From an uncultured Oligoflexia bacterium (GTDB lineage Bacteria; Bdellovibrionota; Bacteriovoracia; Bacteriovoracales; Bacteriovoracaceae): 55,481 bases of DNA. The stretch spans positions 1 to 55,481 of the forward strand of contig CAJXPQ010000017.1 of assembly GCA_913058265.1 (NCBI GenBank). Reading direction: 5' to 3'. A model generated the notes under the pieces. That model made no database searches. It was not told the origin of the DNA and was given only the letters and a program-made list of their open reading frames with translations. Below, in pieces: positions 1 to 55,481 of this stretch. Position 1 is the first letter of the stretch, and each line of letters opens with the position of its first letter. A program made the translations under genes and the position numbers.

Positions 1-141
1 ATATCGAACTTTTTTCCTCACGATTCAGCGCGCACACCATCAAATTTGGAGACCCGTAATAAGGAGCGTAGGCGAATTATGGATTATCGCTCCGGTCAGC
101 TAAAACCAGATTCCAAGATTAAAAAGGTGTTTAAATTATGA
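1..141 (+). CDS. C-terminal end of a gene cut by the contig start
   Basis: Frame 1 is open from the first base to a TGA at 139-141 and encodes 46 residues ending in VFKL. The tail is basic and hydrophilic (an RNKERRR stretch, then SKIKKVFKL). The stop overlaps the ATG of the next gene as ATGA, the usual sign of translational coupling, so this is very likely the real end of an upstream operon gene. No family can be named from so short a tail. Confidence 0.55.
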   Translation: MSNFFPHDSARTPSNLETRNKERRRIMDYRSGQLKPDSKIKKVFKL

Positions 142-779
142 AAGTATTAATTATCGGAAGTAACGGTTTACTTGCTAGAACATTTATAAAAGAGAAATCT
201 AAGAATATATCTAAGCTTTATGCAACGGCAAGCTCCAGCGAGAGTATTAACAATATTGAGATCAATGGTGACATTGAAACTTACTCATTAAGTTTTAAGA
301 GCAGAGAATCCATAAGCTCCTTTTTTGCTAATCAATTTGAAGCATTAGATTTGATCTTATTTTGTGCTTCACCTTTTGAAGGAACTCTGAGGGAGAGTCG
401 CTTTGATGGGTTAGATATTTGGTCAAATGCCTACGAAGTTGCAATTAAGGTCGCCAAGCTTGCAAGTGACAAACTAAAGCCTACGGGGAAGCTGATATAT
501 ATTGGCTCTGTTGTAGGTTACCAGGGTCAGATAGCGGCTTCATGCGTCCCATACAGTGTTTTTAAAGGGACTCTTAGTTTACTTGTAGAAGGCTATAATA
601 AAGAAGTTTCAAAACAGGCGTACTATATAAACCTCGGTGGCTTTAGAGATATTAAATCGGAAGAGTATTTAAGTGTGGATGAAGTTGTTACTAACCTGGG
701 GAGAGTTCTTGATGGAGACTTCGTGGAGAGCCATGTCAATGTCGTTTCAGAAAAAGACAAGATGACTTATAAGTTATGA
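138..779 (+). CDS. SDR-family oxidoreductase
   Basis: 213 residues. A Rossmann nucleotide-binding motif GSNGLLA lies at residues 7-13. The catalytic SDR set is visible: Ser near 124 in YIGSVVGY, then YSVFK with Tyr139 and Lys143. This marks a classical short-chain dehydrogenase/reductase, slightly shorter than the usual 240-260. Substrate is unknown. It overlaps its upstream partner and its downstream GNAT partner by ATGA, so the three genes form one translationally coupled unit. The pairing with an acetyltransferase suggests modification of a small metabolite or sugar, but that is inference. Confidence 0.85.
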   Translation: MKVLIIGSNGLLARTFIKEKSKNISKLYATASSSESINNIEINGDIETYSLSFKSRESISSFFANQFEALDLILFCASPFEGTLRESRFDGLDIWSNAYEVAIKVAKLASDKLKPTGKLIYIGSVVGYQGQIAASCVPYSVFKGTLSLLVEGYNKEVSKQAYYINLGGFRDIKSEEYLSVDEVVTNLGRVLDGDFVESHVNVVSEKDKMTYKL

Positions 780-1324
780 TATTAACAATTCCTACAGATG
801 AAGAACATACTTTAAAAACAGAACGACTCACCTTAGAGCCAATAGTAACTGAACATGCACAAGAAATGTTGTCTGTTTTAAATGAAGTCGAACTACATCA
901 GTTTATCCCAAGTGAGCCATTTGAATTAGAGCAGTTGCAAAGACGATATAAAATATGGGAAAGAAGAATATCTAAAGAAAGGGATGAGGTGTGGCTAAAT
1001 TGGGCTGCTCGTGAAAACAAAACGGGTGAACTCATAGGACACTTTCAAGCCGGAGTTAGACTTGATGAGGATTCTTACATTGCTTATATAGTTAACTCTA
1101 AGTTTCAAAGGCAAGGTTTCGCATCTGAGGCTCTTCATGAGATTATTGATTTCTTGAAAAGTCACATGAAATTAAAGAATATAAAGGCTTGGATTGATAC
1201 TCGCAATAAAGCCTCTACAGGATTAGTTGAAAGGTTAGGGATGAATCAAGTCGATTTTATAAAGGATGCTGATCACTTCAAAGGAACTAGTAGCGACGAA
1301 TATGTTTATGAGATGAAGCTCTAG
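776..1324 (+). CDS. GNAT-family N-acetyltransferase (RimJ/RimL-like)
   Basis: 182 residues. The start of the fold (KTERLTLEPI, about residues 14-23) and the acetyl-CoA binding motif A (QRQGFASEAL, about 111-120) are typical of the RimJ/RimL-type GNAT branch. The C-terminal part has the usual N-K-A-S-x-G-L-V-E-R-L-G pattern just before the last strands. It would transfer acetyl from acetyl-CoA to an amino group of a protein or small molecule; the target cannot be read from sequence. It starts inside the stop of the SDR gene (ATGA). Confidence 0.85.
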   Translation: MILTIPTDEEHTLKTERLTLEPIVTEHAQEMLSVLNEVELHQFIPSEPFELEQLQRRYKIWERRISKERDEVWLNWAARENKTGELIGHFQAGVRLDEDSYIAYIVNSKFQRQGFASEALHEIIDFLKSHMKLKNIKAWIDTRNKASTGLVERLGMNQVDFIKDADHFKGTSSDEYVYEMKL

Positions 1325-1401
1325 TTAAATTTTTAGAGTACACCTGTGACGATCATGACACTTATTTTATTCATTTCAAGGTTAGAAAAGTCAGTTTGGG
1401 G

Positions 1402-1450
1402 TTTTAGGGATTTTTTGGGGATTCCCTAAAATAGATGCTAACTCATCTAT
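1402..1450. repeat. Two adjacent inverted repeats
   Basis: TTTTAGGGA at 1402-1410 is mirrored by TCCCTAAAA at 1423-1431, and the next bases form a second dyad, ATAGATG at 1431-1437 with CATCTAT at 1444-1450. There is no T-tract directly after either hairpin, so they are not simple terminators for the upstream gene. They lie immediately downstream of the recombinase remnant and could be part of an old recombination site; this is inference. Confidence 0.5.
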
Positions 1451-1476
1451 ATTACTGGTCTTATGCTACATAATAT

Positions 1477-1977
1477 TTAAGAATTGCGTTTCGATATTCC
1501 ACTACGTCGGGGCACCAAATCTTTTATAAAACGAACCAAATTTGCGTCCTCAGAAACGTCAAAACTTCTGAGGACGAAATTTACCTCTCGACTTCCATCA
1601 CTTTTAATACCACCAATGTTTATACGCTCAAATAAAAGCCTGTATGTTGCTTTTAAAGCTGTTGGATCGTTTTCTTCGATACAATCTATAGCCTTTCTTG
1701 CTACATCCTGAATGGGCTTTAGAATAAAATTCTTGTTATTGTTTTTTGTGTATAGAGTTTCTAACTCTTGAATTTTGTGCTTACACTTCAGTATCTCATT
1801 ATCTATTCTTTTACTTTCAGCTTTAAACTCAGTTTTGAATGCCTTTGCTTCTTCTATGTCTGCATCTTCAATTAGAAAATCTAAGCGTCTAATAAGCTTT
1901 TTCTTTTGCTCCTTGTAATCCTCGACTCGACCTCTCTCTAAATTTATAAGATTTGAGAATTCCTTTTTATTAGGGCT
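1477..1977 (-). pseudogene. Remnant of a serine recombinase C-terminal region
   Basis: On the minus strand 167 codons are open from just after a TAG (1978-1980) to a TAA at 1477-1479, with no usable ATG. The first half is a charged coiled coil (EDYKEQKKKL to ETLYTKN). The second half has the LLFERINIGG/VNFVLRSFD pattern seen at the C-terminus of large serine recombinases. The catalytic N-terminal domain and zinc-ribbon region are absent, so this is a dead fragment of a recombinase from a former mobile element. Family assignment is by pattern only. Confidence 0.6.
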
Positions 1978-2065
1978 CTAACAGTTCTTGGTAGTGCTCT
2001 CGAACCAACTAACAATCCTAATGCGACGATGATAGCAATTTGAATACTAAAAACATTAAAACTAA

Positions 2066-2088
2066 CGATCATATGGATCATATGATCG
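2066..2088. repeat. Perfect 10-bp palindrome with 3-bp centre
   Basis: CGATCATATG at 2066-2075, GAT, then CATATGATCG at 2079-2088 is a perfect dyad. It sits about 90 bases upstream (minus-strand sense) of the recombinase fragment in a non-coding stretch (about 2073-2283) where nothing else is recognised. It could be a protein-binding or crossover site; no T-tract follows, so it is not a terminator. Confidence 0.5.
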
Positions 2089-2283
2089 AGGAAGGTAAGA
2101 GCAATTATACGGAAGACGACCTTAAGTAAATGATTACCTCACCAAAGTAAAAACTTACTCAATCCAAGGATATATTTCACAACTAAATAAGTTTCCTTAA
2201 TTTTCAAAAGTGTGAGTTAATATTATCTTTGTTATAAGGGAATCAAAAAGACTGTATCTAAGTTATAAATTCAAAATATTTAA

Positions 2284-2853
2284 TCAGTAATAAATCGTAA
2301 AGTTTTCATAAATAATATCTGGATCTTTTATGAGAACTCTATTTTTTTCTTCAAGCTCTCCTTGTCGATGAATAGTTCCATAAAGTCTCATTGCAAGTAG
2401 AGATAGGGTGTCCCCTTTCTTGATAAGGTAAGGCTTACCATCGGGCGGCCAAACTGGAAGATACAATGGTGGGATATATTTTATCTGAACACCGATATTT
2501 AAGATTTCCTTATCAGACCGAATTTCAGGATTTAATCCTTTTAAAGATTTACTTTTGTCTAGGTCACGAAAAAGCAAGAATACTAATTTCAAAAAACTAA
2601 TTTCTTCTTTGACTTCATAATAGTTAAATTTTTGTTTAATGTTCTGCTTTGTATCTATCAGTTTTTCTTGAACCATCTTTTGAATTTTAGTTTTCCATTC
2701 ATTTTTATCAGAATAAATGTATACTTCTTTTCTTCTAATTTGGTCAGAGCTAGCTTCTCGCCTTCGTTTGATAAACTGTGGGTCATCCAACGAAATAATC
2801 TCATCGCTAGAGAAACTATTTAGTGAAAAGATGAGAAATAATAATCCTGTCAT
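2284..2853 (-). CDS. Secreted protein with C-terminal LysM domain
   Basis: About 189 residues from the preferred ATG at 2853, which overlaps the stop of the upstream gene as ATGA; a longer reading from 2868 is possible. The N-terminus MTGLLFLIFSLNSFS is a signal peptide. The last 45 residues hold a LysM motif (YLIKKGDTLSLLAMRLYG), which binds peptidoglycan or chitin-like glycans, followed by a variant ending DPDIIYENFTIYY. It is probably periplasmic and wall-attached. Coupling to the barrel-like gene upstream suggests the two products work together at the cell envelope. Confidence 0.75.
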   Translation of the reverse strand: MTGLLFLIFSLNSFSSDEIISLDDPQFIKRRREASSDQIRRKEVYIYSDKNEWKTKIQKMVQEKLIDTKQNIKQKFNYYEVKEEISFLKLVFLLFRDLDKSKSLKGLNPEIRSDKEILNIGVQIKYIPPLYLPVWPPDGKPYLIKKGDTLSLLAMRLYGTIHRQGELEEKNRVLIKDPDIIYENFTIYY

Positions 2854-3881
2854 TGCCAAACTACCCATACAAAGCCGAGCCCCGTTCGAGTGATAGTCAT
2901 CTCATCAGGTCCATCTAAATAATGCTGTTTTCTCATCAATTGAAAAAACAGGTCATTCCATATTCTAAACTTTAAATATAAATAGAACTTGTACCCATTA
3001 TAGTTGCTTGAATAAGCATAATCACTATCCCCTAACTCTTCTTCTGTGTTGGCAATTTGTGAGTAACTTGTTTCAAAATGTAGCACTTTCCCAAGAAATG
3101 TAAAAGCCTTGTATAGACCGACCGTATAGTAAGTTGCTTTAATTCTATCGACCTCCACTTTTCCTTGAGTATTTAACTTTCTTAAGTTGAATACAGAAAA
3201 TTGCTCATAATCTAGCCCCGTAAAAATAAAGAACTCTCCTTTCTCAATAAAACGCTGAATATAAAAATTCCACCCAACTTCATTCGGAAAAGAGACATTT
3301 TCTCCCTCGAATCCTTCTCTTTCATCAAAACTAGCCTGAAAGTAATCAGAGGTAAGAGACCAATTGGAGTCTGCAAAAAAATATGCTAAATCCACTCCAA
3401 ACACTTGATTGAGTTTTTGATCATACTCAATTGTACTTCCACTACTTTGTGCTTTTTGCTTAAACTTACCAATTGTTGGTAAAATATGAATTGAACCTTT
3501 TAGACCCGCTGGCCGAAACTTTACCTCCGCTATTTGTTGTTTAAAAGCTTGGACTTTTTCTGATTTTTCTTTTTCATTATTTATATAAAGAGAATATTTT
3601 TTTTGATTTAGACAATTAGTCTTAAAATATAGTTTAATTTCCTGGTTCTGCTCTAAGCTTCGCCAGTTTGTAACTTCTGAATTGTTCGATTTTATAAAAT
3701 CAATATCTTTTTTAATTTGATCTTCGGATAGTTTGGCTGCAAGAAAGTATTCATAAATATCATCAATTTTCTCACCTTCGTTGGCAAAGTACGTAAATTC
3801 ATATAATTGAGCCATCGCAATATTTCCAAAAAAGCTACTCGAAATAACGATTAATTTAAAAATAAGTCTAATGTTATTCAT
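2850..3881 (-). CDS. Secreted envelope protein, probable C-terminal beta-barrel
   Basis: 343 residues. Residues 1-24 form a signal peptide ending AMAQ. Residues about 25-100 look LysM-like in spacing (GEKIDDIYEYF..., then a K-L-Y-F ending). Residues 110-343 alternate polar and aromatic residues in short strands, with many Tyr and Phe, and end in a Trp/Val strand (GLGFVWVVWQ), typical of an outer-membrane barrel. Function unknown. Its stop overlaps the ATG of the LysM gene downstream. Not recognised as a named family. Confidence 0.7.
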   Translation of the reverse strand: MNNIRLIFKLIVISSSFFGNIAMAQLYEFTYFANEGEKIDDIYEYFLAAKLSEDQIKKDIDFIKSNNSEVTNWRSLEQNQEIKLYFKTNCLNQKKYSLYINNEKEKSEKVQAFKQQIAEVKFRPAGLKGSIHILPTIGKFKQKAQSSGSTIEYDQKLNQVFGVDLAYFFADSNWSLTSDYFQASFDEREGFEGENVSFPNEVGWNFYIQRFIEKGEFFIFTGLDYEQFSVFNLRKLNTQGKVEVDRIKATYYTVGLYKAFTFLGKVLHFETSYSQIANTEEELGDSDYAYSSNYNGYKFYLYLKFRIWNDLFFQLMRKQHYLDGPDEMTITRTGLGFVWVVWQ

Positions 3882-4149
3882 GACTTACATTGTATTTTTT
3901 TTAAACTTTTAAGCAAGCTTTAAATAAGTTTTTTTTGAAAAACAAGTTTCAAGTAGTCCTTATTATAAATTATCAAAAAAAAATAAATTTAACCGATAAG
4001 TCTAAAGTGCAAGCTTTAGTTGGCAAACTCAATGAGCTTAAGTATTAGCTAAGCGCCTAAAAACCCATAAATTGCTGTAATTATGTGGGTAGAGAATTTT
4101 GTATTTAGGGCTTATCAATATGAGTTATAATTATTTAGAGGTATAGATA

Positions 4150-4755
4150 ATGGAAATTGTTCAAAAAACTTCCTTGTTCTTATTTTTGACTATAAGCTTT
4201 TCAGCTTGTAACTCAGGTACTGTTGAAAACGGACTCTATATAGGTCTAGACTCCTCATCATCAGTAGGCACTTCAGTAAGAAATGCAAACTTCGATGCTG
4301 GTCAACATGAAAGCTATTATATTTCACTTGATTTAAGAAGTACTGATAGCGATCTGCCGATTCAAATACACTTAATGACTCATGCGGTCAGTGAATCAGA
4401 AGGTTACGGCTGTAAGTTCGATCGAGATATTGACCCTAATTACTTCCAAGTTACTGTTGGGGGGATATTGAGTTTATCTTATTTCCAAGGTGCCACTATC
4501 ACAACGACTTTTCATCGTGATGATTTTGTAAATTTCATTAATTTTGGATGTTACTATACCACTAAAGAAGATGGAAGCGAAGTCTTAGCAGCATACATTA
4601 ATAATCAAAAAATCATCGGATCAAATTATACAATCGGGAGCGATATTCTAGACCCAGTAATATTAAAGAGTAGGGTTGGAATTAATTTTTTTTCAACTGG
4701 ACACAGTTCCATAGAAGCGGATAATTTTAAAATCTCTGATCGGCCAGACTATTAA
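4150..4755 (+). CDS. Lipoprotein with LamG/concanavalin-like fold
   Basis: 201 residues. The signal ends in FSAC with Cys20 as the lipid anchor. The body reads as beta strands, and the C-terminal phrase VGINFFSTGHSSIEADNFKISD is the usual last strand pair of LamG-like jelly-roll domains. The typical opening of such domains (D-N-F-D-S-Y-x-N-G-T) is missing here; exactly that opening is found in the next short gene. The start is supported by GAGG eight bases upstream. Role unknown; perhaps glycan or surface binding. Confidence 0.65.
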   Translation: MEIVQKTSLFLFLTISFSACNSGTVENGLYIGLDSSSSVGTSVRNANFDAGQHESYYISLDLRSTDSDLPIQIHLMTHAVSESEGYGCKFDRDIDPNYFQVTVGGILSLSYFQGATITTTFHRDDFVNFINFGCYYTTKEDGSEVLAAYINNQKIIGSNYTIGSDILDPVILKSRVGINFFSTGHSSIEADNFKISDRPDY

Positions 4756-4767
4756 AAGGGGTAAATA

Positions 4768-4983
4768 ATGAAATTTTTTATAACTTTATTTTTTGTATCA
4801 ATTCTAATTACTTCATGTGAGGAAGATATTAGTTCTGAGCTAGACATTGATCAGGGAGTGAACCAACCCAATGTAGATGCAAGAAATACATCAATTATTT
4901 TATATCAGGATAACTTTGATTCATATGTAAACGGAACTAGTCTACAGAGTACTTCAGATTGGGAAATCTTGCCCAGCTCTTAG
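4768..4983 (+). CDS. Short lipoprotein, truncated LamG-like start
   Basis: 71 residues with a strong ribosome site (AGGGG). The signal ends ITSC (Cys17). After a low-complexity acidic linker, residues about 46-70 read YQDNFDSYVNGTSLQ...W, the opening strand of a LamG-like domain, and then the frame ends with TAG. The rest of the domain is not found downstream. It looks like the head of a gene that has lost its body, while the gene before has the body without this head. It may be expressed as a small lipoprotein or be a pseudogene. Confidence 0.45.
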   Translation: MKFFITLFFVSILITSCEEDISSELDIDQGVNQPNVDARNTSIILYQDNFDSYVNGTSLQSTSDWEILPSS

Positions 4984-5471
4984 TCTATTTCGCTCATAAA
5001 AAATCTTGTAATCTTTTTCACTTTCAGATTGAATAAGATGAAAAACGAATTAAACAACTTTTCACGGTCAATGGTCAAAGTGATAACCTTTTATAAAATC
5101 AAAAATTTATGAAACATCCGCTTTTTTGATTTTCACAAGCTCAGTATCATACCTTAACTCTACCAGTGAAATTTCCTTTAATATTCTTTTTTTTGAAGAA
5201 CTTCTACGAGAAGTAGTCTTAACATAGAAAGACCATAGAAAATCCACACTATTTGCTTAAATGAACAGAGTTTCTCTTAAATAATCATAGATATAAAACT
5301 CAAAGCAAAGGCAATAGCGAAGGGGAGGATGTGAATTTACCCTCTAATTTGCCCTATACTTTCATATGCCTTCTTTTCACTTACGAACTTTATAAAATTA
5401 GTTAATTGCATTCAGTTATATGTTTGGAAATTTAAAGATATCAAACTCTGTTAACTTAAACGGAGGAAATA
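4984..5471. other. 488 bases without a recognisable gene
   Basis: No start-to-stop reading frame with coding character was found. On the minus strand a 49-codon open stretch ends in VKIKKADVS near 5115, preceded by a stop and without ATG; it may be a relic. A good ribosome site (GGAGG at 5462-5466) sits at the right end and serves the ORF6N pseudogene. Confidence 0.4.
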
Positions 5472-5946
5472 ATGGATATTCAACTAGATCAAATTCAAAA
5501 CATGATTTATGTAATTTGAGGGCAAAAAGTTATGTTGGATAGTGATCTGGCCAAGCTGTACGGGGTTGATACCAGACAGTTGAACAGGCAAGTCAGAAGA
5601 AACATAATCCGCTTTCCAGATGATTTTATGTTTGAATTGAGTAAGTTAGATTTTTAAAACTTGAAGTGCCAAAATGGCACATCAAGTTCGGAGTATGGTG
5701 GTCGGAGAAAGCAACCCCTTGTTTTTACTGAGAATGGAGTAGCTATGCTTTCTAGTGTACCTACAAGCGACCAAGCTTCGAAGCTTCATGATGCTTGAGA
5801 GGGAACTGGTGACACGAATCAATCGATTAGAGTCTGATACGACTGAAGTTTTTAAAGTCGTGTTTGAAAAACTGGACGAACTTGATGAACAACTTCCAAG
5901 TCATCACAATGACAGAGCTAAGATTGGTCTGAATGATAAAGATTAA
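5472..5946 (+). pseudogene. Broken ORF6N-domain (phage antirepressor-like) gene
   Basis: One frame starting at 5472 encodes the ORF6N signature in order: [16 protein letters not shown], then a [13 protein letters not shown] stretch, then GGRRKQPLVFTENGVAMLSSV. It is interrupted by TGA after YVI (an Arg codon CGA in intact relatives would give this by C-to-T) and by TAA after KLDF. Past 5755 the reading continues in another frame with the usual coiled tail (RLESDTTEVFKVVFEKLDEL). So it carries two nonsense changes and one frameshift or deletion. ORF6N proteins are DNA-binding domains of phages and mobile elements. The ribosome site GGAGG is intact. Confidence 0.8.
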
Positions 5947-6062
5947 GAGTACCATTTCTAATAAATGTCCATTTAATCTCACTGTTTTAGATAGATATAT
6001 TTAATACTTCACCAGTAGGATTATAATTGTTCCTATATTTACTTAGAGTTCAATGCTTTCTT

Positions 6063-7346
6063 TTACTCTTTTTTATCCTTTATAATAACTTTCGATCCTT
6101 GAATATCGACAAATACATTTGATTTTTTTGAGTTTTGAATTTTTCCTAAACACAAACCTTCGGTGGGATAGTTCTTTTTAGGATTATCAATTCGGTCAAT
6201 ATCCTTCAATGTACCGGTCTCAATAATTCGGGCACAGTCTTTCCAATGATTAGGGCCAAAGACAGCTCTGGTCTCATAGAGTCCTCGCTCAAGTTGGTAA
6301 AAAGTTAGAATCAACAGACATATATTAATTAGACTCTTTGGTGCCAATTTAAGAAAAAGGAGAAAAATGATAGCGGTACTAAAAGAGGCCCCCACAAAAT
6401 AATAGTCATGAATAAAACTATGGTCTCCATTAAGCATGGCTATGCCTAAGATTTGCAAGAAGAAAATTCCGATAAGCCCTTTGTACTTTACGCTTCTATT
6501 CTTAAAAACCCTCCATAACATCCATCCTCCCATGGGAAAGATGAGAAAGCTGGTGAAAAGATCTTTATAGATTAATTTGGCAATTTTAATTGGGTTAGAA
6601 ATAAAGTTAATCAATGACTCTATAGGATTTCTAAACTCAACTTTAAAGTAGGCATGATGATCCGAGACGGAACGAATGAAGTCTATGCCCTTAGTATAGT
6701 ACAAAATACAAACGATAAAAGCGGGGATAATCCACAGCATATGTTTGAGTAATGTTTTTGGCTCTATTAATAAAATACCCATGGCAATAATGGCAGGAGG
6801 TTTTATCAAAAGACCTAAGGCTGCAAGAGGAAGGGATGCTTTAATATTAATTTCTTTGAAACTTAGACCTACTGCCAGAAGTACCAAGCTGAATGCTAAA
6901 TAGTCTGGCATGAAACGTCCCCAATACATTTGTGAGACACCAAAAATTAACATAAGCCAAATCGCTTCTCCTGCATCCACTCCAAATAGCTTTATACCTC
7001 GCCACACTCTTGATAGGGCATATGTTAAAGACAAGTATAGTATGATCACAAACAGTGCCGACAAAGTTTTGCCCCAATCAGCACCAAGGGCAAAAAATGG
7101 AGCTGTTATCAAATTTAAAAAAGGAAACTCCATTGGCGTTATACCATAACTATCACCAGCAGTTAAAACAGCAGGTAGTAATGGGTATTGCAAATCAGTC
7201 TCTAAAGTCCATCGCATCCAATAGCGAAGCGCCACGGCCATAGTATCAGTTTGACGAATAATATGGGGGTGAACAAAAGGTGAAAAAGCTGCGAGTATAG
7301 CAACGGCAACTTTCAAGCCTATAAGATACTTTATCCATTTATTCAT
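6063..7346 (-). CDS. Polytopic membrane glycosyltransferase (GT39/ArnT-like)
   Basis: 427 residues with about ten hydrophobic segments. After the first segment the loop PHIIRQTDTMAVALRYW carries acidic and basic residues, as in the catalytic first loop of GT39/GT83-type enzymes that use polyprenyl-phosphate sugars. The C-terminal 70 residues are soluble. Such enzymes transfer sugar to lipid A, LPS or proteins on the periplasmic side. Its start overlaps the 3' end of cysQ by 8 bases, so the two are co-transcribed. Acceptor and donor cannot be read. Confidence 0.65.
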   Translation of the reverse strand: MNKWIKYLIGLKVAVAILAAFSPFVHPHIIRQTDTMAVALRYWMRWTLETDLQYPLLPAVLTAGDSYGITPMEFPFLNLITAPFFALGADWGKTLSALFVIILYLSLTYALSRVWRGIKLFGVDAGEAIWLMLIFGVSQMYWGRFMPDYLAFSLVLLAVGLSFKEINIKASLPLAALGLLIKPPAIIAMGILLIEPKTLLKHMLWIIPAFIVCILYYTKGIDFIRSVSDHHAYFKVEFRNPIESLINFISNPIKIAKLIYKDLFTSFLIFPMGGWMLWRVFKNRSVKYKGLIGIFFLQILGIAMLNGDHSFIHDYYFVGASFSTAIIFLLFLKLAPKSLINICLLILTFYQLERGLYETRAVFGPNHWKDCARIIETGTLKDIDRIDNPKKNYPTEGLCLGKIQNSKKSNVFVDIQGSKVIIKDKKE

Positions 7347-8094
7347 TTAATCTTTGCACCTTAAAATGAGGGTTTAAAATATTTTCTTTATTATAAATAA
7401 GAGGTTCACCACTTTCCCATTCCAGCATTTCACAGCCACAGTGTTCTAGGATTGACTGAGCTGCAGCGGTATCCCACTCTGAGGTGGGCCCTAGGCGTGG
7501 ATAATAATCTGCTGAGCCCTCAGCGATCATACACATCTTGAGTGAGCTTCCGACACGCTTAATCGTTATGTCTTGATGTTTTGTTTTTAACTCTTCAATA
7601 ATATTTTGAGTTGGCTCATTGATATGAGAGTTGCTTACCACAACGGTAAATTTATCCGTCTGCACGCAAGGAAGCTCAAGAGTCACTCCATCTATTTGTC
7701 GATAGGCCTTTCCAGAATCAGTAAAGTAGAGCTGATTACTAGCTGGAGCATATATAACGCCGTTGACAAGTTTGCCCTCTTTTAAGTGAGCAATATTAAC
7801 AGTGAATTCTCCATTTCTTTTGATAAACTCTTTGGTCCCATCTATAGGGTCGACAATAAAGCACTCACTCCACGTTTTGCGAGTTTCATAATCTAGTATT
7901 CTAGACTCTTCAGATAAAATAGGAATACCTGTAAATCTTTTTGTCAGCTCGGCTACAATAATTTCATTTGCAGCTTTATCTGCGAGGGTAATAGGAGATT
8001 CATCCGCCTTAAACTCAACTCCAAAGTCATCTTCGTCATATATTCTTAGGATCTCAACTCCAGCGAGGCGAGCTATCTCAATTAAGTCTTTCAT
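7339..8094 (-). CDS. cysQ: 3'(2'),5'-bisphosphate nucleotidase CysQ
   Basis: 251 residues from the ATG at 8094; a TTG nine codons upstream (8121) is less likely because the family normally starts near MKDLIEIARLAG. Metal-binding motifs of the inositol monophosphatase superfamily are complete: SEES at about 61-64, DPIDGTKEFI at 82-91 and WDTAAAQ at 207-213. It hydrolyses 3'-phosphoadenosine 5'-phosphate to AMP, recycling the by-product of sulfate assimilation and acyl-carrier maturation, with Mg2+ in the cytoplasm. It shares an operon with the membrane glycosyltransferase. Confidence 0.9.
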   Translation of the reverse strand: MKDLIEIARLAGVEILRIYDEDDFGVEFKADESPITLADKAANEIIVAELTKRFTGIPILSEESRILDYETRKTWSECFIVDPIDGTKEFIKRNGEFTVNIAHLKEGKLVNGVIYAPASNQLYFTDSGKAYRQIDGVTLELPCVQTDKFTVVVSNSHINEPTQNIIEELKTKHQDITIKRVGSSLKMCMIAEGSADYYPRLGPTSEWDTAAAQSILEHCGCEMLEWESGEPLIYNKENILNPHFKVQRLNE

Positions 8095-8340
8095 GCTCCT
8101 AATATAGAACACTCCACACAACTTCTCAATGATATTGGGTATATATAAAATATTTGAAAGAACGGTTAAAAGTTATTCGCGCTAGTGTATTATTTTTCAC
8201 TAAATCCCTAACCTTTACGTCTTAGTGTAAGAGTACCTTTAGCATAAGGAGTGTCGCTGTGACTTGTTTTCATAAATTTTTCTCTTAGGTTTTAATTTCT
8301 CAAGTAATAATATACAATTACATAAAGGATATATAAGTTT

Positions 8341-9111
8341 ATGGAGAAGATTAGCGCGATTATACCTACGTTTAACGAAGAGCACAATGTTAAGGCTGCA
8401 ATAGAATCATGCCTTTTTGCTGATGAAATAATTGTAGTAGATTCATTTAGTACCGATAAGACTTTGGAGATTGCACGAGAGTTTGAGGGGGTGACAATCC
8501 TTGAGCATGAGTACAAATATTCCGCGGCCCAAAAGAACTGGACTATTCCACAAGCTAAACATGATTGGATTTTTTTACTTGATGCAGATGAGGTTGCTGA
8601 TGCAAAACTTATTAGTGAAATCAAAGAGACAGTAAGTAGTAATCCTGAAGAAGTTTGCTTTTGGATTCCACGGAAAAATAAATATATGGGACAGGTTATA
8701 AACTATGTTTGGAAGGGAGATGCTGTCATTAGACTTTTTAGAAAGTCTAAGTGTAAGTATGAAGACAAGCATGTTCATGCTGAAATTATCACTGATGGTA
8801 AAATTTCTCGTTTAAAAAATCCTCTTTATCACGACACATACAAAGGAAAAGGTTTTTCACAACAGCTAAAAAAAGGTGAACGGTATTCAACATGGTCGGC
8901 CTATGACCATGCAAAAAAAGTGAAAAAGGTAACTTATTACCATTTAATTGTTCGACCGTTCTTAGGCTTTTTAAAAAGATACATTTTAAATCGTGGTTTT
9001 CTTGATGGAAAAGTTGGATTTATCATATCCTGTACAGGAGCATGGAATACATTTGTTAGGTTTGTGAAGGTCTGGAGAATTCAACAAGGCGAAGAGTTTA
9101 AAAAAGAATAA
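8341..9111 (+). CDS. Family 2 glycosyltransferase, WaaE/KdtX type
   Basis: 256 residues. GT-A features: IIPTFNEEHNV at 7-17, VDSFSTDKT at 33-41, and the metal-binding DADE at 81-84. The RLFRKSKCKYEDKHVHAEI block (about 131-149) is characteristic of the WaaE/KdtX subgroup that adds glucose to heptose in the LPS inner core. Cytoplasmic, membrane-associated through the basic C-terminal half. It heads a plus-strand pair with a GT4 enzyme, consistent with LPS core or surface glycan assembly. Confidence 0.8.
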   Translation: MEKISAIIPTFNEEHNVKAAIESCLFADEIIVVDSFSTDKTLEIAREFEGVTILEHEYKYSAAQKNWTIPQAKHDWIFLLDADEVADAKLISEIKETVSSNPEEVCFWIPRKNKYMGQVINYVWKGDAVIRLFRKSKCKYEDKHVHAEIITDGKISRLKNPLYHDTYKGKGFSQQLKKGERYSTWSAYDHAKKVKKVTYYHLIVRPFLGFLKRYILNRGFLDGKVGFIISCTGAWNTFVRFVKVWRIQQGEEFKKE

Positions 9112-9245
9112 CATTATTACGTTTTCATTATTAACCTCCATTCAAATACGTAATTCCCTGAAAATAAGTAGGCAGTGCACAACGGTAGAGATGAAATGCT
9201 AGTGACATAGTAGTTTCTTAATATAATTTGTGATAAAACAAAAAT

Positions 9246-10337
9246 ATGCGAATACTACATATAAATTCTGAAAAATCCTGGCGTGGTGGAGAGCAGCAAA
9301 TGGCTTATCTCGCTGTCGAATTAAAAAACAATGGTGTGAATTGCAATCTTGCCTTTCACGGTCAAAACTCGCGGCTTAATAAGTTTGCAACTAAAAATCA
9401 ATTTGAATCTCTTTATCTCCCTTTTGGTGGCCTACAAATATTGGCGAGCTTTAAGTTAATGCTTTGGCTTAAAAAGAATAGGATTGATCTAATCCACAGT
9501 CACACCGCCAAAGCTCACACGGTAGCAGTATGGGCGAATATTCTAGGTGCTAAAACGCCCTTGATTGTCTCTAAGCGTACAGATTTCAAAGTGAAATCTC
9601 CTTATAAGTTTCACCATAAATGCGTAAAGGCCATATTATGTGTATCTGAAATGATTGAGAAAATTACACGTGAGGGAATGCATCTAAAGAAAAGAGAATT
9701 AGTCAAAACAGTTCATTCAGGTGTTGATATCAATCGCTTTGACTCAAATGAGCAAATCTCTTTAAAAGAAAAATATAAAATTTCAAGTGAAAAAATTCTT
9801 ATTGGTAACTGTTCGGCGATTGCAGATCACAAAGACTATGAAACCTTTATTGATACGGCAAAAATCTTAAATGAAAAATTCCCAGGAAAGTATCACTTCA
9901 TTATTATTGGTGATGGACCTGATAGGGAGAAAATTGAAAGCTACTGTGATAACAGAATGCTGCGATCAAATTTTACCTTTACCGGTTTTATTTCAGATTT
10001 AGAGCTTTATCTTAAGAGCCTTGATATCTTTCTGATGAGTTCAAAAGAGGAAGGCCTTGGAACGTCACTACTCGATGCAATGATATGTAAAATTCCAATT
10101 GTTTCAACTAATGCAGGTGGAATTCCTGAGATTGTTATTCATGAAAAAACGGGATTACTAGCAGATGTCAAAGATTCAAAGGGACTCGCTGATAATGTTT
10201 TAAGACTTGTAGAAGATCATGAACTGAAAGAAAAACTTGTTAGAAATGCTAAGCAACAAGTCGTTCAGGAATACTCCAAAGAACACACAGCTCAAAAGAC
10301 AGAGACCATCTACAGACAGGTTATTGCTGAGAAGTGA
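9246..10337 (+). CDS. Family 4 glycosyltransferase
   Basis: 363 residues, GT-B fold. The N-terminal acceptor domain starts MRILHINSEKSWRGGEQQM with the glycine-rich loop, followed by DLIHSHTAKAHTVA. The C-terminal donor domain has GDGPDREKIE, the EEGLGTSLLDAM retaining-GT signature with its conserved glutamate, and IVSTNAGGIPEIV. Likely UDP- or GDP-sugar dependent LPS core or surface polysaccharide transferase. No ribosome site precedes the ATG; a run of A residues does. Confidence 0.85.
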   Translation: MRILHINSEKSWRGGEQQMAYLAVELKNNGVNCNLAFHGQNSRLNKFATKNQFESLYLPFGGLQILASFKLMLWLKKNRIDLIHSHTAKAHTVAVWANILGAKTPLIVSKRTDFKVKSPYKFHHKCVKAILCVSEMIEKITREGMHLKKRELVKTVHSGVDINRFDSNEQISLKEKYKISSEKILIGNCSAIADHKDYETFIDTAKILNEKFPGKYHFIIIGDGPDREKIESYCDNRMLRSNFTFTGFISDLELYLKSLDIFLMSSKEEGLGTSLLDAMICKIPIVSTNAGGIPEIVIHEKTGLLADVKDSKGLADNVLRLVEDHELKEKLVRNAKQQVVQEYSKEHTAQKTETIYRQVIAEK

Positions 10338-10475
10338 TTTGATTATTAGGTAATGCAATTATTATTTTGAGGATTCGTAATAGAGACATAGGGGGCGGCA
10401 TGTCACAAAAATGGTATCATTTTTAATCTAATTATTATATAAAGCTAAAATACCATTTTTTTTTAAGGAATAAAA

Positions 10476-11291
10476 ATGCTTAAACTTAGTAGGTCGTATC
10501 TTAGTCAAAGTGCACTTTATCTTCATTGCTTTATATATTTATCACTTATATTTCTAGTTTTTAATTTTAATGATCTCTACCATTCTTTAGACACTGAGTT
10601 TGGTCTCGTAGAACTTACTGGTGCTGCCTCTTTATTTGTTACAAGTATTATTTTATTTCTGAGCTCGCTAAAAGTAAAAAGGAACTTTGGTACAAAAGAT
10701 CTTAGATTTAAGTTACTTTTAGGCGCTTCGATTCTTTTTTTCTGGGCCGCTGGAGAAGAAATTAGTTGGGGACAACACTTTTTTGGTTTTCATACGCCAC
10801 CTTGGTTAGCTGCAGTTAATGATCAAAATGAAACGAATATACATAATATGAATAAAAAGTTCTTTGATCGATATCTTGAGAGGCTGACTTTTCTATTAGC
10901 TTTTATTACGGCTATTCTTCACTTTCGAGGAAAAGAGTTTTTCTTAGGTTTAAAAATGCCCGAATACCCTTTAAATATGGCCTTCATTTTAGTTCCTATT
11001 TACAGAAAACTTGAATCAATTTACGGCTATGATATTTGGCCAATAGGGTTCTTAGTATTTTTTGGGTATCCAATTCTTGGGATCATAAAAAAAGATGCAA
11101 AGATTTTGTTACACAGCCTTCTATTTCTCTTTACCACTGGAATGGTTATTTACTTTCATCATAATAATCTCGTTCTCTTTCGTGGTAACTCTAATATCTT
11201 CCACGAAGTAAAAGAAATGATGTTCTCAATATTATGTATTTTCTTTTCATTGCAACTTTATAGGAACTTACACATAACTAAGGACTCTTAA
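10476..11291 (+). CDS. Uncharacterised polytopic membrane protein
   Basis: 271 residues with about seven hydrophobic segments. A conserved-looking motif WAAGEEISWGQHFFGF (about residues 89-104), followed by a polar loop with NETNIHNM, combines two glutamates and two histidines inside or next to the membrane, the layout of a membrane enzyme active site. I have seen this EEISWGQ motif in unannotated membrane proteins but know no function. Start fixed by AAGGA six bases upstream. It follows the two glycosyltransferases but has its own 138-base leader. Confidence 0.7.
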   Translation: MLKLSRSYLSQSALYLHCFIYLSLIFLVFNFNDLYHSLDTEFGLVELTGAASLFVTSIILFLSSLKVKRNFGTKDLRFKLLLGASILFFWAAGEEISWGQHFFGFHTPPWLAAVNDQNETNIHNMNKKFFDRYLERLTFLLAFITAILHFRGKEFFLGLKMPEYPLNMAFILVPIYRKLESIYGYDIWPIGFLVFFGYPILGIIKKDAKILLHSLLFLFTTGMVIYFHHNNLVLFRGNSNIFHEVKEMMFSILCIFFSLQLYRNLHITKDS

Positions 11292-11304
11292 TACTGTGCT
11301 TGAG

Positions 11305-12189
11305 TTATTTTAAATGTGATCTCTTTTTCGGTAATTTAAAAGGTAAAATAGCACGAGTATTTTCGAAGTAATCCTGCCAATGAGAATCATCGCCCCACTT
11401 TTTCTTCGCTTGCTTTGTAAGTAGAGGTACGCCACTAATTTTTGTTAAAAGAAAATAGACAAAAAATGGAGATATCGCTGTGGCCCATGTAGACCCAAAT
11501 AAAACCTCTGAGCTTATAGTAAATACTCCTGTCCAAAGTACGATCTCTCCCAAGTAATTAGGGTGACGACATATAGACCAAAGTCCAGATTGAATAAATT
11601 TACCTTGATTCCCTTTGTCTGCCTTAAATTGGGACTTCTGCCAGTCTGCTATAACTTCGATTGTAAAACCAATACACCAAAGGGCAAGTCCAAGCCAACC
11701 TATGATGCTTAATTCAGGCTTATTGTAGGATAAGGTTATACCTGCCCAAGCAGCACAGCTTGTTACACATACCCAAAGGCCTTGTAAGTTCCAGGTTACA
11801 AAAAAACGACTTGGGTTTACTTTTATTTCGTCAAAGCGTCTGTCTTTTCCGTCCTTAGCAATTCTTATAAAAAGGAAGGAGCCAAGTCTAAGCGCCCATA
11901 GACTGACGATTGCGGTAATGATCACTGACCTCTGATTGAACTCTGAGAGATAGACTAAAGAAACTAGAATGCAGATTAAGTATGTTAAAGACCCTGTAAG
12001 GTCATAGAATTTTTCTGTTTTTAAGATCACTGCGGGAATATAAGCAAGCCATTGAATGGTGAATACCACAAGAGTGAGCACTATAAAGACTCCACCTAAC
12101 ATGAATGTATTTTGAGTCGAGATTTGAATTGCAAAGCCTAGTGTTAAGCTAATTAAAAAAACGATAACACTTATAATAATATTTTTCAT
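11305..12189 (-). CDS. DUF1295 / steroid 5-alpha-reductase-like membrane protein
   Basis: 294 residues, about seven membrane segments. The C-terminal block GKFIQSGLWSICRHPNYLGEIVLW (residues about 201-224) is the hallmark of the DUF1295 and isoprenylcysteine methyltransferase/5-alpha-reductase superfamily, where it binds the nicotinamide or methyl donor cofactor. Inner membrane; probable NADPH-dependent lipid or sterol-like reductase. Its 3' end lies 13 bases from the convergent membrane-protein gene. Confidence 0.85.
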   Translation of the reverse strand: MKNIIISVIVFLISLTLGFAIQISTQNTFMLGGVFIVLTLVVFTIQWLAYIPAVILKTEKFYDLTGSLTYLICILVSLVYLSEFNQRSVIITAIVSLWALRLGSFLFIRIAKDGKDRRFDEIKVNPSRFFVTWNLQGLWVCVTSCAAWAGITLSYNKPELSIIGWLGLALWCIGFTIEVIADWQKSQFKADKGNQGKFIQSGLWSICRHPNYLGEIVLWTGVFTISSEVLFGSTWATAISPFFVYFLLTKISGVPLLTKQAKKKWGDDSHWQDYFENTRAILPFKLPKKRSHLK

Positions 12190-12249
12190 GATTACCCTAA
12201 TTAAAAATTAATAATTTGTTACAGCTTGATTATATTTTTATTTTAAACA

Positions 12250-12753
12250 CTAGTAAAGTACTTCGCCCTGATCAAGGAGGGTAAGATACAAGAGAAGGTC
12301 GACTTCAACTTCACAGTAATTAGATTGCATATATTCACAAAGTTTGTAAAAAGCTTTGTTGTGATCTTTCTCTTTGAAGTGTGCTAGTTCATGAACGACC
12401 AGCATTTTAAGTATTTCCTCTGGCGCATTTTTTAAACTCATGGCTATTCGTATTTCATGTTTACTCTTTAATTTTCCGCCATGGTTACGACTAACAAATG
12501 TATGGGTCCCAAGGGCATTGATAATAAGATCTTTTTGTTTTCCATACATAACTTTGTCTATTTGGGGGGAGTTCTTCATATAGCTTTGTTTGATGTTATT
12601 GGCATATTCATAAAGCTGCTTGTCAGTGTTAACTTGATGACCCGTAGGATACTTTTTGAGTAGATATGATCTTAACTGTCCACTTGCTATGAGTTGATCA
12701 ACTTTATCCCTAATTTCTTGAGGGTAGTTTTGAAAATAGTCTATTTTTGTCAT
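12250..12753 (-). CDS. YgjP-like zinc metallopeptidase
   Basis: About 167 residues from the ATG at 12753, five codons inside the longest frame. The motif VVHELAHFKEKDH (about residues 119-131) gives HExxH plus a third histidine six residues later, the zinc site of the YgjP/WLM (SprT-like) metallopeptidase group. The preceding YGKQKDLIINALGTHTF stretch is also typical. Cytoplasmic; substrate unknown, perhaps nucleoprotein. It stands 60 bases upstream of the DUF1295 gene, same strand. Confidence 0.8.
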   Translation of the reverse strand: MTKIDYFQNYPQEIRDKVDQLIASGQLRSYLLKKYPTGHQVNTDKQLYEYANNIKQSYMKNSPQIDKVMYGKQKDLIINALGTHTFVSRNHGGKLKSKHEIRIAMSLKNAPEEILKMLVVHELAHFKEKDHNKAFYKLCEYMQSNYCEVEVDLLLYLTLLDQGEVLY

Positions 12754-12910
12754 AGTTACCCATATCATAAATTTAGTACATCATTCGAATAACAAAGATT
12801 TGTTAAAGTGGGGTAAATAGAATTTATTGCCTTTTGTTAGAGCAGCGACACAGATAGTAGGCTGACTTTTTACTCCATGATAGTTTCTGCGAAAAACAAA
12901 GGATTAAACC

Positions 12911-13339
12911 ATGAATAAATCAATTATCTTTTCACTTCTTATTTCCAGTATGTTCTCTTTGAACTCTTTCGCTTGTTCTTGCGCAGATTGGGAAGGTGCA
13001 AGTACTATGCTTGCGGAGTCTGATATGGTGGCACTAGTTGTTCCTACAGAAGAGAGTAAAGTTTATCAAAGTAGTGCCATTGGTAAAATGCAAAAAACAG
13101 GTATGAAAATAGTTAAAAGATTTAAGGGAAAATACAAAAGCTTTATGTACTTACTTTCAGAGAGAAATACAGGGGCAAATTGCGGCGTTAACTTTAATTC
13201 ATACGATGGTCTGTGGCTTGTTATGGGATATAAAGTTCCTGGTGAAAAATACTATGTAACTGGTGGTTGTAGTGTAGGCTTTGTAACTCCTGAAGATACT
13301 GAGTTAACGAAGCTAATTAAAGAATTAGGTAAACTATAA
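12911..13339 (+). CDS. Small secreted protein with TIMP/NTR-like N-terminal Cys-x-Cys
   Basis: 142 residues. The signal peptide ends SFA and the mature protein begins CSCADWEG, a Cys-Ser-Cys start like that of tissue-inhibitor-of-metalloproteinase (NTR) folds. Two more cysteines follow (ANCGVNF and GGCSVG), allowing two disulfides. Mature length about 120 residues fits a minimal NTR domain. Periplasmic or extracellular; inhibition of a metalloprotease is a hypothesis only. AAGGA precedes the start. It lies divergently next to the YgjP peptidase gene and overlaps the convergent barrel gene by 6 bases. Confidence 0.65.
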   Translation: MNKSIIFSLLISSMFSLNSFACSCADWEGASTMLAESDMVALVVPTEESKVYQSSAIGKMQKTGMKIVKRFKGKYKSFMYLLSERNTGANCGVNFNSYDGLWLVMGYKVPGEKYYVTGGCSVGFVTPEDTELTKLIKELGKL

Positions 13340-13873
13340 ATTTTTATAGAAGTGAAATCCAACTGAAGGTGTAATAGTTTTAATATAAAGACCTTCATCG
13401 TAGCTAGCATAGCGATATGCTAGCTCTAGTGCTAGACCAAAGTTATCCATTGGAATTTCATAGCCTAAGCCTAGGTAAGAAAAGCTTCCATAGAACTCAT
13501 TCTTGGGGCCATCGTCAGCTTCCAGCTTTGAGTAGCCAAGCCCTAGCCTTGAGAATAGGGAAGTGTGAAGAGAGCTCAAGAAAAACTTGTATTCTAAACC
13601 AATATTTTGTTGAGTAATTTTTGTTCCATAAATTGAGTCTTTTTCAACTTCTTTTATTGAAGCAATCACAGGACTAAAAGCAATTCCAAAAGAGTACTTA
13701 TATGGTACTTCCCACCATAAATTAATCGTATTTGTAAGTCCTCGATACATTTCCATATTTGATGCAGTATGAACTTCATGAACTTCAAAGTGCTCTCTGG
13801 CGCGCATTTTAAAATCAGCCGGAAATGAGGTTTGAATTGAGAGTAAAAGTGTCATTAATGTGAGCTTTATCAT
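13334..13873 (-). CDS. Small outer-membrane beta-barrel protein (OmpW/OmpA-barrel size)
   Basis: 179 residues. Signal peptide ends FPADF. The body alternates strands such as TINLWWEVPYKYSFGIAFSP, IGLEYKFFL, YLGLGYEI, LALELAYRYA and ends VGFHFYKNL with a terminal aromatic strand, typical of an 8-stranded barrel targeted by BamA. Role unknown. Its last codons overlap the stop of the convergent secreted-protein gene. Confidence 0.7.
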   Translation of the reverse strand: MIKLTLMTLLLSIQTSFPADFKMRAREHFEVHEVHTASNMEMYRGLTNTINLWWEVPYKYSFGIAFSPVIASIKEVEKDSIYGTKITQQNIGLEYKFFLSSLHTSLFSRLGLGYSKLEADDGPKNEFYGSFSYLGLGYEIPMDNFGLALELAYRYASYDEGLYIKTITPSVGFHFYKNL

Positions 13874-13991
13874 GACACTATTATAAGTTAGAAATCAATA
13901 AAGTAAAGGTTGGGTGGGGATTTGATAATTTAGAGTATTATAATCAAAAAAATCACGTTAGAATAAAATACAACCTAAAGTAGGGAAAGCT

Positions 13992-14156
13992 ATGAGCCAA
14001 CTTGTCGATTTTACTTATAATCCTTCTAGTTTACTAGTTCTAGCTTGTGGATTTTGGATGTACCGAAAAGTAGATAATTCAGATTCAATTTGTATTGTTA
14101 GAGCAAAGTTCCTTGAGCTTGGAAAAAATAATAATATCAAGTGTTCTATACTGTGA
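13992..14156 (+). CDS. 54-residue ORF coupled to a glycosyltransferase
   Basis: ATG at 13992 follows an AGGGA ribosome site. The frame encodes MSQLVDFTYNPSSLLVL..., with one short hydrophobic stretch (SLLVLACGFWMY) and a basic second half, ending in TGA at 14154-14156. The stop overlaps a GTG start of the glycosyltransferase as GTGA, which argues that this frame is translated. No family recognised; it may be a leader that only couples translation. Confidence 0.4.
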   Translation: MSQLVDFTYNPSSLLVLACGFWMYRKVDNSDSICIVRAKFLELGKNNNIKCSIL

Positions 14157-14863
14157 ATACTAAAGTCTTACTTATCATTCCATGCTTCAATGAAGAAAAA
14201 CGAATTCACATCGAAGAGTTTCAAAAAGCAAACTCAAATATTGATTTCCTTTTTGCTAATGACGGATCAAGTGATGGTACAGCTAAGCTGATTAAAAATA
14301 TCGTTGATGATAAACGCTTCTATCTTTTTAACTCCAAAATAAACCACGGAAAAGCGAATATTATACATCTTGCTTTTAAACATGCGAGTAAGTATCTCAA
14401 ACTAGACGAATACAGTTGGATTGGTTTTTGGGATGCAGACCTTGCTACACCACTATTTGAAGTTGAAAATATGCTTAAGTTTATTCATGGATCTAGGTAT
14501 AAAACGGTTTGGGGGTCTCGAGTCTCCAGACTAGGATCAAAAATAAGAAGATCAACTCTTCGTCACTATTTAGGACGAATCTTTGCCACTATTGTCTCCT
14601 ATGTTCTTGATGTAAAAACATATGATTCACAATGTGGGGCAAAACTTTTTAATGCTGAATACGCTCAAATTGCTTTTAGTTCGAGATTTCAAACGAATTG
14701 GGTATTTGACATAGAAATTCTACTTAAACTCGACTCTAATTTTATTTGTGAATATCCGCTTACTGCATGGGATGATATTGGGGACAATAAAGTAAATATT
14801 AAGAAGGACTTCATTAAGGTTCTTAAAGATATATATACTTTGTGGAAAAGTGATAGGCAGTAA
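14153..14863 (+). CDS. Family 2 glycosyltransferase, dolichyl/polyprenyl-phosphate type
   Basis: 236 residues from GTG at 14153; GTG at 14141 would add four. Motifs: VLLIIPCFNEEKR near the start, NDGSSDGT around 45-52, HGKANI, and WDADLATP around 100, all of the polyprenyl-phosphate glucosyl/mannosyl transferase (ALG5/DPM1-like) branch. QCGAKLFN in the middle is also a signature of that group. It would make a lipid-linked sugar used by membrane transferases such as the GT39-like enzyme of this window. There is no C-terminal membrane segment, so it is peripheral. Confidence 0.8.
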   Translation: MNTKVLLIIPCFNEEKRIHIEEFQKANSNIDFLFANDGSSDGTAKLIKNIVDDKRFYLFNSKINHGKANIIHLAFKHASKYLKLDEYSWIGFWDADLATPLFEVENMLKFIHGSRYKTVWGSRVSRLGSKIRRSTLRHYLGRIFATIVSYVLDVKTYDSQCGAKLFNAEYAQIAFSSRFQTNWVFDIEILLKLDSNFICEYPLTAWDDIGDNKVNIKKDFIKVLKDIYTLWKSDRQ

Positions 14864-14990
14864 ATATCCCAAGTTTCGTACCTTATCTTGTTACAGGCAT
14901 AAAGTTCCTCCAAGCTAACTTATTTACTGAATGCTACGAAGTTCAATGAGTTTACCGATAAAGGTGTATACAAATGAAAAGGAGACAGTA

Positions 14991-15245
14991 ATGTCAAAAT
15001 GGACTGCACAAGTAGATGTAAAATGGAATAAAAATGCGCCAGCAACAGCAAACTGGGACTGGCTAAAAGAATGGAGCGAAGTTAAGTGGGCCTGGTCAAC
15101 AACTGGTAGTTGGGATATGACCTTGTGGGTTGATGTAAATACACCTGATGCCTTAGAGGAGTTTGTTCATAATAAACTTCGAAATACTGACTGGGTCGAA
15201 GATACCAGATCGACTTGGACTAAAGAAGTTTGGCAAGCTGCATAA
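14991..15245 (+). CDS. 84-residue tryptophan-rich protein, ferredoxin-like fold
   Basis: Start set by GGAG with the ATG six bases later; the longer upstream reading lacks a site. Eleven tryptophans in 84 residues is extreme. The pattern (strand TAQVDVKW, helix NWDWLKEWSE, strand KWAWSTTGSWDMTLWVDV, helix LEEFVHNKLR, strand WVEDTRSTWTKEVW) matches the beta-alpha-beta-beta-alpha-beta order of Lrp/AsnC ligand-binding (RAM) or dimeric alpha/beta-barrel proteins without a DNA-binding part. It could bind a small ligand; no function known. Monocistronic with its own terminator. Confidence 0.7.
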   Translation: MSKWTAQVDVKWNKNAPATANWDWLKEWSEVKWAWSTTGSWDMTLWVDVNTPDALEEFVHNKLRNTDWVEDTRSTWTKEVWQAA

Positions 15246-15271
15246 AATAATTAAAATTTTTAAGTAATATC

Positions 15272-15301
15272 AAAGCCTCATCTAGATCATGAGGCTTTTT
15301 T
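15272..15301 (+). terminator. Rho-independent terminator of the Trp-rich protein gene
   Basis: AAAGCCTCAT (15272-15281) pairs with ATGAGGCTTT (15289-15298) across a 7-base loop, followed by a run of T. The A residues before the stem give some function in the other direction for the convergent gene. Confidence 0.9.
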
Positions 15302-15308
15302 GTTTAGA

Positions 15309-15920
15309 TTAAATTCTACACTGATTAGCAATCTCAATAACTTCATTTCTTTCATTATAGTCATGTGTTGGAAGAGCATCAAAAACAGTTCTGACACACT
15401 CTAAGTTACGAGTTCTTAAGCCTTCACATGCAGTAATAATTTCAGAAACTTCATTCAGCTCATTAATTTCATATGCTGGAAGACCTGTTGTTAAAGTATT
15501 AAAACATTGAACTACATTTAGATTAGAACTCTTACAAGTATCTAAAATCTCTAAAGCTTCTTCCCTTTCATTATATTCATAAGTGGGTAGCTGACTTATA
15601 GTAACTTCAAAACAAGAAGGAGCATTTCTACTGGCCATACGGCAAGCACGCATAATTTCCAAGACTTCATCTTGCTCATTATATTCATAAGTTGGTAGGT
15701 TTTTTGTCACTTGATCAAAGCAAGCACTCGTAGGAGGTCTACTTGTACCACAGATACGATTTTTTAGAATATCTCTAGTAGTCGCGAGCTCATTTGTTCC
15801 ATCCATGCAGGCAACTTCCCAAGAGCCTGAAGAGGTTTGAATCATACTACTTGCATCATTAACCTCTGCAAAACTACTGAAATTTAGACCAAAAATAATA
15901 GTAAATAGTAACGACTTCAT
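15309..15920 (-). CDS. Secreted protein of four Cys-containing YNE repeats
   Basis: 203 residues from the ATG at 15920, set by GGAG seven bases upstream (the longest frame starts 8 codons earlier). Signal peptide MKSLLFTIIFGLNFSSFA. The mature part contains four tandem units of about 38 residues with the consensus C-F-x(5)-LPTYEYNExxEvLEIxxaC. Each unit carries two cysteines, at its first position and near its end, so the units are probably disulfide-closed helical hairpins. It looks like a periplasmic binding scaffold. Family not recognised. Confidence 0.7.
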   Translation of the reverse strand: MKSLLFTIIFGLNFSSFAEVNDASSMIQTSSGSWEVACMDGTNELATTRDILKNRICGTSRPPTSACFDQVTKNLPTYEYNEQDEVLEIMRACRMASRNAPSCFEVTISQLPTYEYNEREEALEILDTCKSSNLNVVQCFNTLTTGLPAYEINELNEVSEIITACEGLRTRNLECVRTVFDALPTHDYNERNEVIEIANQCRI

Positions 15921-16103
15921 AAATAAACTCCACTTAGGTTGCATATTAAACTTTCAATATTGTTATTTCATAGTGAATCCGGAAAGAAAAGACCCCAAAA
16001 TGACACCAGTTAATTCGGAGGTTGAAGGAATGGGGAGGCCGTTACATTTATAATATTTGAAGGTAACAAGGTGCAAGTTTGACCTTGCACACATTTGAAC
16101 TAT

Positions 16104-16772
16104 TTATAGTAGGATCGATTCTTCATAACAAGAAGCGTTTGTATTTTCAAAGTCAAAAGTAATTGTATAACTCAGGTGAACATATTGAAGTGCAAAATTT
16201 AAGCTATTCGCTCCAGAGTTAGACCCAACATCATCTCTATAATTTCTAGGCACTGCAGAGGACTCACTTATCTCAGCAATACTCGGATTAACTAAGTTAC
16301 ATCGCTGCTTGATAACTCTAAATTTTTTCGAAGCATTTATAAGTGATTTCTTGAGAGCAACTTCTTTCATAGATTCAATTGTCTCAGGCAAAAGCCTTGC
16401 CACTGGTGAACCTATTGTCGCCGTAATGATACCTTCGCCTTTACCCCTTTCTGTGGCCTCTACTCTATCAACAAGATCTAGTAACTCTGGATTAAGTCTC
16501 TCGAAAATATTTAGATCACTGGACTTTAATGTAATCGCTCTAGAGCTTGTCCAGCCCTTCTCACAGATAATTTCTGTCGTATTACGGTTTGAGTTTGGAT
16601 GAAAGACAGAACTTGACTCCTGTCTTATGGAGCTTATCCCTGCAGAGACAGTTATTTGAACTCCTGATGTCATATCAATATGAGCACCAATAATACTCTG
16701 TACTTCCGTTGCAAGCTCTCCTGCTGCTGCATTGCTTAGTTTGGCCCTCTTGTATCCTGCTATATTTATCAT
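16104..16772 (-). CDS. SIMPL (DUF541)-like protein, uncertain
   Basis: 222 residues. The middle reads SSRAITLKSSDLNIFERLNPELLDLV, then AVALKKSLINASKKF-like helix spacing, then ISESSAVPRNYRDD, close to the layout of SIMPL-domain proteins (two half-domains, with a helix that rearranges Ala/Lys rich residues before an ISES motif). There is no clear signal peptide, unlike most family members, so either the start is wrong or the N-terminus is lost. It lies 28 bases after ilvE on the same strand and may be read with it. Confidence 0.5.
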   Translation of the reverse strand: MINIAGYKRAKLSNAAAGELATEVQSIIGAHIDMTSGVQITVSAGISSIRQESSSVFHPNSNRNTTEIICEKGWTSSRAITLKSSDLNIFERLNPELLDLVDRVEATERGKGEGIITATIGSPVARLLPETIESMKEVALKKSLINASKKFRVIKQRCNLVNPSIAEISESSAVPRNYRDDVGSNSGANSLNFALQYVHLSYTITFDFENTNASCYEESILL

Positions 16773-16800
16773 TCCAAAATATTTAAAAGATAATTAAATT

Positions 16801-17874
16801 TTAGATATAGGTGAGTGTTGTCTTGGAGTATTCTGTATTTCCGGCCTGAGTAGCAAAAAGATATTCTCGAATTTTTTCCATAATAGGGAATTCAGAGTAC
16901 TCTAACTTTTCAATCGATTCATCATCGTTTAGTAATCCTAGTTCATCAATTGGTGTCATAACTGCCGCAGTACCACTTGCAAAAATTTCTTTGATGTCGC
17001 CACTTTTAGTTTTCCGCTTTAACTCTTCCAACTTTATTAATCTGATGTCTGTGGGAATATTAAGAATCTCTGCAATTTCAAGTATAGACTTTCTTGTTAT
17101 GCCATGAAGTATCTGTCCGCTTAGTATTGGAGTGCAGAGAACATTATCTTCCACCCAAAAAAAGTTCATTCCACCAAGCTCTTCGATATATTCTCTTGTT
17201 TCTGCATCAAGGTAGATGACTTGTTGGTAACCTTGTTGATTTGCAAATCTTAAGGCCGGTAAACTAATAGCATAGTTTGCTGCGGTCTTTGCTTCACCAG
17301 TTCCACCTTTAAACGCTCGTGCATATTTCTTTGATGCTAGTATTTTAGTTCTCTTATCTTCACGTCCCGCGAAATAGTCACCCACGATTGATCCTAGGAT
17401 CAAAAACTTATAGTTATCACTTATTTTGACCTTGATAGCATCATCACTAGCAAACATGACAGGTCTTAAGTATAAAGAGTGTTTATTTTCTTGTGGTACA
17501 TAGCTCTTTACGGTTTCTATATACTTGATACAAGCTTGATAAAGGACTTCCTCATCTATCTGAGGCATGCACATAATCTTAGCAGATTGATTAAAACGCT
17601 TAATATGATCTCTTAATCTATAAACTGCTACTTGTTCATTATTTACTCTATAAACTTTTAAACCTTCAAAAATCGATTGGCCATAATGCAAGCTTGAAGT
17701 AAAAGGGCTAAGACTCAAGTTTTTAGTTTCATGGATGACCATGACTTTCGGAGTTGGCTCGATTTGATTTATGTCGTAACTCAGCATCACTGGAACTTGT
17801 ACAACTCCAAAGCCCGGGTCCTTTTTATTGTAAATAAGTTCTGGTAATTCTGTTATTTTATTTTCTATTTTCAT
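16801..17874 (-). CDS. ilvE: Branched-chain amino acid aminotransferase (BCAT, long type)
   Basis: 357 residues, the longer BCAT class shared with eukaryotes. LHYGQSIFEGLKVYR (62-76), the PLP lysine in GGTGEAKTAANYA (Lys196), an EELGGMNFFWV block near 230 and the ASGTAAVMTPI phosphate-binding loop near 305 are all present. It is a PLP-dependent fold-IV class enzyme. It moves amino groups between glutamate and the keto acids of Leu, Ile and Val in the cytoplasm. No other ilv or leu gene is in the window. Confidence 0.92.
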   Translation of the reverse strand: MKIENKITELPELIYNKKDPGFGVVQVPVMLSYDINQIEPTPKVMVIHETKNLSLSPFTSSLHYGQSIFEGLKVYRVNNEQVAVYRLRDHIKRFNQSAKIMCMPQIDEEVLYQACIKYIETVKSYVPQENKHSLYLRPVMFASDDAIKVKISDNYKFLILGSIVGDYFAGREDKRTKILASKKYARAFKGGTGEAKTAANYAISLPALRFANQQGYQQVIYLDAETREYIEELGGMNFFWVEDNVLCTPILSGQILHGITRKSILEIAEILNIPTDIRLIKLEELKRKTKSGDIKEIFASGTAAVMTPIDELGLLNDDESIEKLEYSEFPIMEKIREYLFATQAGNTEYSKTTLTYI

Positions 17875-18121
17875 ATATATGAGACCTTTTTATCATTTAT
17901 TGAATGAGTTTTACTTAAGTACTATAAAAAATACGAATAATCTCTAACAAGTTCAGCATTTTAAATTTATTGACTTACTTCTATCATAAGTCTTTGAAAT
18001 TTAGATGCTATAATTTATGCATGTTTCATTGGGACTCGAGTCTCGACAAGATGTGGACAAGTTTATATTAAGTTTTCATTAGCCGCTGTAAATGCTAATA
18101 ATTCTAATAAGATAACTTAAA

Positions 18122-18967
18122 CTGGGAGTTCTAGTTACTCATTTCTTAAGATATATATTTTTACTTACTATTATCTTCATAGGTTTTACTGCATTTGCCT
18201 CTAATAAGGTTCCAAAAGAGGTGGTTGTAGAATCGATGATATATCCTCCTTATTTTAGTATTGATAATTCTGGTAAGCTTTTTGGCATTAGCTATGAGAT
18301 TGCAAAAGAAGTCTTTAAGGCAGCGGGGTACAAAGTTAAGTTTAATATACTTCCCTATAAAAGGGCGGTATTGAATCTTTTTGATAAGAAAGATGGTATC
18401 ATGATGGGCATATTTGCAGCAATTCCTGGCTACGAAAAATTGGCAATTACTGAAGTATCCTACTTACTATTTCCTACAACATACTTTTACAATTCAAAAT
18501 TAAAACCAGAATACAGTTCTATTACAGAAATTGATCAGACAAAAGGTAAGAAGGTTCTTGTTCTGGACGGAACCAGGCTTTATGAAGACATTATTACTAA
18601 GTCTGGCGGACAAGCTATTAGGCTTACTAATGAAGCTCAAGTCTTGGCCATGCTTGAGGCTGGACGAGCAGACTTTGCACATACGAGTTTGCTAAGTGGA
18701 CTTCACAGCATTCAGATTAATCCCAGCTATAGTAGTTTGCGTGCCTTACCTTTCTACACAACGGTACTGCCAAGTGGAGTCGTCTTTAGAGAGGGATCAT
18801 TTGATGTTCGAGATGCTTACTTAAAAGCAATAAAGAAAATGCATGTAAGTGGAGAACTCTTAAAAATAGCTAAAAAAGCCTTTAAATCATATCCGAATAT
18901 AGATTATAGTAGTTTATTTCTTAAGGATATCGGAGTTAATATGAACACTCCAGTAACTGCTCAATAG
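18122..18967 (+). CDS. Periplasmic substrate-binding protein (SBP_bac_3 type), start codon missing
   Basis: The mature domain (from about 18221) has PPYFSIDNSGKLFGISYEIAKEVFKAAGY, KDGIMMGIFAA and DQTKGKKVLVLDGT, the order of family-3 solute-binding domains, with a second lobe ending near FKSYPN. In the same frame upstream a clear signal peptide is encoded (THFLRYIFLL...GFTAFAS), but the open stretch, bounded by a TAA, contains no ATG, GTG or TTG before 18221; only a CTG at 18122 is available. Either CTG starts, or the start was mutated away and the GTG at 18221 gives a non-exported protein. A lone binding protein without permease genes may serve sensing. Confidence 0.65.
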   Translation: MGVLVTHFLRYIFLLTIIFIGFTAFASNKVPKEVVVESMIYPPYFSIDNSGKLFGISYEIAKEVFKAAGYKVKFNILPYKRAVLNLFDKKDGIMMGIFAAIPGYEKLAITEVSYLLFPTTYFYNSKLKPEYSSITEIDQTKGKKVLVLDGTRLYEDIITKSGGQAIRLTNEAQVLAMLEAGRADFAHTSLLSGLHSIQINPSYSSLRALPFYTTVLPSGVVFREGSFDVRDAYLKAIKKMHVSGELLKIAKKAFKSYPNIDYSSLFLKDIGVNMNTPVTAQ

Positions 18968-18990
18968 GCGATCGCTTATTGAGAGCCTGA

Positions 18991-19722
18991 ACTATAACTA
19001 CTGAGAAAAAGAGTTTCTTTGTCCATTGTGAAGACTGTCCTGCATGGAAAGATTCTATTTTAAAAGATATGGATAGGCTTGGCCTAGATCTATTGAGTAA
19101 AAACAAAACACCTAATACCTACCGAAAAGGACAAACTCTCTTTATGCAAGGGAACCCTTCGTTTGGCTTATATTGCATTGGAAAAGGAAATGTTAAGGTA
19201 TTGATAGTCAATAATGAGGGGAAGGAGTCCATAGTACGAATTGCAAGTCCCGGTAGTATTGTTGGCCATAGAAGTATTTTTGCGCACCAACCTTACTAGG
19301 CAACTGGGAGTTCTCTATCACAAACTCATTCTTGTTTTATTGATAAGAAATATCTGATAGAACTCGTGGAATCAAATGTGAGTGTCGCCAACTACTCACT
19401 TTTTAGTCTCGCTAAAGACTTAGGTGTATCTGAAAAGAAAATCTTAAGTTTTTCTCATCAAAATGTTAGAGAGCGTTTAGCGGCCATGATCCTTATGCTT
19501 GTTGATTCTCATGGAGTAGAGCTAGAGGAAGGTGGCATACTAATAAAAATAGATCTCTCTAGGGAAGATATGGCATCTTTATTGGGGATGGCACCGGAAA
19601 TCTTGATTAGGTGTCTATCTGAATTCAAAGATGAGAAATCTGTTAGGTTAGAGAAAAAAATGATAATAGTTATAGACCTTACGAAAATACACAAACTAGC
19701 AAATGAGGCGGTAATATTATGA
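18991..19722 (+). pseudogene. FNR/CRP-family regulator broken by an in-frame TAG
   Basis: One continuous frame encodes HCEDCPAW (a Cys-x2-Cys as in FNR-like N-termini), a cyclic-nucleotide-binding fold with YRKGQTLFMQGNPSFGLYCIGKG and a GSIVGHRSIF turn, then the dimer helix and a Crp-type helix-turn-helix (SREDMASLLGMAPEILIRCLSEF). A single TAG at 19297-19299 interrupts it between QPY and ATGSS without changing frame, and no ATG exists before the CxxC motif (an ATA at 18994 stands at the expected place). It is therefore a disabled regulator, or a sequencing error twice over. Its TGA overlaps the next ATG as ATGA, so it was once coupled to the downstream gene. Confidence 0.8.
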
Positions 19723-20084
19723 AATTTTTATTAACTTTATGTTTACTGTGCGGAAGTGTTGCTTTTGCTCAGTCTATATCTGGAGAGGTAAGCTTTAAGG
19801 GAGGCAATCCAAAAGGTGTCCTATTTATTTTTGCAAAAAGGTTTGGAGGTAAGATGCCGATGCCTCTAGCGGTTAAAAAAATAGTAAGCCCCAAGTTTCC
19901 CGTTAAATTTGAACTGAGTCAAAATGATGCAATGATGAAGCAAATCCCATTTAAAGGCCCATTTACTGTAACTGCAAGACTTAGTCCTTCAGGCGATGCC
20001 ATGGATAAGAGTGGTACAGAGACTTCAACTGTAGAGAGTGTGAGTTTGGGACAAAAGAATATCAAACTTATTCTACCTAAATAG
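19719..20084 (+). CDS. Periplasmic stand-alone CcmI-type C-terminal domain
   Basis: 121 residues. Signal peptide ends AFAQ. The mature 100 residues match the C-terminal Ig-like domain of cytochrome c maturation proteins CcmI/CycH: ISGEVSFK, LFIFAKRFGGKMPMPLAVKK, KFELSQNDAMM, FTVTARLSPSGDAM and a final KLILP strand. Normally this domain sits behind a TPR region; here it is alone. It may bind a c-type cytochrome or haem-handling partner in the periplasm. The ATG overlaps the stop of the FNR-like gene, tying it to an oxygen or redox regulon. Confidence 0.75.
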   Translation: MKFLLTLCLLCGSVAFAQSISGEVSFKGGNPKGVLFIFAKRFGGKMPMPLAVKKIVSPKFPVKFELSQNDAMMKQIPFKGPFTVTARLSPSGDAMDKSGTETSTVESVSLGQKNIKLILPK

Positions 20085-20126
20085 TTCGTCATAATCTGAG
20101 AGGGGTGAATGACGCGGTTTCTTAAA

Positions 20127-20155
20127 TTGACAGCTTTGTCCTGATTTTGTAGCTA
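20127..20155 (+). promoter_or_regulatory. Probable sigma-70 promoter of the AbgT gene, almost leaderless
   Basis: TTGACA at 20127-20132, a 17-base spacer and TAGCTA at 20150-20155. The ATG at 20163 comes only 7 bases after the -10 box and has no purine-rich ribosome site, so transcription would begin at or next to the start codon. Confidence 0.5.
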
Positions 20156-20162
20156 TATTCAC

Positions 20163-21728
20163 ATGAAAACTAAAAAATCATTTTTCCAGAAATTCTTAAA
20201 AACAGTCGAAACACTAGGTAACGTTCTACCACACCCTGTTACCTTATTTGCTGTTCTTTGTGTATTGATATTAGTCGTGAGCCAGGTCGCAGATTGGATT
20301 GACCTCCAAGTTTTAGACCCAAGACCGGAAGGCGCAAAAGGAAGAAGTTCTGATGGAATAATTTCTGCTATTGGACTTCTGAATCCCGAAGGGATTCGCA
20401 ATATATTTACTGGATTAGTTAAAAACTATACAGATTTTGCCCCACTGGGAACAGTTCTTGTGACTATGCTCGCTGTTGGAGTTGCTGAGTTCTCTGGAAT
20501 GCTTACCGCCTTTATCAGAGGACTGGTTTTAAAGGCCCCAAATAGACTCATAACTTTTGCCGTTATATTTGCAGGCATTATATCAAATACAGCTTCTGAG
20601 CTAGGATATGTTGTTCTGATTCCACTTGGTGGTTATATTTTTATAAGTAAGGGCAGACACCCTCTTGCTGGAATGGCGGCAGCATTCGCTGGAGTCTCAG
20701 GTGGATATTCAGCGAACCTACTTATTGGAACTGTTGATCCACTACTAAGCGGTATCACTCAAGAGGCCGCGAGACTTATCGCTCCTGACTATACAACTCA
20801 TGCAGCAATTAACTGGTACTTCATGATAGCCTCTACCTTTTTAATAACAATTATTGGAACTTATGTAACTGAGAAGATTGTTGAGCCGAATCTTGGAGCT
20901 TATGAGCCCGAGTACTCTCAAGATATAGATTCAGAAAGCTCAATGTCTCCACTTACAAGTGCAGAGAAGAGGGGACTGAAGTTTGCTGGAATAACTATTT
21001 TTGTATTGGCAATTATTGCGTTTCTAACTATTTATCCTAGTTGGGGTATTTTAAGAGATCCAGTTACTGGTGACGCACTAAAATCTCCATTCATGAAGGG
21101 GATAGTGACTTGGATATTTATTTTCTTTTTAATACCCTCGATAGTTTATGGGAAAATTGTTGGTAAAATAAATAACGATAAAGATGTCATCACGGGTATG
21201 ACAAAAGCAATGAGTACTATGTCATTATACATGGTCATCGTTTTCTTTGCCGCTCAATTCATTGCCTTCTTTAAGTGGTCAAACTTAGGAACGATCCTTG
21301 CGGTTAGTGGTGCTAATTTAATGCAAAGTATGGAAGTCACAGGACCGGGAATCTTTGTTCTCTTTATTTTGATGTGCGGTTTTGTAAACTTGATGCTTGG
21401 TTCTGCCTCTGCACAATGGGCCGTCACGGCTCCTATCTTCATACCGATGCTTATGCTGATTGGATATTCTCCTGAGGTGATTCAAGCTGCTTACCGAATT
21501 GGAGATAGTACTACTAATATAATAACTCCCATGATGAGTTATTTTGGACTTATACTCGCGTTCGCAGAAAATTTTGATAAACGAATAAAAATAGGAACCA
21601 TTATAAGTACGATGCTTCCTTATTCAATTTTCTTTATCACTTTCTGGACAGCACTCTTTTATATATGGGTTTTCGTTTTTGGCTTACCTGTGGGGCCTGA
21701 TGCACCAACATACTTTTTGATGAAATAG
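20163..21728 (+). CDS. AbgT-family transporter
   Basis: 521 residues, about twelve membrane segments. Typical AbgT blocks: ETLGNVLPHPVTLFAVLCV at the start, GLVKNYTDFAPLGTVLVTMLAVGVAE, NTASELGYVVLIPLGG, and near the C-terminus LMLGSASAQWAVTAPIF with GDSTTNIITPMMSYF, which build the two substrate hairpins. The family comprises p-aminobenzoyl-glutamate importers and MtrF-like sulfonamide or drug exporters, probably cation-coupled. Import versus export cannot be told. No aminobenzoyl-glutamate hydrolase (abgAB) gene lies nearby. Confidence 0.9.
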   Translation: MKTKKSFFQKFLKTVETLGNVLPHPVTLFAVLCVLILVVSQVADWIDLQVLDPRPEGAKGRSSDGIISAIGLLNPEGIRNIFTGLVKNYTDFAPLGTVLVTMLAVGVAEFSGMLTAFIRGLVLKAPNRLITFAVIFAGIISNTASELGYVVLIPLGGYIFISKGRHPLAGMAAAFAGVSGGYSANLLIGTVDPLLSGITQEAARLIAPDYTTHAAINWYFMIASTFLITIIGTYVTEKIVEPNLGAYEPEYSQDIDSESSMSPLTSAEKRGLKFAGITIFVLAIIAFLTIYPSWGILRDPVTGDALKSPFMKGIVTWIFIFFLIPSIVYGKIVGKINNDKDVITGMTKAMSTMSLYMVIVFFAAQFIAFFKWSNLGTILAVSGANLMQSMEVTGPGIFVLFILMCGFVNLMLGSASAQWAVTAPIFIPMLMLIGYSPEVIQAAYRIGDSTTNIITPMMSYFGLILAFAENFDKRIKIGTIISTMLPYSIFFITFWTALFYIWVFVFGLPVGPDAPTYFLMK

Positions 21729-21741
21729 AATTGAGATTGAT

Positions 21742-22746
21742 CTAGCGTGAAAAACTTATGCACTTACTAAAAAGTCTTTTTGTAACTTTAATGTTTTTTG
21801 CACCTAAGGACTCGAGAGTCTTCTCAACAGAATTTTCGATATAGCTTTTGAAGAATGGTTCATGATAGTACTTTGGAAAGTCATATAAAACTTCATTTAA
21901 AAAATCAACGTCACTAACTTGTAAACTCTCGATTATAATACCTTTTCCTCCCACTTTTAAAGATTGAATTTGCTTTAGCAGCACATCATTTCTCTCTTTA
22001 GTTGGAAGCTCATGAAGTAAAAATACATGAAAAGTGCAGTCATATTCTCCAGTGGCCTTAGTCGCATCCATTTGCTTGTATTCAACATTCCTAAGAGGTC
22101 GATTTTTTTTAGAAAAAGAAATATATTCATGACTGAGGTCTGTGGCGGTAATCTTTGCATCGGGTAAAAAGTTAGCGACAATCTCGGTTGCACTACCTGT
22201 ACCACAAGCGAGTTCTAGAATATTACCCTCTTTAAATTCACTGACTTCCTCAAGAATTAGCCTACGCATAGGTGCGGCCAATCCCGCAAAAAGAATTTCA
22301 ACTTGATGATCATAAATTGACGCCGAAAATTCACTCGTATAGCCATCAGTTTGAAAATGAAAGTTTCTATTAAAGTACTTTGGATAGTCCCGCGTAGAAC
22401 TTGTTTTTAAGTCATTTTTAGACCTTCTTTGAAGAATCTTATTATAGTCTAGGAAGACCAAGCCTAAAGTTTTGAAGTGACTCTGTATCTTGTTAATACC
22501 TGGTAGAGGCCGATGAAAATTTAATTCACTACAGATTTTCGCATCTGCAATTAAATCCTTCTCAATAAGGCTTATAACTTTCTTTTTTAAACGCTTGTGT
22601 TTTTCTTTGTCCCTTAGAGGATGCCCCTTCATAGTTGAATAGAAATTTAGTGCCGTAAATTCAGCAACGTAGGGAATAATTGATGTTAGGTTCTGTGTGA
22701 GGTTTTTATAAAAACTAATCATAAGGGACTTTAACATGTATTTCAC
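21742..22746 (-). CDS. Class I SAM-dependent methyltransferase
   Basis: 334 residues. A 150-residue helical N-terminal part is followed by a Rossmann methyltransferase domain: motif I ILELACGTGSATEIV (about residues 180-194), motif II ITATDLSHEYISFSK, motif III ATGEYDCTFHVFLLHELP. It would methylate a small molecule or lipid; the closest look is ubiquinone/menaquinone-type methyltransferases, but the N-terminal part is not typical of these. Substrate unknown. Convergent with the AbgT gene (13 bases). Confidence 0.8.
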   Translation of the reverse strand: MKYMLKSLMISFYKNLTQNLTSIIPYVAEFTALNFYSTMKGHPLRDKEKHKRLKKKVISLIEKDLIADAKICSELNFHRPLPGINKIQSHFKTLGLVFLDYNKILQRRSKNDLKTSSTRDYPKYFNRNFHFQTDGYTSEFSASIYDHQVEILFAGLAAPMRRLILEEVSEFKEGNILELACGTGSATEIVANFLPDAKITATDLSHEYISFSKKNRPLRNVEYKQMDATKATGEYDCTFHVFLLHELPTKERNDVLLKQIQSLKVGGKGIIIESLQVSDVDFLNEVLYDFPKYYHEPFFKSYIENSVEKTLESLGAKNIKVTKRLFSKCISFSR

Positions 22747-22793
22747 TTTTAATTCAATGAATTAGAGGAAGTAGAGAGAAAGTCTAAGTTAGT

Positions 22794-22936
22794 CTAGCAA
22801 GTAAGTTTATAGGCATGATTCTGATTAATAAAATTAAGAGAAGTATTTTGCCTAAATCCCTCGACGAGCTTATAGAATCGTGCATCATAATTTGGATCGT
22901 ATTGAATATTCCAAATTTTTTCTAATAATAATTCTT
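22794..22936 (-). pseudogene. C-terminal remnant of a gene cut by the IS66-type element
   Basis: From the element edge the minus strand is open for 47 codons (ELLLEKIWNIQYDPNYDA... to ...YKLTC) and ends in TAG at 22794-22796. Composition looks coding. The reading hits a stop inside the element end, so the upstream half has been separated. The right flank of the element does not continue this frame, so the original gene was not simply interrupted but rearranged. Product unknown. Confidence 0.4.
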
Positions 22937-24396
22937 GTAACTATTCAGCGTAATTTCAATCTTCAGGATAATAAGAGCATTTAATTTATCATATGGGGAA
23001 CTTCCCATCTTTTTGGATGTCATCAAATAACTTCTAATTCTACAAAAATGTCTTGCAGTTTTCATTGATTTAAATTGACCTGAAACTTTTTGATGAACCT
23101 TGAGTATTCTAATATCCCGTTCAGCTTGGTTATTTGTGAACGGAACATTTTTAATTTTCATAAGAAGTAAAACTTGGTCCTCATATTTTCCCAATCTATC
23201 AAGTATATTTCGCTCTTTGATTTGTTTTACTTTTTGATCCCTTTACTGGCAGATAAATTGGACACTCAGGGGGTCCTGATTTGATTATATCTCTAAAACT
23301 TTTAATTTTCCTTTTTTGAATACCTTCACCAAGAACATCTCCTACTTCATCGACTTCAACATTTAACTTTATTAAAAATTTCTTTATAGAAGATGCCCAC
23401 TTATGTTCTTTAAAATCTATTACCCACTGAAGTTCTCGAAGGTGATGAGCATTGCATAGTGCATGTTCGCAATCATATCCAAGGTCTCCAATGATCGTGA
23501 ACTAAAATTCCTACATAATTTGGAATTATTTTTATATCCACCATTGCCTCTTTTCTTCGTCTTTCATGTGGCATCATAAATGTTAATTTTGGAGTACAAA
23601 GAATATGAATCCAGGCAAGGTCTGTATTAATCTTAATTCCCGTCTCGTCAGCATTTAATACTTCTTCAGACTTTAATCCTTCAATAATATTAGTTTCAAA
23701 ATCTTCAAGTTTATCAAAAGCTTCTTTATTAAAGTTGCAAAGTTTACCTTGAGATATCTTTAAATCAAATTGATCTTTAAAAACTTCTTGAACTCTTGCA
23801 TATGGAATTAATTGATATTGAGAGATGTAAACTGCAAATGCTTTTACTGATTGCCCATATTGTATTGCTTTGGTGATATGCTCAGGGAATGGCGCTACAA
23901 ATCTAACACCATCAACTCCAATAAAAACTTCAGCTTGATACTCTTGAACAATAAACTCAATATTTAAGTCTATCACTTGCCTTGTCTCTGGATCAGAATT
24001 CGTAAATTTTTCTCCTTGAGGAAGAGAACTTCTATCAATTGATAACTCAATAGTCTCGTCAACTTCTTCATATTGAGTTAAAGTTGATCCCGTATATCCC
24101 TCTTGTCCGCCAATATTTTTATCACCTTTTTTTCTTCGTTGCTTTTTATCCTTACCTCTTGATCTTCTTTGATTATCAGTTGACGGAGATGAGGAGCTAT
24201 TAGTGCTATTCATGGTCTGACGATCAAAAAGAATTTGGATAACAACAATTAAAAGTTCGATTGAAGAAATTAAAACTGGAGAGATTGTTTTATCTTTAGA
24301 TATTTCTTTTTGAATTCTTTCAATTGTAGATTTAACGTTTACGTGTCCAACAATCATGAAAATTATTATGGAGTAAAAAAGATGAATGGCCCACAA
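22922..24396 (-). pseudogene. IS66-family transposase with two frameshifts
   Basis: Three minus-strand pieces in different frames together give a full transposase. 24396-23473 holds the N-terminal part: a hydrophobic/coiled start, a Ser/Lys linker, the zinc-binding region near GGQEGYTGS, and the catalytic core with LNADETGIKI and ending HDHWRPW. About 23500-23216 continues with CEHALCNAHHLRELQW and ends KSKTNQRAKYT. 23233-22922 resumes NILDRLGKYEDQVLL and carries VPFTNNQAERDIRILKVHQKVSGQF. The breaks are near 23486 and 23230. The final stop (22922-22924) lies 15 bases outside the left repeat, so the last five residues come from host DNA. Confidence 0.9.
22937..22956 (+). repeat. Left terminal inverted repeat of the IS66-type element
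   Basis: GTAACTATTCAGCGTAATTT reads inward from the left end and is the exact reverse complement of the 20 bases at 24436-24455. Beyond 20 bases the two ends diverge. Confidence 0.9.
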
Positions 24397-24435
24397 AAAA
24401 ATACTTTGATGGCCTTACATCTGAGTATTCTTTAA

Positions 24436-24455
24436 AAATTACGCTGAATAGTTAC
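24436..24455 (-). repeat. Right terminal inverted repeat of the IS66-type element
   Basis: Perfect 20-base partner of the left end. It lies just upstream of the transposase start (24396) and probably overlaps its promoter. Confidence 0.9.
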
Positions 24456-24541
24456 GAAGCAAGTTACTCTGCTGAAATGAGCTTTGCACTTACCCAACTA
24501 AGTAAGGATATACCTACAGGCTCAAGTTTTACTCTGATTCG

Positions 24542-24906
24542 TATGCTTTTTTTAAGGTTGGATTTGCCTTACTGGTTCCAGCTGTCATTGTTGGTTTACT
24601 TGGGTGCAAAGATGAAAAGTCAGGTGCTAGTGCTATGCAATTAGAAAGGAATATTTCTGAATTTTCAATTTTAAGACCGATAGAAGTTTATTACTTGTAA
24701 ATTGAGTTGATGAATCTAATCCTCTTGTGATTGAGACTGATCTTTCAATTTCTAAATATGAACTTCAGAATAAAAATTTATCAGTAAGTTTACTTGCTTT
24801 TGAGCAAGGGGTAATAGATGAAGAAGAGCATAATGATGGGCTTATGGATGAATGGTATGGAAAATTCGCTTGTGGTGTTGTATCTAGCTTCACTAACGCG
24901 AAGTAG
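24542..24906 (+). pseudogene. Degenerate reading-frame remnants right of the IS element
   Basis: Between the element and the Hsp70-like gene (24456-24952) there is no intact gene, but coding-like pieces are visible. One frame has a hydrophobic run then GLLGCKDEKSG, resembling a lipoprotein signal, and stops at 24698-24700. Another frame after an in-frame TGA reads VDESNPLVIETDLSISKYEL to SSFTNAK with TAG near 24904-24906. Together they suggest one dead lipoprotein gene with a frameshift and a nonsense change. A further open frame runs from inside the element across its right repeat into this flank (NSYEASYSAEMSF...). Confidence 0.35.
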
Positions 24907-24952
24907 TTAAGTCATAACTATGAGCTTTCATGAAATTGAGAGCTCTTTGACT

Positions 24953-26224
24953 TTATAAGTTGTTGGAAAGTTGAATCGCATATTGAGATAGACCATTGAC
25001 TACTGACTGATAAATATTGTGTTCAACTAATTTCTCTTTGCCAAACATGTCTATGAGACGGTCCTGTAGCTGAGTAAACTGAGCAGTACCACCGGTCAAA
25101 ACAACTTCATCTACTTGAGCTAGATTAATTCCTGATTGAGTAAAAACTTCGAGTAAAGCATTTAATATGGCTTCAACTGTTTCACTCATGGCCTCATTGT
25201 ATTTATCTTTATTAATTTCCTCTTTGACATCAATATCAGCTTGAGAAAACACAAATGTGTGATGATCAGATTCGTTAGTACATATAGCAATCTTCGTTTC
25301 TTCTATTTTCTGAAATATAGTATATCCCAATTGCCATTCTACTAAAGCAAAGAGTTGGCTTAATTGGCGCTTACTTGCCTCATCTTTGGCAAACGGATGA
25401 ATTGTTTTTAGGTAGTTCCAAGTTTCTTTCTCTCTTAGGTGAGTTATATGTGCAGGTGAACATATTTTTTTTAATAGTCCTCTTGGAAAAGATAAGGCAT
25501 CTTTACCCATTGGTAGCTGAAAGCTAAAATCTGCTCCGAAATGCTTTGCTATAAACTTAAGCATCATATCACCATCAAGAGTATCACCAGCTTTATAGAT
25601 ACCTGAGAGTCCTAGGATGTCATTCTGTGAGTATTGGCCGGCATGAAGTTGCATGAGGGTGAAATCAGAGGTTCCCCCTCCAAAGTCAGCTATAAGGACA
25701 ATTTTCTTTTGATCATTTGCTTTATCAAAGTCCAGCCCGGCCGCCAATGGCTCTGGGCAAAAGTGTATATTTGTAAAGCCAGCAAGCTCACATGCCCTTC
25801 GCATTCTATCTTCGGCCAATTGATCATGCTCTGGAGTCAGGGAGTACTTTGCAGGCCTTCCCATGACGACATTCTCAACTTTGTGACCAGTAAATTGATC
25901 TGCTCTTGTTTTCATTTCTCTTAGAAATACAGCAATGATATCTTCAATTTTATACTTTTTATTGTGAACGACTGTACCCGTAAACTTTGGGTCGGAAAGA
26001 AATTTTTTAAAGGACCTAATAAATCGACCCTCTCCATCATTTTCAGAGTATTCCTTTATCGCTCTCTCTCCAAAAAACCAATCTTTTTGAGTCATAGTGA
26101 AAATCAGAGATCTTAATATATAATTATTTTCACCCTCCATCGGAATAGGAGTAACCTCTCCAGAACTTGAAATAAAGTTAATAAGTGAATTGGATGTTCC
26201 AAAATCTATAGCATAATAGTTCAT
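24953..26224 (-). CDS. Hsp70-like ATPase (YegD type)
   Basis: 423 residues from the ATG at 26224 (YAIDFGTSNS follows at once); an upstream TTG at 26254 is less likely. Actin-fold motifs are in order: phosphate 1 AIDFGTSNSLINF, phosphate 2 IADFGGGTSDFTLMQL (around 160), and adenosine EVVLTGGTAQFTQLQ near 380. The length and the absence of a peptide-binding domain place it with YegD, not DnaK. Cytoplasmic ATP-dependent chaperone-like protein of unknown client. No promoter element was recognised in the 134-base divergent spacer. Confidence 0.85.
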   Translation of the reverse strand: MNYYAIDFGTSNSLINFISSSGEVTPIPMEGENNYILRSLIFTMTQKDWFFGERAIKEYSENDGEGRFIRSFKKFLSDPKFTGTVVHNKKYKIEDIIAVFLREMKTRADQFTGHKVENVVMGRPAKYSLTPEHDQLAEDRMRRACELAGFTNIHFCPEPLAAGLDFDKANDQKKIVLIADFGGGTSDFTLMQLHAGQYSQNDILGLSGIYKAGDTLDGDMMLKFIAKHFGADFSFQLPMGKDALSFPRGLLKKICSPAHITHLREKETWNYLKTIHPFAKDEASKRQLSQLFALVEWQLGYTIFQKIEETKIAICTNESDHHTFVFSQADIDVKEEINKDKYNEAMSETVEAILNALLEVFTQSGINLAQVDEVVLTGGTAQFTQLQDRLIDMFGKEKLVEHNIYQSVVNGLSQYAIQLSNNL

Positions 26225-26358
26225 ATCTGATAGTATTTTAACATCTAGGGGCAATCTGTACAGTTGAAAAAAATCAGTTGAAAAATAATTGAATATTAAG
26301 ACTATAACAACTTTACATTAATGACTTTTGGTATCTTATCTCGTGGTATTTCAGCTTT

Positions 26359-27238
26359 ATGAAATTATTGTTTGCGACTTTATTCATTTTAAGTACTGGT
26401 CAACTGTTTGCACAAGTATCCTATGATTTCCACTATCATTTTACGAACTCAGTGCTTTTTATCTCTTTACCTCAGGCAAAAACACGTGTGTTTATTGTCT
26501 CAAGACAGAATAGTGCTAAGGTAGATAAAACGGTACTTATAAGTGATTCTTATCGTCATGAATTACAGTCTAATAACGATGAAAGGCACAGGTTATAGTT
26601 AGAGCTTGAAAATTTTGTGAAAAGTAATCAGGACCGTACGTTAGGGATTTGTTTAGTGAATGTGTTATGGCCTGATATAATCGATTTTGCAAAAAGGTGT
26701 AGAGAATCAAGTTCCATTGGTGGCATAAAACTTCATTTCGATTACGAAAATCAGAGTATGCAAGATCCAAAGTTCAAAGCTCAGTTAATCAACTTATTAG
26801 ATTCTTTAAAGGATAAATTACTTTTTTTCCTGATTCACTTTGATTATCATCATAAACCATTAGCTGAAGCGAAGGTTCTTTTTGATTTAGCCAGTAAATA
26901 TCAAAAACAAAATTTTATAATTGCTCATGCAGCAGAAGAAAATTTTGAAGTCTTAGCTAAAATAGGTAATGAGTTCAGGGCGAATCCAGGTCTTCGTCAA
27001 AATATATATACAGAAATCTCAACTGTCTTTACCGTTGAAAGATTTTTCTCTTTGAATTCAGAAAAAGTAATCAAGGCGTGGAGAGAGTTTGGTATGAAGA
27101 ATGTCCTGTTTGGATCAGATATTTCCAATATCAAAGTCTTCAACTGTTTTAGAGAAGTTGAAGCAGTCTGGCCTTAGAGCGTCAGAAATTAAAGACATCA
27201 CTCTACATAATGGTCAATCTTTTTTTAAGTCACTATAA
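26359..27238 (+). pseudogene. Secreted amidohydrolase, broken by TAG and a frameshift
   Basis: The frame starting at 26359 encodes a signal peptide ending LFAQ and the metal-binding DFHYHF, then meets TAG at 26596-26598; the same frame continues LELENFVKSNQDRTLGICLVN through IGGIKLHFDYEN, LIHFDYHH, FIIAHAAEE and VLFGSDIS, the ordered His/Asp metal sites of amidohydrolase-2 (TIM-barrel) proteins. After 27130 the C-terminal helices (LEKLKQSGLRASEIKDITLHNGQ) lie in another frame, ending at 27236-27238. So one nonsense and one frameshift disrupt an otherwise complete gene. Confidence 0.8.
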
Positions 27239-27337
27239 ATTCATTTAGTAAGGGCTTGTCGACTGAAGTAGGGGGTTCTTACCCGTATTTGCAATCTTAA
27301 GTTTTAAGAATAAAATAGTTAATAAAGGCGAGCTATA

Positions 27338-27727
27338 ATGAAAACGATTCATCTTATATTACTAGTGACTTTAGTGGGATGTGCCTCAAAGCCTGTTCTG
27401 TATCCTAATACTAAATATAAAGCAGTGGGTAAGGAGAAGGCAAAGAAGGATGTCAATATGTGTATGAGTGACGCTGAAGAGTTCCTAGAGTCTAGTAAAG
27501 GCAAACAAATTGCTAAGGGAGCAGCTGCTGGTGGAATCATTGGTGCTGTTGTAGGTGGTGTTACGGGATTGCTTACAGGAGATGTTAAAGGAGCTATGAC
27601 AAGGAGTACCGCGATCTATGGTGTAGCTGGTGCTACAGGAGCTGCAATAAGCCCAGATCGTCTCAGGCAAACATATACTAATAAATGCTTGGGTGATAAG
27701 GGCTATAAAGTCTTAGGTTGGGATTAA
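27338..27727 (+). CDS. Lipoprotein with glycine-zipper segment
   Basis: 129 residues. Lipobox LVGC with Cys15. Residues about 60-85 form a glycine zipper (AKGAAAGGIIGAVVGGVTGLLTG) and a second Gly/Ala-rich stretch follows (IYGVAGATGAAIS). Cysteines at NMCMS and NKCLG may form a disulfide. Such lipoproteins sit in the outer membrane facing the periplasm and often affect envelope integrity. Function unknown. Confidence 0.8.
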   Translation: MKTIHLILLVTLVGCASKPVLYPNTKYKAVGKEKAKKDVNMCMSDAEEFLESSKGKQIAKGAAAGGIIGAVVGGVTGLLTGDVKGAMTRSTAIYGVAGATGAAISPDRLRQTYTNKCLGDKGYKVLGWD

Positions 27728-27749
27728 TTACATCAATCTTAGCAGTCAG

Positions 27750-29045
27750 CTATTTAACCAACCCTTTTTTCTTCTTTCTAAAGAAGTGCTTGTGAGAGTG
27801 CTTTTTTTCTGGCGTAGTACTTTGAGGTTCATTACTTTTATTGGGTGATTTTCCTCGAGAATTTCTTCCAGCTGGTCTTGGAGCTCTAGAGGGAACTGGT
27901 TTCCCAGCAACACCATGAAATTCATGATTGACATCAACTGGAATTTTCATTTTTATAAATCTTTCAATATCTTTTAAGAATTTCAGCTCTTCTGGGTCAC
28001 AGAAACCAATCGCAACACCTTCTCTTCCGGCACGAGCAGTTCGACCAATCCTGTGGACATAGCTTTCAGGATCGTTAGGCAGTTCATAATTTATAACATG
28101 AGTCACGTGCGGAACATCAATTCCACGAGCAGCAATATCTGTTGCCACTAGAATTTTAAGCTTTCCTGAGCGAAAACTTCCCAGAGCCTTCTCTCTTGCA
28201 TTTTGAGATTTATTCCCATGAATCGCCGCAGCTTGGATGCTGGACTTCTCTAGTTGAGTTACAACTCTGTTAGCGCCATGCTTTGTTCTGGTAAATATGA
28301 GGACACTCTTTACTTCTTCTCGAGCAAGTATACTTTTTAATAAAGCTGGTTTATTTGACTTTGCTACAAGATTTATTGATTGGTCTATTTTTTCTACCGT
28401 AGTCGCTTGTGGAGTAATCTCAACTTTTTTAGGATTAACTAGAAGTGAAGTCGCGAGGCTGCTGATTGTATCAGGCATTGTCGCAGAAAATAAAAGAGTT
28501 TGTTTCTTCTTTGGAAGCTTTGCAATTACTTTTTTTACATCTCTAAAAAATCCCATATCCAGCATTCTATCGGCTTCATCGAGAACAAAGATCTCAATAT
28601 CACCTAGCTTAATATATCCTTCACTCATTAGATCTAATAGTCTGCCGGGAGTAGCTACAAGAATATCAACTCCCTGTTTCATCGTTTTAATTTGTGGTGA
28701 TTTACCAACTCCGCCAAAGACAACAGTAGTCGAGACTCTTAGACCTCTACTATAAGATCTAATATTCTCTTCAATTTGTGATGCAAGCTCTCTTGTCGGA
28801 GTAAGTATCAACACTCTTGCATGGCTCGACTTCACTTTAACTGAATTTTTTGCAAGGTGATTTATTATCGGTAGTGAAAATGCTGCAGTTTTACCTGTAC
28901 CTGTTTGTGCTATTCCTAAGAGGTCTTTACCCTCAAGGAGGTGTGGTATTGACTGAGCTTGGATAGGTGTTGGTGTTGTGTAGCCTTTATTGCGAAGGGC
29001 TTTTTGTATTGAGGGTAATAAATCAAGGGATTCAAAATCTGACAT
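27750..29045 (-). CDS. DEAD-box RNA helicase, RhlE-like
   Basis: 431 residues with all motifs: Q motif near 26-30, AQTGTGKT 46-53, PTRELA 83-88, DEAD 156-159, SAT 187-189, and HRIGRTARAGR around 330. The C-terminal 60 residues are basic, rich in Arg, Lys, Ser and Pro (RAPRPAGRNSRGKSPNK), ending HKHFFRKKKKG, a typical RNA-binding tail of RhlE/SrmB-type proteins. ATP-dependent unwinding of rRNA or mRNA structures in the cytoplasm. Convergent with the glycine-zipper lipoprotein gene (22 bases apart). Confidence 0.93.
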   Translation of the reverse strand: MSDFESLDLLPSIQKALRNKGYTTPTPIQAQSIPHLLEGKDLLGIAQTGTGKTAAFSLPIINHLAKNSVKVKSSHARVLILTPTRELASQIEENIRSYSRGLRVSTTVVFGGVGKSPQIKTMKQGVDILVATPGRLLDLMSEGYIKLGDIEIFVLDEADRMLDMGFFRDVKKVIAKLPKKKQTLLFSATMPDTISSLATSLLVNPKKVEITPQATTVEKIDQSINLVAKSNKPALLKSILAREEVKSVLIFTRTKHGANRVVTQLEKSSIQAAAIHGNKSQNAREKALGSFRSGKLKILVATDIAARGIDVPHVTHVINYELPNDPESYVHRIGRTARAGREGVAIGFCDPEELKFLKDIERFIKMKIPVDVNHEFHGVAGKPVPSRAPRPAGRNSRGKSPNKSNEPQSTTPEKKHSHKHFFRKKKKGLVK

Positions 29046-29153
29046 AGAAGTTCCGTTTGTATTTTCATAACCTAATCTAAATACTGGTTATGAAAGTTAA
29101 TAAAACAGATGTATTCAGATATGACTGCACTTTCGACTAATTTTTACCTTAAG

Positions 29154-29846
29154 TCAATATTCGCTCTTGAGAATCTTATAGAAGCTTTCTTCACAAGTTG
29201 TAATCTCACCTGTGAGACGATCTTTAACTTCGCCTATGGTTGCTGGTATTGAGGTGTCTAAGAGATTAAAAGTAGACAAGCTCTCTATTAGCTTCACCGC
29301 AACGTCTGCGATCGCATTATTTCGTTTTTCATTGGTACAACTGGCAGCTGGCACATGAAAAAAAGTATAAGGTAGGTCTAGTTTATCGAGGGCATGGTAA
29401 GTTGTATTATTACAAACAAAACTACCTGCGCTATTAGAAATAAAAGCATATTTTTTTTGTTCTGCAGATAAAGTACAATAGGCTTTATCAATAGGTAGAG
29501 TTACGCCAATACTTTCAGGTCCGTTAGGAATTATAGTGGTATTATTTCTTTCAATTCCATCGTTGTCAGGGCCATAGCTCTTATCTCGGTTTATTCCACG
29601 AGTTTCAATCTTTAGCTTCTTACATCCAGCTTCACCCAGTGAAATCACAGCATCAGCTGGCTTATCAAGGCCGTGAATACAGTCTCTTAAGACTTCAAAC
29701 CCTTTATCATACACCGTAGGGATCTGACATAAGGTAATTCTCACCTTAGATGTATCTATCGTATCTGCTATTAGCTTTGCAATAACTTCGGAGTTGTTAG
29801 TTGGTTTCCCACCGAAAGGATCAAAGTAACTTATTAAAATATTCAT
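29154..29846 (-). CDS. pcp: Pyroglutamyl peptidase I (C15)
   Basis: 230 residues from the ATG at 29846, chosen because GGAGG stands 8 bases before it and MNILISYFDPFGGKPTNNSEVI is the canonical start of the family. A longer frame from 29900 would add 18 residues that resemble a signal peptide (ending EAFS) but has no ribosome site. The catalytic triad is present: Glu in SLGEAG, Cys in NSAGSFVCN, His in FFHVPA. It removes N-terminal pyroglutamate from peptides. If the longer start is used it would be exported, which is unusual. Confidence 0.85.
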   Translation of the reverse strand: MNILISYFDPFGGKPTNNSEVIAKLIADTIDTSKVRITLCQIPTVYDKGFEVLRDCIHGLDKPADAVISLGEAGCKKLKIETRGINRDKSYGPDNDGIERNNTTIIPNGPESIGVTLPIDKAYCTLSAEQKKYAFISNSAGSFVCNNTTYHALDKLDLPYTFFHVPAASCTNEKRNNAIADVAVKLIESLSTFNLLDTSIPATIGEVKDRLTGEITTCEESFYKILKSEY

Positions 29847-30038
29847 TGAGAATGCCTCCAAAGAGAATAGTGAGCACCCTAGTATTATCCAAGCTTTCAT
29901 TAGGCTTTTATAGACTTATCTGAGGTCGATTGGCCTGTAGGCTTGTAAAAATTACCATTTATGAGCCTCGTTATTAATCTACAGGGCACTTATTTTGTGA
30001 TAGAATTAACTACAACTCAGTATTGAACGGGCGCTAGG

Positions 30039-30440
30039 ATGGGATTCTTTGTAACGGTTATTATTTTATCTGTATTTTTTTCCTTGATGTACTACCTCAT
30101 GAAATCAAAATCAGTTTACCTTGGATACAAAACAATTTACGGTGTCGGCGGACATGGAATAAAAAAAGTCTATGGTCTAATGGATGTGGCTTTTTATCAC
30201 TGGGGAAGTACGGATGTATTTGCAGATGGCAACGATTCTTACCTTGGGTTTTATGGAACGATTACGGTACCTAGAGATACAAAACTAGACTTTTTAAACG
30301 ATCTATTTGATCAAGTTGAAATTGAAGATGTTTCTAATGATAAATCACTCATAAGTGTTAAAAAAGAGGGTGTCTTTATTGGGGGAGACGAGTTTAAACA
30401 GCTTCTTGAAGTATTTGATCGAAAAATGTTGGAGCTATAG
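30039..30440 (+). CDS. Membrane-anchored protein of unknown function
   Basis: 133 residues. One N-terminal membrane helix (residues 4-22) followed by a soluble domain of about 110 residues with many aromatic strands (VYLGYKTIYGVGG, VAFYHWGSTDVFADG). A terminal helix LLEVFDRKMLEL follows. No family recognised. It stands alone with a terminator after it. Confidence 0.6.
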   Translation: MGFFVTVIILSVFFSLMYYLMKSKSVYLGYKTIYGVGGHGIKKVYGLMDVAFYHWGSTDVFADGNDSYLGFYGTITVPRDTKLDFLNDLFDQVEIEDVSNDKSLISVKKEGVFIGGDEFKQLLEVFDRKMLEL

Positions 30441-30478
30441 GTGAGTATATTGTTTCTATAAAGTATAATCAGGAAATG

Positions 30479-30511
30479 AAAGCCTTATCTAGCCAGCTAG
30501 GCTTTTTTTTT
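30479..30511 (+). terminator. Rho-independent terminator
   Basis: AAAGCCT at 30479-30485 pairs with AGGCTTT at 30499-30505 around a 13-base loop that holds an inner CTAGC/GCTAG dyad, followed by eight or more T. It ends the transcript of the membrane-anchored protein upstream of the formaldehyde operon. Confidence 0.9.
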
Positions 30512-30550
30512 ATCCAAAATTCCTTTATACTCTACCAATCTAAAATTTAA

Positions 30551-31672
<1,122 letters not shown>

Positions 31673-31680
31673 AGGCGTAG

Positions 31681-32514
31681 ATGAATATAGAAATTGTAAA
31701 AAAGAATAAAACATTTGATGGTGAGACTATCTTTTATCGACATCAATCCACTTTCACTAAAACGCCAATGAATTTTTCGGCGTTCTTACCTGCGAGTAAA
31801 AAAATAGATAGTGCTATCATTTGGTTGTCTGGACTAACATGTACGGAAGAGAATTTTATTGTTAAGGCGGGTGCACAAAACTATTTGAAAAATACAAATA
31901 CGATGATTATTTGTCCTGATACTTCTCCGCGCGAACTGAGTTTGCCAGAAGAGCATGATTCTTATGACTTTGGATCAGGAGCTGGCTTTTATTTAAATGC
32001 GACAACTGAGGGATATAGCGATCACTATCAAATGTATGATTATATTTCTATAGAGCTAATTTCTATTTTAAAAGATTACTTCAAAGTAGATAAAGTTTCT
32101 ATCACTGGACATTCAATGGGTGGACATGGGGCCTTGGTCCTTGGACTCAGAGAGAAGGATTTGTTTGCATCAGTTTCTGCCTTTTCACCAATTGTTAATC
32201 CGACAAATTGTGAATGGGGCAAGAAAGCATTTAAAGGCTATCTTGGTACAGTAAACGAGGAAGCAAAAAGATACGACGCAACAGAACTATTAAAACAAGG
32301 GCATATAAGGGGTGACTCCATTTTAATTGATCAGGGATTAGATGATGAATTTTACCCGGACCAGCTATTAACTCAAAAACTTGAGAGTACTGCTAAAGAA
32401 GTAGGACAAGACTTAAAGGTGAATTACCGCGAAGGGTATGACCATAGTTACTTTTTTATTTCAACTTTTATAGAGAGCCATATTCGTTTTCATATAGAAC
32501 ATTTAAATAAATAA
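31681..32514 (+). CDS. frmB: S-formylglutathione hydrolase
   Basis: 277 residues, esterase D family. Nucleophile Ser145 in GHSMGGHGALV, Asp near 221 in LIDQGLDDEF, and His near 256 in GYDHSYFFI form the triad. The oxyanion-hole region LSGLTCTEENF is present. It hydrolyses S-formylglutathione to formate and glutathione in the cytoplasm. Directly downstream of the class III ADH in one operon with a GAGG ribosome site. No formaldehyde-responsive FrmR gene is near, so regulation is unknown. Confidence 0.95.
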   Translation: MNIEIVKKNKTFDGETIFYRHQSTFTKTPMNFSAFLPASKKIDSAIIWLSGLTCTEENFIVKAGAQNYLKNTNTMIICPDTSPRELSLPEEHDSYDFGSGAGFYLNATTEGYSDHYQMYDYISIELISILKDYFKVDKVSITGHSMGGHGALVLGLREKDLFASVSAFSPIVNPTNCEWGKKAFKGYLGTVNEEAKRYDATELLKQGHIRGDSILIDQGLDDEFYPDQLLTQKLESTAKEVGQDLKVNYREGYDHSYFFISTFIESHIRFHIEHLNK

Positions 32515-32588
32515 GGATTTACCTATGTATTAGGTATAATTAATGAGAAAGTGATAAAACCTAAAGCAATCTAATCAAAGGAATAAAC

Positions 32589-32714
32589 ATGGCCAAGGGA
32601 AGAGATAAGCAAACCGACAAGGCTCAAAATAAAGATAAGAAAAAATTATCTATTAAAGAGAAGAGAAAAAAGAAAAACGAAAAGAATGAGAAAAAAGGTT
32701 TCGGCCAAGATTAA
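32589..32714 (+). CDS. 41-residue lysine-rich small protein
   Basis: AAGGA lies six to eight bases before the ATG. The product begins MAKGRDKQTDK and is more than one third lysine with no hydrophobic core, ending KKGFGQD; it must be unstructured and nucleic-acid binding or ribosome-associated. It sits 10 bases upstream of the RlmM-like methyltransferase, consistent with a shared transcript and an RNA-related role. No family is named. Confidence 0.6.
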   Translation: MAKGRDKQTDKAQNKDKKKLSIKEKRKKKNEKNEKKGFGQD

Positions 32715-32723
32715 GCATATAGC

Positions 32724-33719
32724 ATGTTAAATAATGAGCAATTTCTATTTTTTTGTACAAATATTGGAAATGAAAAACTTCTTAAAGAAGAGCTTCGTAT
32801 TTTTTATCCGGATTTTAACTTAAGTTATTCCAGAAAGGGCTTTTTAACATATAAGAACAAAGGCATTCAGTACGATTTGAATACTATTTCACAGTTAGAA
32901 CTGACTTTTTCAACTAGGACTGGTATCTGTGTTGGTAAGTCCACTCCAAGTAACTTGTTGGTTGATATTAAAAAAGACTGTGATGAATTACAACTCATGA
33001 TCGATAAGTGTTCAATTCATAGTTTTAGTATTAACACTGACTTTGAATTAGCTGCTTTTGATATTTTTCAACAAGAAATCAATGAATATACTCCTATTAA
33101 TAAAACAGTTATCGATATCATTGCTTTAAGCGAAAAAGAAATTTGGTATGGTGTACATAGAGTGGGGAAGCTTACCACCAATTACCCAAATTCTTATCTC
33201 GAAATCGACGTACCTCTTGATTCACCCTCTAGATCATATTTAAAAACAGCACAAGCTTGTGAATTATTTAATATTCCATTTAATCGAACTGATTGCTGGC
33301 TTGACTTTGGTAGTGCTCCTGGTGGAGCGAGTTATCTGTTGTTAAATAAGGGCGTTAAGGTTTGGGGTATTGATCCTGCAAAGATGAGTGATCTTATCTT
33401 AAAGCACGATAGCTATACACATATTACAAAGTCAGTTCAAGATCTTTCACAAGAAGATCTACCTTATCGAGATATTGATTGGGTACATGTTGATCTGAAT
33501 TTAAATCCAAATCAGGCGATAAAAGAAGTCCTAAGACTTATTAAAAAGTACAACTTTAGTATTAAAGGTATTCTTTTTACAGTTCAAGTCGTAAAGAGTG
33601 AGTACATAGAAAATCTGGAAGACTTTGAAGATGAGTTTTTCGAATGGGGCTTTACAAGCGTATTCAGCCGTCAAGTGCCCTCCCATAAAAATGAATATAT
33701 AATCTTAGCTAAAAAATAG
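32724..33719 (+). CDS. RlmM-like rRNA 2'-O-methyltransferase
   Basis: 331 residues. The N-terminal 150 residues begin FFCTNIGNEKLLKEEL, a THUMP-type RNA-binding pattern. The C-terminal half is an FtsJ-like methyltransferase: motif I CWLDFGSAPGGASYLLL (about 192-208), motif II KVWGIDPAK, and a Lys/Glu pair near the end (TVQVVKSEY, then SHKNEYIILAKK). This arrangement is that of RlmM, which methylates C2498 of 23S rRNA. The family identity is likely, the exact nucleotide is not proven. Confidence 0.75.
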   Translation: MLNNEQFLFFCTNIGNEKLLKEELRIFYPDFNLSYSRKGFLTYKNKGIQYDLNTISQLELTFSTRTGICVGKSTPSNLLVDIKKDCDELQLMIDKCSIHSFSINTDFELAAFDIFQQEINEYTPINKTVIDIIALSEKEIWYGVHRVGKLTTNYPNSYLEIDVPLDSPSRSYLKTAQACELFNIPFNRTDCWLDFGSAPGGASYLLLNKGVKVWGIDPAKMSDLILKHDSYTHITKSVQDLSQEDLPYRDIDWVHVDLNLNPNQAIKEVLRLIKKYNFSIKGILFTVQVVKSEYIENLEDFEDEFFEWGFTSVFSRQVPSHKNEYIILAKK

Positions 33720-33844
33720 TTAGCTCTTTGCTGGGCGTCATTGGCATAAGTTATGCGGGTGATAGTAATTATCTATTGGTGTAAAAATACATAGTATCTT
33801 AATATTTTCTTAAATTAAATAACCACATAAAAAGTAGGTACGAA

Positions 33845-36085
33845 ATGATTATGACAAAGCTCATCGTTTCATCTGTTTTGGTCTTCTCGCTATTGGGATG
33901 TGCTACAGGAACAAATGATTCAGCAAAAAATGAAAAGCAGTATGCGGAAGGACAGCCAAAACCAGTTTCTTTTTGGTGGCCTGATCGCCTTGATCTAACT
34001 CCACTAAGACAGCATTCAGCCGAATCCAGTCCAATGGATAAAAGATTTAACTATGGTAAAGAATTTGAAAAATTAAACTTAAAAGTAGTTAAAGCGGATA
34101 TTGAAAAAGTTTTAACAACATCACAAGATTGGTGGCCTGCAGATTGGGGGAATTATGGTCCCTTCTTTATTCGTATGGCATGGCATAGTGCGGGGACTTA
34201 CAGAGTCACTGATGGACGCGGTGGAGCCGCTGGTGGCCAGCATAGACTAGAGCCTCTAAATAGTTGGCCTGATAATGCTAACCTAGATAAAGCAAGAAGG
34301 TTGCTATGGCCTATTAAGATGAAGTACGGAGCCAAACTTTCTTGGGCCGATCTAATGGTTCTTGCAGGTAACGTATCTCTTGAATCAATGGGCTTTAATA
34401 CCTTCGGTTACGGTGGTGGACGTACAGATGATTGGGAACCAGATTTAGTTTATTGGGGATCCGAAACAAAGTTCTTAGCAAGTAAAAGACATGCGAAGGG
34501 GAAAAGAAAACTTAAAAAGCCTTTTGGTGCCACAAGAATGGGATTAATTTATGTTAACCCAGAAGGGCCAAACGGAGTCCCTGATCCACTATTAGCAGCT
34601 CAAGATATTCGTGAAAACTTTGCACGTATGGCAATGAATGACGAAGAAACAGCAGCTCTTATTGCTGGTGGACATACATTTGGTAAGGCCCATGGTGCTC
34701 ATAAACCAGAAGAATGTGTTGGTGCAGAACCTGCTGCAGCTGGAATTGAAGCTCAAGGTTTAGGTTGGAAAAATAAATGTGGAAAAGGTCACTCAGAAGA
34801 TACTGTTACAAGTGGTCTTGAAGGTGCTTGGTCTGCAGCTCCAACAATGTTCACTATGCAGTACTTAGAAAACCTTTATAATTTCAATTGGGTTACGACA
34901 AAAAGTCCTGCTGGTGCAACTCAGTGGATTCCGGAAAAAGGACAGGCCGCTAACTTAGTTCCTGATGCTCACGTTAAAGGAAAACGAAGTGCACCTATAA
35001 TGTTCACAACGGATATTGCCCTTAAAAAAGACCCATCATATGGAAAAATAACTAAAAGATGGTTAGAAAACCCTAAAGAGTTTGAACTTGCCTTTGCTAA
35101 GGCTTGGTATAAATTAACTCATAGAGATATGGGACCTAAAGGACGGTACCTTGGGGCAGACGTCCCTAGAGAAACTCTTTTATGGCAAGACCCTCTACCA
35201 AGAAGAAAATATAAAATGTTAAGTTCTAGTGAAGTCGCTGGATTGAAGAGAAAAGTTTTAGCCTCTGGGTTAACAACTCAAGAGCTTGTTAGAACTGCTT
35301 GGGCATCAGCTGCTTCATATAGAGGAACTGATATGAGAGGTGGAGCAAATGGCGCAAGAGTCAGGTTAGCACCTCAAAAAGATTGGGCGGTAAATAATCC
35401 AGCAGAGCTAACAAGAGTAATCTCAAAACTTGAAATGATTCAAAAAGAATCAAATCGAAGTGGAAAAAGAATTTCCCTTGCTGATTTGATCGTACTGGGT
35501 GGTACAGCTGCGGTTGAAAGGTCTGCTCAAATGGCGGGAGTGAAAGTGAAAGTAGCATTTAAAGGCGGGAGAGTTGATGCAACTCAAGCTCAGACAGAAG
35601 TTAAGTCTTTCTCTTTTCTTGAGCCACTTGCTGATCCGTTTAGAAATTACTACGGACCAAAGAATTTCATGTCACCGACTCAAAGTATGATTGATAGAGC
35701 GAATATGCTTGGAGTAACAGTTCCTGAAATGACAGTTCTTATTGGTGGAATGAGAGTGCTAGGTGCAAACACTGCAAACTCTCAGCATGGTGTCTTCACG
35801 GAAAACCCTGGAATTCTTTCTAATGATTTCTTTGTAAGTCTACTGGATATGTCTACAAGATGGCAAAAGTCTAAGACTGAGAAGGGGATTTACGAAGGTC
35901 TTGATAGAAAAACAGGAAAGTTAAAATGGACCGGTACAGCTGTTGACATTATCTTTGGATCTCATTCAGAACTTAGAGCAATAGCAGAAGTTTATGGATC
36001 GAACGATGGTAAAACAAAAATGGTTAAAGACTTTGCTCAGGCCTGGACAAAAATCATGCAAAATGATCGATTTGATTTAAAATAA
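33845..36085 (+). CDS. katG: Catalase-peroxidase KatG with lipoprotein signal
   Basis: 746 residues, normal KatG length plus a 19-residue lipoprotein signal ending LLGC (Cys19). Distal haem pocket Arg110, Trp113 and His114 in [11 protein letters not shown]; Tyr236 in [10 protein letters not shown] and Met262 in RMAMND complete the Trp-Tyr-Met adduct required for catalase activity; the proximal His277 is in [10 protein letters not shown]. It converts hydrogen peroxide to water and oxygen and also acts as peroxidase. The signal predicts an exported, lipid-anchored enzyme, unlike cytoplasmic KatG of E. coli and closer to periplasmic KatP-type proteins. No OxyR gene is adjacent. Confidence 0.95.
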
Positions 36086-36105
36086 GTTAAATGTTTTTAA
36101 TTAAG

Positions 36106-36131
36106 GGTGCTGCTATAATCTAAGCAGCACC
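36106..36131 (+). terminator. Hairpin after katG, T-poor terminator
   Basis: GGTGCTGCT (36106-36114) pairs perfectly with AGCAGCACC (36123-36131) across 8 bases. It stands 21 bases after the katG stop but is followed by TCATATTTATT, not a clean T run, so it may act as a 3' stabilising hairpin or weak terminator. Confidence 0.65.
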
Positions 36132-36211
36132 TCATATTTATTAAATCAAACAGATTTCTAAGAGGTTAATATTTAATCCTTATTGGGTGTAATATTGAAT
36201 TAAATTATTTG

Positions 36212-36290
36212 CTTTGAGGCAAACTCAAAGGAGCTACATTACCTCGAAAATCGGTCAGAAGAAGAAGCAACTTTTCTGATCTTCAGAAAA
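36212..36290. repeat. Two dyads upstream of the arsenic operon promoter
   Basis: CTTTGAG/CTCAAAG (36212-36218 and 36224-36230) and TTTTCTGA/TCAGAAAA (36272-36279 and 36283-36290), each a perfect inverted repeat with a 3-5 base centre. They lie before the -35 box at 36324 and could be operators for a second regulator or hairpins in a leader from another promoter. Confidence 0.45.
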
Positions 36291-36323
36291 TCAACAGTAA
36301 ATAATGATATTATAAGCTAAATC

Positions 36324-36355
36324 TTGACTCGGTACTATAGTACGGAGTATATAGT
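36324..36355 (+). promoter_or_regulatory. mer-type operator/promoter of the arsenic operon
   Basis: TTGACT (36324-36329), then a dyad ACTCGGTAC-TATA-GTACGGAGT filling an over-long spacer, then TATATA/TATAGT (36348-36355). The spacer is 18 or 20 bases depending on the -10 chosen. The core TTGACTC-GTAC-n4-GTACGGA matches the classical MerR-bound mer promoter of Tn21/Tn501, with its stretched spacer that MerR untwists on metal binding. The merR-like ATG (36362) lies 7 bases past the -10, so the mRNA is predicted leaderless, in agreement with the lack of a ribosome site. Confidence 0.85.
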
Positions 36356-36361
36356 GTCCCC

Positions 36362-36757
36362 ATGAATCAAAAACTAACTATTGGAAAGCTTGCTCTTGCC
36401 TCAGAAGTTGGAGTCGAGACTGTTCGCTTTTATGAAAGAAAGGGACTTATTAAGCAACCTGAAAAACAGGGGACGTTTCGACATTATCCAGATGAATTGA
36501 TTGCTAGAATTAAGTTTATTAAACGTGCCCAAGAACTAGGCTTTACACTTGCTGAGACTAAAGAATTATTAGAATTGAAAATCAAAAGTCACTCAAAGTG
36601 CGGTGATGTTCTTGAAAAAACTGAAAGAAAAATTTTTGAAATTAATAATAAAATCAAAGATCTAAAGCGCATGCAAAAGTCACTCAAGGGACTAGCGGAT
36701 TGCTGTGTTTCTGATGATATGCCACTTAGTGAATGCCCCATACTAGATTATTTTTAA
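36362..36757 (+). CDS. MerR-family metal-responsive regulator
   Basis: 131 residues. Winged helix-turn-helix IGKLALASEVGVETVRFYERKGLI (residues 7-30), second part FRHYPDELIARIKFIKRAQELGFTLAE, then the long dimer helix. Cys80, Cys114/115 and Cys125 fall at the spacing of the three mercury ligands of MerR (82, 117, 126 in Tn21), so thiophilic metal binding is expected. It should repress and, on metal binding, activate the stretched-spacer promoter in front of it. It heads arsC-acr3-arsH, where an ArsR would be usual. Whether it senses As(III), Hg(II) or another thiophilic ion cannot be read. Confidence 0.9.
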   Translation: MNQKLTIGKLALASEVGVETVRFYERKGLIKQPEKQGTFRHYPDELIARIKFIKRAQELGFTLAETKELLELKIKSHSKCGDVLEKTERKIFEINNKIKDLKRMQKSLKGLADCCVSDDMPLSECPILDYF

Positions 36758-36770
36758 AAAAGGATTAAAT

Positions 36771-37202
36771 ATGAAAAATGTATTATTTTTGTGTACAGGT
36801 AATTCCTGTCGTTCTCAGATGGCAGAGGGGTGGGGGAAGTCTCTTAAGGGAGATAAGTATAATTTTTTCTCTGCAGGCACAAAAAAACATGGTTTAAATC
36901 CTAATGCAGTAAAGGTAATGAGTGAGGTCAATATTGATATAAGCAGTCATGAATCTAATACTACAGATGAGTTTCCTGGGGTTAAAATGGATTATGTTTT
37001 TACTGTGTGCTCTGATGCTCATGAAAACTGTCCTTATTTTCCAGAGGGAAAGATTATTCATACGGGTTTTGATGATCCCCCAAGATTAACAAAAAATATG
37101 AGTGAGCCTGATCAAATCTTACCTATTTATAGAAGAGTTCGAGATGAAATTAAAGAGGTTGTTATGAATATAGAGAAGTATATTGGAGGTCATAATGAGT
37201 AA
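36771..37202 (+). CDS. arsC: Arsenate reductase, thioredoxin-coupled LMW-phosphatase type
   Basis: 143 residues. Nucleophile loop CTGNSCRS with Cys8, Cys13 and Arg14, the Cys80/Cys87 pair in VCSDAHENCPYFP and a TGFDDPP general-acid loop make the triple-cysteine relay of the S. aureus/B. subtilis-type enzyme. It reduces As(V) to As(III), and the resulting disulfide is reduced by thioredoxin. AAGGA precedes the ATG; 13 bases separate it from the MerR gene and its 3' end overlaps acr3 by 8 bases. The As(III) made is exported by Acr3. Confidence 0.95.
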   Translation: MKNVLFLCTGNSCRSQMAEGWGKSLKGDKYNFFSAGTKKHGLNPNAVKVMSEVNIDISSHESNTTDEFPGVKMDYVFTVCSDAHENCPYFPEGKIIHTGFDDPPRLTKNMSEPDQILPIYRRVRDEIKEVVMNIEKYIGGHNE

Positions 37203-38226
37203 GGAAGCGGAGCAAATGGGGTTTTTTGAACGCTATTTAAGTATTTGGGTTGGACTCTGTATTGTTGTTGGTATTCTTCTTGGGAAATTATTAGGCAGTT
37301 CAATTACAGTTTTGAGTGATATGAATATAGCAACGGTAAATATTCCTGTGGCGATCTTAGTTTGGCTTATGATTTTTCCAATGATGGTTCAAATTGATTT
37401 TGGATCAATTAAGAAGGTCGGAAAAAATCCGAAAGGATTGGCCCTAACCTTAGTTATTAACTGGCTAATAAAACCTTTCACAATGGCGTTTTTCGCTTGG
37501 ATATTTTTTGGTAAAATATATTCTGCTTTTCTATCTCCAGAGCTTGCAGAGCAATATATCGCAGGAGCGATCTTACTTGGAGCTGCACCCTGTACCGCGA
37601 TGGTTTTTGTATGGTCATATTTAACTAAAGGCGATCCTGAATATACACTGGTTCAAGTTGCGATTAACGATCTTGTTCTATTGGTAGCTTTTATTCCTAT
37701 TGTACAATTACTATTGGGAGTAACGAGTATTTCAATTCCTTTTGATACTCTCTCTACTGCTGTGATTGTCTTTGTTGTGATACCGCTCTTAGCAGGATAT
37801 TTGACAAATAAAGTCTTAATAAAGTCATTTGGAGAAAAGTGGTTTAAAGAAGTCTTTATGGCCAAGTTAAAGCCTATTTCTATTATTGCTCTCTTAACAA
37901 CTCTGGTTTTACTATTTGCTTTTCAGGGAACTAAAATTTTAGAAAACCCATTTCATATCGTTTTAATGGCAATACCTCTAGCGATTCAAACATATTTTAT
38001 ATTTTTTGTTGCCTGGGGAATCGGAAGAAAGATGGAGCTTCCGCACTGTATTCTTTCTCCTGGAGCAATGATTGGCGCCAGTAACTTTTTTGAATTGGCA
38101 GTTGCTGTGGCGATTGCACTTTTTGGATTAAACTCTGGTGCAGCACTTGTAACAGTTGTTGGAGTTTTAATTGAGGTTCCTATTATGCTTAGTCTTGTTA
38201 AGCTCTCAAACAAGTGGAGATACTAA
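37195..38226 (+). CDS. acr3: Arsenite efflux carrier Acr3
   Basis: 343 residues from the ATG at 37195, set by GGAGGT five bases upstream; an upstream TTG would add four. Ten membrane segments. The conserved cysteine is in [20 protein letters not shown] (segment 4/5) and the conserved glutamate in [13 protein letters not shown] of the last segment, both essential in Acr3. Energy comes from the proton gradient. Inner membrane; exports As(III). Its TAA overlaps the arsH ATG by one base. Confidence 0.95.
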
Positions 38227-38921
38227 TGAAATATTTAGAATCAGAAAAATTTGACCTTATTCCTGACGGTTTAAATGTCAGTCCTCATAAGCCCAGAATC
38301 TTAATGATCTATGGGTCTCTTAGAGAAAGATCATATTCTAGACTACTTGCTGAAGAAGCTGGTCGAATTTTAGAATTTATGGGAGCTGAAGTTAAATTTT
38401 ATAATCCAGACGGGCTTCCTACTTTTGATAATGATCGCTCACTTGATCACCCAAAAGTTCAAGAATTAAGGAACTTAAGTTTATGGTCTGAGGGACAAGT
38501 ATGGTCCTCACCAGAGCTCCATGGAAATATGTCAGGTCTTATGAAAACACAGATAGATTGGATACCCTTAACTATGGGAGCGGTTAGACCAACCCAGGGA
38601 AGAACATTGGCACTTATGCAAGTAAGTGGAGGGTCACAAAGCTTTAATGCTGTAAATAATATGCGTATTCTTGGTCGGTGGATGAGAATGATAACCATTC
38701 CGAATCAATCTTCTGTAGCGAAAGGTTACCAGGAGTTTCATGATAACGGTGAAATGAAAGCATCTGACTTTAGAGGTCGAATTGTCGATGTTATGGAAGA
38801 GTTAATGCGCTTTACTTACCTAACACGGGATAATGCAAGTTTTCTGGTCGATAGATATTCTGAACGTAAAAGTGAGGAGAATAAGGCCATTGAGGCCATG
38901 AATAAAGCTGATAGTAACTAA
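38226..38921 (+). CDS. arsH: ArsH NADPH-dependent flavoprotein
   Basis: 231 residues from the ATG at 38226 (GGAG six bases upstream). The flavodoxin-like FMN loop is [16 protein letters not shown], with [21 protein letters not shown] and a [13 protein letters not shown] block, all typical of ArsH rather than other NADPH-FMN reductases. It oxidises trivalent organoarsenicals and helps against oxidative stress. Last gene of the arsenic operon. Its presence with MerR extends resistance beyond inorganic arsenate. Confidence 0.92.
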
Positions 38922-38997
38922 AAAATATTTAATTACATTTCTTTAACCAATATCCGATAAGTATTATAGTAAAGTATCCGGAGAATTTTAAAGAAAT

Positions 38998-39621
38998 ATG
39001 ATGTTAAGAACTAGTACGAAATACATTCTTATATTTATCTTTCTGTCTAGCTCACATGCTATGGCGGATAATGAATTAGTGATATGCCCTGAGAACCCAA
39101 CTGAAGTTGCGATCCTAGAACTGGTTGGAGATATTCAGAAACTCACTGATTTTAACGTCACTAAAATGTCCAAAGATTTAATTCTGAATACCTGTAAAAA
39201 AGCAATGGATGATGGTGTTCCTGGCATTCGTGTCTCGAGCGGAAAAAGTAGCAAAATTAAATTCAGTGTGTACTCGGATACATTCTCTGTAAGTGAAAAA
39301 TTCTTTTTTTGTAGAAATAAAACAGGGTATGAGCACTATTTATCTCAAGTTAAAGGAAAGGTTCGTCATTTTTACAATAGAATCTCTCAGGAAAAAAATA
39401 AGAGTGATAGAATAAGACGTGAACAGGAACATATAGAGAGGTATGGAACTTCTGAAGGAAAGGTAAGAAGAAGATCTTCACCAGTTCCAGTAAAGACCGT
39501 AGAGAAGTTATGGGAGTGCAGTATACCTACATATATACGTTCAAGACGAATCGTAAATTTTCAAGAAAAGACATTAATCGAAAACACTTATAATAATACT
39601 CATTGTAAGCCTATTAACTAA
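38998..39621 (+). CDS. Secreted protein of unknown function
   Basis: 207 residues. Signal peptide of about 23 residues ending AMA. Six cysteines in the mature chain (ICPEN, NTCKK, FFCRN, LWECS, THCKP and one more near the start) suggest disulfides. A basic, helical middle (QEKNKSDRIRREQEHIERYG) and an RRRSSPVPVK linker separate two parts. No family recognised. Its stop overlaps the convergent gene by 8 bases. Confidence 0.6.
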   Translation: MMLRTSTKYILIFIFLSSSHAMADNELVICPENPTEVAILELVGDIQKLTDFNVTKMSKDLILNTCKKAMDDGVPGIRVSSGKSSKIKFSVYSDTFSVSEKFFFCRNKTGYEHYLSQVKGKVRHFYNRISQEKNKSDRIRREQEHIERYGTSEGKVRRRSSPVPVKTVEKLWECSIPTYIRSRRIVNFQEKTLIENTYNNTHCKPIN

Positions 39622-40138
39622 TTTTTCTACTTATAAAATCAGTAATATTAAAAACCAACGGCATAATGATATATGACATAAGTAACACAATAATTGCTGT
39701 TGCGATCGAGTCGAGAGCAAAGCCGGTAATGTTAAAGTTATTTTTAATGAGTAGTGGTATTGTCAAAACTAAGGGCAATAAGCCAATATAAGTTAATAGA
39801 GACATCTTAAATGTACTCTGTGCATTACGATCAAACCAAAACTCAAGTCCAGAGTAGGATTTTATTATAGTCTCATCTTCAACAATTAGCTTTAGCTCTT
39901 CGAGGTAGTCAAGGTGTGCTTTTGATTCTAACCAATCTTTAAGATTTATATTGTTTTCAAAACGAAAAATTGAAATAACTTCATTTTCACTTCCAGTTCC
40001 TTCAATGAGTTTAGAATCAATAAAACCAGGGAACTGATTTGAGGACACTTTAACTCTCTCAAGCCACTCAATAAAGAGACTCATTTTACCTTCCTTAACA
40101 TGGTGATGAACGACAGAAGTAATGCTTAATTTTTTCAT
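39614..40138 (-). CDS. ABM-domain protein with C-terminal membrane segments
   Basis: 174 residues. Residues 5-105 form an antibiotic-biosynthesis-monooxygenase-like alpha/beta-barrel (SITSVVHHHVKEGKM, FIEWLERVKVSSNQFPGFIDSKL, ISIFRFENNINLKDWLES), the HVKPG-x-F-GF-S type without obvious haem ligands. Residues 115-170 contain two membrane helices. This ABM-plus-membrane fusion is found in many bacteria with no defined role. 18 bases separate its ATG from the DTW gene upstream on the minus strand. Confidence 0.8.
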   Translation of the reverse strand: MKKLSITSVVHHHVKEGKMSLFIEWLERVKVSSNQFPGFIDSKLIEGTGSENEVISIFRFENNINLKDWLESKAHLDYLEELKLIVEDETIIKSYSGLEFWFDRNAQSTFKMSLLTYIGLLPLVLTIPLLIKNNFNITGFALDSIATAIIVLLMSYIIMPLVFNITDFISRKIS

Positions 40139-40156
40139 TTTAGCCTCTTGTTTGAT

Positions 40157-40867
40157 TTACTTTTTAAAAAGTAGACTTCTTTTACTTTTAGTTTTGTATT
40201 TATCTTTAAGCTTAGGCTGACTTCCCTCTTTTAAAATACGATAGCTGCCCGGAGGTGGTGATTCGATACACTTGAGCTGAAGTTCAACCATCTTTTTAAA
40301 TGGGAGAAGAAAGTTTTCTGTGTTACACTCCTCAAGCTTATGAGAATTCATTAACTCTAAAAGAATCTTAATGGACTCTAATGTACTTAAGCACTCTGGA
40401 AGTGGTTGTTGCTTTATTGTAAATTGAGAAATTTCTTTATGATCAAAACTTATACTTGGAATATCATGGAGATTTAGGCTAAGCTTTAACATTTTTTTAG
40501 CACAAGGCCATGTACCATCAATGATAAGTAAAACTCTTCTCTTGTTATGACTTGTTAGCTTTTGAAGTGAGCCCATATCTTGTGAAAGATTTATTGAGTC
40601 TAAGCTTGGGTATAAAATAAAGCATTCGTTATCTTTATCATTCAAAATCTTATTAACACTACTATCGTTAGTAAAGTCGATACCCATGATGATTTTAGAA
40701 TTCTTGAGTTGAAGATGCGCAAGTCGTCCGGTTCCATTTTTTTCTTTCTTATATTCAAGTGGATGCATCAGAATCACAAAGTGCGTATTTGTATCTATTG
40801 AATCTATATACTGACACAAACAGAATGACTCTGGACGCATACAGGAATAACACTTTGGCCTAATCAT
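40157..40867 (-). CDS. tRNA-uridine aminocarboxypropyltransferase (DTW domain)
   Basis: 236 residues from the ATG at 40867; the longer frame from 40963 overlaps the divergent gene and is not needed. N-terminal zinc-like CYSCMRPESFCLC (C-x2-C-x6-C-x-C), ILMHPLEYKKEKNGTGRLAHL, and IDGTWPCAKKM in place of the DTW core motif are characteristic of the TapT/DTWD family that makes acp3U in tRNA from SAM. The basic C-terminal tail (KLKDKYKTKSKRS) may bind RNA. Upstream gene of a probable pair with the ABM membrane protein. Confidence 0.85.
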   Translation of the reverse strand: MIRPKCYSCMRPESFCLCQYIDSIDTNTHFVILMHPLEYKKEKNGTGRLAHLQLKNSKIIMGIDFTNDSSVNKILNDKDNECFILYPSLDSINLSQDMGSLQKLTSHNKRRVLLIIDGTWPCAKKMLKLSLNLHDIPSISFDHKEISQFTIKQQPLPECLSTLESIKILLELMNSHKLEECNTENFLLPFKKMVELQLKCIESPPPGSYRILKEGSQPKLKDKYKTKSKRSLLFKK

Positions 40868-40995
40868 AAAGAGATTATATATATATTCAAAGCATGATGG
40901 CACTACTAAATTGTTTGGTGCTTTGCAGTAATGATGTTTTTTCTCTTTTATTAGACTTCTCAATGATTTATTATTTCAAAAAAAGTAGGGGGCTT

Positions 40996-42255
40996 ATGAG
41001 AGTGTTTTTTATTTTACTGATCTTATTTTCTTGTCAGAGCACAAATAAATCCAGCAATGAAAAAAAAGTCTTACTTATATCTATCGATGGATTAAGGCCT
41101 GAGTTCTATTTAAATAAAAAGTACCCCGCATTAACTTTACAAAAATTGGCGCAAGAAAATTTTGCTGTTAAAGAGATGATCCCTGTATTTCCTTCGGTGA
41201 CCTACCCAAACCATACGACAATCATTACAGGAGTTACTCCCGATCAGCACGGTATTTTATCTAACACTATATTTAATTGGAATGATGGGCCTACAACAGA
41301 GTGGTACTGGGATCATAAGTACATAAATGTAAAAACTCTAAATATGATCTTGGAAGAAAAAGGCTTTGAGACAGCAAGTATACATTGGCCGGTAACGCTC
41401 AATGCAAATATCTCTTATTTGATTCCAGAGATATTTGCACTAAAAGGCTGGTACGAGGGAACCACGTGGGACTTAGTTCGCAAGTATGACTCTAACAATA
41501 TTGTTGACGAGATTAACAGAGAAAAAAATCTATCAGAGTTTAAGAATCAGAAGCAGTCTGACGCCTGGGCAACAGAAGCTGCAATTTATCTTTTAAATAA
41601 AAAGAAACCGAAACTAACTTTACTCCATTTAACAAACCTAGATAAATCACAACATCAATCAGGAAGAGAATCTTTAAAAACTTATAAATCATTAAAAAAT
41701 ATCGATGAACATATTCGATCAATTTATAAGCATATAGATCAAAATACTTGTATGATGATTCTAGGGGACCATGGTTTTATAGATTTTAAAGAAACAGTAA
41801 ACATTAATAAGCTTTTCTTTGATAGGGACTGGATAAGGGTAAAGAATTCCGGGGAAATGGTGTCTTGGAAAGTTATTGCTCATAAGTCTGGTGGCCAGGC
41901 CGCGGTGTATATTAAAGATAAGACACTCGAGGCAGAGGTTAAAGCTTTACTGATTAAAAATCAAAAGCTTGGCTATAATTATGTATCAAGGTCCGAGCTC
42001 GATAAACTAGGAGCTTACCCAGAGGCTTTCGCAGCGATATCAGCGAAAGAGGGTTTTAATATTGGCTCAAAGGTTGATAGCACTTTAACTGTTAAATATG
42101 AGACGGTGGGAGGGCAGCATGGTCATCTTCCTTCACATCAAAAAATGCAAACAGGCTTAATTGCAGTGAACTGTGATCTAGAAAATAAAATCTCAAAAAA
42201 TAAAATTAAAAATACAGAAATATTTAATTTGATATTAAATTTTTTAAATATTTAA
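40996..42255 (+). CDS. Lipoprotein nucleotide pyrophosphatase/phosphodiesterase
   Basis: 420 residues from the ATG at 40996, which directly gives a lipoprotein signal ending LFSC (Cys14); the longest frame begins 34 codons earlier. Alkaline-phosphatase fold: SIDGLRPEF with the first metal Asp, nucleophile Thr in FPSVTYPNHTTIITG, LGDHGFID with metal Asp-His, and the final GGQHGHLPSHQKMQTG with the last His. Like ENPP enzymes it would cleave nucleotide pyrophosphates or phosphodiesters outside the inner membrane, using two zinc ions. The downstream HD hydrolase follows after 10 bases. Confidence 0.88.
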   Translation: MRVFFILLILFSCQSTNKSSNEKKVLLISIDGLRPEFYLNKKYPALTLQKLAQENFAVKEMIPVFPSVTYPNHTTIITGVTPDQHGILSNTIFNWNDGPTTEWYWDHKYINVKTLNMILEEKGFETASIHWPVTLNANISYLIPEIFALKGWYEGTTWDLVRKYDSNNIVDEINREKNLSEFKNQKQSDAWATEAAIYLLNKKKPKLTLLHLTNLDKSQHQSGRESLKTYKSLKNIDEHIRSIYKHIDQNTCMMILGDHGFIDFKETVNINKLFFDRDWIRVKNSGEMVSWKVIAHKSGGQAAVYIKDKTLEAEVKALLIKNQKLGYNYVSRSELDKLGAYPEAFAAISAKEGFNIGSKVDSTLTVKYETVGGQHGHLPSHQKMQTGLIAVNCDLENKISKNKIKNTEIFNLILNFLNI

Positions 42256-42265
42256 AAGGGCGAAT

Positions 42266-42892
42266 ATGCAGCAGTTAGAAGAATTAATAGTTTTAGCAAA
42301 ACCTATCTATGAGAACTTTAATGATCCTAGTCATGATTTTGCTCATATTAACAGAGTCATTAACTTATCCAAAAAAATTGGTGAAATTGAAGGAGCAAAT
42401 CTCGATATACTACTACCTGCCGCATTACTACATGATATTGTTAATATTCCTAAGAATCACCCTGATAGATCAAAGGCCAGTGAGATGGCGGCAGATAAGG
42501 CAAGTGAAATGATGAGTCTCGTAGGTTACGATCAAGATCTTATTGCAAGAGTTCATAAAGCAATAGTCGAGCATAGCTTCTCTAGAGGAGAGAAGCCTAC
42601 TAGTATTGAGGCCGCAATTTTACAAGATTCAGACCGTATGGACGCTCTTGGAGCTATTGGCATTATGAGAATGGTTACAGTGGGGACTAAGTTCGGTGCA
42701 AACTACTATCAAGTAAACGACCCCTTGGCAAAGAATAGAGACTTTGCAGATAAGGAATTTAGTTTGGATCATTTTTATACTAAACTATTTAAGTTACCAG
42801 AACTGATGAACACAGATGCTGCTAGAGCTGAGGCATTAAGACGAGCAGATTACATGAAAGATTTTATCGAGCAACTGATGTCAGAAATTTAA
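42266..42892 (+). CDS. HD-domain phosphohydrolase
   Basis: 208 residues. H...HD...D metal site: SHDFAHINRVINL (H near 25), LLHDIVNIPK (HD near 54), HSFSRGEKPTSIEAAILQDSDRMDALGAIG (D near 120). This is the YedJ-type HD superfamily of cytoplasmic nucleotide or phosphate hydrolases; natural substrate not known. It is read with the pyrophosphatase/phosphodiesterase upstream (10-base gap, AGGGCG ribosome site), so both may act on nucleotides. Confidence 0.87.
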   Translation: MQQLEELIVLAKPIYENFNDPSHDFAHINRVINLSKKIGEIEGANLDILLPAALLHDIVNIPKNHPDRSKASEMAADKASEMMSLVGYDQDLIARVHKAIVEHSFSRGEKPTSIEAAILQDSDRMDALGAIGIMRMVTVGTKFGANYYQVNDPLAKNRDFADKEFSLDHFYTKLFKLPELMNTDAARAEALRRADYMKDFIEQLMSEI

Positions 42893-42968
42893 AGCTCTTA
42901 ACATAAAAAAATGACAGGCAAAAATTATTTCTCTTCTCTTAAACTTCAGACTTCTTTATTATTAGTAA

Positions 42969-43327
42969 ATGAGCGAAACTACAGAAATGATGTTTTACAT
43001 TATAGATGATGAGGGGAAGTCGCGGAAACCGTGAGGGATGGTCTTGAATTAGGTCTTAAATGCGAGTGCTTCCTTTTTAGTTCTGTCGATGAATGCTTAG
43101 TTCAGTTGGATAAAAAGCTACCGCAAATAATTCTATCGGATGTTCATATGCCCACCGGAAGTGGACTTAGAATCATTGAAGAGTTAAAAAGTCGAAAAGT
43201 TCAAGTCCCAACAATATTTATTACAGGTGTCATGGATAAAACTCCAAAAGAAGAGAATGTTATTATGATAAGAAAGCCTGTGAACTTTAAAAACTTAATT
43301 AGTTTAATTCAAAAAGAGTTGAGATGA
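42969..43327 (+). pseudogene. Single-domain response regulator with a frameshift
   Basis: From ATG 42969 the first frame reads MSETTEMMFYIIDDEG and ends at a TGA about 60 bases later; the +1 frame resumes VAETVRDGLELG and carries the rest of a receiver domain: phospho-acceptor Asp in ILSDVHMPTGSG, Thr in FITGV and Lys in IRKPVN. The break lies in a GGGG run near 43013-43016, so one missing G would restore DDEGEVAE. A CheY-like domain of about 120 residues without output domain. True loss, phase variation or a homopolymer error are all possible. Confidence 0.8.
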
Positions 43328-43587
43328 AGATCTCAGAAGCTAGAAACCTAGGATTAGAAACGGAAAAGTATTGCTTGCTTGCCGGCATTAAGACGTTTGA
43401 AGAAATAATTGATAACGGTTAGGAGAAAACGATTCTAGTATTAAGTATGCATTCTCCGAAACATATTAATTAAAATTTATGTAGGGCACTAATTGGGGCC
43501 ATCTATGATTGTGATTGGAGAGACATTCCAGCGGCCGAGCTTATAAAGGCTGAAGAGCTCATTAAAAATCTAAGAATTTCCCAGTAA
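43324..43587 (+). pseudogene. TfoX C-terminal-domain gene with two nonsense codons
   Basis: ATG at 43324 overlaps the response-regulator TGA. One unbroken frame of 88 codons reads ISEARNLGLETEKYCLLAGIKTFEEIIDNG, TAG (43420-43422), EKTILVLSMHSPKHIN, TAA (43471-43473), NLCRALIGAIYDCDWRDIP. This is the TfoX C-terminal domain pattern (rNLG...L...GI.t.eel...LeGA....W..lp). The TAG stands where Trp is expected. TfoX proteins affect competence and stress regulons. Coupled to the response regulator, so the pair was probably one signalling unit. Confidence 0.75.
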
Positions 43588-43671
43588 ATGACTGTATCTA
43601 TACGAAATCACCACAGCTTTCTGGGGCAAAACACTCAAGCTTAGGGGGTAACCATCCGATACTATATATAG

Positions 43672-45240
43672 ATGAAGTATTTCAAATTAAATCTATTTAT
43701 AGTGCTTGTTACAACTCAACTGTTAGTTAGTTGTGAAACAAAAGAGTATGCTGACCAAACACCGGCTCCATCTATGGTTATTGATGGGTTTGATGGAAAG
43801 CTATCGTCAGACTTGAGCTTCACTGGGATAACCTCTGTTGGCTACTTTGACGATACAACCGCCTCACTGCTATGGAGCGATATCTCTACCTCTGGTGCCG
43901 TGGAATATCATATCTTTGACATTAGCAGTGGAGCTCCAATCTTAATTGAGAAAGTCTTAGCACCTAATTCAAGTATCACTTTAAGGAACTTAAAGAGTAA
44001 TGAAAGCTATGAATTTATCGTTCGCGCAAAAGATGAAGATGGTATGCTTGAAGATAATACTAATTCGATCTCCATAACAACACTTTCAATTCCCATTGAT
44101 GTTCCGTACTTTGAAGTGCTTGATCCTGACACCTTTCTTCCACTTTCCAGTGTGACCCAGGGTTTTGATAAGACTCCAACATTTGGTATATATGGAGTTA
44201 ATGTAGGGGATACAGTCAGTTTGTATAGTGATGCCTGTGTAACGAAAGTTGGCGAGGGAGTCGTTAAGAGCTCCAACTTAGTTTATATTACAACGGATGA
44301 ACTCTCTCCAAATAGCTATACCTTTTACGCAGAAAGAACAAATATTAATGGAGCAAGTTCTGGATGTTCATCTTATACAAAAAGCTATGAAGTCACTTAT
44401 TGTCCCTCTGGATATGTAACTGTAGATGCTAATCCCTATTTAGGTAATAATAAATTTTGTGTGATGAAGTATGAGGCAAAGGCCTGGTATGACTCTGATA
44501 ATGATAATAGGATCGAATCTTCTGATTTTTTTGATCTTGATGGGTGTGAAGAATCAACTTGTACCACAAAAAATTGGGGAACAGGTTTTTATAAACCTGG
44601 AAGCATAGAAGATCATAAGCCTTGGAGAAATATTGATATTGCAACAGCTCAAGATGCTTGTCAGAAACTTGGTGATGATCACGATCTGATTACTAATAAT
44701 GAGTGGATGGCGATAGCGGCTGAGATAGAATCAATTACATCAAACTGGTCAAGTGGGACAGTTGGAACAGGGTGTATATTTACTGGTAATGTCGGCATAT
44801 TAGATGCCTGTGGTTATAGCGGTGGAGCTATTGATGAAGGATCAGGAAGAGATACGAAAGCTGAACTTGAACTCGCTAGTGGAGAAACAATTTTTGACCT
44901 ATCAGGAAACGTCTCTGAGTGGGTAAACTGGGATGAGAGTGAAGACGTTACTTTTGGACCCCTGTCTTGTGACGATACTTGGAAAGATTTTAATGAAGAG
45001 TTTTGCGATGGTAGCGAAAATAAATATGATTACTTACCATTTAACCCAGGTCTAGTTTCGGATCTCATTTACGATTCAACATATGGAATAGGGAAAATTG
45101 AAGGTGGTACTGGTGGTATTGCTTTGCGAGGGGGAGGCTATCAGTTTGGTAAAAAGGCTGGAGTTTACTCACTATCTCTAGTTTCAACTCCAGCTTCATA
45201 TAATCTCAATACTGGTTTTAGATGTGTGTATCGGCCTTAA
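43672..45240 (+). CDS. Lipoprotein with FN3-like and SUMF1/FGE-like domains
   Basis: 522 residues. Signal ends LLVSC (Cys21). Residues about 40-135 read as a fibronectin-III-like domain (TASLLWSDISTSGAVEYHIF, ESYEFIVRAKDEDG). Residues about 240-522 resemble formylglycine-generating/SUMF1-type lectin-like domains: GYVTVDANPYLGNNKFCVMKYEAK, TAQDACQKLG, LITNNEWMAIA, IFDLSGNVSEWVNW, and the last block ALRGGGYQFG...NTGFRCVYRP. The catalytic Cys pair of true FGE is not evident, so it is likely a binding protein on the outer surface. Start without a strong ribosome site. Confidence 0.8.
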   Translation: MKYFKLNLFIVLVTTQLLVSCETKEYADQTPAPSMVIDGFDGKLSSDLSFTGITSVGYFDDTTASLLWSDISTSGAVEYHIFDISSGAPILIEKVLAPNSSITLRNLKSNESYEFIVRAKDEDGMLEDNTNSISITTLSIPIDVPYFEVLDPDTFLPLSSVTQGFDKTPTFGIYGVNVGDTVSLYSDACVTKVGEGVVKSSNLVYITTDELSPNSYTFYAERTNINGASSGCSSYTKSYEVTYCPSGYVTVDANPYLGNNKFCVMKYEAKAWYDSDNDNRIESSDFFDLDGCEESTCTTKNWGTGFYKPGSIEDHKPWRNIDIATAQDACQKLGDDHDLITNNEWMAIAAEIESITSNWSSGTVGTGCIFTGNVGILDACGYSGGAIDEGSGRDTKAELELASGETIFDLSGNVSEWVNWDESEDVTFGPLSCDDTWKDFNEEFCDGSENKYDYLPFNPGLVSDLIYDSTYGIGKIEGGTGGIALRGGGYQFGKKAGVYSLSLVSTPASYNLNTGFRCVYRP

Positions 45241-46097
45241 AAAACGTAAGCTTCAATATTAAGCGCATACGCCACCTGATCAGCAGCATTTACTGTGGTC
45301 TTTAATTCTCCAGTCTCGCTATTATCAAGAATAGATGTTCCAGCTCTTACCATAACAGCAATTTTATCAATCTGATGTCTTGCAGAGAAGTCAATTTCAA
45401 TATTTTCTTCGTCTTGACCAAATCCTGCACCTTGCTTAAATATATGGTTATAAGTTGCAGAAACACCAACCTCAGTTCCAAAGCTAAGCTTATAAGCAGG
45501 GTTAACTCTTAGACGGTATTCATAGTCACGAGAAAACTTAGATGCATTATCATTTGCATTATATTTTTTATAACGAACGTAAGAATTATATTTATTAATG
45601 TAAAAGCCTCCAGCAAGTGGAGCCCCAAAATAAGCTCTCATTTGGTAGTTCCCATCACTTCCGTAAAAGTCTTTTAGAAACTGATCTTGATCGGCGTAAG
45701 CTCTTGCCTGAAGTTTTACATCGGCAATATCACCGTTCTTAAGACTCATTAGTTTGTAATTGAACTTTGTGTAAACAGTTCCAAGAGTATCTCTGTTTTT
45801 TCTTTCTTCATTTCCTTCTTTCTCAGATACCGTGTATTGAGCAGCTGCAGAAACACTAATCTTTTTAGTAAATTTATAACCTGGTTCAATTTCATAGAAA
45901 CTAGAGTATCCAGTTATATCATAATTCTGATCTTCATCTTTCTCTGTCATGATTTCTGATTCAAGAGTTAAAGAGAAGTTTTGCAGGATACTTCTGCTTG
46001 ATGGAGATGAAATATCAGTCGTTGTGGTAGTTGATGACGACTGAGCAAATACTGATGTAGACGCAAGAACGAATAGTACTAATGGTAGCTTTTTCAT
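45237..46097 (-). CDS. Outer-membrane beta-barrel protein
   Basis: 286 residues. Signal peptide ends VFAQ, then a Ser/Thr linker. The rest alternates strands with Tyr/Phe/Lys (FSLTLESEIM, SSFYEIEPGYKFTKKISVSAAAQYTV, YKLSFGTEVGVSATYNHIF, NIEIDFSARHQI) and ends YALNIEAYVF with terminal Phe, the BamA recognition pattern. Probably a 12- to 14-stranded barrel. Not assigned to a porin family. Its stop overlaps the convergent SUMF1-like gene. Confidence 0.8.
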   Translation of the reverse strand: MKKLPLVLFVLASTSVFAQSSSTTTTTDISSPSSRSILQNFSLTLESEIMTEKDEDQNYDITGYSSFYEIEPGYKFTKKISVSAAAQYTVSEKEGNEERKNRDTLGTVYTKFNYKLMSLKNGDIADVKLQARAYADQDQFLKDFYGSDGNYQMRAYFGAPLAGGFYINKYNSYVRYKKYNANDNASKFSRDYEYRLRVNPAYKLSFGTEVGVSATYNHIFKQGAGFGQDEENIEIDFSARHQIDKIAVMVRAGTSILDNSETGELKTTVNAADQVAYALNIEAYVF

Positions 46098-46220
46098 AAG
46101 AGTTAGTTCCTTTTTAAGTTATAATCAAGCTTTGTATAGCAGATATCAGGTGGAATAGCATTAAGTATGTAATTCTTTTGTGCCCCTTAACACAAGAAAT
46201 TTTATTTGCGATAATAGGCC

Positions 46221-47825
46221 ATGAATAAAAGAAAAAACTCTCAACTACATGATTTTATTATTGTCGGCTCTGGCTTTGGTGGCTCTACCTCGGCGCTAAG
46301 ACTATCTGAGAAGGGTTATAGTGTAGCTGTTCTAGAGAAAGGTCGTGAGTTTAAAGATAAGGATTACCCCAAAACAAACTGGAATATTAAGCGATTTCTA
46401 TGGGCACCTCTAATCGGATGCTTTGGATTTCAACGAATAAGTTGGTTTAAGGAAGTTCTCATACTGTCTGGTGCTGGCGTTGGCGGAGGAAGCCTCGTTT
46501 ACGCAAATACTCTTATGAATCCACCTGATAAATTCTTTGAAAACCCCGTATGGTCTAAATTTAAAAATTGGAAAGAAGTTCTAACTCCATTCTATCAAAA
46601 AGCTGAATTTATGCTTGGAGCAACCGAGAATCCTTGGACACATAGAGGGGATGAGTTATTGGCAGAAGTTGCTAAGGATATGGGGAAGTCGGAGACAGTT
46701 GAAAACGTGAAGGTCGGAGTTTACTTCGGAGATGTCAATAAAGAGAAAGATCCATATTTTAATGGTCATGGACCCAAGAGACTTGGATGTACTGCATGCG
46801 CAGGTTGTATGGTTGGCTGTAGGTATAATGCTAAGAATACATTGGTTAAGAACTACTTATTCTTTGCTCGTAAATTTGGAGCAAAGGTATACCCCAAAAC
46901 CTATGTGGACAAAGTAGAAAAGATAAATGATGAGTACCATATTCATACTTATAAGACAGGTAGTTGGTTTAAGCGAAATAAAGTCACTTACAGGTCGAAG
47001 GGAGTCGTTTTTTCAGGTGGAGTTTTGGGAACAATGGATCTTTTGTTGAAACAAAAACATAGCTATAAATCCTTACCACTGTTATCTGAAACTCTAGGCG
47101 AAGGAGTGAGAACAAACTCTGAAATGCTAGTGGGGGTGACCTCAAAGAATACAAAGCTTAATGAAGGAGTGGCCATAAGCAGTATTATGAACCCTGATGT
47201 AGATACTCACGTAGAAATCGTGAAATATTCTAACGGTTCCGACTTTATGAAAATACTAACTTTTCCGTTCGTCGAGCTAGTACGTTTTAGATTTATCAAG
47301 TCAATATTAAAAGTTTTATCTAATCCATTCAAATATATAAAACTATATTTCTTTACCAATTGGGCCGCGAATTCAATCATATTTCTCGTCATGCAAAATA
47401 TAGATAGTTCGATGAAGCTAGAGTTAAAGAAATGGCCTTTCAATAGACTTTCTTTCAACAATAAGGGGCAAGGTAAGGTTCCATTTTATATCCCAGGAGG
47501 AGTTGAGATTCTTAAGAGATATACAGAGAAGGTTAAAGGGATTGCCCAGAGTGCTTCTCCAGAGGTTTTACTTAATAAACCAGCTACAGCTCATATTCTT
47601 GGGGGAGCAGTAATGGGAGAGTCTCGAGAGACTGGCGTGGTGAATGATCGCTTTGAAGTTTTTGGCTACCCAAATATGTATATCCTAGATGGATCAATAG
47701 TTCCTTGTAATATTGGAGTTAATCCAAGTCTAACTATTACAAGTTTAACTGAGTATGCGATGTCTCTAATTCCTGAAAAAAGTGAAGGTCACCAGCAATA
47801 TCTAGATGACCTTCTAAAGACTTAG
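46221..47825 (+). CDS. GMC-family FAD oxidoreductase (cholesterol-oxidase-like)
   Basis: 534 residues. FAD Rossmann motif FIIVGSGFGGSTSALRLSEKG (12-32), then GAGVGGGSLVYANTL. A cysteine-rich loop LGCTACAGCMVGCRYNAKNTL (about 192-212) is usual in this cholesterol-oxidase-like branch. ATAHILGGAVMG supplies the catalytic His, and the C-terminal MYILDGSIVPCNIGVNPSLTI completes the FAD domain. It oxidises an alcohol, perhaps a sterol or prenyl lipid. No signal peptide. The acceptor of electrons is unknown. Confidence 0.87.
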   Translation: MNKRKNSQLHDFIIVGSGFGGSTSALRLSEKGYSVAVLEKGREFKDKDYPKTNWNIKRFLWAPLIGCFGFQRISWFKEVLILSGAGVGGGSLVYANTLMNPPDKFFENPVWSKFKNWKEVLTPFYQKAEFMLGATENPWTHRGDELLAEVAKDMGKSETVENVKVGVYFGDVNKEKDPYFNGHGPKRLGCTACAGCMVGCRYNAKNTLVKNYLFFARKFGAKVYPKTYVDKVEKINDEYHIHTYKTGSWFKRNKVTYRSKGVVFSGGVLGTMDLLLKQKHSYKSLPLLSETLGEGVRTNSEMLVGVTSKNTKLNEGVAISSIMNPDVDTHVEIVKYSNGSDFMKILTFPFVELVRFRFIKSILKVLSNPFKYIKLYFFTNWAANSIIFLVMQNIDSSMKLELKKWPFNRLSFNNKGQGKVPFYIPGGVEILKRYTEKVKGIAQSASPEVLLNKPATAHILGGAVMGESRETGVVNDRFEVFGYPNMYILDGSIVPCNIGVNPSLTITSLTEYAMSLIPEKSEGHQQYLDDLLKT

Positions 47826-47826
47826 T

Positions 47827-50800
47827 TTACTTTATAATCTCATAGATTGAATCTGCAAAATAAGCGTTTGGATATATTGAAAATGTCCAATAACTTATTT
47901 TATTATTGAGAATTGTCTTGTTAATATCATATGATTTTTTCTCATATTGAGTAATCAGAGGACGCTTAATATTATCTGATATCACTCTTAAAGAATCTTT
48001 ATATGTAGGATAATAATGGTTCCTAGAAGTTAACCCATGTTGCTCTAGTTTTTTAGTTAAAGCTTTTAGCTTATCTTCAAAAACAGAAGCCATTCCTGCA
48101 AAGTAAATGAGTTCAACACCAGAAGCTGAAATTCTTGTTCTCTCACTTTTACTTGTATGGGGTATGTTTGTTGAGTGTAGAACTTGATCATACTTAGTCA
48201 GTATTGATTTAAACTTATTATATAAGCCTAGTTTTGATCGATCAGAATTTGTCAGTAACTTTCCAACGAGTTGACCATCCTTTAGTAGGTTTACTAGTTC
48301 ACTCTTAGACCCTGCATCTAGATAGGGTTTGAGTAAAATATTCATATCCATAGCAATCTTAGCAAGCTTTACTTTGTCCAGCTTTGATACTGAACCACCA
48401 CCTGTTAGTGCAACATGTAGAGTTTGATTTTTACCATCTAGTTTTATTCCTCGCTCTAACTCTTTTTCATTGGCGAGATGAACATCGAAGGCGGCACCAG
48501 CAACTTTTGGATTTAGTAGAATGAGAATTTCATCTGCCTTCACTTGGAGTCGAAAGATTTTTTCCATACTATGTCCCATTATATCGTCTGGGTTTTCCTC
48601 AGAGTACATTTTTTGAATGGTACTATTTATAACTTTCATGAGTAGTCTTCTAACAGTGCCATTATTCAAACCAAGCTTTGAAACAGAGTTAAGGATTGAT
48701 GTAATGGCCGAGTTCACAAGACTTGGTCTTCCTGATTTTATCTGAACGTTTACAGGGTTAACACTTATAGCGCTCTTATAATAATTAAGTTGTTTAATAT
48801 TGTGGCGATTATTATTTAGGTCGACCTCAGTTCCGGCAATTTCTAAATTAGCATTTACAGTAAAGACGTCCTCCTTAAGCTCTCTTTTGGTCCAAAAAGA
48901 GGTGAAGGTTCTGCCCATCTTTGCCATTTTAAGTTTTAAGTCGAGATGAAATTTCTGATCTGGGGTTATTGTCACTTGGATATTATTTATTTCATAGAAT
49001 GTTTCACCTGGCTCATCTTTTGCTTTTTGAACAGCGTCTTTGCCATTGGCCTTAACCATGTCAGCTAGGAATTTATTCATATAATTATTTATATGTTGAA
49101 ATTGTAGTGATACTAGAACATCAACATTACTTTTCTCTTTTCCAAGATCATAGTAAATACCTGCAAAATCCGAGTTCTCTGCTGATCCCCCACGCTTATA
49201 GAGTTCATCAATATATTTTTGTGACCTTAGGCCATCACCCATAGCGACTTCAAGGTATGTGTTGTTAAGAGACTTTGAGTATAGAGGAGTAATGCCCCAT
49301 AACTGTAGGCCATGCTTAACACCGGCAACTTCATCAAAAAGTACATTCGGATCTACTGATATTTCAAACATTTTAGATCGGTTATTATACTCAATTAAAT
49401 CACCGATAAGAATTTCTTTCTTTACCTTTAGGTATTCTTCTCCTGCACTAATGAAGGGATTTGCTTCAAGGTCAGACTTAATTATCTCTTCGACATTTTT
49501 CTTTCCTTTATAAGCTTCTTTTAATTCAGCTAAATAACCTGCAATTCTCTTCATCTCATCTTGCTTTGCTTCTGCTGGATCATCAGCTTCTTTCAAATCA
49601 AACTTCATTGAAGCAAGATTTTGTGCTAAAAATATTTTTGTTAAATCAATTAAAAACTGTTGATTGTTGGATTTCTTATTTATATTTAGCTTGGTATTAC
49701 CACTATTGATTTTTAAATTTGTTACATCCAGAGCGAAAACTCCGTTATCTTTCATTTTCGTTTCTAATTTTAATTCAAAAGGGAAACCTTCGTTAACTCC
49801 AACAATATGACTAGTAAGATCAATATCTGCTAAAGATTGATTAACTTTTCCCATGACAAATTTTAGAGGAAGGTGAACTCTTCCTTTTAAAATTAAGCCT
49901 GGATGTTGAGGTAGTAGGTGGATACTTGCCTCACTCATAATTTGAGTGTTTTCAAACTTCACATCTGTTACAAAATTTATTGCCTTATTTATAAATGACT
50001 CTGAGATGAGCTTCGTTACAAGAGGTCTATTGGCTGACTTCGGATTACCACCGGCCAGCATATTATGATCTACGGATAATCTGCGATCGAGTTCTGAGAC
50101 ATAGTTTCTAATATGACTTTTTGCAATTTCTGTATAGCGGATATATTCATGCTCTGGATCTGCAACAAAATTTTCGTTATCTAGGTCTAGAATTGTTCTC
50201 GCTCTACTCTCTAAGTCATCAAGAAAATGGTTAACTTCATTTAGATAATTCTTCCTTAAGGTTTGAGGGTTTAAGTTCTCATTGGCGAGCAGTTTTTCAA
50301 GGTATTTTTTATTGGTAATTTCAACGTTTGGTATATCGCTAAACTCTTTATAGAGTTCACTCCTTACTTCCCGCAATGTTCGACTGTCGTCTGTTATTTT
50401 TCCTAACTCTTGTTCCATCCATTTCTTCGATGGTTTTCCTTCTCCAGCAATCAGTTTAAAGCGTACTTCTTTATTTTGAAAGTAAGTTGGAGATAGCCTC
50501 CATAGTCTTAAATTCTCATATTCCTCTATATACGGAGAGAGGTGAGAAAACATCGCCAAGTTAATTTTAAAATTAATTTTCTTTGTGGTATGGAAAACGA
50601 CAATACCATTACTATCAATGATTTCTCTTAGTAACTCTCTCGGCTTTATCTTTCCCTCTTGCCCCTCTGGAATTTTGGTGGCTATAAAGTCAATGAGTTC
50701 TGAGTTGGCGAGCATCGTTTGGACTACGGAGGCCACAATATCAAATGCCTCTAAGTAGTCATCACCGTCAACGGTAAACTTGTGAAAGGTGAGTCCTAGG

Positions 50801-51177
50801 TATCTCGTCATTGCTAATTTTTTTGTTTCAGGAAGACTAACTGCTAATTCAATTCTGTGGCGATCATTAAGACCTTGATCTGGAATTTTCGTAAAGTTAA
50901 ACAAGTACTCAAGAGGATAATTAACTGTCATATCAATACTGATTAATCTTGTGACAGGGTCCATTTCAAAGTGATGGACCTTCTCTATCATCTTTGATTT
51001 ATCGGCCATATCTATAAAGCCATTTCTTATAGTTGAAAGTTTTATTTGCCCCAGTGCCACAGGCTCATCTGTTTCTGTGTATATTTCACTTGCAGGATTC
51101 CTTATGGGGCCTGAGAAATTACAACTAGAAAGTATGATAAGCGTTGATAGAAATAGTACGCGGTGGAATAAATTCAT
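47827..51177 (-). CDS. Very large lipoprotein of unknown function
   Basis: 1116 residues. Signal ends LSSC with Cys19. The chain has no membrane helix. It repeatedly shows amphipathic strand pairs such as FEMDPVTRLISIDMTVNYPL, LPLKFVMGKVNQSLADIDLTSHIVG, FPFELKLETKMKDNGVFALDVTNLKI, VQVTITPDQKFHLDLKLKMAKMG, with helical stretches between. This layout resembles AsmA/TULIP-like lipid-handling envelope proteins but no motif proves it. Single gene. Its 3' end lies 2 bases from the GMC oxidoreductase stop (convergent). Worth structural prediction. Confidence 0.75.
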   Translation of the reverse strand: MNLFHRVLFLSTLIILSSCNFSGPIRNPASEIYTETDEPVALGQIKLSTIRNGFIDMADKSKMIEKVHHFEMDPVTRLISIDMTVNYPLEYLFNFTKIPDQGLNDRHRIELAVSLPETKKLAMTRYLGLTFHKFTVDGDDYLEAFDIVASVVQTMLANSELIDFIATKIPEGQEGKIKPRELLREIIDSNGIVVFHTTKKINFKINLAMFSHLSPYIEEYENLRLWRLSPTYFQNKEVRFKLIAGEGKPSKKWMEQELGKITDDSRTLREVRSELYKEFSDIPNVEITNKKYLEKLLANENLNPQTLRKNYLNEVNHFLDDLESRARTILDLDNENFVADPEHEYIRYTEIAKSHIRNYVSELDRRLSVDHNMLAGGNPKSANRPLVTKLISESFINKAINFVTDVKFENTQIMSEASIHLLPQHPGLILKGRVHLPLKFVMGKVNQSLADIDLTSHIVGVNEGFPFELKLETKMKDNGVFALDVTNLKINSGNTKLNINKKSNNQQFLIDLTKIFLAQNLASMKFDLKEADDPAEAKQDEMKRIAGYLAELKEAYKGKKNVEEIIKSDLEANPFISAGEEYLKVKKEILIGDLIEYNNRSKMFEISVDPNVLFDEVAGVKHGLQLWGITPLYSKSLNNTYLEVAMGDGLRSQKYIDELYKRGGSAENSDFAGIYYDLGKEKSNVDVLVSLQFQHINNYMNKFLADMVKANGKDAVQKAKDEPGETFYEINNIQVTITPDQKFHLDLKLKMAKMGRTFTSFWTKRELKEDVFTVNANLEIAGTEVDLNNNRHNIKQLNYYKSAISVNPVNVQIKSGRPSLVNSAITSILNSVSKLGLNNGTVRRLLMKVINSTIQKMYSEENPDDIMGHSMEKIFRLQVKADEILILLNPKVAGAAFDVHLANEKELERGIKLDGKNQTLHVALTGGGSVSKLDKVKLAKIAMDMNILLKPYLDAGSKSELVNLLKDGQLVGKLLTNSDRSKLGLYNKFKSILTKYDQVLHSTNIPHTSKSERTRISASGVELIYFAGMASVFEDKLKALTKKLEQHGLTSRNHYYPTYKDSLRVISDNIKRPLITQYEKKSYDINKTILNNKISYWTFSIYPNAYFADSIYEIIK

Positions 51178-51274
51178 ATTACCTCAATTAGTTCATTTTT
51201 AACTTCATCGGATAGATTGCGAACTTACTTGAGTAAAAAGGTATTTTTGATTAGTGTTTTCAGACACTTAAAAC

Positions 51275-51301
51275 TAAAAAAGCCCCTAGTACAAGGGGCT
51301 T
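51275..51301 (-). terminator. Rho-independent terminator of rpsT
   Basis: On the minus strand AGCCCCT and AGGGGCT pair (plus-strand 51281-51287 and 51294-51300) with a 6-base loop and a U-tract from the A run 51275-51281. It follows the rpsT stop by 27 bases. Confidence 0.93.
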
Positions 51302-51327
51302 ATATATTAAAAATAAAATTTGTTTAA

Positions 51328-51588
51328 TTAAAGTTTTGCAACTTGAGCAGCTAAACGTGAAGTTTTTCTACCAGCAGTATCTTTTCTAAGTGCACTACCC
51401 TTAGCAAGTTTTGCTAATAAAGCTTGTACGATTGGATATTGCTTAAGAGCTTCATCTTTATTACTTTCAGCAATAAAAGTACGTAACTTCTTGATTTCAG
51501 TTCTAACTCGTGAAACTTTCCACTTGTTGTTCACTCTACGAGTTTCGTTTTGTCTAATTCTTTTCTTAGCAGACTTATGATTTGCCAC
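51328..51588 (-). CDS. rpsT: 30S ribosomal protein S20
   Basis: 86 residues, full length. MANHKSAKKRIRQNETRRVNNKWKVSRVR is the usual N-terminus and LAKGSALRKDTAGRKTSRLAAQVAKL the usual C-terminus. GTG start with AGGAG seven bases upstream. Helical protein that binds 16S rRNA. Single gene with its own terminator. Ribosomal proteins of this kind give a good phylogenetic marker for the window. Confidence 0.97.
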   Translation of the reverse strand: MANHKSAKKRIRQNETRRVNNKWKVSRVRTEIKKLRTFIAESNKDEALKQYPIVQALLAKLAKGSALRKDTAGRKTSRLAAQVAKL

Positions 51589-51779
51589 TTTATGCTCCTA
51601 TATTTGATAAAACTTATCTTTTTACAAATTATGTAGGGCTTTTTTTAAAACATTTGGAAACTTATGGCAAGGTTTATTTGGGGATGGAGAAGTATTTATC
51701 ACGATAATAATGCTCAGCGATTGACCATTTATCAATATATTAGGATATTATGTCTTTCAATTTATATGAATGAGGGCGT

Positions 51780-52628
51780 ATGGAAATCAAATCAATTGGT
51801 ATAGTGGGTGCAGGTCAGATGGGGCGAGGTATTGCTCAGGTCGCTGCTTTTAATGGCTTTGAAGTTAAGTTATTTGACGTTAGCAAGGAGTCTCTTGAAT
51901 TCGGGCACAACTTTATTAAAAAACAACTAAGTCGTGGAGTCGAAAAAGAAAAGTGGGATCAGCCAAAAGCCGATGAAACTCTTGCAAGAATTTCGGCCAT
52001 AATTGAACTATCCAAGCTGTCAGACTGTGATCTTATTGTTGAAGCGGCGACAGAAAATAAGAATATAAAATTTGAAATTTTTAAGAGTCTAGATAAAGTC
52101 GCAAAGAAGGGCGCTATTTTGGCCTCCAACACTTCTTCAATTTCAATCACTGAAATTGCAGCTCAAACAAGTAGACCGGAAAACGTATGCGGAATGCATT
52201 TTATGAATCCTGTTCCAGTCATGAAGTTAGTTGAAGGTATAAGTGGTTTAGAAACAAGCGAAGAAACTTTTAATGCTGTTGCGGCTTGCTCTGAGAACAT
52301 GGGAAAAACTTTTGTAAAGGCTAAAGATATTCCAGGCTTTGCTGTTAATAGAATTCTTATGCCTATGATAAATGAAGCGGTATATACTTTGTACGAGGGA
52401 ATTGCTTCTATCGAAGATATTGATACAGCTATGAAGCTTGGTACTAATCAACCCATGGGTCCTTTGACTCTGGCAGACTTTATAGGTCTTGATACGTGTC
52501 TTGCAATAATGGAAGTATTATTTGAAGGACTAGGGGATACTAAGTATAGACCATGCCCACTCTTAAAACAGTATGTTGCTGCAGGAAGATTGGGGAAAAA
52601 AGCTGGGAAAGGTTTTTATAATTATTAA
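51780..52628 (+). CDS. 3-hydroxybutyryl-CoA / 3-hydroxyacyl-CoA dehydrogenase
   Basis: 282 residues, the stand-alone size (HBD/PaaH type). NAD motif [17 protein letters not shown] (10-26), [28 protein letters not shown], catalytic His in [17 protein letters not shown], then the C-terminal helical domain with [16 protein letters not shown] and a [18 protein letters not shown] block. It oxidises (S)-3-hydroxyacyl-CoA with NAD+. Followed after 27 bases by an acyl-CoA dehydrogenase; together they give two steps of short-chain fatty-acid oxidation, but thiolase and enoyl-CoA hydratase are not here. Confidence 0.93.
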
Positions 52629-52655
52629 CTTTATAAAGGTAAAGGATAGAAGAAA

Positions 52656-53795
52656 ATGCTAAATGAAAACTATATAGAAATTAAAGATATGATGTGCAAA
52701 TTTGCGGATTCAGAGGTTGCGCCTCTAGCTCATGATATCGATCATAATAGTAAAATTCCTGACAGCCTTAAAGCGAAAATGGCGGAGAATGGATTTATGG
52801 GAATTTATATTCCGGAAGAATATGGCGGAGCCGGGATGGATTATATGTCTTACTCTCTTCTGATTGAAGAGGTTTCTAGGGCCTGTGCTTCAAGTGGTGT
52901 TTTTCTCTCGGCACATAATTCTTTAGCTGTTTGGCCTATATTAACCTACGGTACTGAAGATCAAAAAAAGAAGTACCTTCCAAAGATGGCAAGTGGTGAG
53001 TACGTTGGATGTTTCTGTCTGTCTGAGCCAAATGCTGGCAGCGATCCTGGAACTTTGGCTACCTTTGCGGAAGACAAAGGTGATCACTACGAACTAAGTG
53101 GAACTAAAAATTGGATAACTAACGGTGGCGAGGCAAGTATAGCAGTTGTGCTTGCAAGAACGACTAAGTCAGACAATCACAAAGGTATTACTGCATTTAT
53201 AGTTGAGACAAAGTCTGAGGGCTTTAAGGTTCAAAAACTTGAGGAGAAACTAGGTATTAAGGGTTCTTCAACAGCTCAAATTCATTTGGATAAAGTAAAG
53301 GTTCCTAAAGAAAATATTTTAGGAGAGTTTGAAAAAGGCTTTAAGGTTGCCTTATCTACATTAGATGGCGGACGAATTGGAATTGCTGCTCAGGCGCTTG
53401 GAATTGCTGAGGCCGCATTTAGATATGCCCGACAATATGCAACAGAGAGAGTGCAGTTTGGAAATCCCATCTCTCATCTACAAGCGATTCAATTTAAAAT
53501 AGCTGATATGAGTACTAAAATAGAGGCCTCTAGGTTATTAATTGAAAAAGCCTCAGAACTTAAGGATACCAAGAAGCCATATAGCAAGGAAGCGGCGCAA
53601 GCAAAACTCTTTGCCAGCGAAGCTGCAATGTGGATTACCACACAAGCGATTCAAACTTTAGGTGGGAATGGTTACTCTAAAGAGTATCCGGTTGAACGAC
53701 ACTTTAGAGATGCTAAAATTTGCGAAATTTATGAGGGAACCTCTGAAATTCAGCGGATTGTTATCGCAGCGAGTGAATTTAAGTCAATTAGCTAG
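52656..53795 (+). CDS. Short-chain acyl-CoA dehydrogenase
   Basis: 379 residues. CFCLSEPNAGSDPGTLATFA and the KNWITNGG strand line the FAD; GSSTAQIHLDKVKVPKENILG, ERVQFGNPISHLQAIQFKIADM and QTLGGNGYSKEYPVERHFRDAK are family hallmarks. The catalytic Glu is in YEGTSEIQRIVIA near 363. It dehydrogenates butyryl- or longer acyl-CoA, passing electrons to ETF. Same operon as the 3-hydroxyacyl-CoA dehydrogenase. No etfAB in the window. Confidence 0.94.
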   Translation: MLNENYIEIKDMMCKFADSEVAPLAHDIDHNSKIPDSLKAKMAENGFMGIYIPEEYGGAGMDYMSYSLLIEEVSRACASSGVFLSAHNSLAVWPILTYGTEDQKKKYLPKMASGEYVGCFCLSEPNAGSDPGTLATFAEDKGDHYELSGTKNWITNGGEASIAVVLARTTKSDNHKGITAFIVETKSEGFKVQKLEEKLGIKGSSTAQIHLDKVKVPKENILGEFEKGFKVALSTLDGGRIGIAAQALGIAEAAFRYARQYATERVQFGNPISHLQAIQFKIADMSTKIEASRLLIEKASELKDTKKPYSKEAAQAKLFASEAAMWITTQAIQTLGGNGYSKEYPVERHFRDAKICEIYEGTSEIQRIVIAASEFKSIS

Positions 53796-53864
53796 TAATG
53801 CTTCTTGGCAAATATGAGTAAAAAGTGTATTTAAAGGATTGATTAATCTTTAGGAGTATATTTC

Positions 53865-54914
53865 ATGGCGAAAGCGAAAAAGAAAGTGGCCAAAAAAATA
53901 GCTAAAAAAGCTGTTAAAACGACAAAAAAGACAGCTAAAAAAGCAGCTAAGAAGACAGCGAAGAAAGTTGTTGCTAAGAAAACTGCAAAGAAAGTTGCTA
54001 AGAAAAAAGTAGCAAAAAAAGTTGCTAAGAAAAAAGTAGCAAAAAAAGTTGCTAAGAAAACTGCAAAAAAAGTTGCTAAGAAAACTGCAAAAAAAGTTGC
54101 TAAGAAAAAAGTAGTAAAAAAAGTTGCTAAGAAAAAAGTAGCAAAGAAAGTTGCTAAGAAAAAAGTAGCAAAGAAAGTTGCTAAGAAGAAAGTAGCAAAA
54201 AAAGTTGCAAAGAAAAAAGTAGCAAAAAAAGTTGCTAAGAAAATCCCTTCAAAATCAAAATTAGATAAAGCAAAAGAAAAACTTGCAAACGCGGCCAAAA
54301 AAATGGCAGAAAAAGTGAGTAAGAAAGCTGCAAAAGCAGAGGCTAAGAAAGCTGAGCAAATTGAGAAAGCTGCAAAAAAAGCAGAGAAAAAAGCGGCTCA
54401 AGCTGAAGCTAAAGCTAAGGCGAAGCTTCCAAAGAAAGCAGCTATTGCCGAAATAGAAACAAAAATTAATGATGAAATCGTAGATCTTGCTGAAAACTTT
54501 GCATGGGATGAAATTGCAGATGCAATTTCTACTCTTGATTTCTTTGTTGATCATAGATCTGATGAGTGTGGTGAGAAAAACTGTGATAATTTAAGAACAA
54601 CTCAGCAATACTGTAGGCTTCATTATATCTCTAACTGGCAAGATATAAAAAGAAAAAGAGAGATTCTTAAGGAAGGTAAACTTCAAGAATATATTGAAGA
54701 ATTAATTAATAAGTACCCACCTAAATATATAGAATCTATTCTTGGAGATCTTCAAGACGATAAAGATTTTTTCAAAGCTCTTGGTGATTTAAATATTGCA
54801 AGTGAAATCGAGTTTGATGAAGACGGCGAAAGTACTGAGGAAGGTGACGATGACGATTCAGATATCGAAGTTGAAACTAGATCTTTTGCCTCTAAAAGAT
54901 TTGAAGACGAATAA
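53865..54914 (+). CDS. Histone H1-like lysine-repeat protein with Cys-containing C-terminal domain
   Basis: 349 residues in three parts. Residues 1-125 are Lys/Ala/Val repeats with unit KVAKKKVAK, like the DNA-compacting tail of histone H1, Hc1/Hc2 and AlgP. Residues 126-195 are an Ala/Lys/Glu coiled coil. Residues 200-349 form a folded acidic domain with three cysteines in about 16 residues (CGEKNC...YC, near 233-248), helices SNWQDIKRKREIL and LQEYIEELINKYPPKYIESIL, and a strongly acidic tail EEGDDDDSDIE. It should bind DNA or RNA in the nucleoid; the acidic tail could mask the basic arm. AGGAG precedes the ATG. Confidence 0.88.
   Translation: MAKAKKKVAKKIAKKAVKTTKKTAKKAAKKTAKKVVAKKTAKKVAKKKVAKKVAKKKVAKKVAKKTAKKVAKKTAKKVAKKKVVKKVAKKKVAKKVAKKKVAKKVAKKKVAKKVAKKKVAKKVAKKIPSKSKLDKAKEKLANAAKKMAEKVSKKAAKAEAKKAEQIEKAAKKAEKKAAQAEAKAKAKLPKKAAIAEIETKINDEIVDLAENFAWDEIADAISTLDFFVDHRSDECGEKNCDNLRTTQQYCRLHYISNWQDIKRKREILKEGKLQEYIEELINKYPPKYIESILGDLQDDKDFFKALGDLNIASEIEFDEDGESTEEGDDDDSDIEVETRSFASKRFEDE
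53980..54240 (+). repeat. In-frame 27-bp tandem repeats of the H1-like gene
   Basis: Units of 27 bases encoding KVAKKKVAK, with 24-base variants encoding KVAKKTAK, in about ten copies. Near-identical copies make the copy number unstable and hard to assemble from short reads. Confidence 0.85.
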
Positions 54915-54943
54915 TCATAAAAATTAAATTATAAGTATAACTT

Positions 54944-54967
54944 GGCTCAAGTAACTTGAGCCTTTTT
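54944..54967 (+). terminator. Bidirectional-looking terminator after the H1-like gene
   Basis: GGCTCAAG (54944-54951), TAA loop, CTTGAGCC (54955-54962), then TTTTT. It lies between two convergent genes and ends the H1-like transcript. Confidence 0.93.
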
Positions 54968-54980
54968 ATTTCTAGAATAG

Positions 54981-55437
54981 CTAAACCATTCCTTCTTTAT
55001 CTAGAAACTGTTGAGCTTGGATTGTTAAAGAGATATTTTCTCTGGTGATTTTGTAAAAGAACTTACTGTCTTTGAATTTACTTTCTGTCCAGTTTGGAAC
55101 ATAGTCATGCCAACTCTCAGTTGCAAAAATATCATCTAAGACATGACTTGAGAGATCGATTAGATTTTTTAGTACGATTGTGAATTGTTTTGAATCTTCA
55201 ACGACATCATGTGAGATAAATAAGGATATAGGAGCAGCTGTTAGGTCATCATGGTTTAAGTAAGAGATTATGACGACAAATTCCTTGTCATAGATTTCAC
55301 CGTGAACATCAAAAAATGAGTTATCTTTTTCCGATTGATCAAAGTATGCCTCCGTTAAGGTTCTCGTAAATTCTTCAGTCCACTCAATAGGAAGGGGTTT
55401 TCTAGATACTTCCAGGTCAATACTTAGTCTGCCAAAG
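54981..55437 (-). CDS. Gene cut by the contig end, function unknown
   Basis: About 151 genuine residues from FGRLSIDLEVSRKPL to KEGMV. The apparent N-terminus MCIRDS comes from adapter sequence and must be removed. The protein is acidic with alternating strands and helices and no recognisable motif; the true start is missing. Length of the whole gene unknown. Confidence 0.6.
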
Positions 55438-55481
55438 CTGTCTCTTATACACATCTGACGCTGCCGACGACTCCTTACGTG
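55438..55481. other. Illumina Nextera adapter and index read-through (artefact)
   Basis: CTGTCTCTTATACACATCTG begins at 55438 and the 33 bases to 55470 are the reverse complement of the Nextera transposase read-1 adapter. The next 8 bases CTCCTTAC are the reverse complement of the i5 index GTAAGGAG (S505/N505), and GTG opens the P5 flow-cell part. Not genomic. Confidence 0.98.

Follow-up and report, generated by a model that had tools for sequence, protein, structure and literature searches.

Nextera adapter and index sequence left untrimmed at a contig end of a Bacteriovoracaceae genome gives a gene a false start

Introduction

The last 44 bases of a contig from an uncultured member of the Bacteriovoracaceae (CAJXPQ010000017.1) raise the question of whether they belong to the genome or to the sequencing library, and what this means for the gene that runs into them. 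A preliminary description had taken them for a Nextera adapter, index included, that gives a minus-strand gene the N-terminus MCIRDS. We analysed the whole contig (C17; 55,481 nucleotides, hereafter the window) together with the other contigs of the assembly, related genomes and sequence records. The features needed below are as follows.

53865–54914, plus strand: convergent neighbour gene for a Lys/Ala-repeat protein, synteny anchor (ORF list and relatives)
54981–55454, minus strand: ORF as called, 157 aa, ATG start, false N-terminus MCIRDS (ORF reading)
54981–55437, minus strand: genuine part of the gene, from codon 2 (last base only) to the stop (alignment with relatives)
55438–55456, plus strand: Nextera/Tn5 mosaic end, exact 19-mer, directed outward from the insert
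55457–55470, plus strand: i5-side (read 1) arm GACGCTGCCGACGA, common to five of the 14 adapter ends of the assembly
55471–55478, plus strand: i5 index CTCCTTAC, the reverse complement of GTAAGGAG (505 in the index list cited below)
55479–55481, plus strand: first three bases of the P5 arm, GTG, and end of the contig

Results

Adapter bases at the contig end

The bases at 55438–55456 (CTGTCTCTTATACACATCT) match the Nextera mosaic end with no mismatch and directly adjoin genomic DNA. The window has no other match at up to three mismatches, and none was found in 100 shuffles. The mosaic end is followed outward by the arm, a listed 8-base index and the beginning of P5, the same order and the same outward position at a contig end as in read-through of Nextera (Tn5 tagmentation) adapters in assemblies. 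We found no difference of substance from the usual read-through, except that the whole index pair is kept in this assembly, and the library can therefore be identified. The P5 side runs further at other i5 ends, where it reads GTGTAG or GTGTAGA. Illumina index 505 is GTAAGGAG in Table 5 of PMC4712552, and the S505-A primer in Appendix B of PMC7589761 carries the same index; two passages of PMC7547650 on index names give no index letters. Comparison with the Nextera adapter and the index list, as the preliminary description had suggested, thus returned a mosaic end with 0 mismatches, the arm and index 505, and its identification of an untrimmed adapter at 55438–55481 stands, index included.

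The same structure recurs across the assembly, which comprises 25 contigs and 3,230,557 bp. The mosaic end occurs 14 times (six forward and eight reverse; a reversed-pattern control gave 0), in every case at a contig end and facing outward, with 42–50 nt from the start of the mosaic end to the end of the contig. The end of the window, which had been described as a read-through end, is of this same kind. The i5 arm is found at five of these ends and the i7 arm at the other nine; the index is CTCCTTAC at 5/5 i5 ends and GCTACGCT at 9/9 i7 ends. The reverse complement of GCTACGCT is AGCGTAGC, index 709 in Table 5 of PMC4712552. A single index pair (505/709) is therefore present at all 14 ends, which indicates one dual-indexed library that was left untrimmed. 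At four of the 14 adapter ends, a gene fragment that can be recognised and has at least 60 aa receives a false start: the truncated gene of the window (157 aa), a thiolase (369 aa), the C-terminal part of purQ (93 aa) and the C-terminal part of flagellin (62 aa).

The 44 bases are an ordinary assembly artefact, not biology. They are almost certainly adapter read-through from a Nextera-type Illumina library with indexes 505 (i5) and 709 (i7) that was assembled untrimmed, located at the gap before contig C8.

Pairing of contig ends

We compared 48 contig ends, two further ends that read N being left out. Among the ends free of adapter, eight pairs overlap by exactly 55 nt and one more pair by 13 nt; a fixed overlap of 55 nt would be expected if the assembler had used a de Bruijn graph at k=55. 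When the adapters were removed from the adapter ends, 4/105 pairs overlapped, all by less than 55 nt: the end of C6 with the start of C14 (54 nt), the start of C23 with its own end (47 nt), the end of C14 with the end of C20 (41 nt) and the start of C11 with the start of C20 (20 nt). The letter-reversed control gave at most 6 nt. Two halves of purQ lie at the end of C8 (L004) and the start of C19; they cover PF13507 positions 194–260 and 3–128, and the genome has no further match to this family. Altogether, a partner was found for 12 of the 14 adapter ends, eight by overlaps of 20–54 nt, two by the purQ halves and two by the thiolase synteny described below; the starts of C1 and C18 have no partner. 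Both thiolase and purQ look broken only owing to the adapter-ended contigs.

We propose that read cover would run out between two divergent genes at the end of the window. The fragment that extends farthest into the gap would end at 55437, and its read would run on into the adapter, so that the assembler would put the adapter on the contig end. In general, fragments from both sides of a thinly covered place would overlap by less than k, and their untrimmed tails would become contig ends. Lack of cover as the cause of the break, a de Bruijn assembler with k=55, the exact gap length and the trimming history are points that we infer from the contigs.

The same artefact could have another cause, namely a single insert shorter than k (i5-insert-i7) that became the dominant tip of the graph. 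In three of the four pairs with an overlap, one end bears the i5 arm and the other the i7 arm, which is the combination that a single insert would give, but the starts of C11 and C20 carry i7 on both sides, which is not expected of one fragment in this chemistry. Moreover, the end of C17 and the start of C8 do not overlap, nor do the end of C8 and the start of C19, and therefore no single short insert explains those two. We consider this cause unlikely and retain the reading in which separate fragments from the two sides of a thinly covered place carry the adapters.

Two other features of the contigs were observed in the course of this comparison. Contigs C3, C10, C12 and C17 begin alike (window 1–45; starts of L026, L032 and L034) with a dispersed repeat, TCGAACTTTTTTCCTCACGATTCAGCGCGCACACCATCAAAT, which seems to break the assembly there. 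In contig C23 (L057, 13,510 bp), the two ends share 47 nt once the adapters are set aside, and the contig probably represents a circular molecule of about 13.4 kb, the alternative being a tandem copy. It encodes a Schlafen-group helicase-domain protein, an rve transposase, a C5 cytosine methylase, a SIR2-like protein with a 922-aa partner that has no Pfam match, and a 392-aa protein that also has no Pfam match. Judged by this gene content, C23 resembles a defence element that is small and mobile.

The gap between C17 and C8

The neighbourhood of the truncated gene is conserved in the six relatives whose loci were read (L059–L064). The Lys/Ala-repeat protein lies near the gene in 6/6, adjoining it in four and separated from it by one small ORF in L059 and L064. 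Across these relatives, the protein encoded at 53865–54914 (AKKVAKK) has a conserved C-terminal part and a variable repeat part. On the other side, the divergent neighbour is a thiolase in all six, opening MSIYILGGARTPQGSFLGSLS.VPAPKLG or close to it. The best match to this thiolase in the genome of the window is at C8:41-379 and begins at residue 22 of the query. The start of C8 consists of an i7-type adapter followed by GTACCTGCACCA..., which is read VPAPKLG, and the protein there matches Thiolase_N and Thiolase_C in Pfam. This thiolase (L003, contig start, 25–43) has a false start, MYKRQ, through the GTG of the mosaic end. The start of C8 shows this artefact at the opposite edge of the gap and differs from the end of C17 in that it has the i7 arm and that its frame is opened by the mosaic-end GTG.

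The gap comprises 5 nt of the truncated gene, the intergenic region and 66 nt of the thiolase gene (sums by hand). The intergenic region measures 102, 105, 122, 134 and 137 nt in five of the relatives and 480 nt in L064, from which the gap is estimated at about 173–208 nt by five of the six relatives and at about 551 nt by L064. Apart from the query itself, a DNA search with 138 bases of the C17 end returned 17 matches of 14–25 bases (18 in all); a 25-base pattern with two mismatches matched nothing except itself; and the end-to-end comparison with other contig ends gave no overlap. The end of C17 and the start of C8 having no overlap, their adjacency rests on synteny in the relatives. The best explanation of the gene order is that the two would adjoin in the genome across a short gap of approximately 0.2 kb.

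The preliminary description had held that the gene content beyond 55437 was lost. The contig does stop there, and the searches described above gave no overlap between it and other contig ends; however, the conserved divergent thiolase is present from about residue 23 at the start of C8 in the same assembly, with approximately 0.2 kb absent between the two contigs. The neighbours of the truncated gene are thus not lost, and we regard such a loss from the assembly as very improbable and do not uphold that claim.

We also considered that the chromosome has a Tn5-like transposon end of natural origin, or an engineered insertion of mini-Tn5, at this place. The 19-mer is the mosaic end of hyperactive Tn5, and it would show in an engineered insertion. 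Against this, the bases that come next are a sequencing arm, an index and P5, not transposon cargo, and the 14 copies all face outward at contig ends with both i5 and i7 arms. In addition, the mosaic end is absent from 19/19 orthologous loci (L059–L077) in the independent genomes of relatives. As the closest stand-in for the comparison with long-read genomes of this organism that the preliminary description had named, this absence, together with the presence of the mosaic end in only 5 of 289 other genomes sampled from the phylum, favours an artefact. Cargo inside the mosaic end, by which an insertion would be recognised, was looked for at the window end, and the arm, index and P5 were found instead. 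There is hardly any chance that a transposon accounts for these bases, and they are read here as adapter.

The false N-terminus and the genuine gene

The ORF at 54981–55454 on the minus strand opens MCIRDSFGRLSID... in translation, followed by FGRLSIDLEV.... The mosaic end on that strand reads ATG TGT ATA AGA GAC AG, and the ATG of the ORF lies inside it; the codon for the first S of MCIRDS is composed of AG from the adapter and C, the first genomic base. The MCIRDS start is false because the ATG and the prefix come from the adapter; the preliminary description had both the coordinates and the reading right. The mosaic end can supply starts in two frames, an ATG giving MCIRD(S/R) and a GTG giving MYKRQ; the third frame meets TAA.

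Relatives of the truncated gene were found in 20/38 other genomes searched, all within the family (20/24, and 0/14 in other families). The four nearest relatives have identities of 66, 60, 51 and 46% and start with MQFGRY (G002), MLLGRY (G012), MYFGRL (G001) and MNIGRY (G021). All four have exactly M and one residue before the shared sequence, and therefore no more than the start codon and two further nucleotides have given way to the adapter (5 nt missing). The alignment makes M-x-FGRLSID, with a codon for x that ends in C, the most likely true N-terminus, and the protein would be 153 aa long. That MCIRDS could be the real N-terminus, given a frame that is open and has an ATG, can be dismissed, as the adapter supplies all but one of the bases that encode it, each of the four nearest relatives shows M and one residue at that place, and the same peptide opens unrelated genes at other adapter ends, such as the flagellin and purQ fragments.

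The truncated gene encodes a family-restricted protein with no confident match in Pfam, NCBIfam or the PDB. The best Pfam hit, DUF7494 (E 0.022), falls short of its cut-off, NCBIfam gave no match for the window protein, and a PDB profile search with it returned no match. A search for a closer relative in the genome contig collection gave eight pattern-matching stretches, of which tblastn found 0 to be relatives.

Discussion

The value of these 44 bases lies in curation, and they carry no biological weight. The contig should be trimmed at 55437, the protein deposited without MCIRDS, and C17 placed beside C8. More broadly, adapter ends in this assembly probably mark fragment ends at short gaps or at overlaps shorter than k and allow contigs to be re-linked, index pairs probably identify sister libraries, and MCIRD and MYKRQ at the start of a protein would probably make a simple database-wide flag; with the prefixes MCIRD(S/R) and MYKRQ, further proteins polluted in this way can be picked out.

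The concern that false N-termini would spread in databases is borne out in general, by a phage protein rather than by the protein of the window organism. Three phage records in which a feature overlies the match were inspected for annotation, and one of them, LR597643.1, was translated; its deposited CDS VUF54202.1 has the mosaic-end ATG as start codon and reads MCIRDTRNLL.... Like that of the window ORF, its annotated start thus comes from within the adapter, and its deposition makes the worry over false starts in records a real one. It differs from the window ORF in coming from another organism and in its index, which is the reverse complement of CTCTCTAT; its mosaic end also lacks the outermost base beside the genome, which gives MCIRDT, unlike in the window. 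A literature search for 'MCIRDS' gave no match, the titles and abstract openings listed by further searches made no mention of the peptide, and no text contained at least three of MYKRQ, CLLYTS, CIRDS and three phrases together, a query that covers combinations and not single terms.

The 33-base arm pattern was found in at least 120 stretches of viral contigs and at least 120 of the genome contig collection. Among the matches listed, 125/127 viral and 140/146 genome mosaic ends lie within 100 nt of the locus end. ORFs of at least 60 aa, some of which arise by chance, are present among the same listed matches in the MCIRD frame in 22/127 viral and 51/146 genome cases and in the MYKRQ frame in 30/127 and 39/146 cases, respectively. 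Matching records number 60/50,697 for phages and 12/72,556 for plasmids. A search of complete E. coli genomes with the 44 bases in 'near' mode gave 0/20,395 records. One Klebsiella plasmid record has all 44 bases, once, in its interior, which could count against an artefact; it comes from a different organism, and the copy is readable as contamination, the same kit index having been left in another assembly.

Within the phylum, the mosaic end was detected in 6/290 genomes sampled, including that of the window (5/289 others). In G010, a genome of the same family and another genus (L326–L331), six of 11 mosaic-end places were read; index 505 is present at 3/3 i5 ends read and TAGGCATG at 3/3 i7 ends read. 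The reverse complement of TAGGCATG is index 706 in Table 5 of PMC4712552. G010 thus shares i5 505 with the genome of the window, with i7 706 in place of 709, which suggests a sister library; judging by the indexes, a single sequencing run may have produced both genomes. The indexes of G034 differ from those of the window's genome, and the three remaining genomes with a mosaic end (four places read) have no complete index. In contig C40 of G053, around position 53504 (L338), a mosaic end and i7 arm lie inside the contig and are followed by two N; this adapter seems to have been scaffolded into the contig interior.
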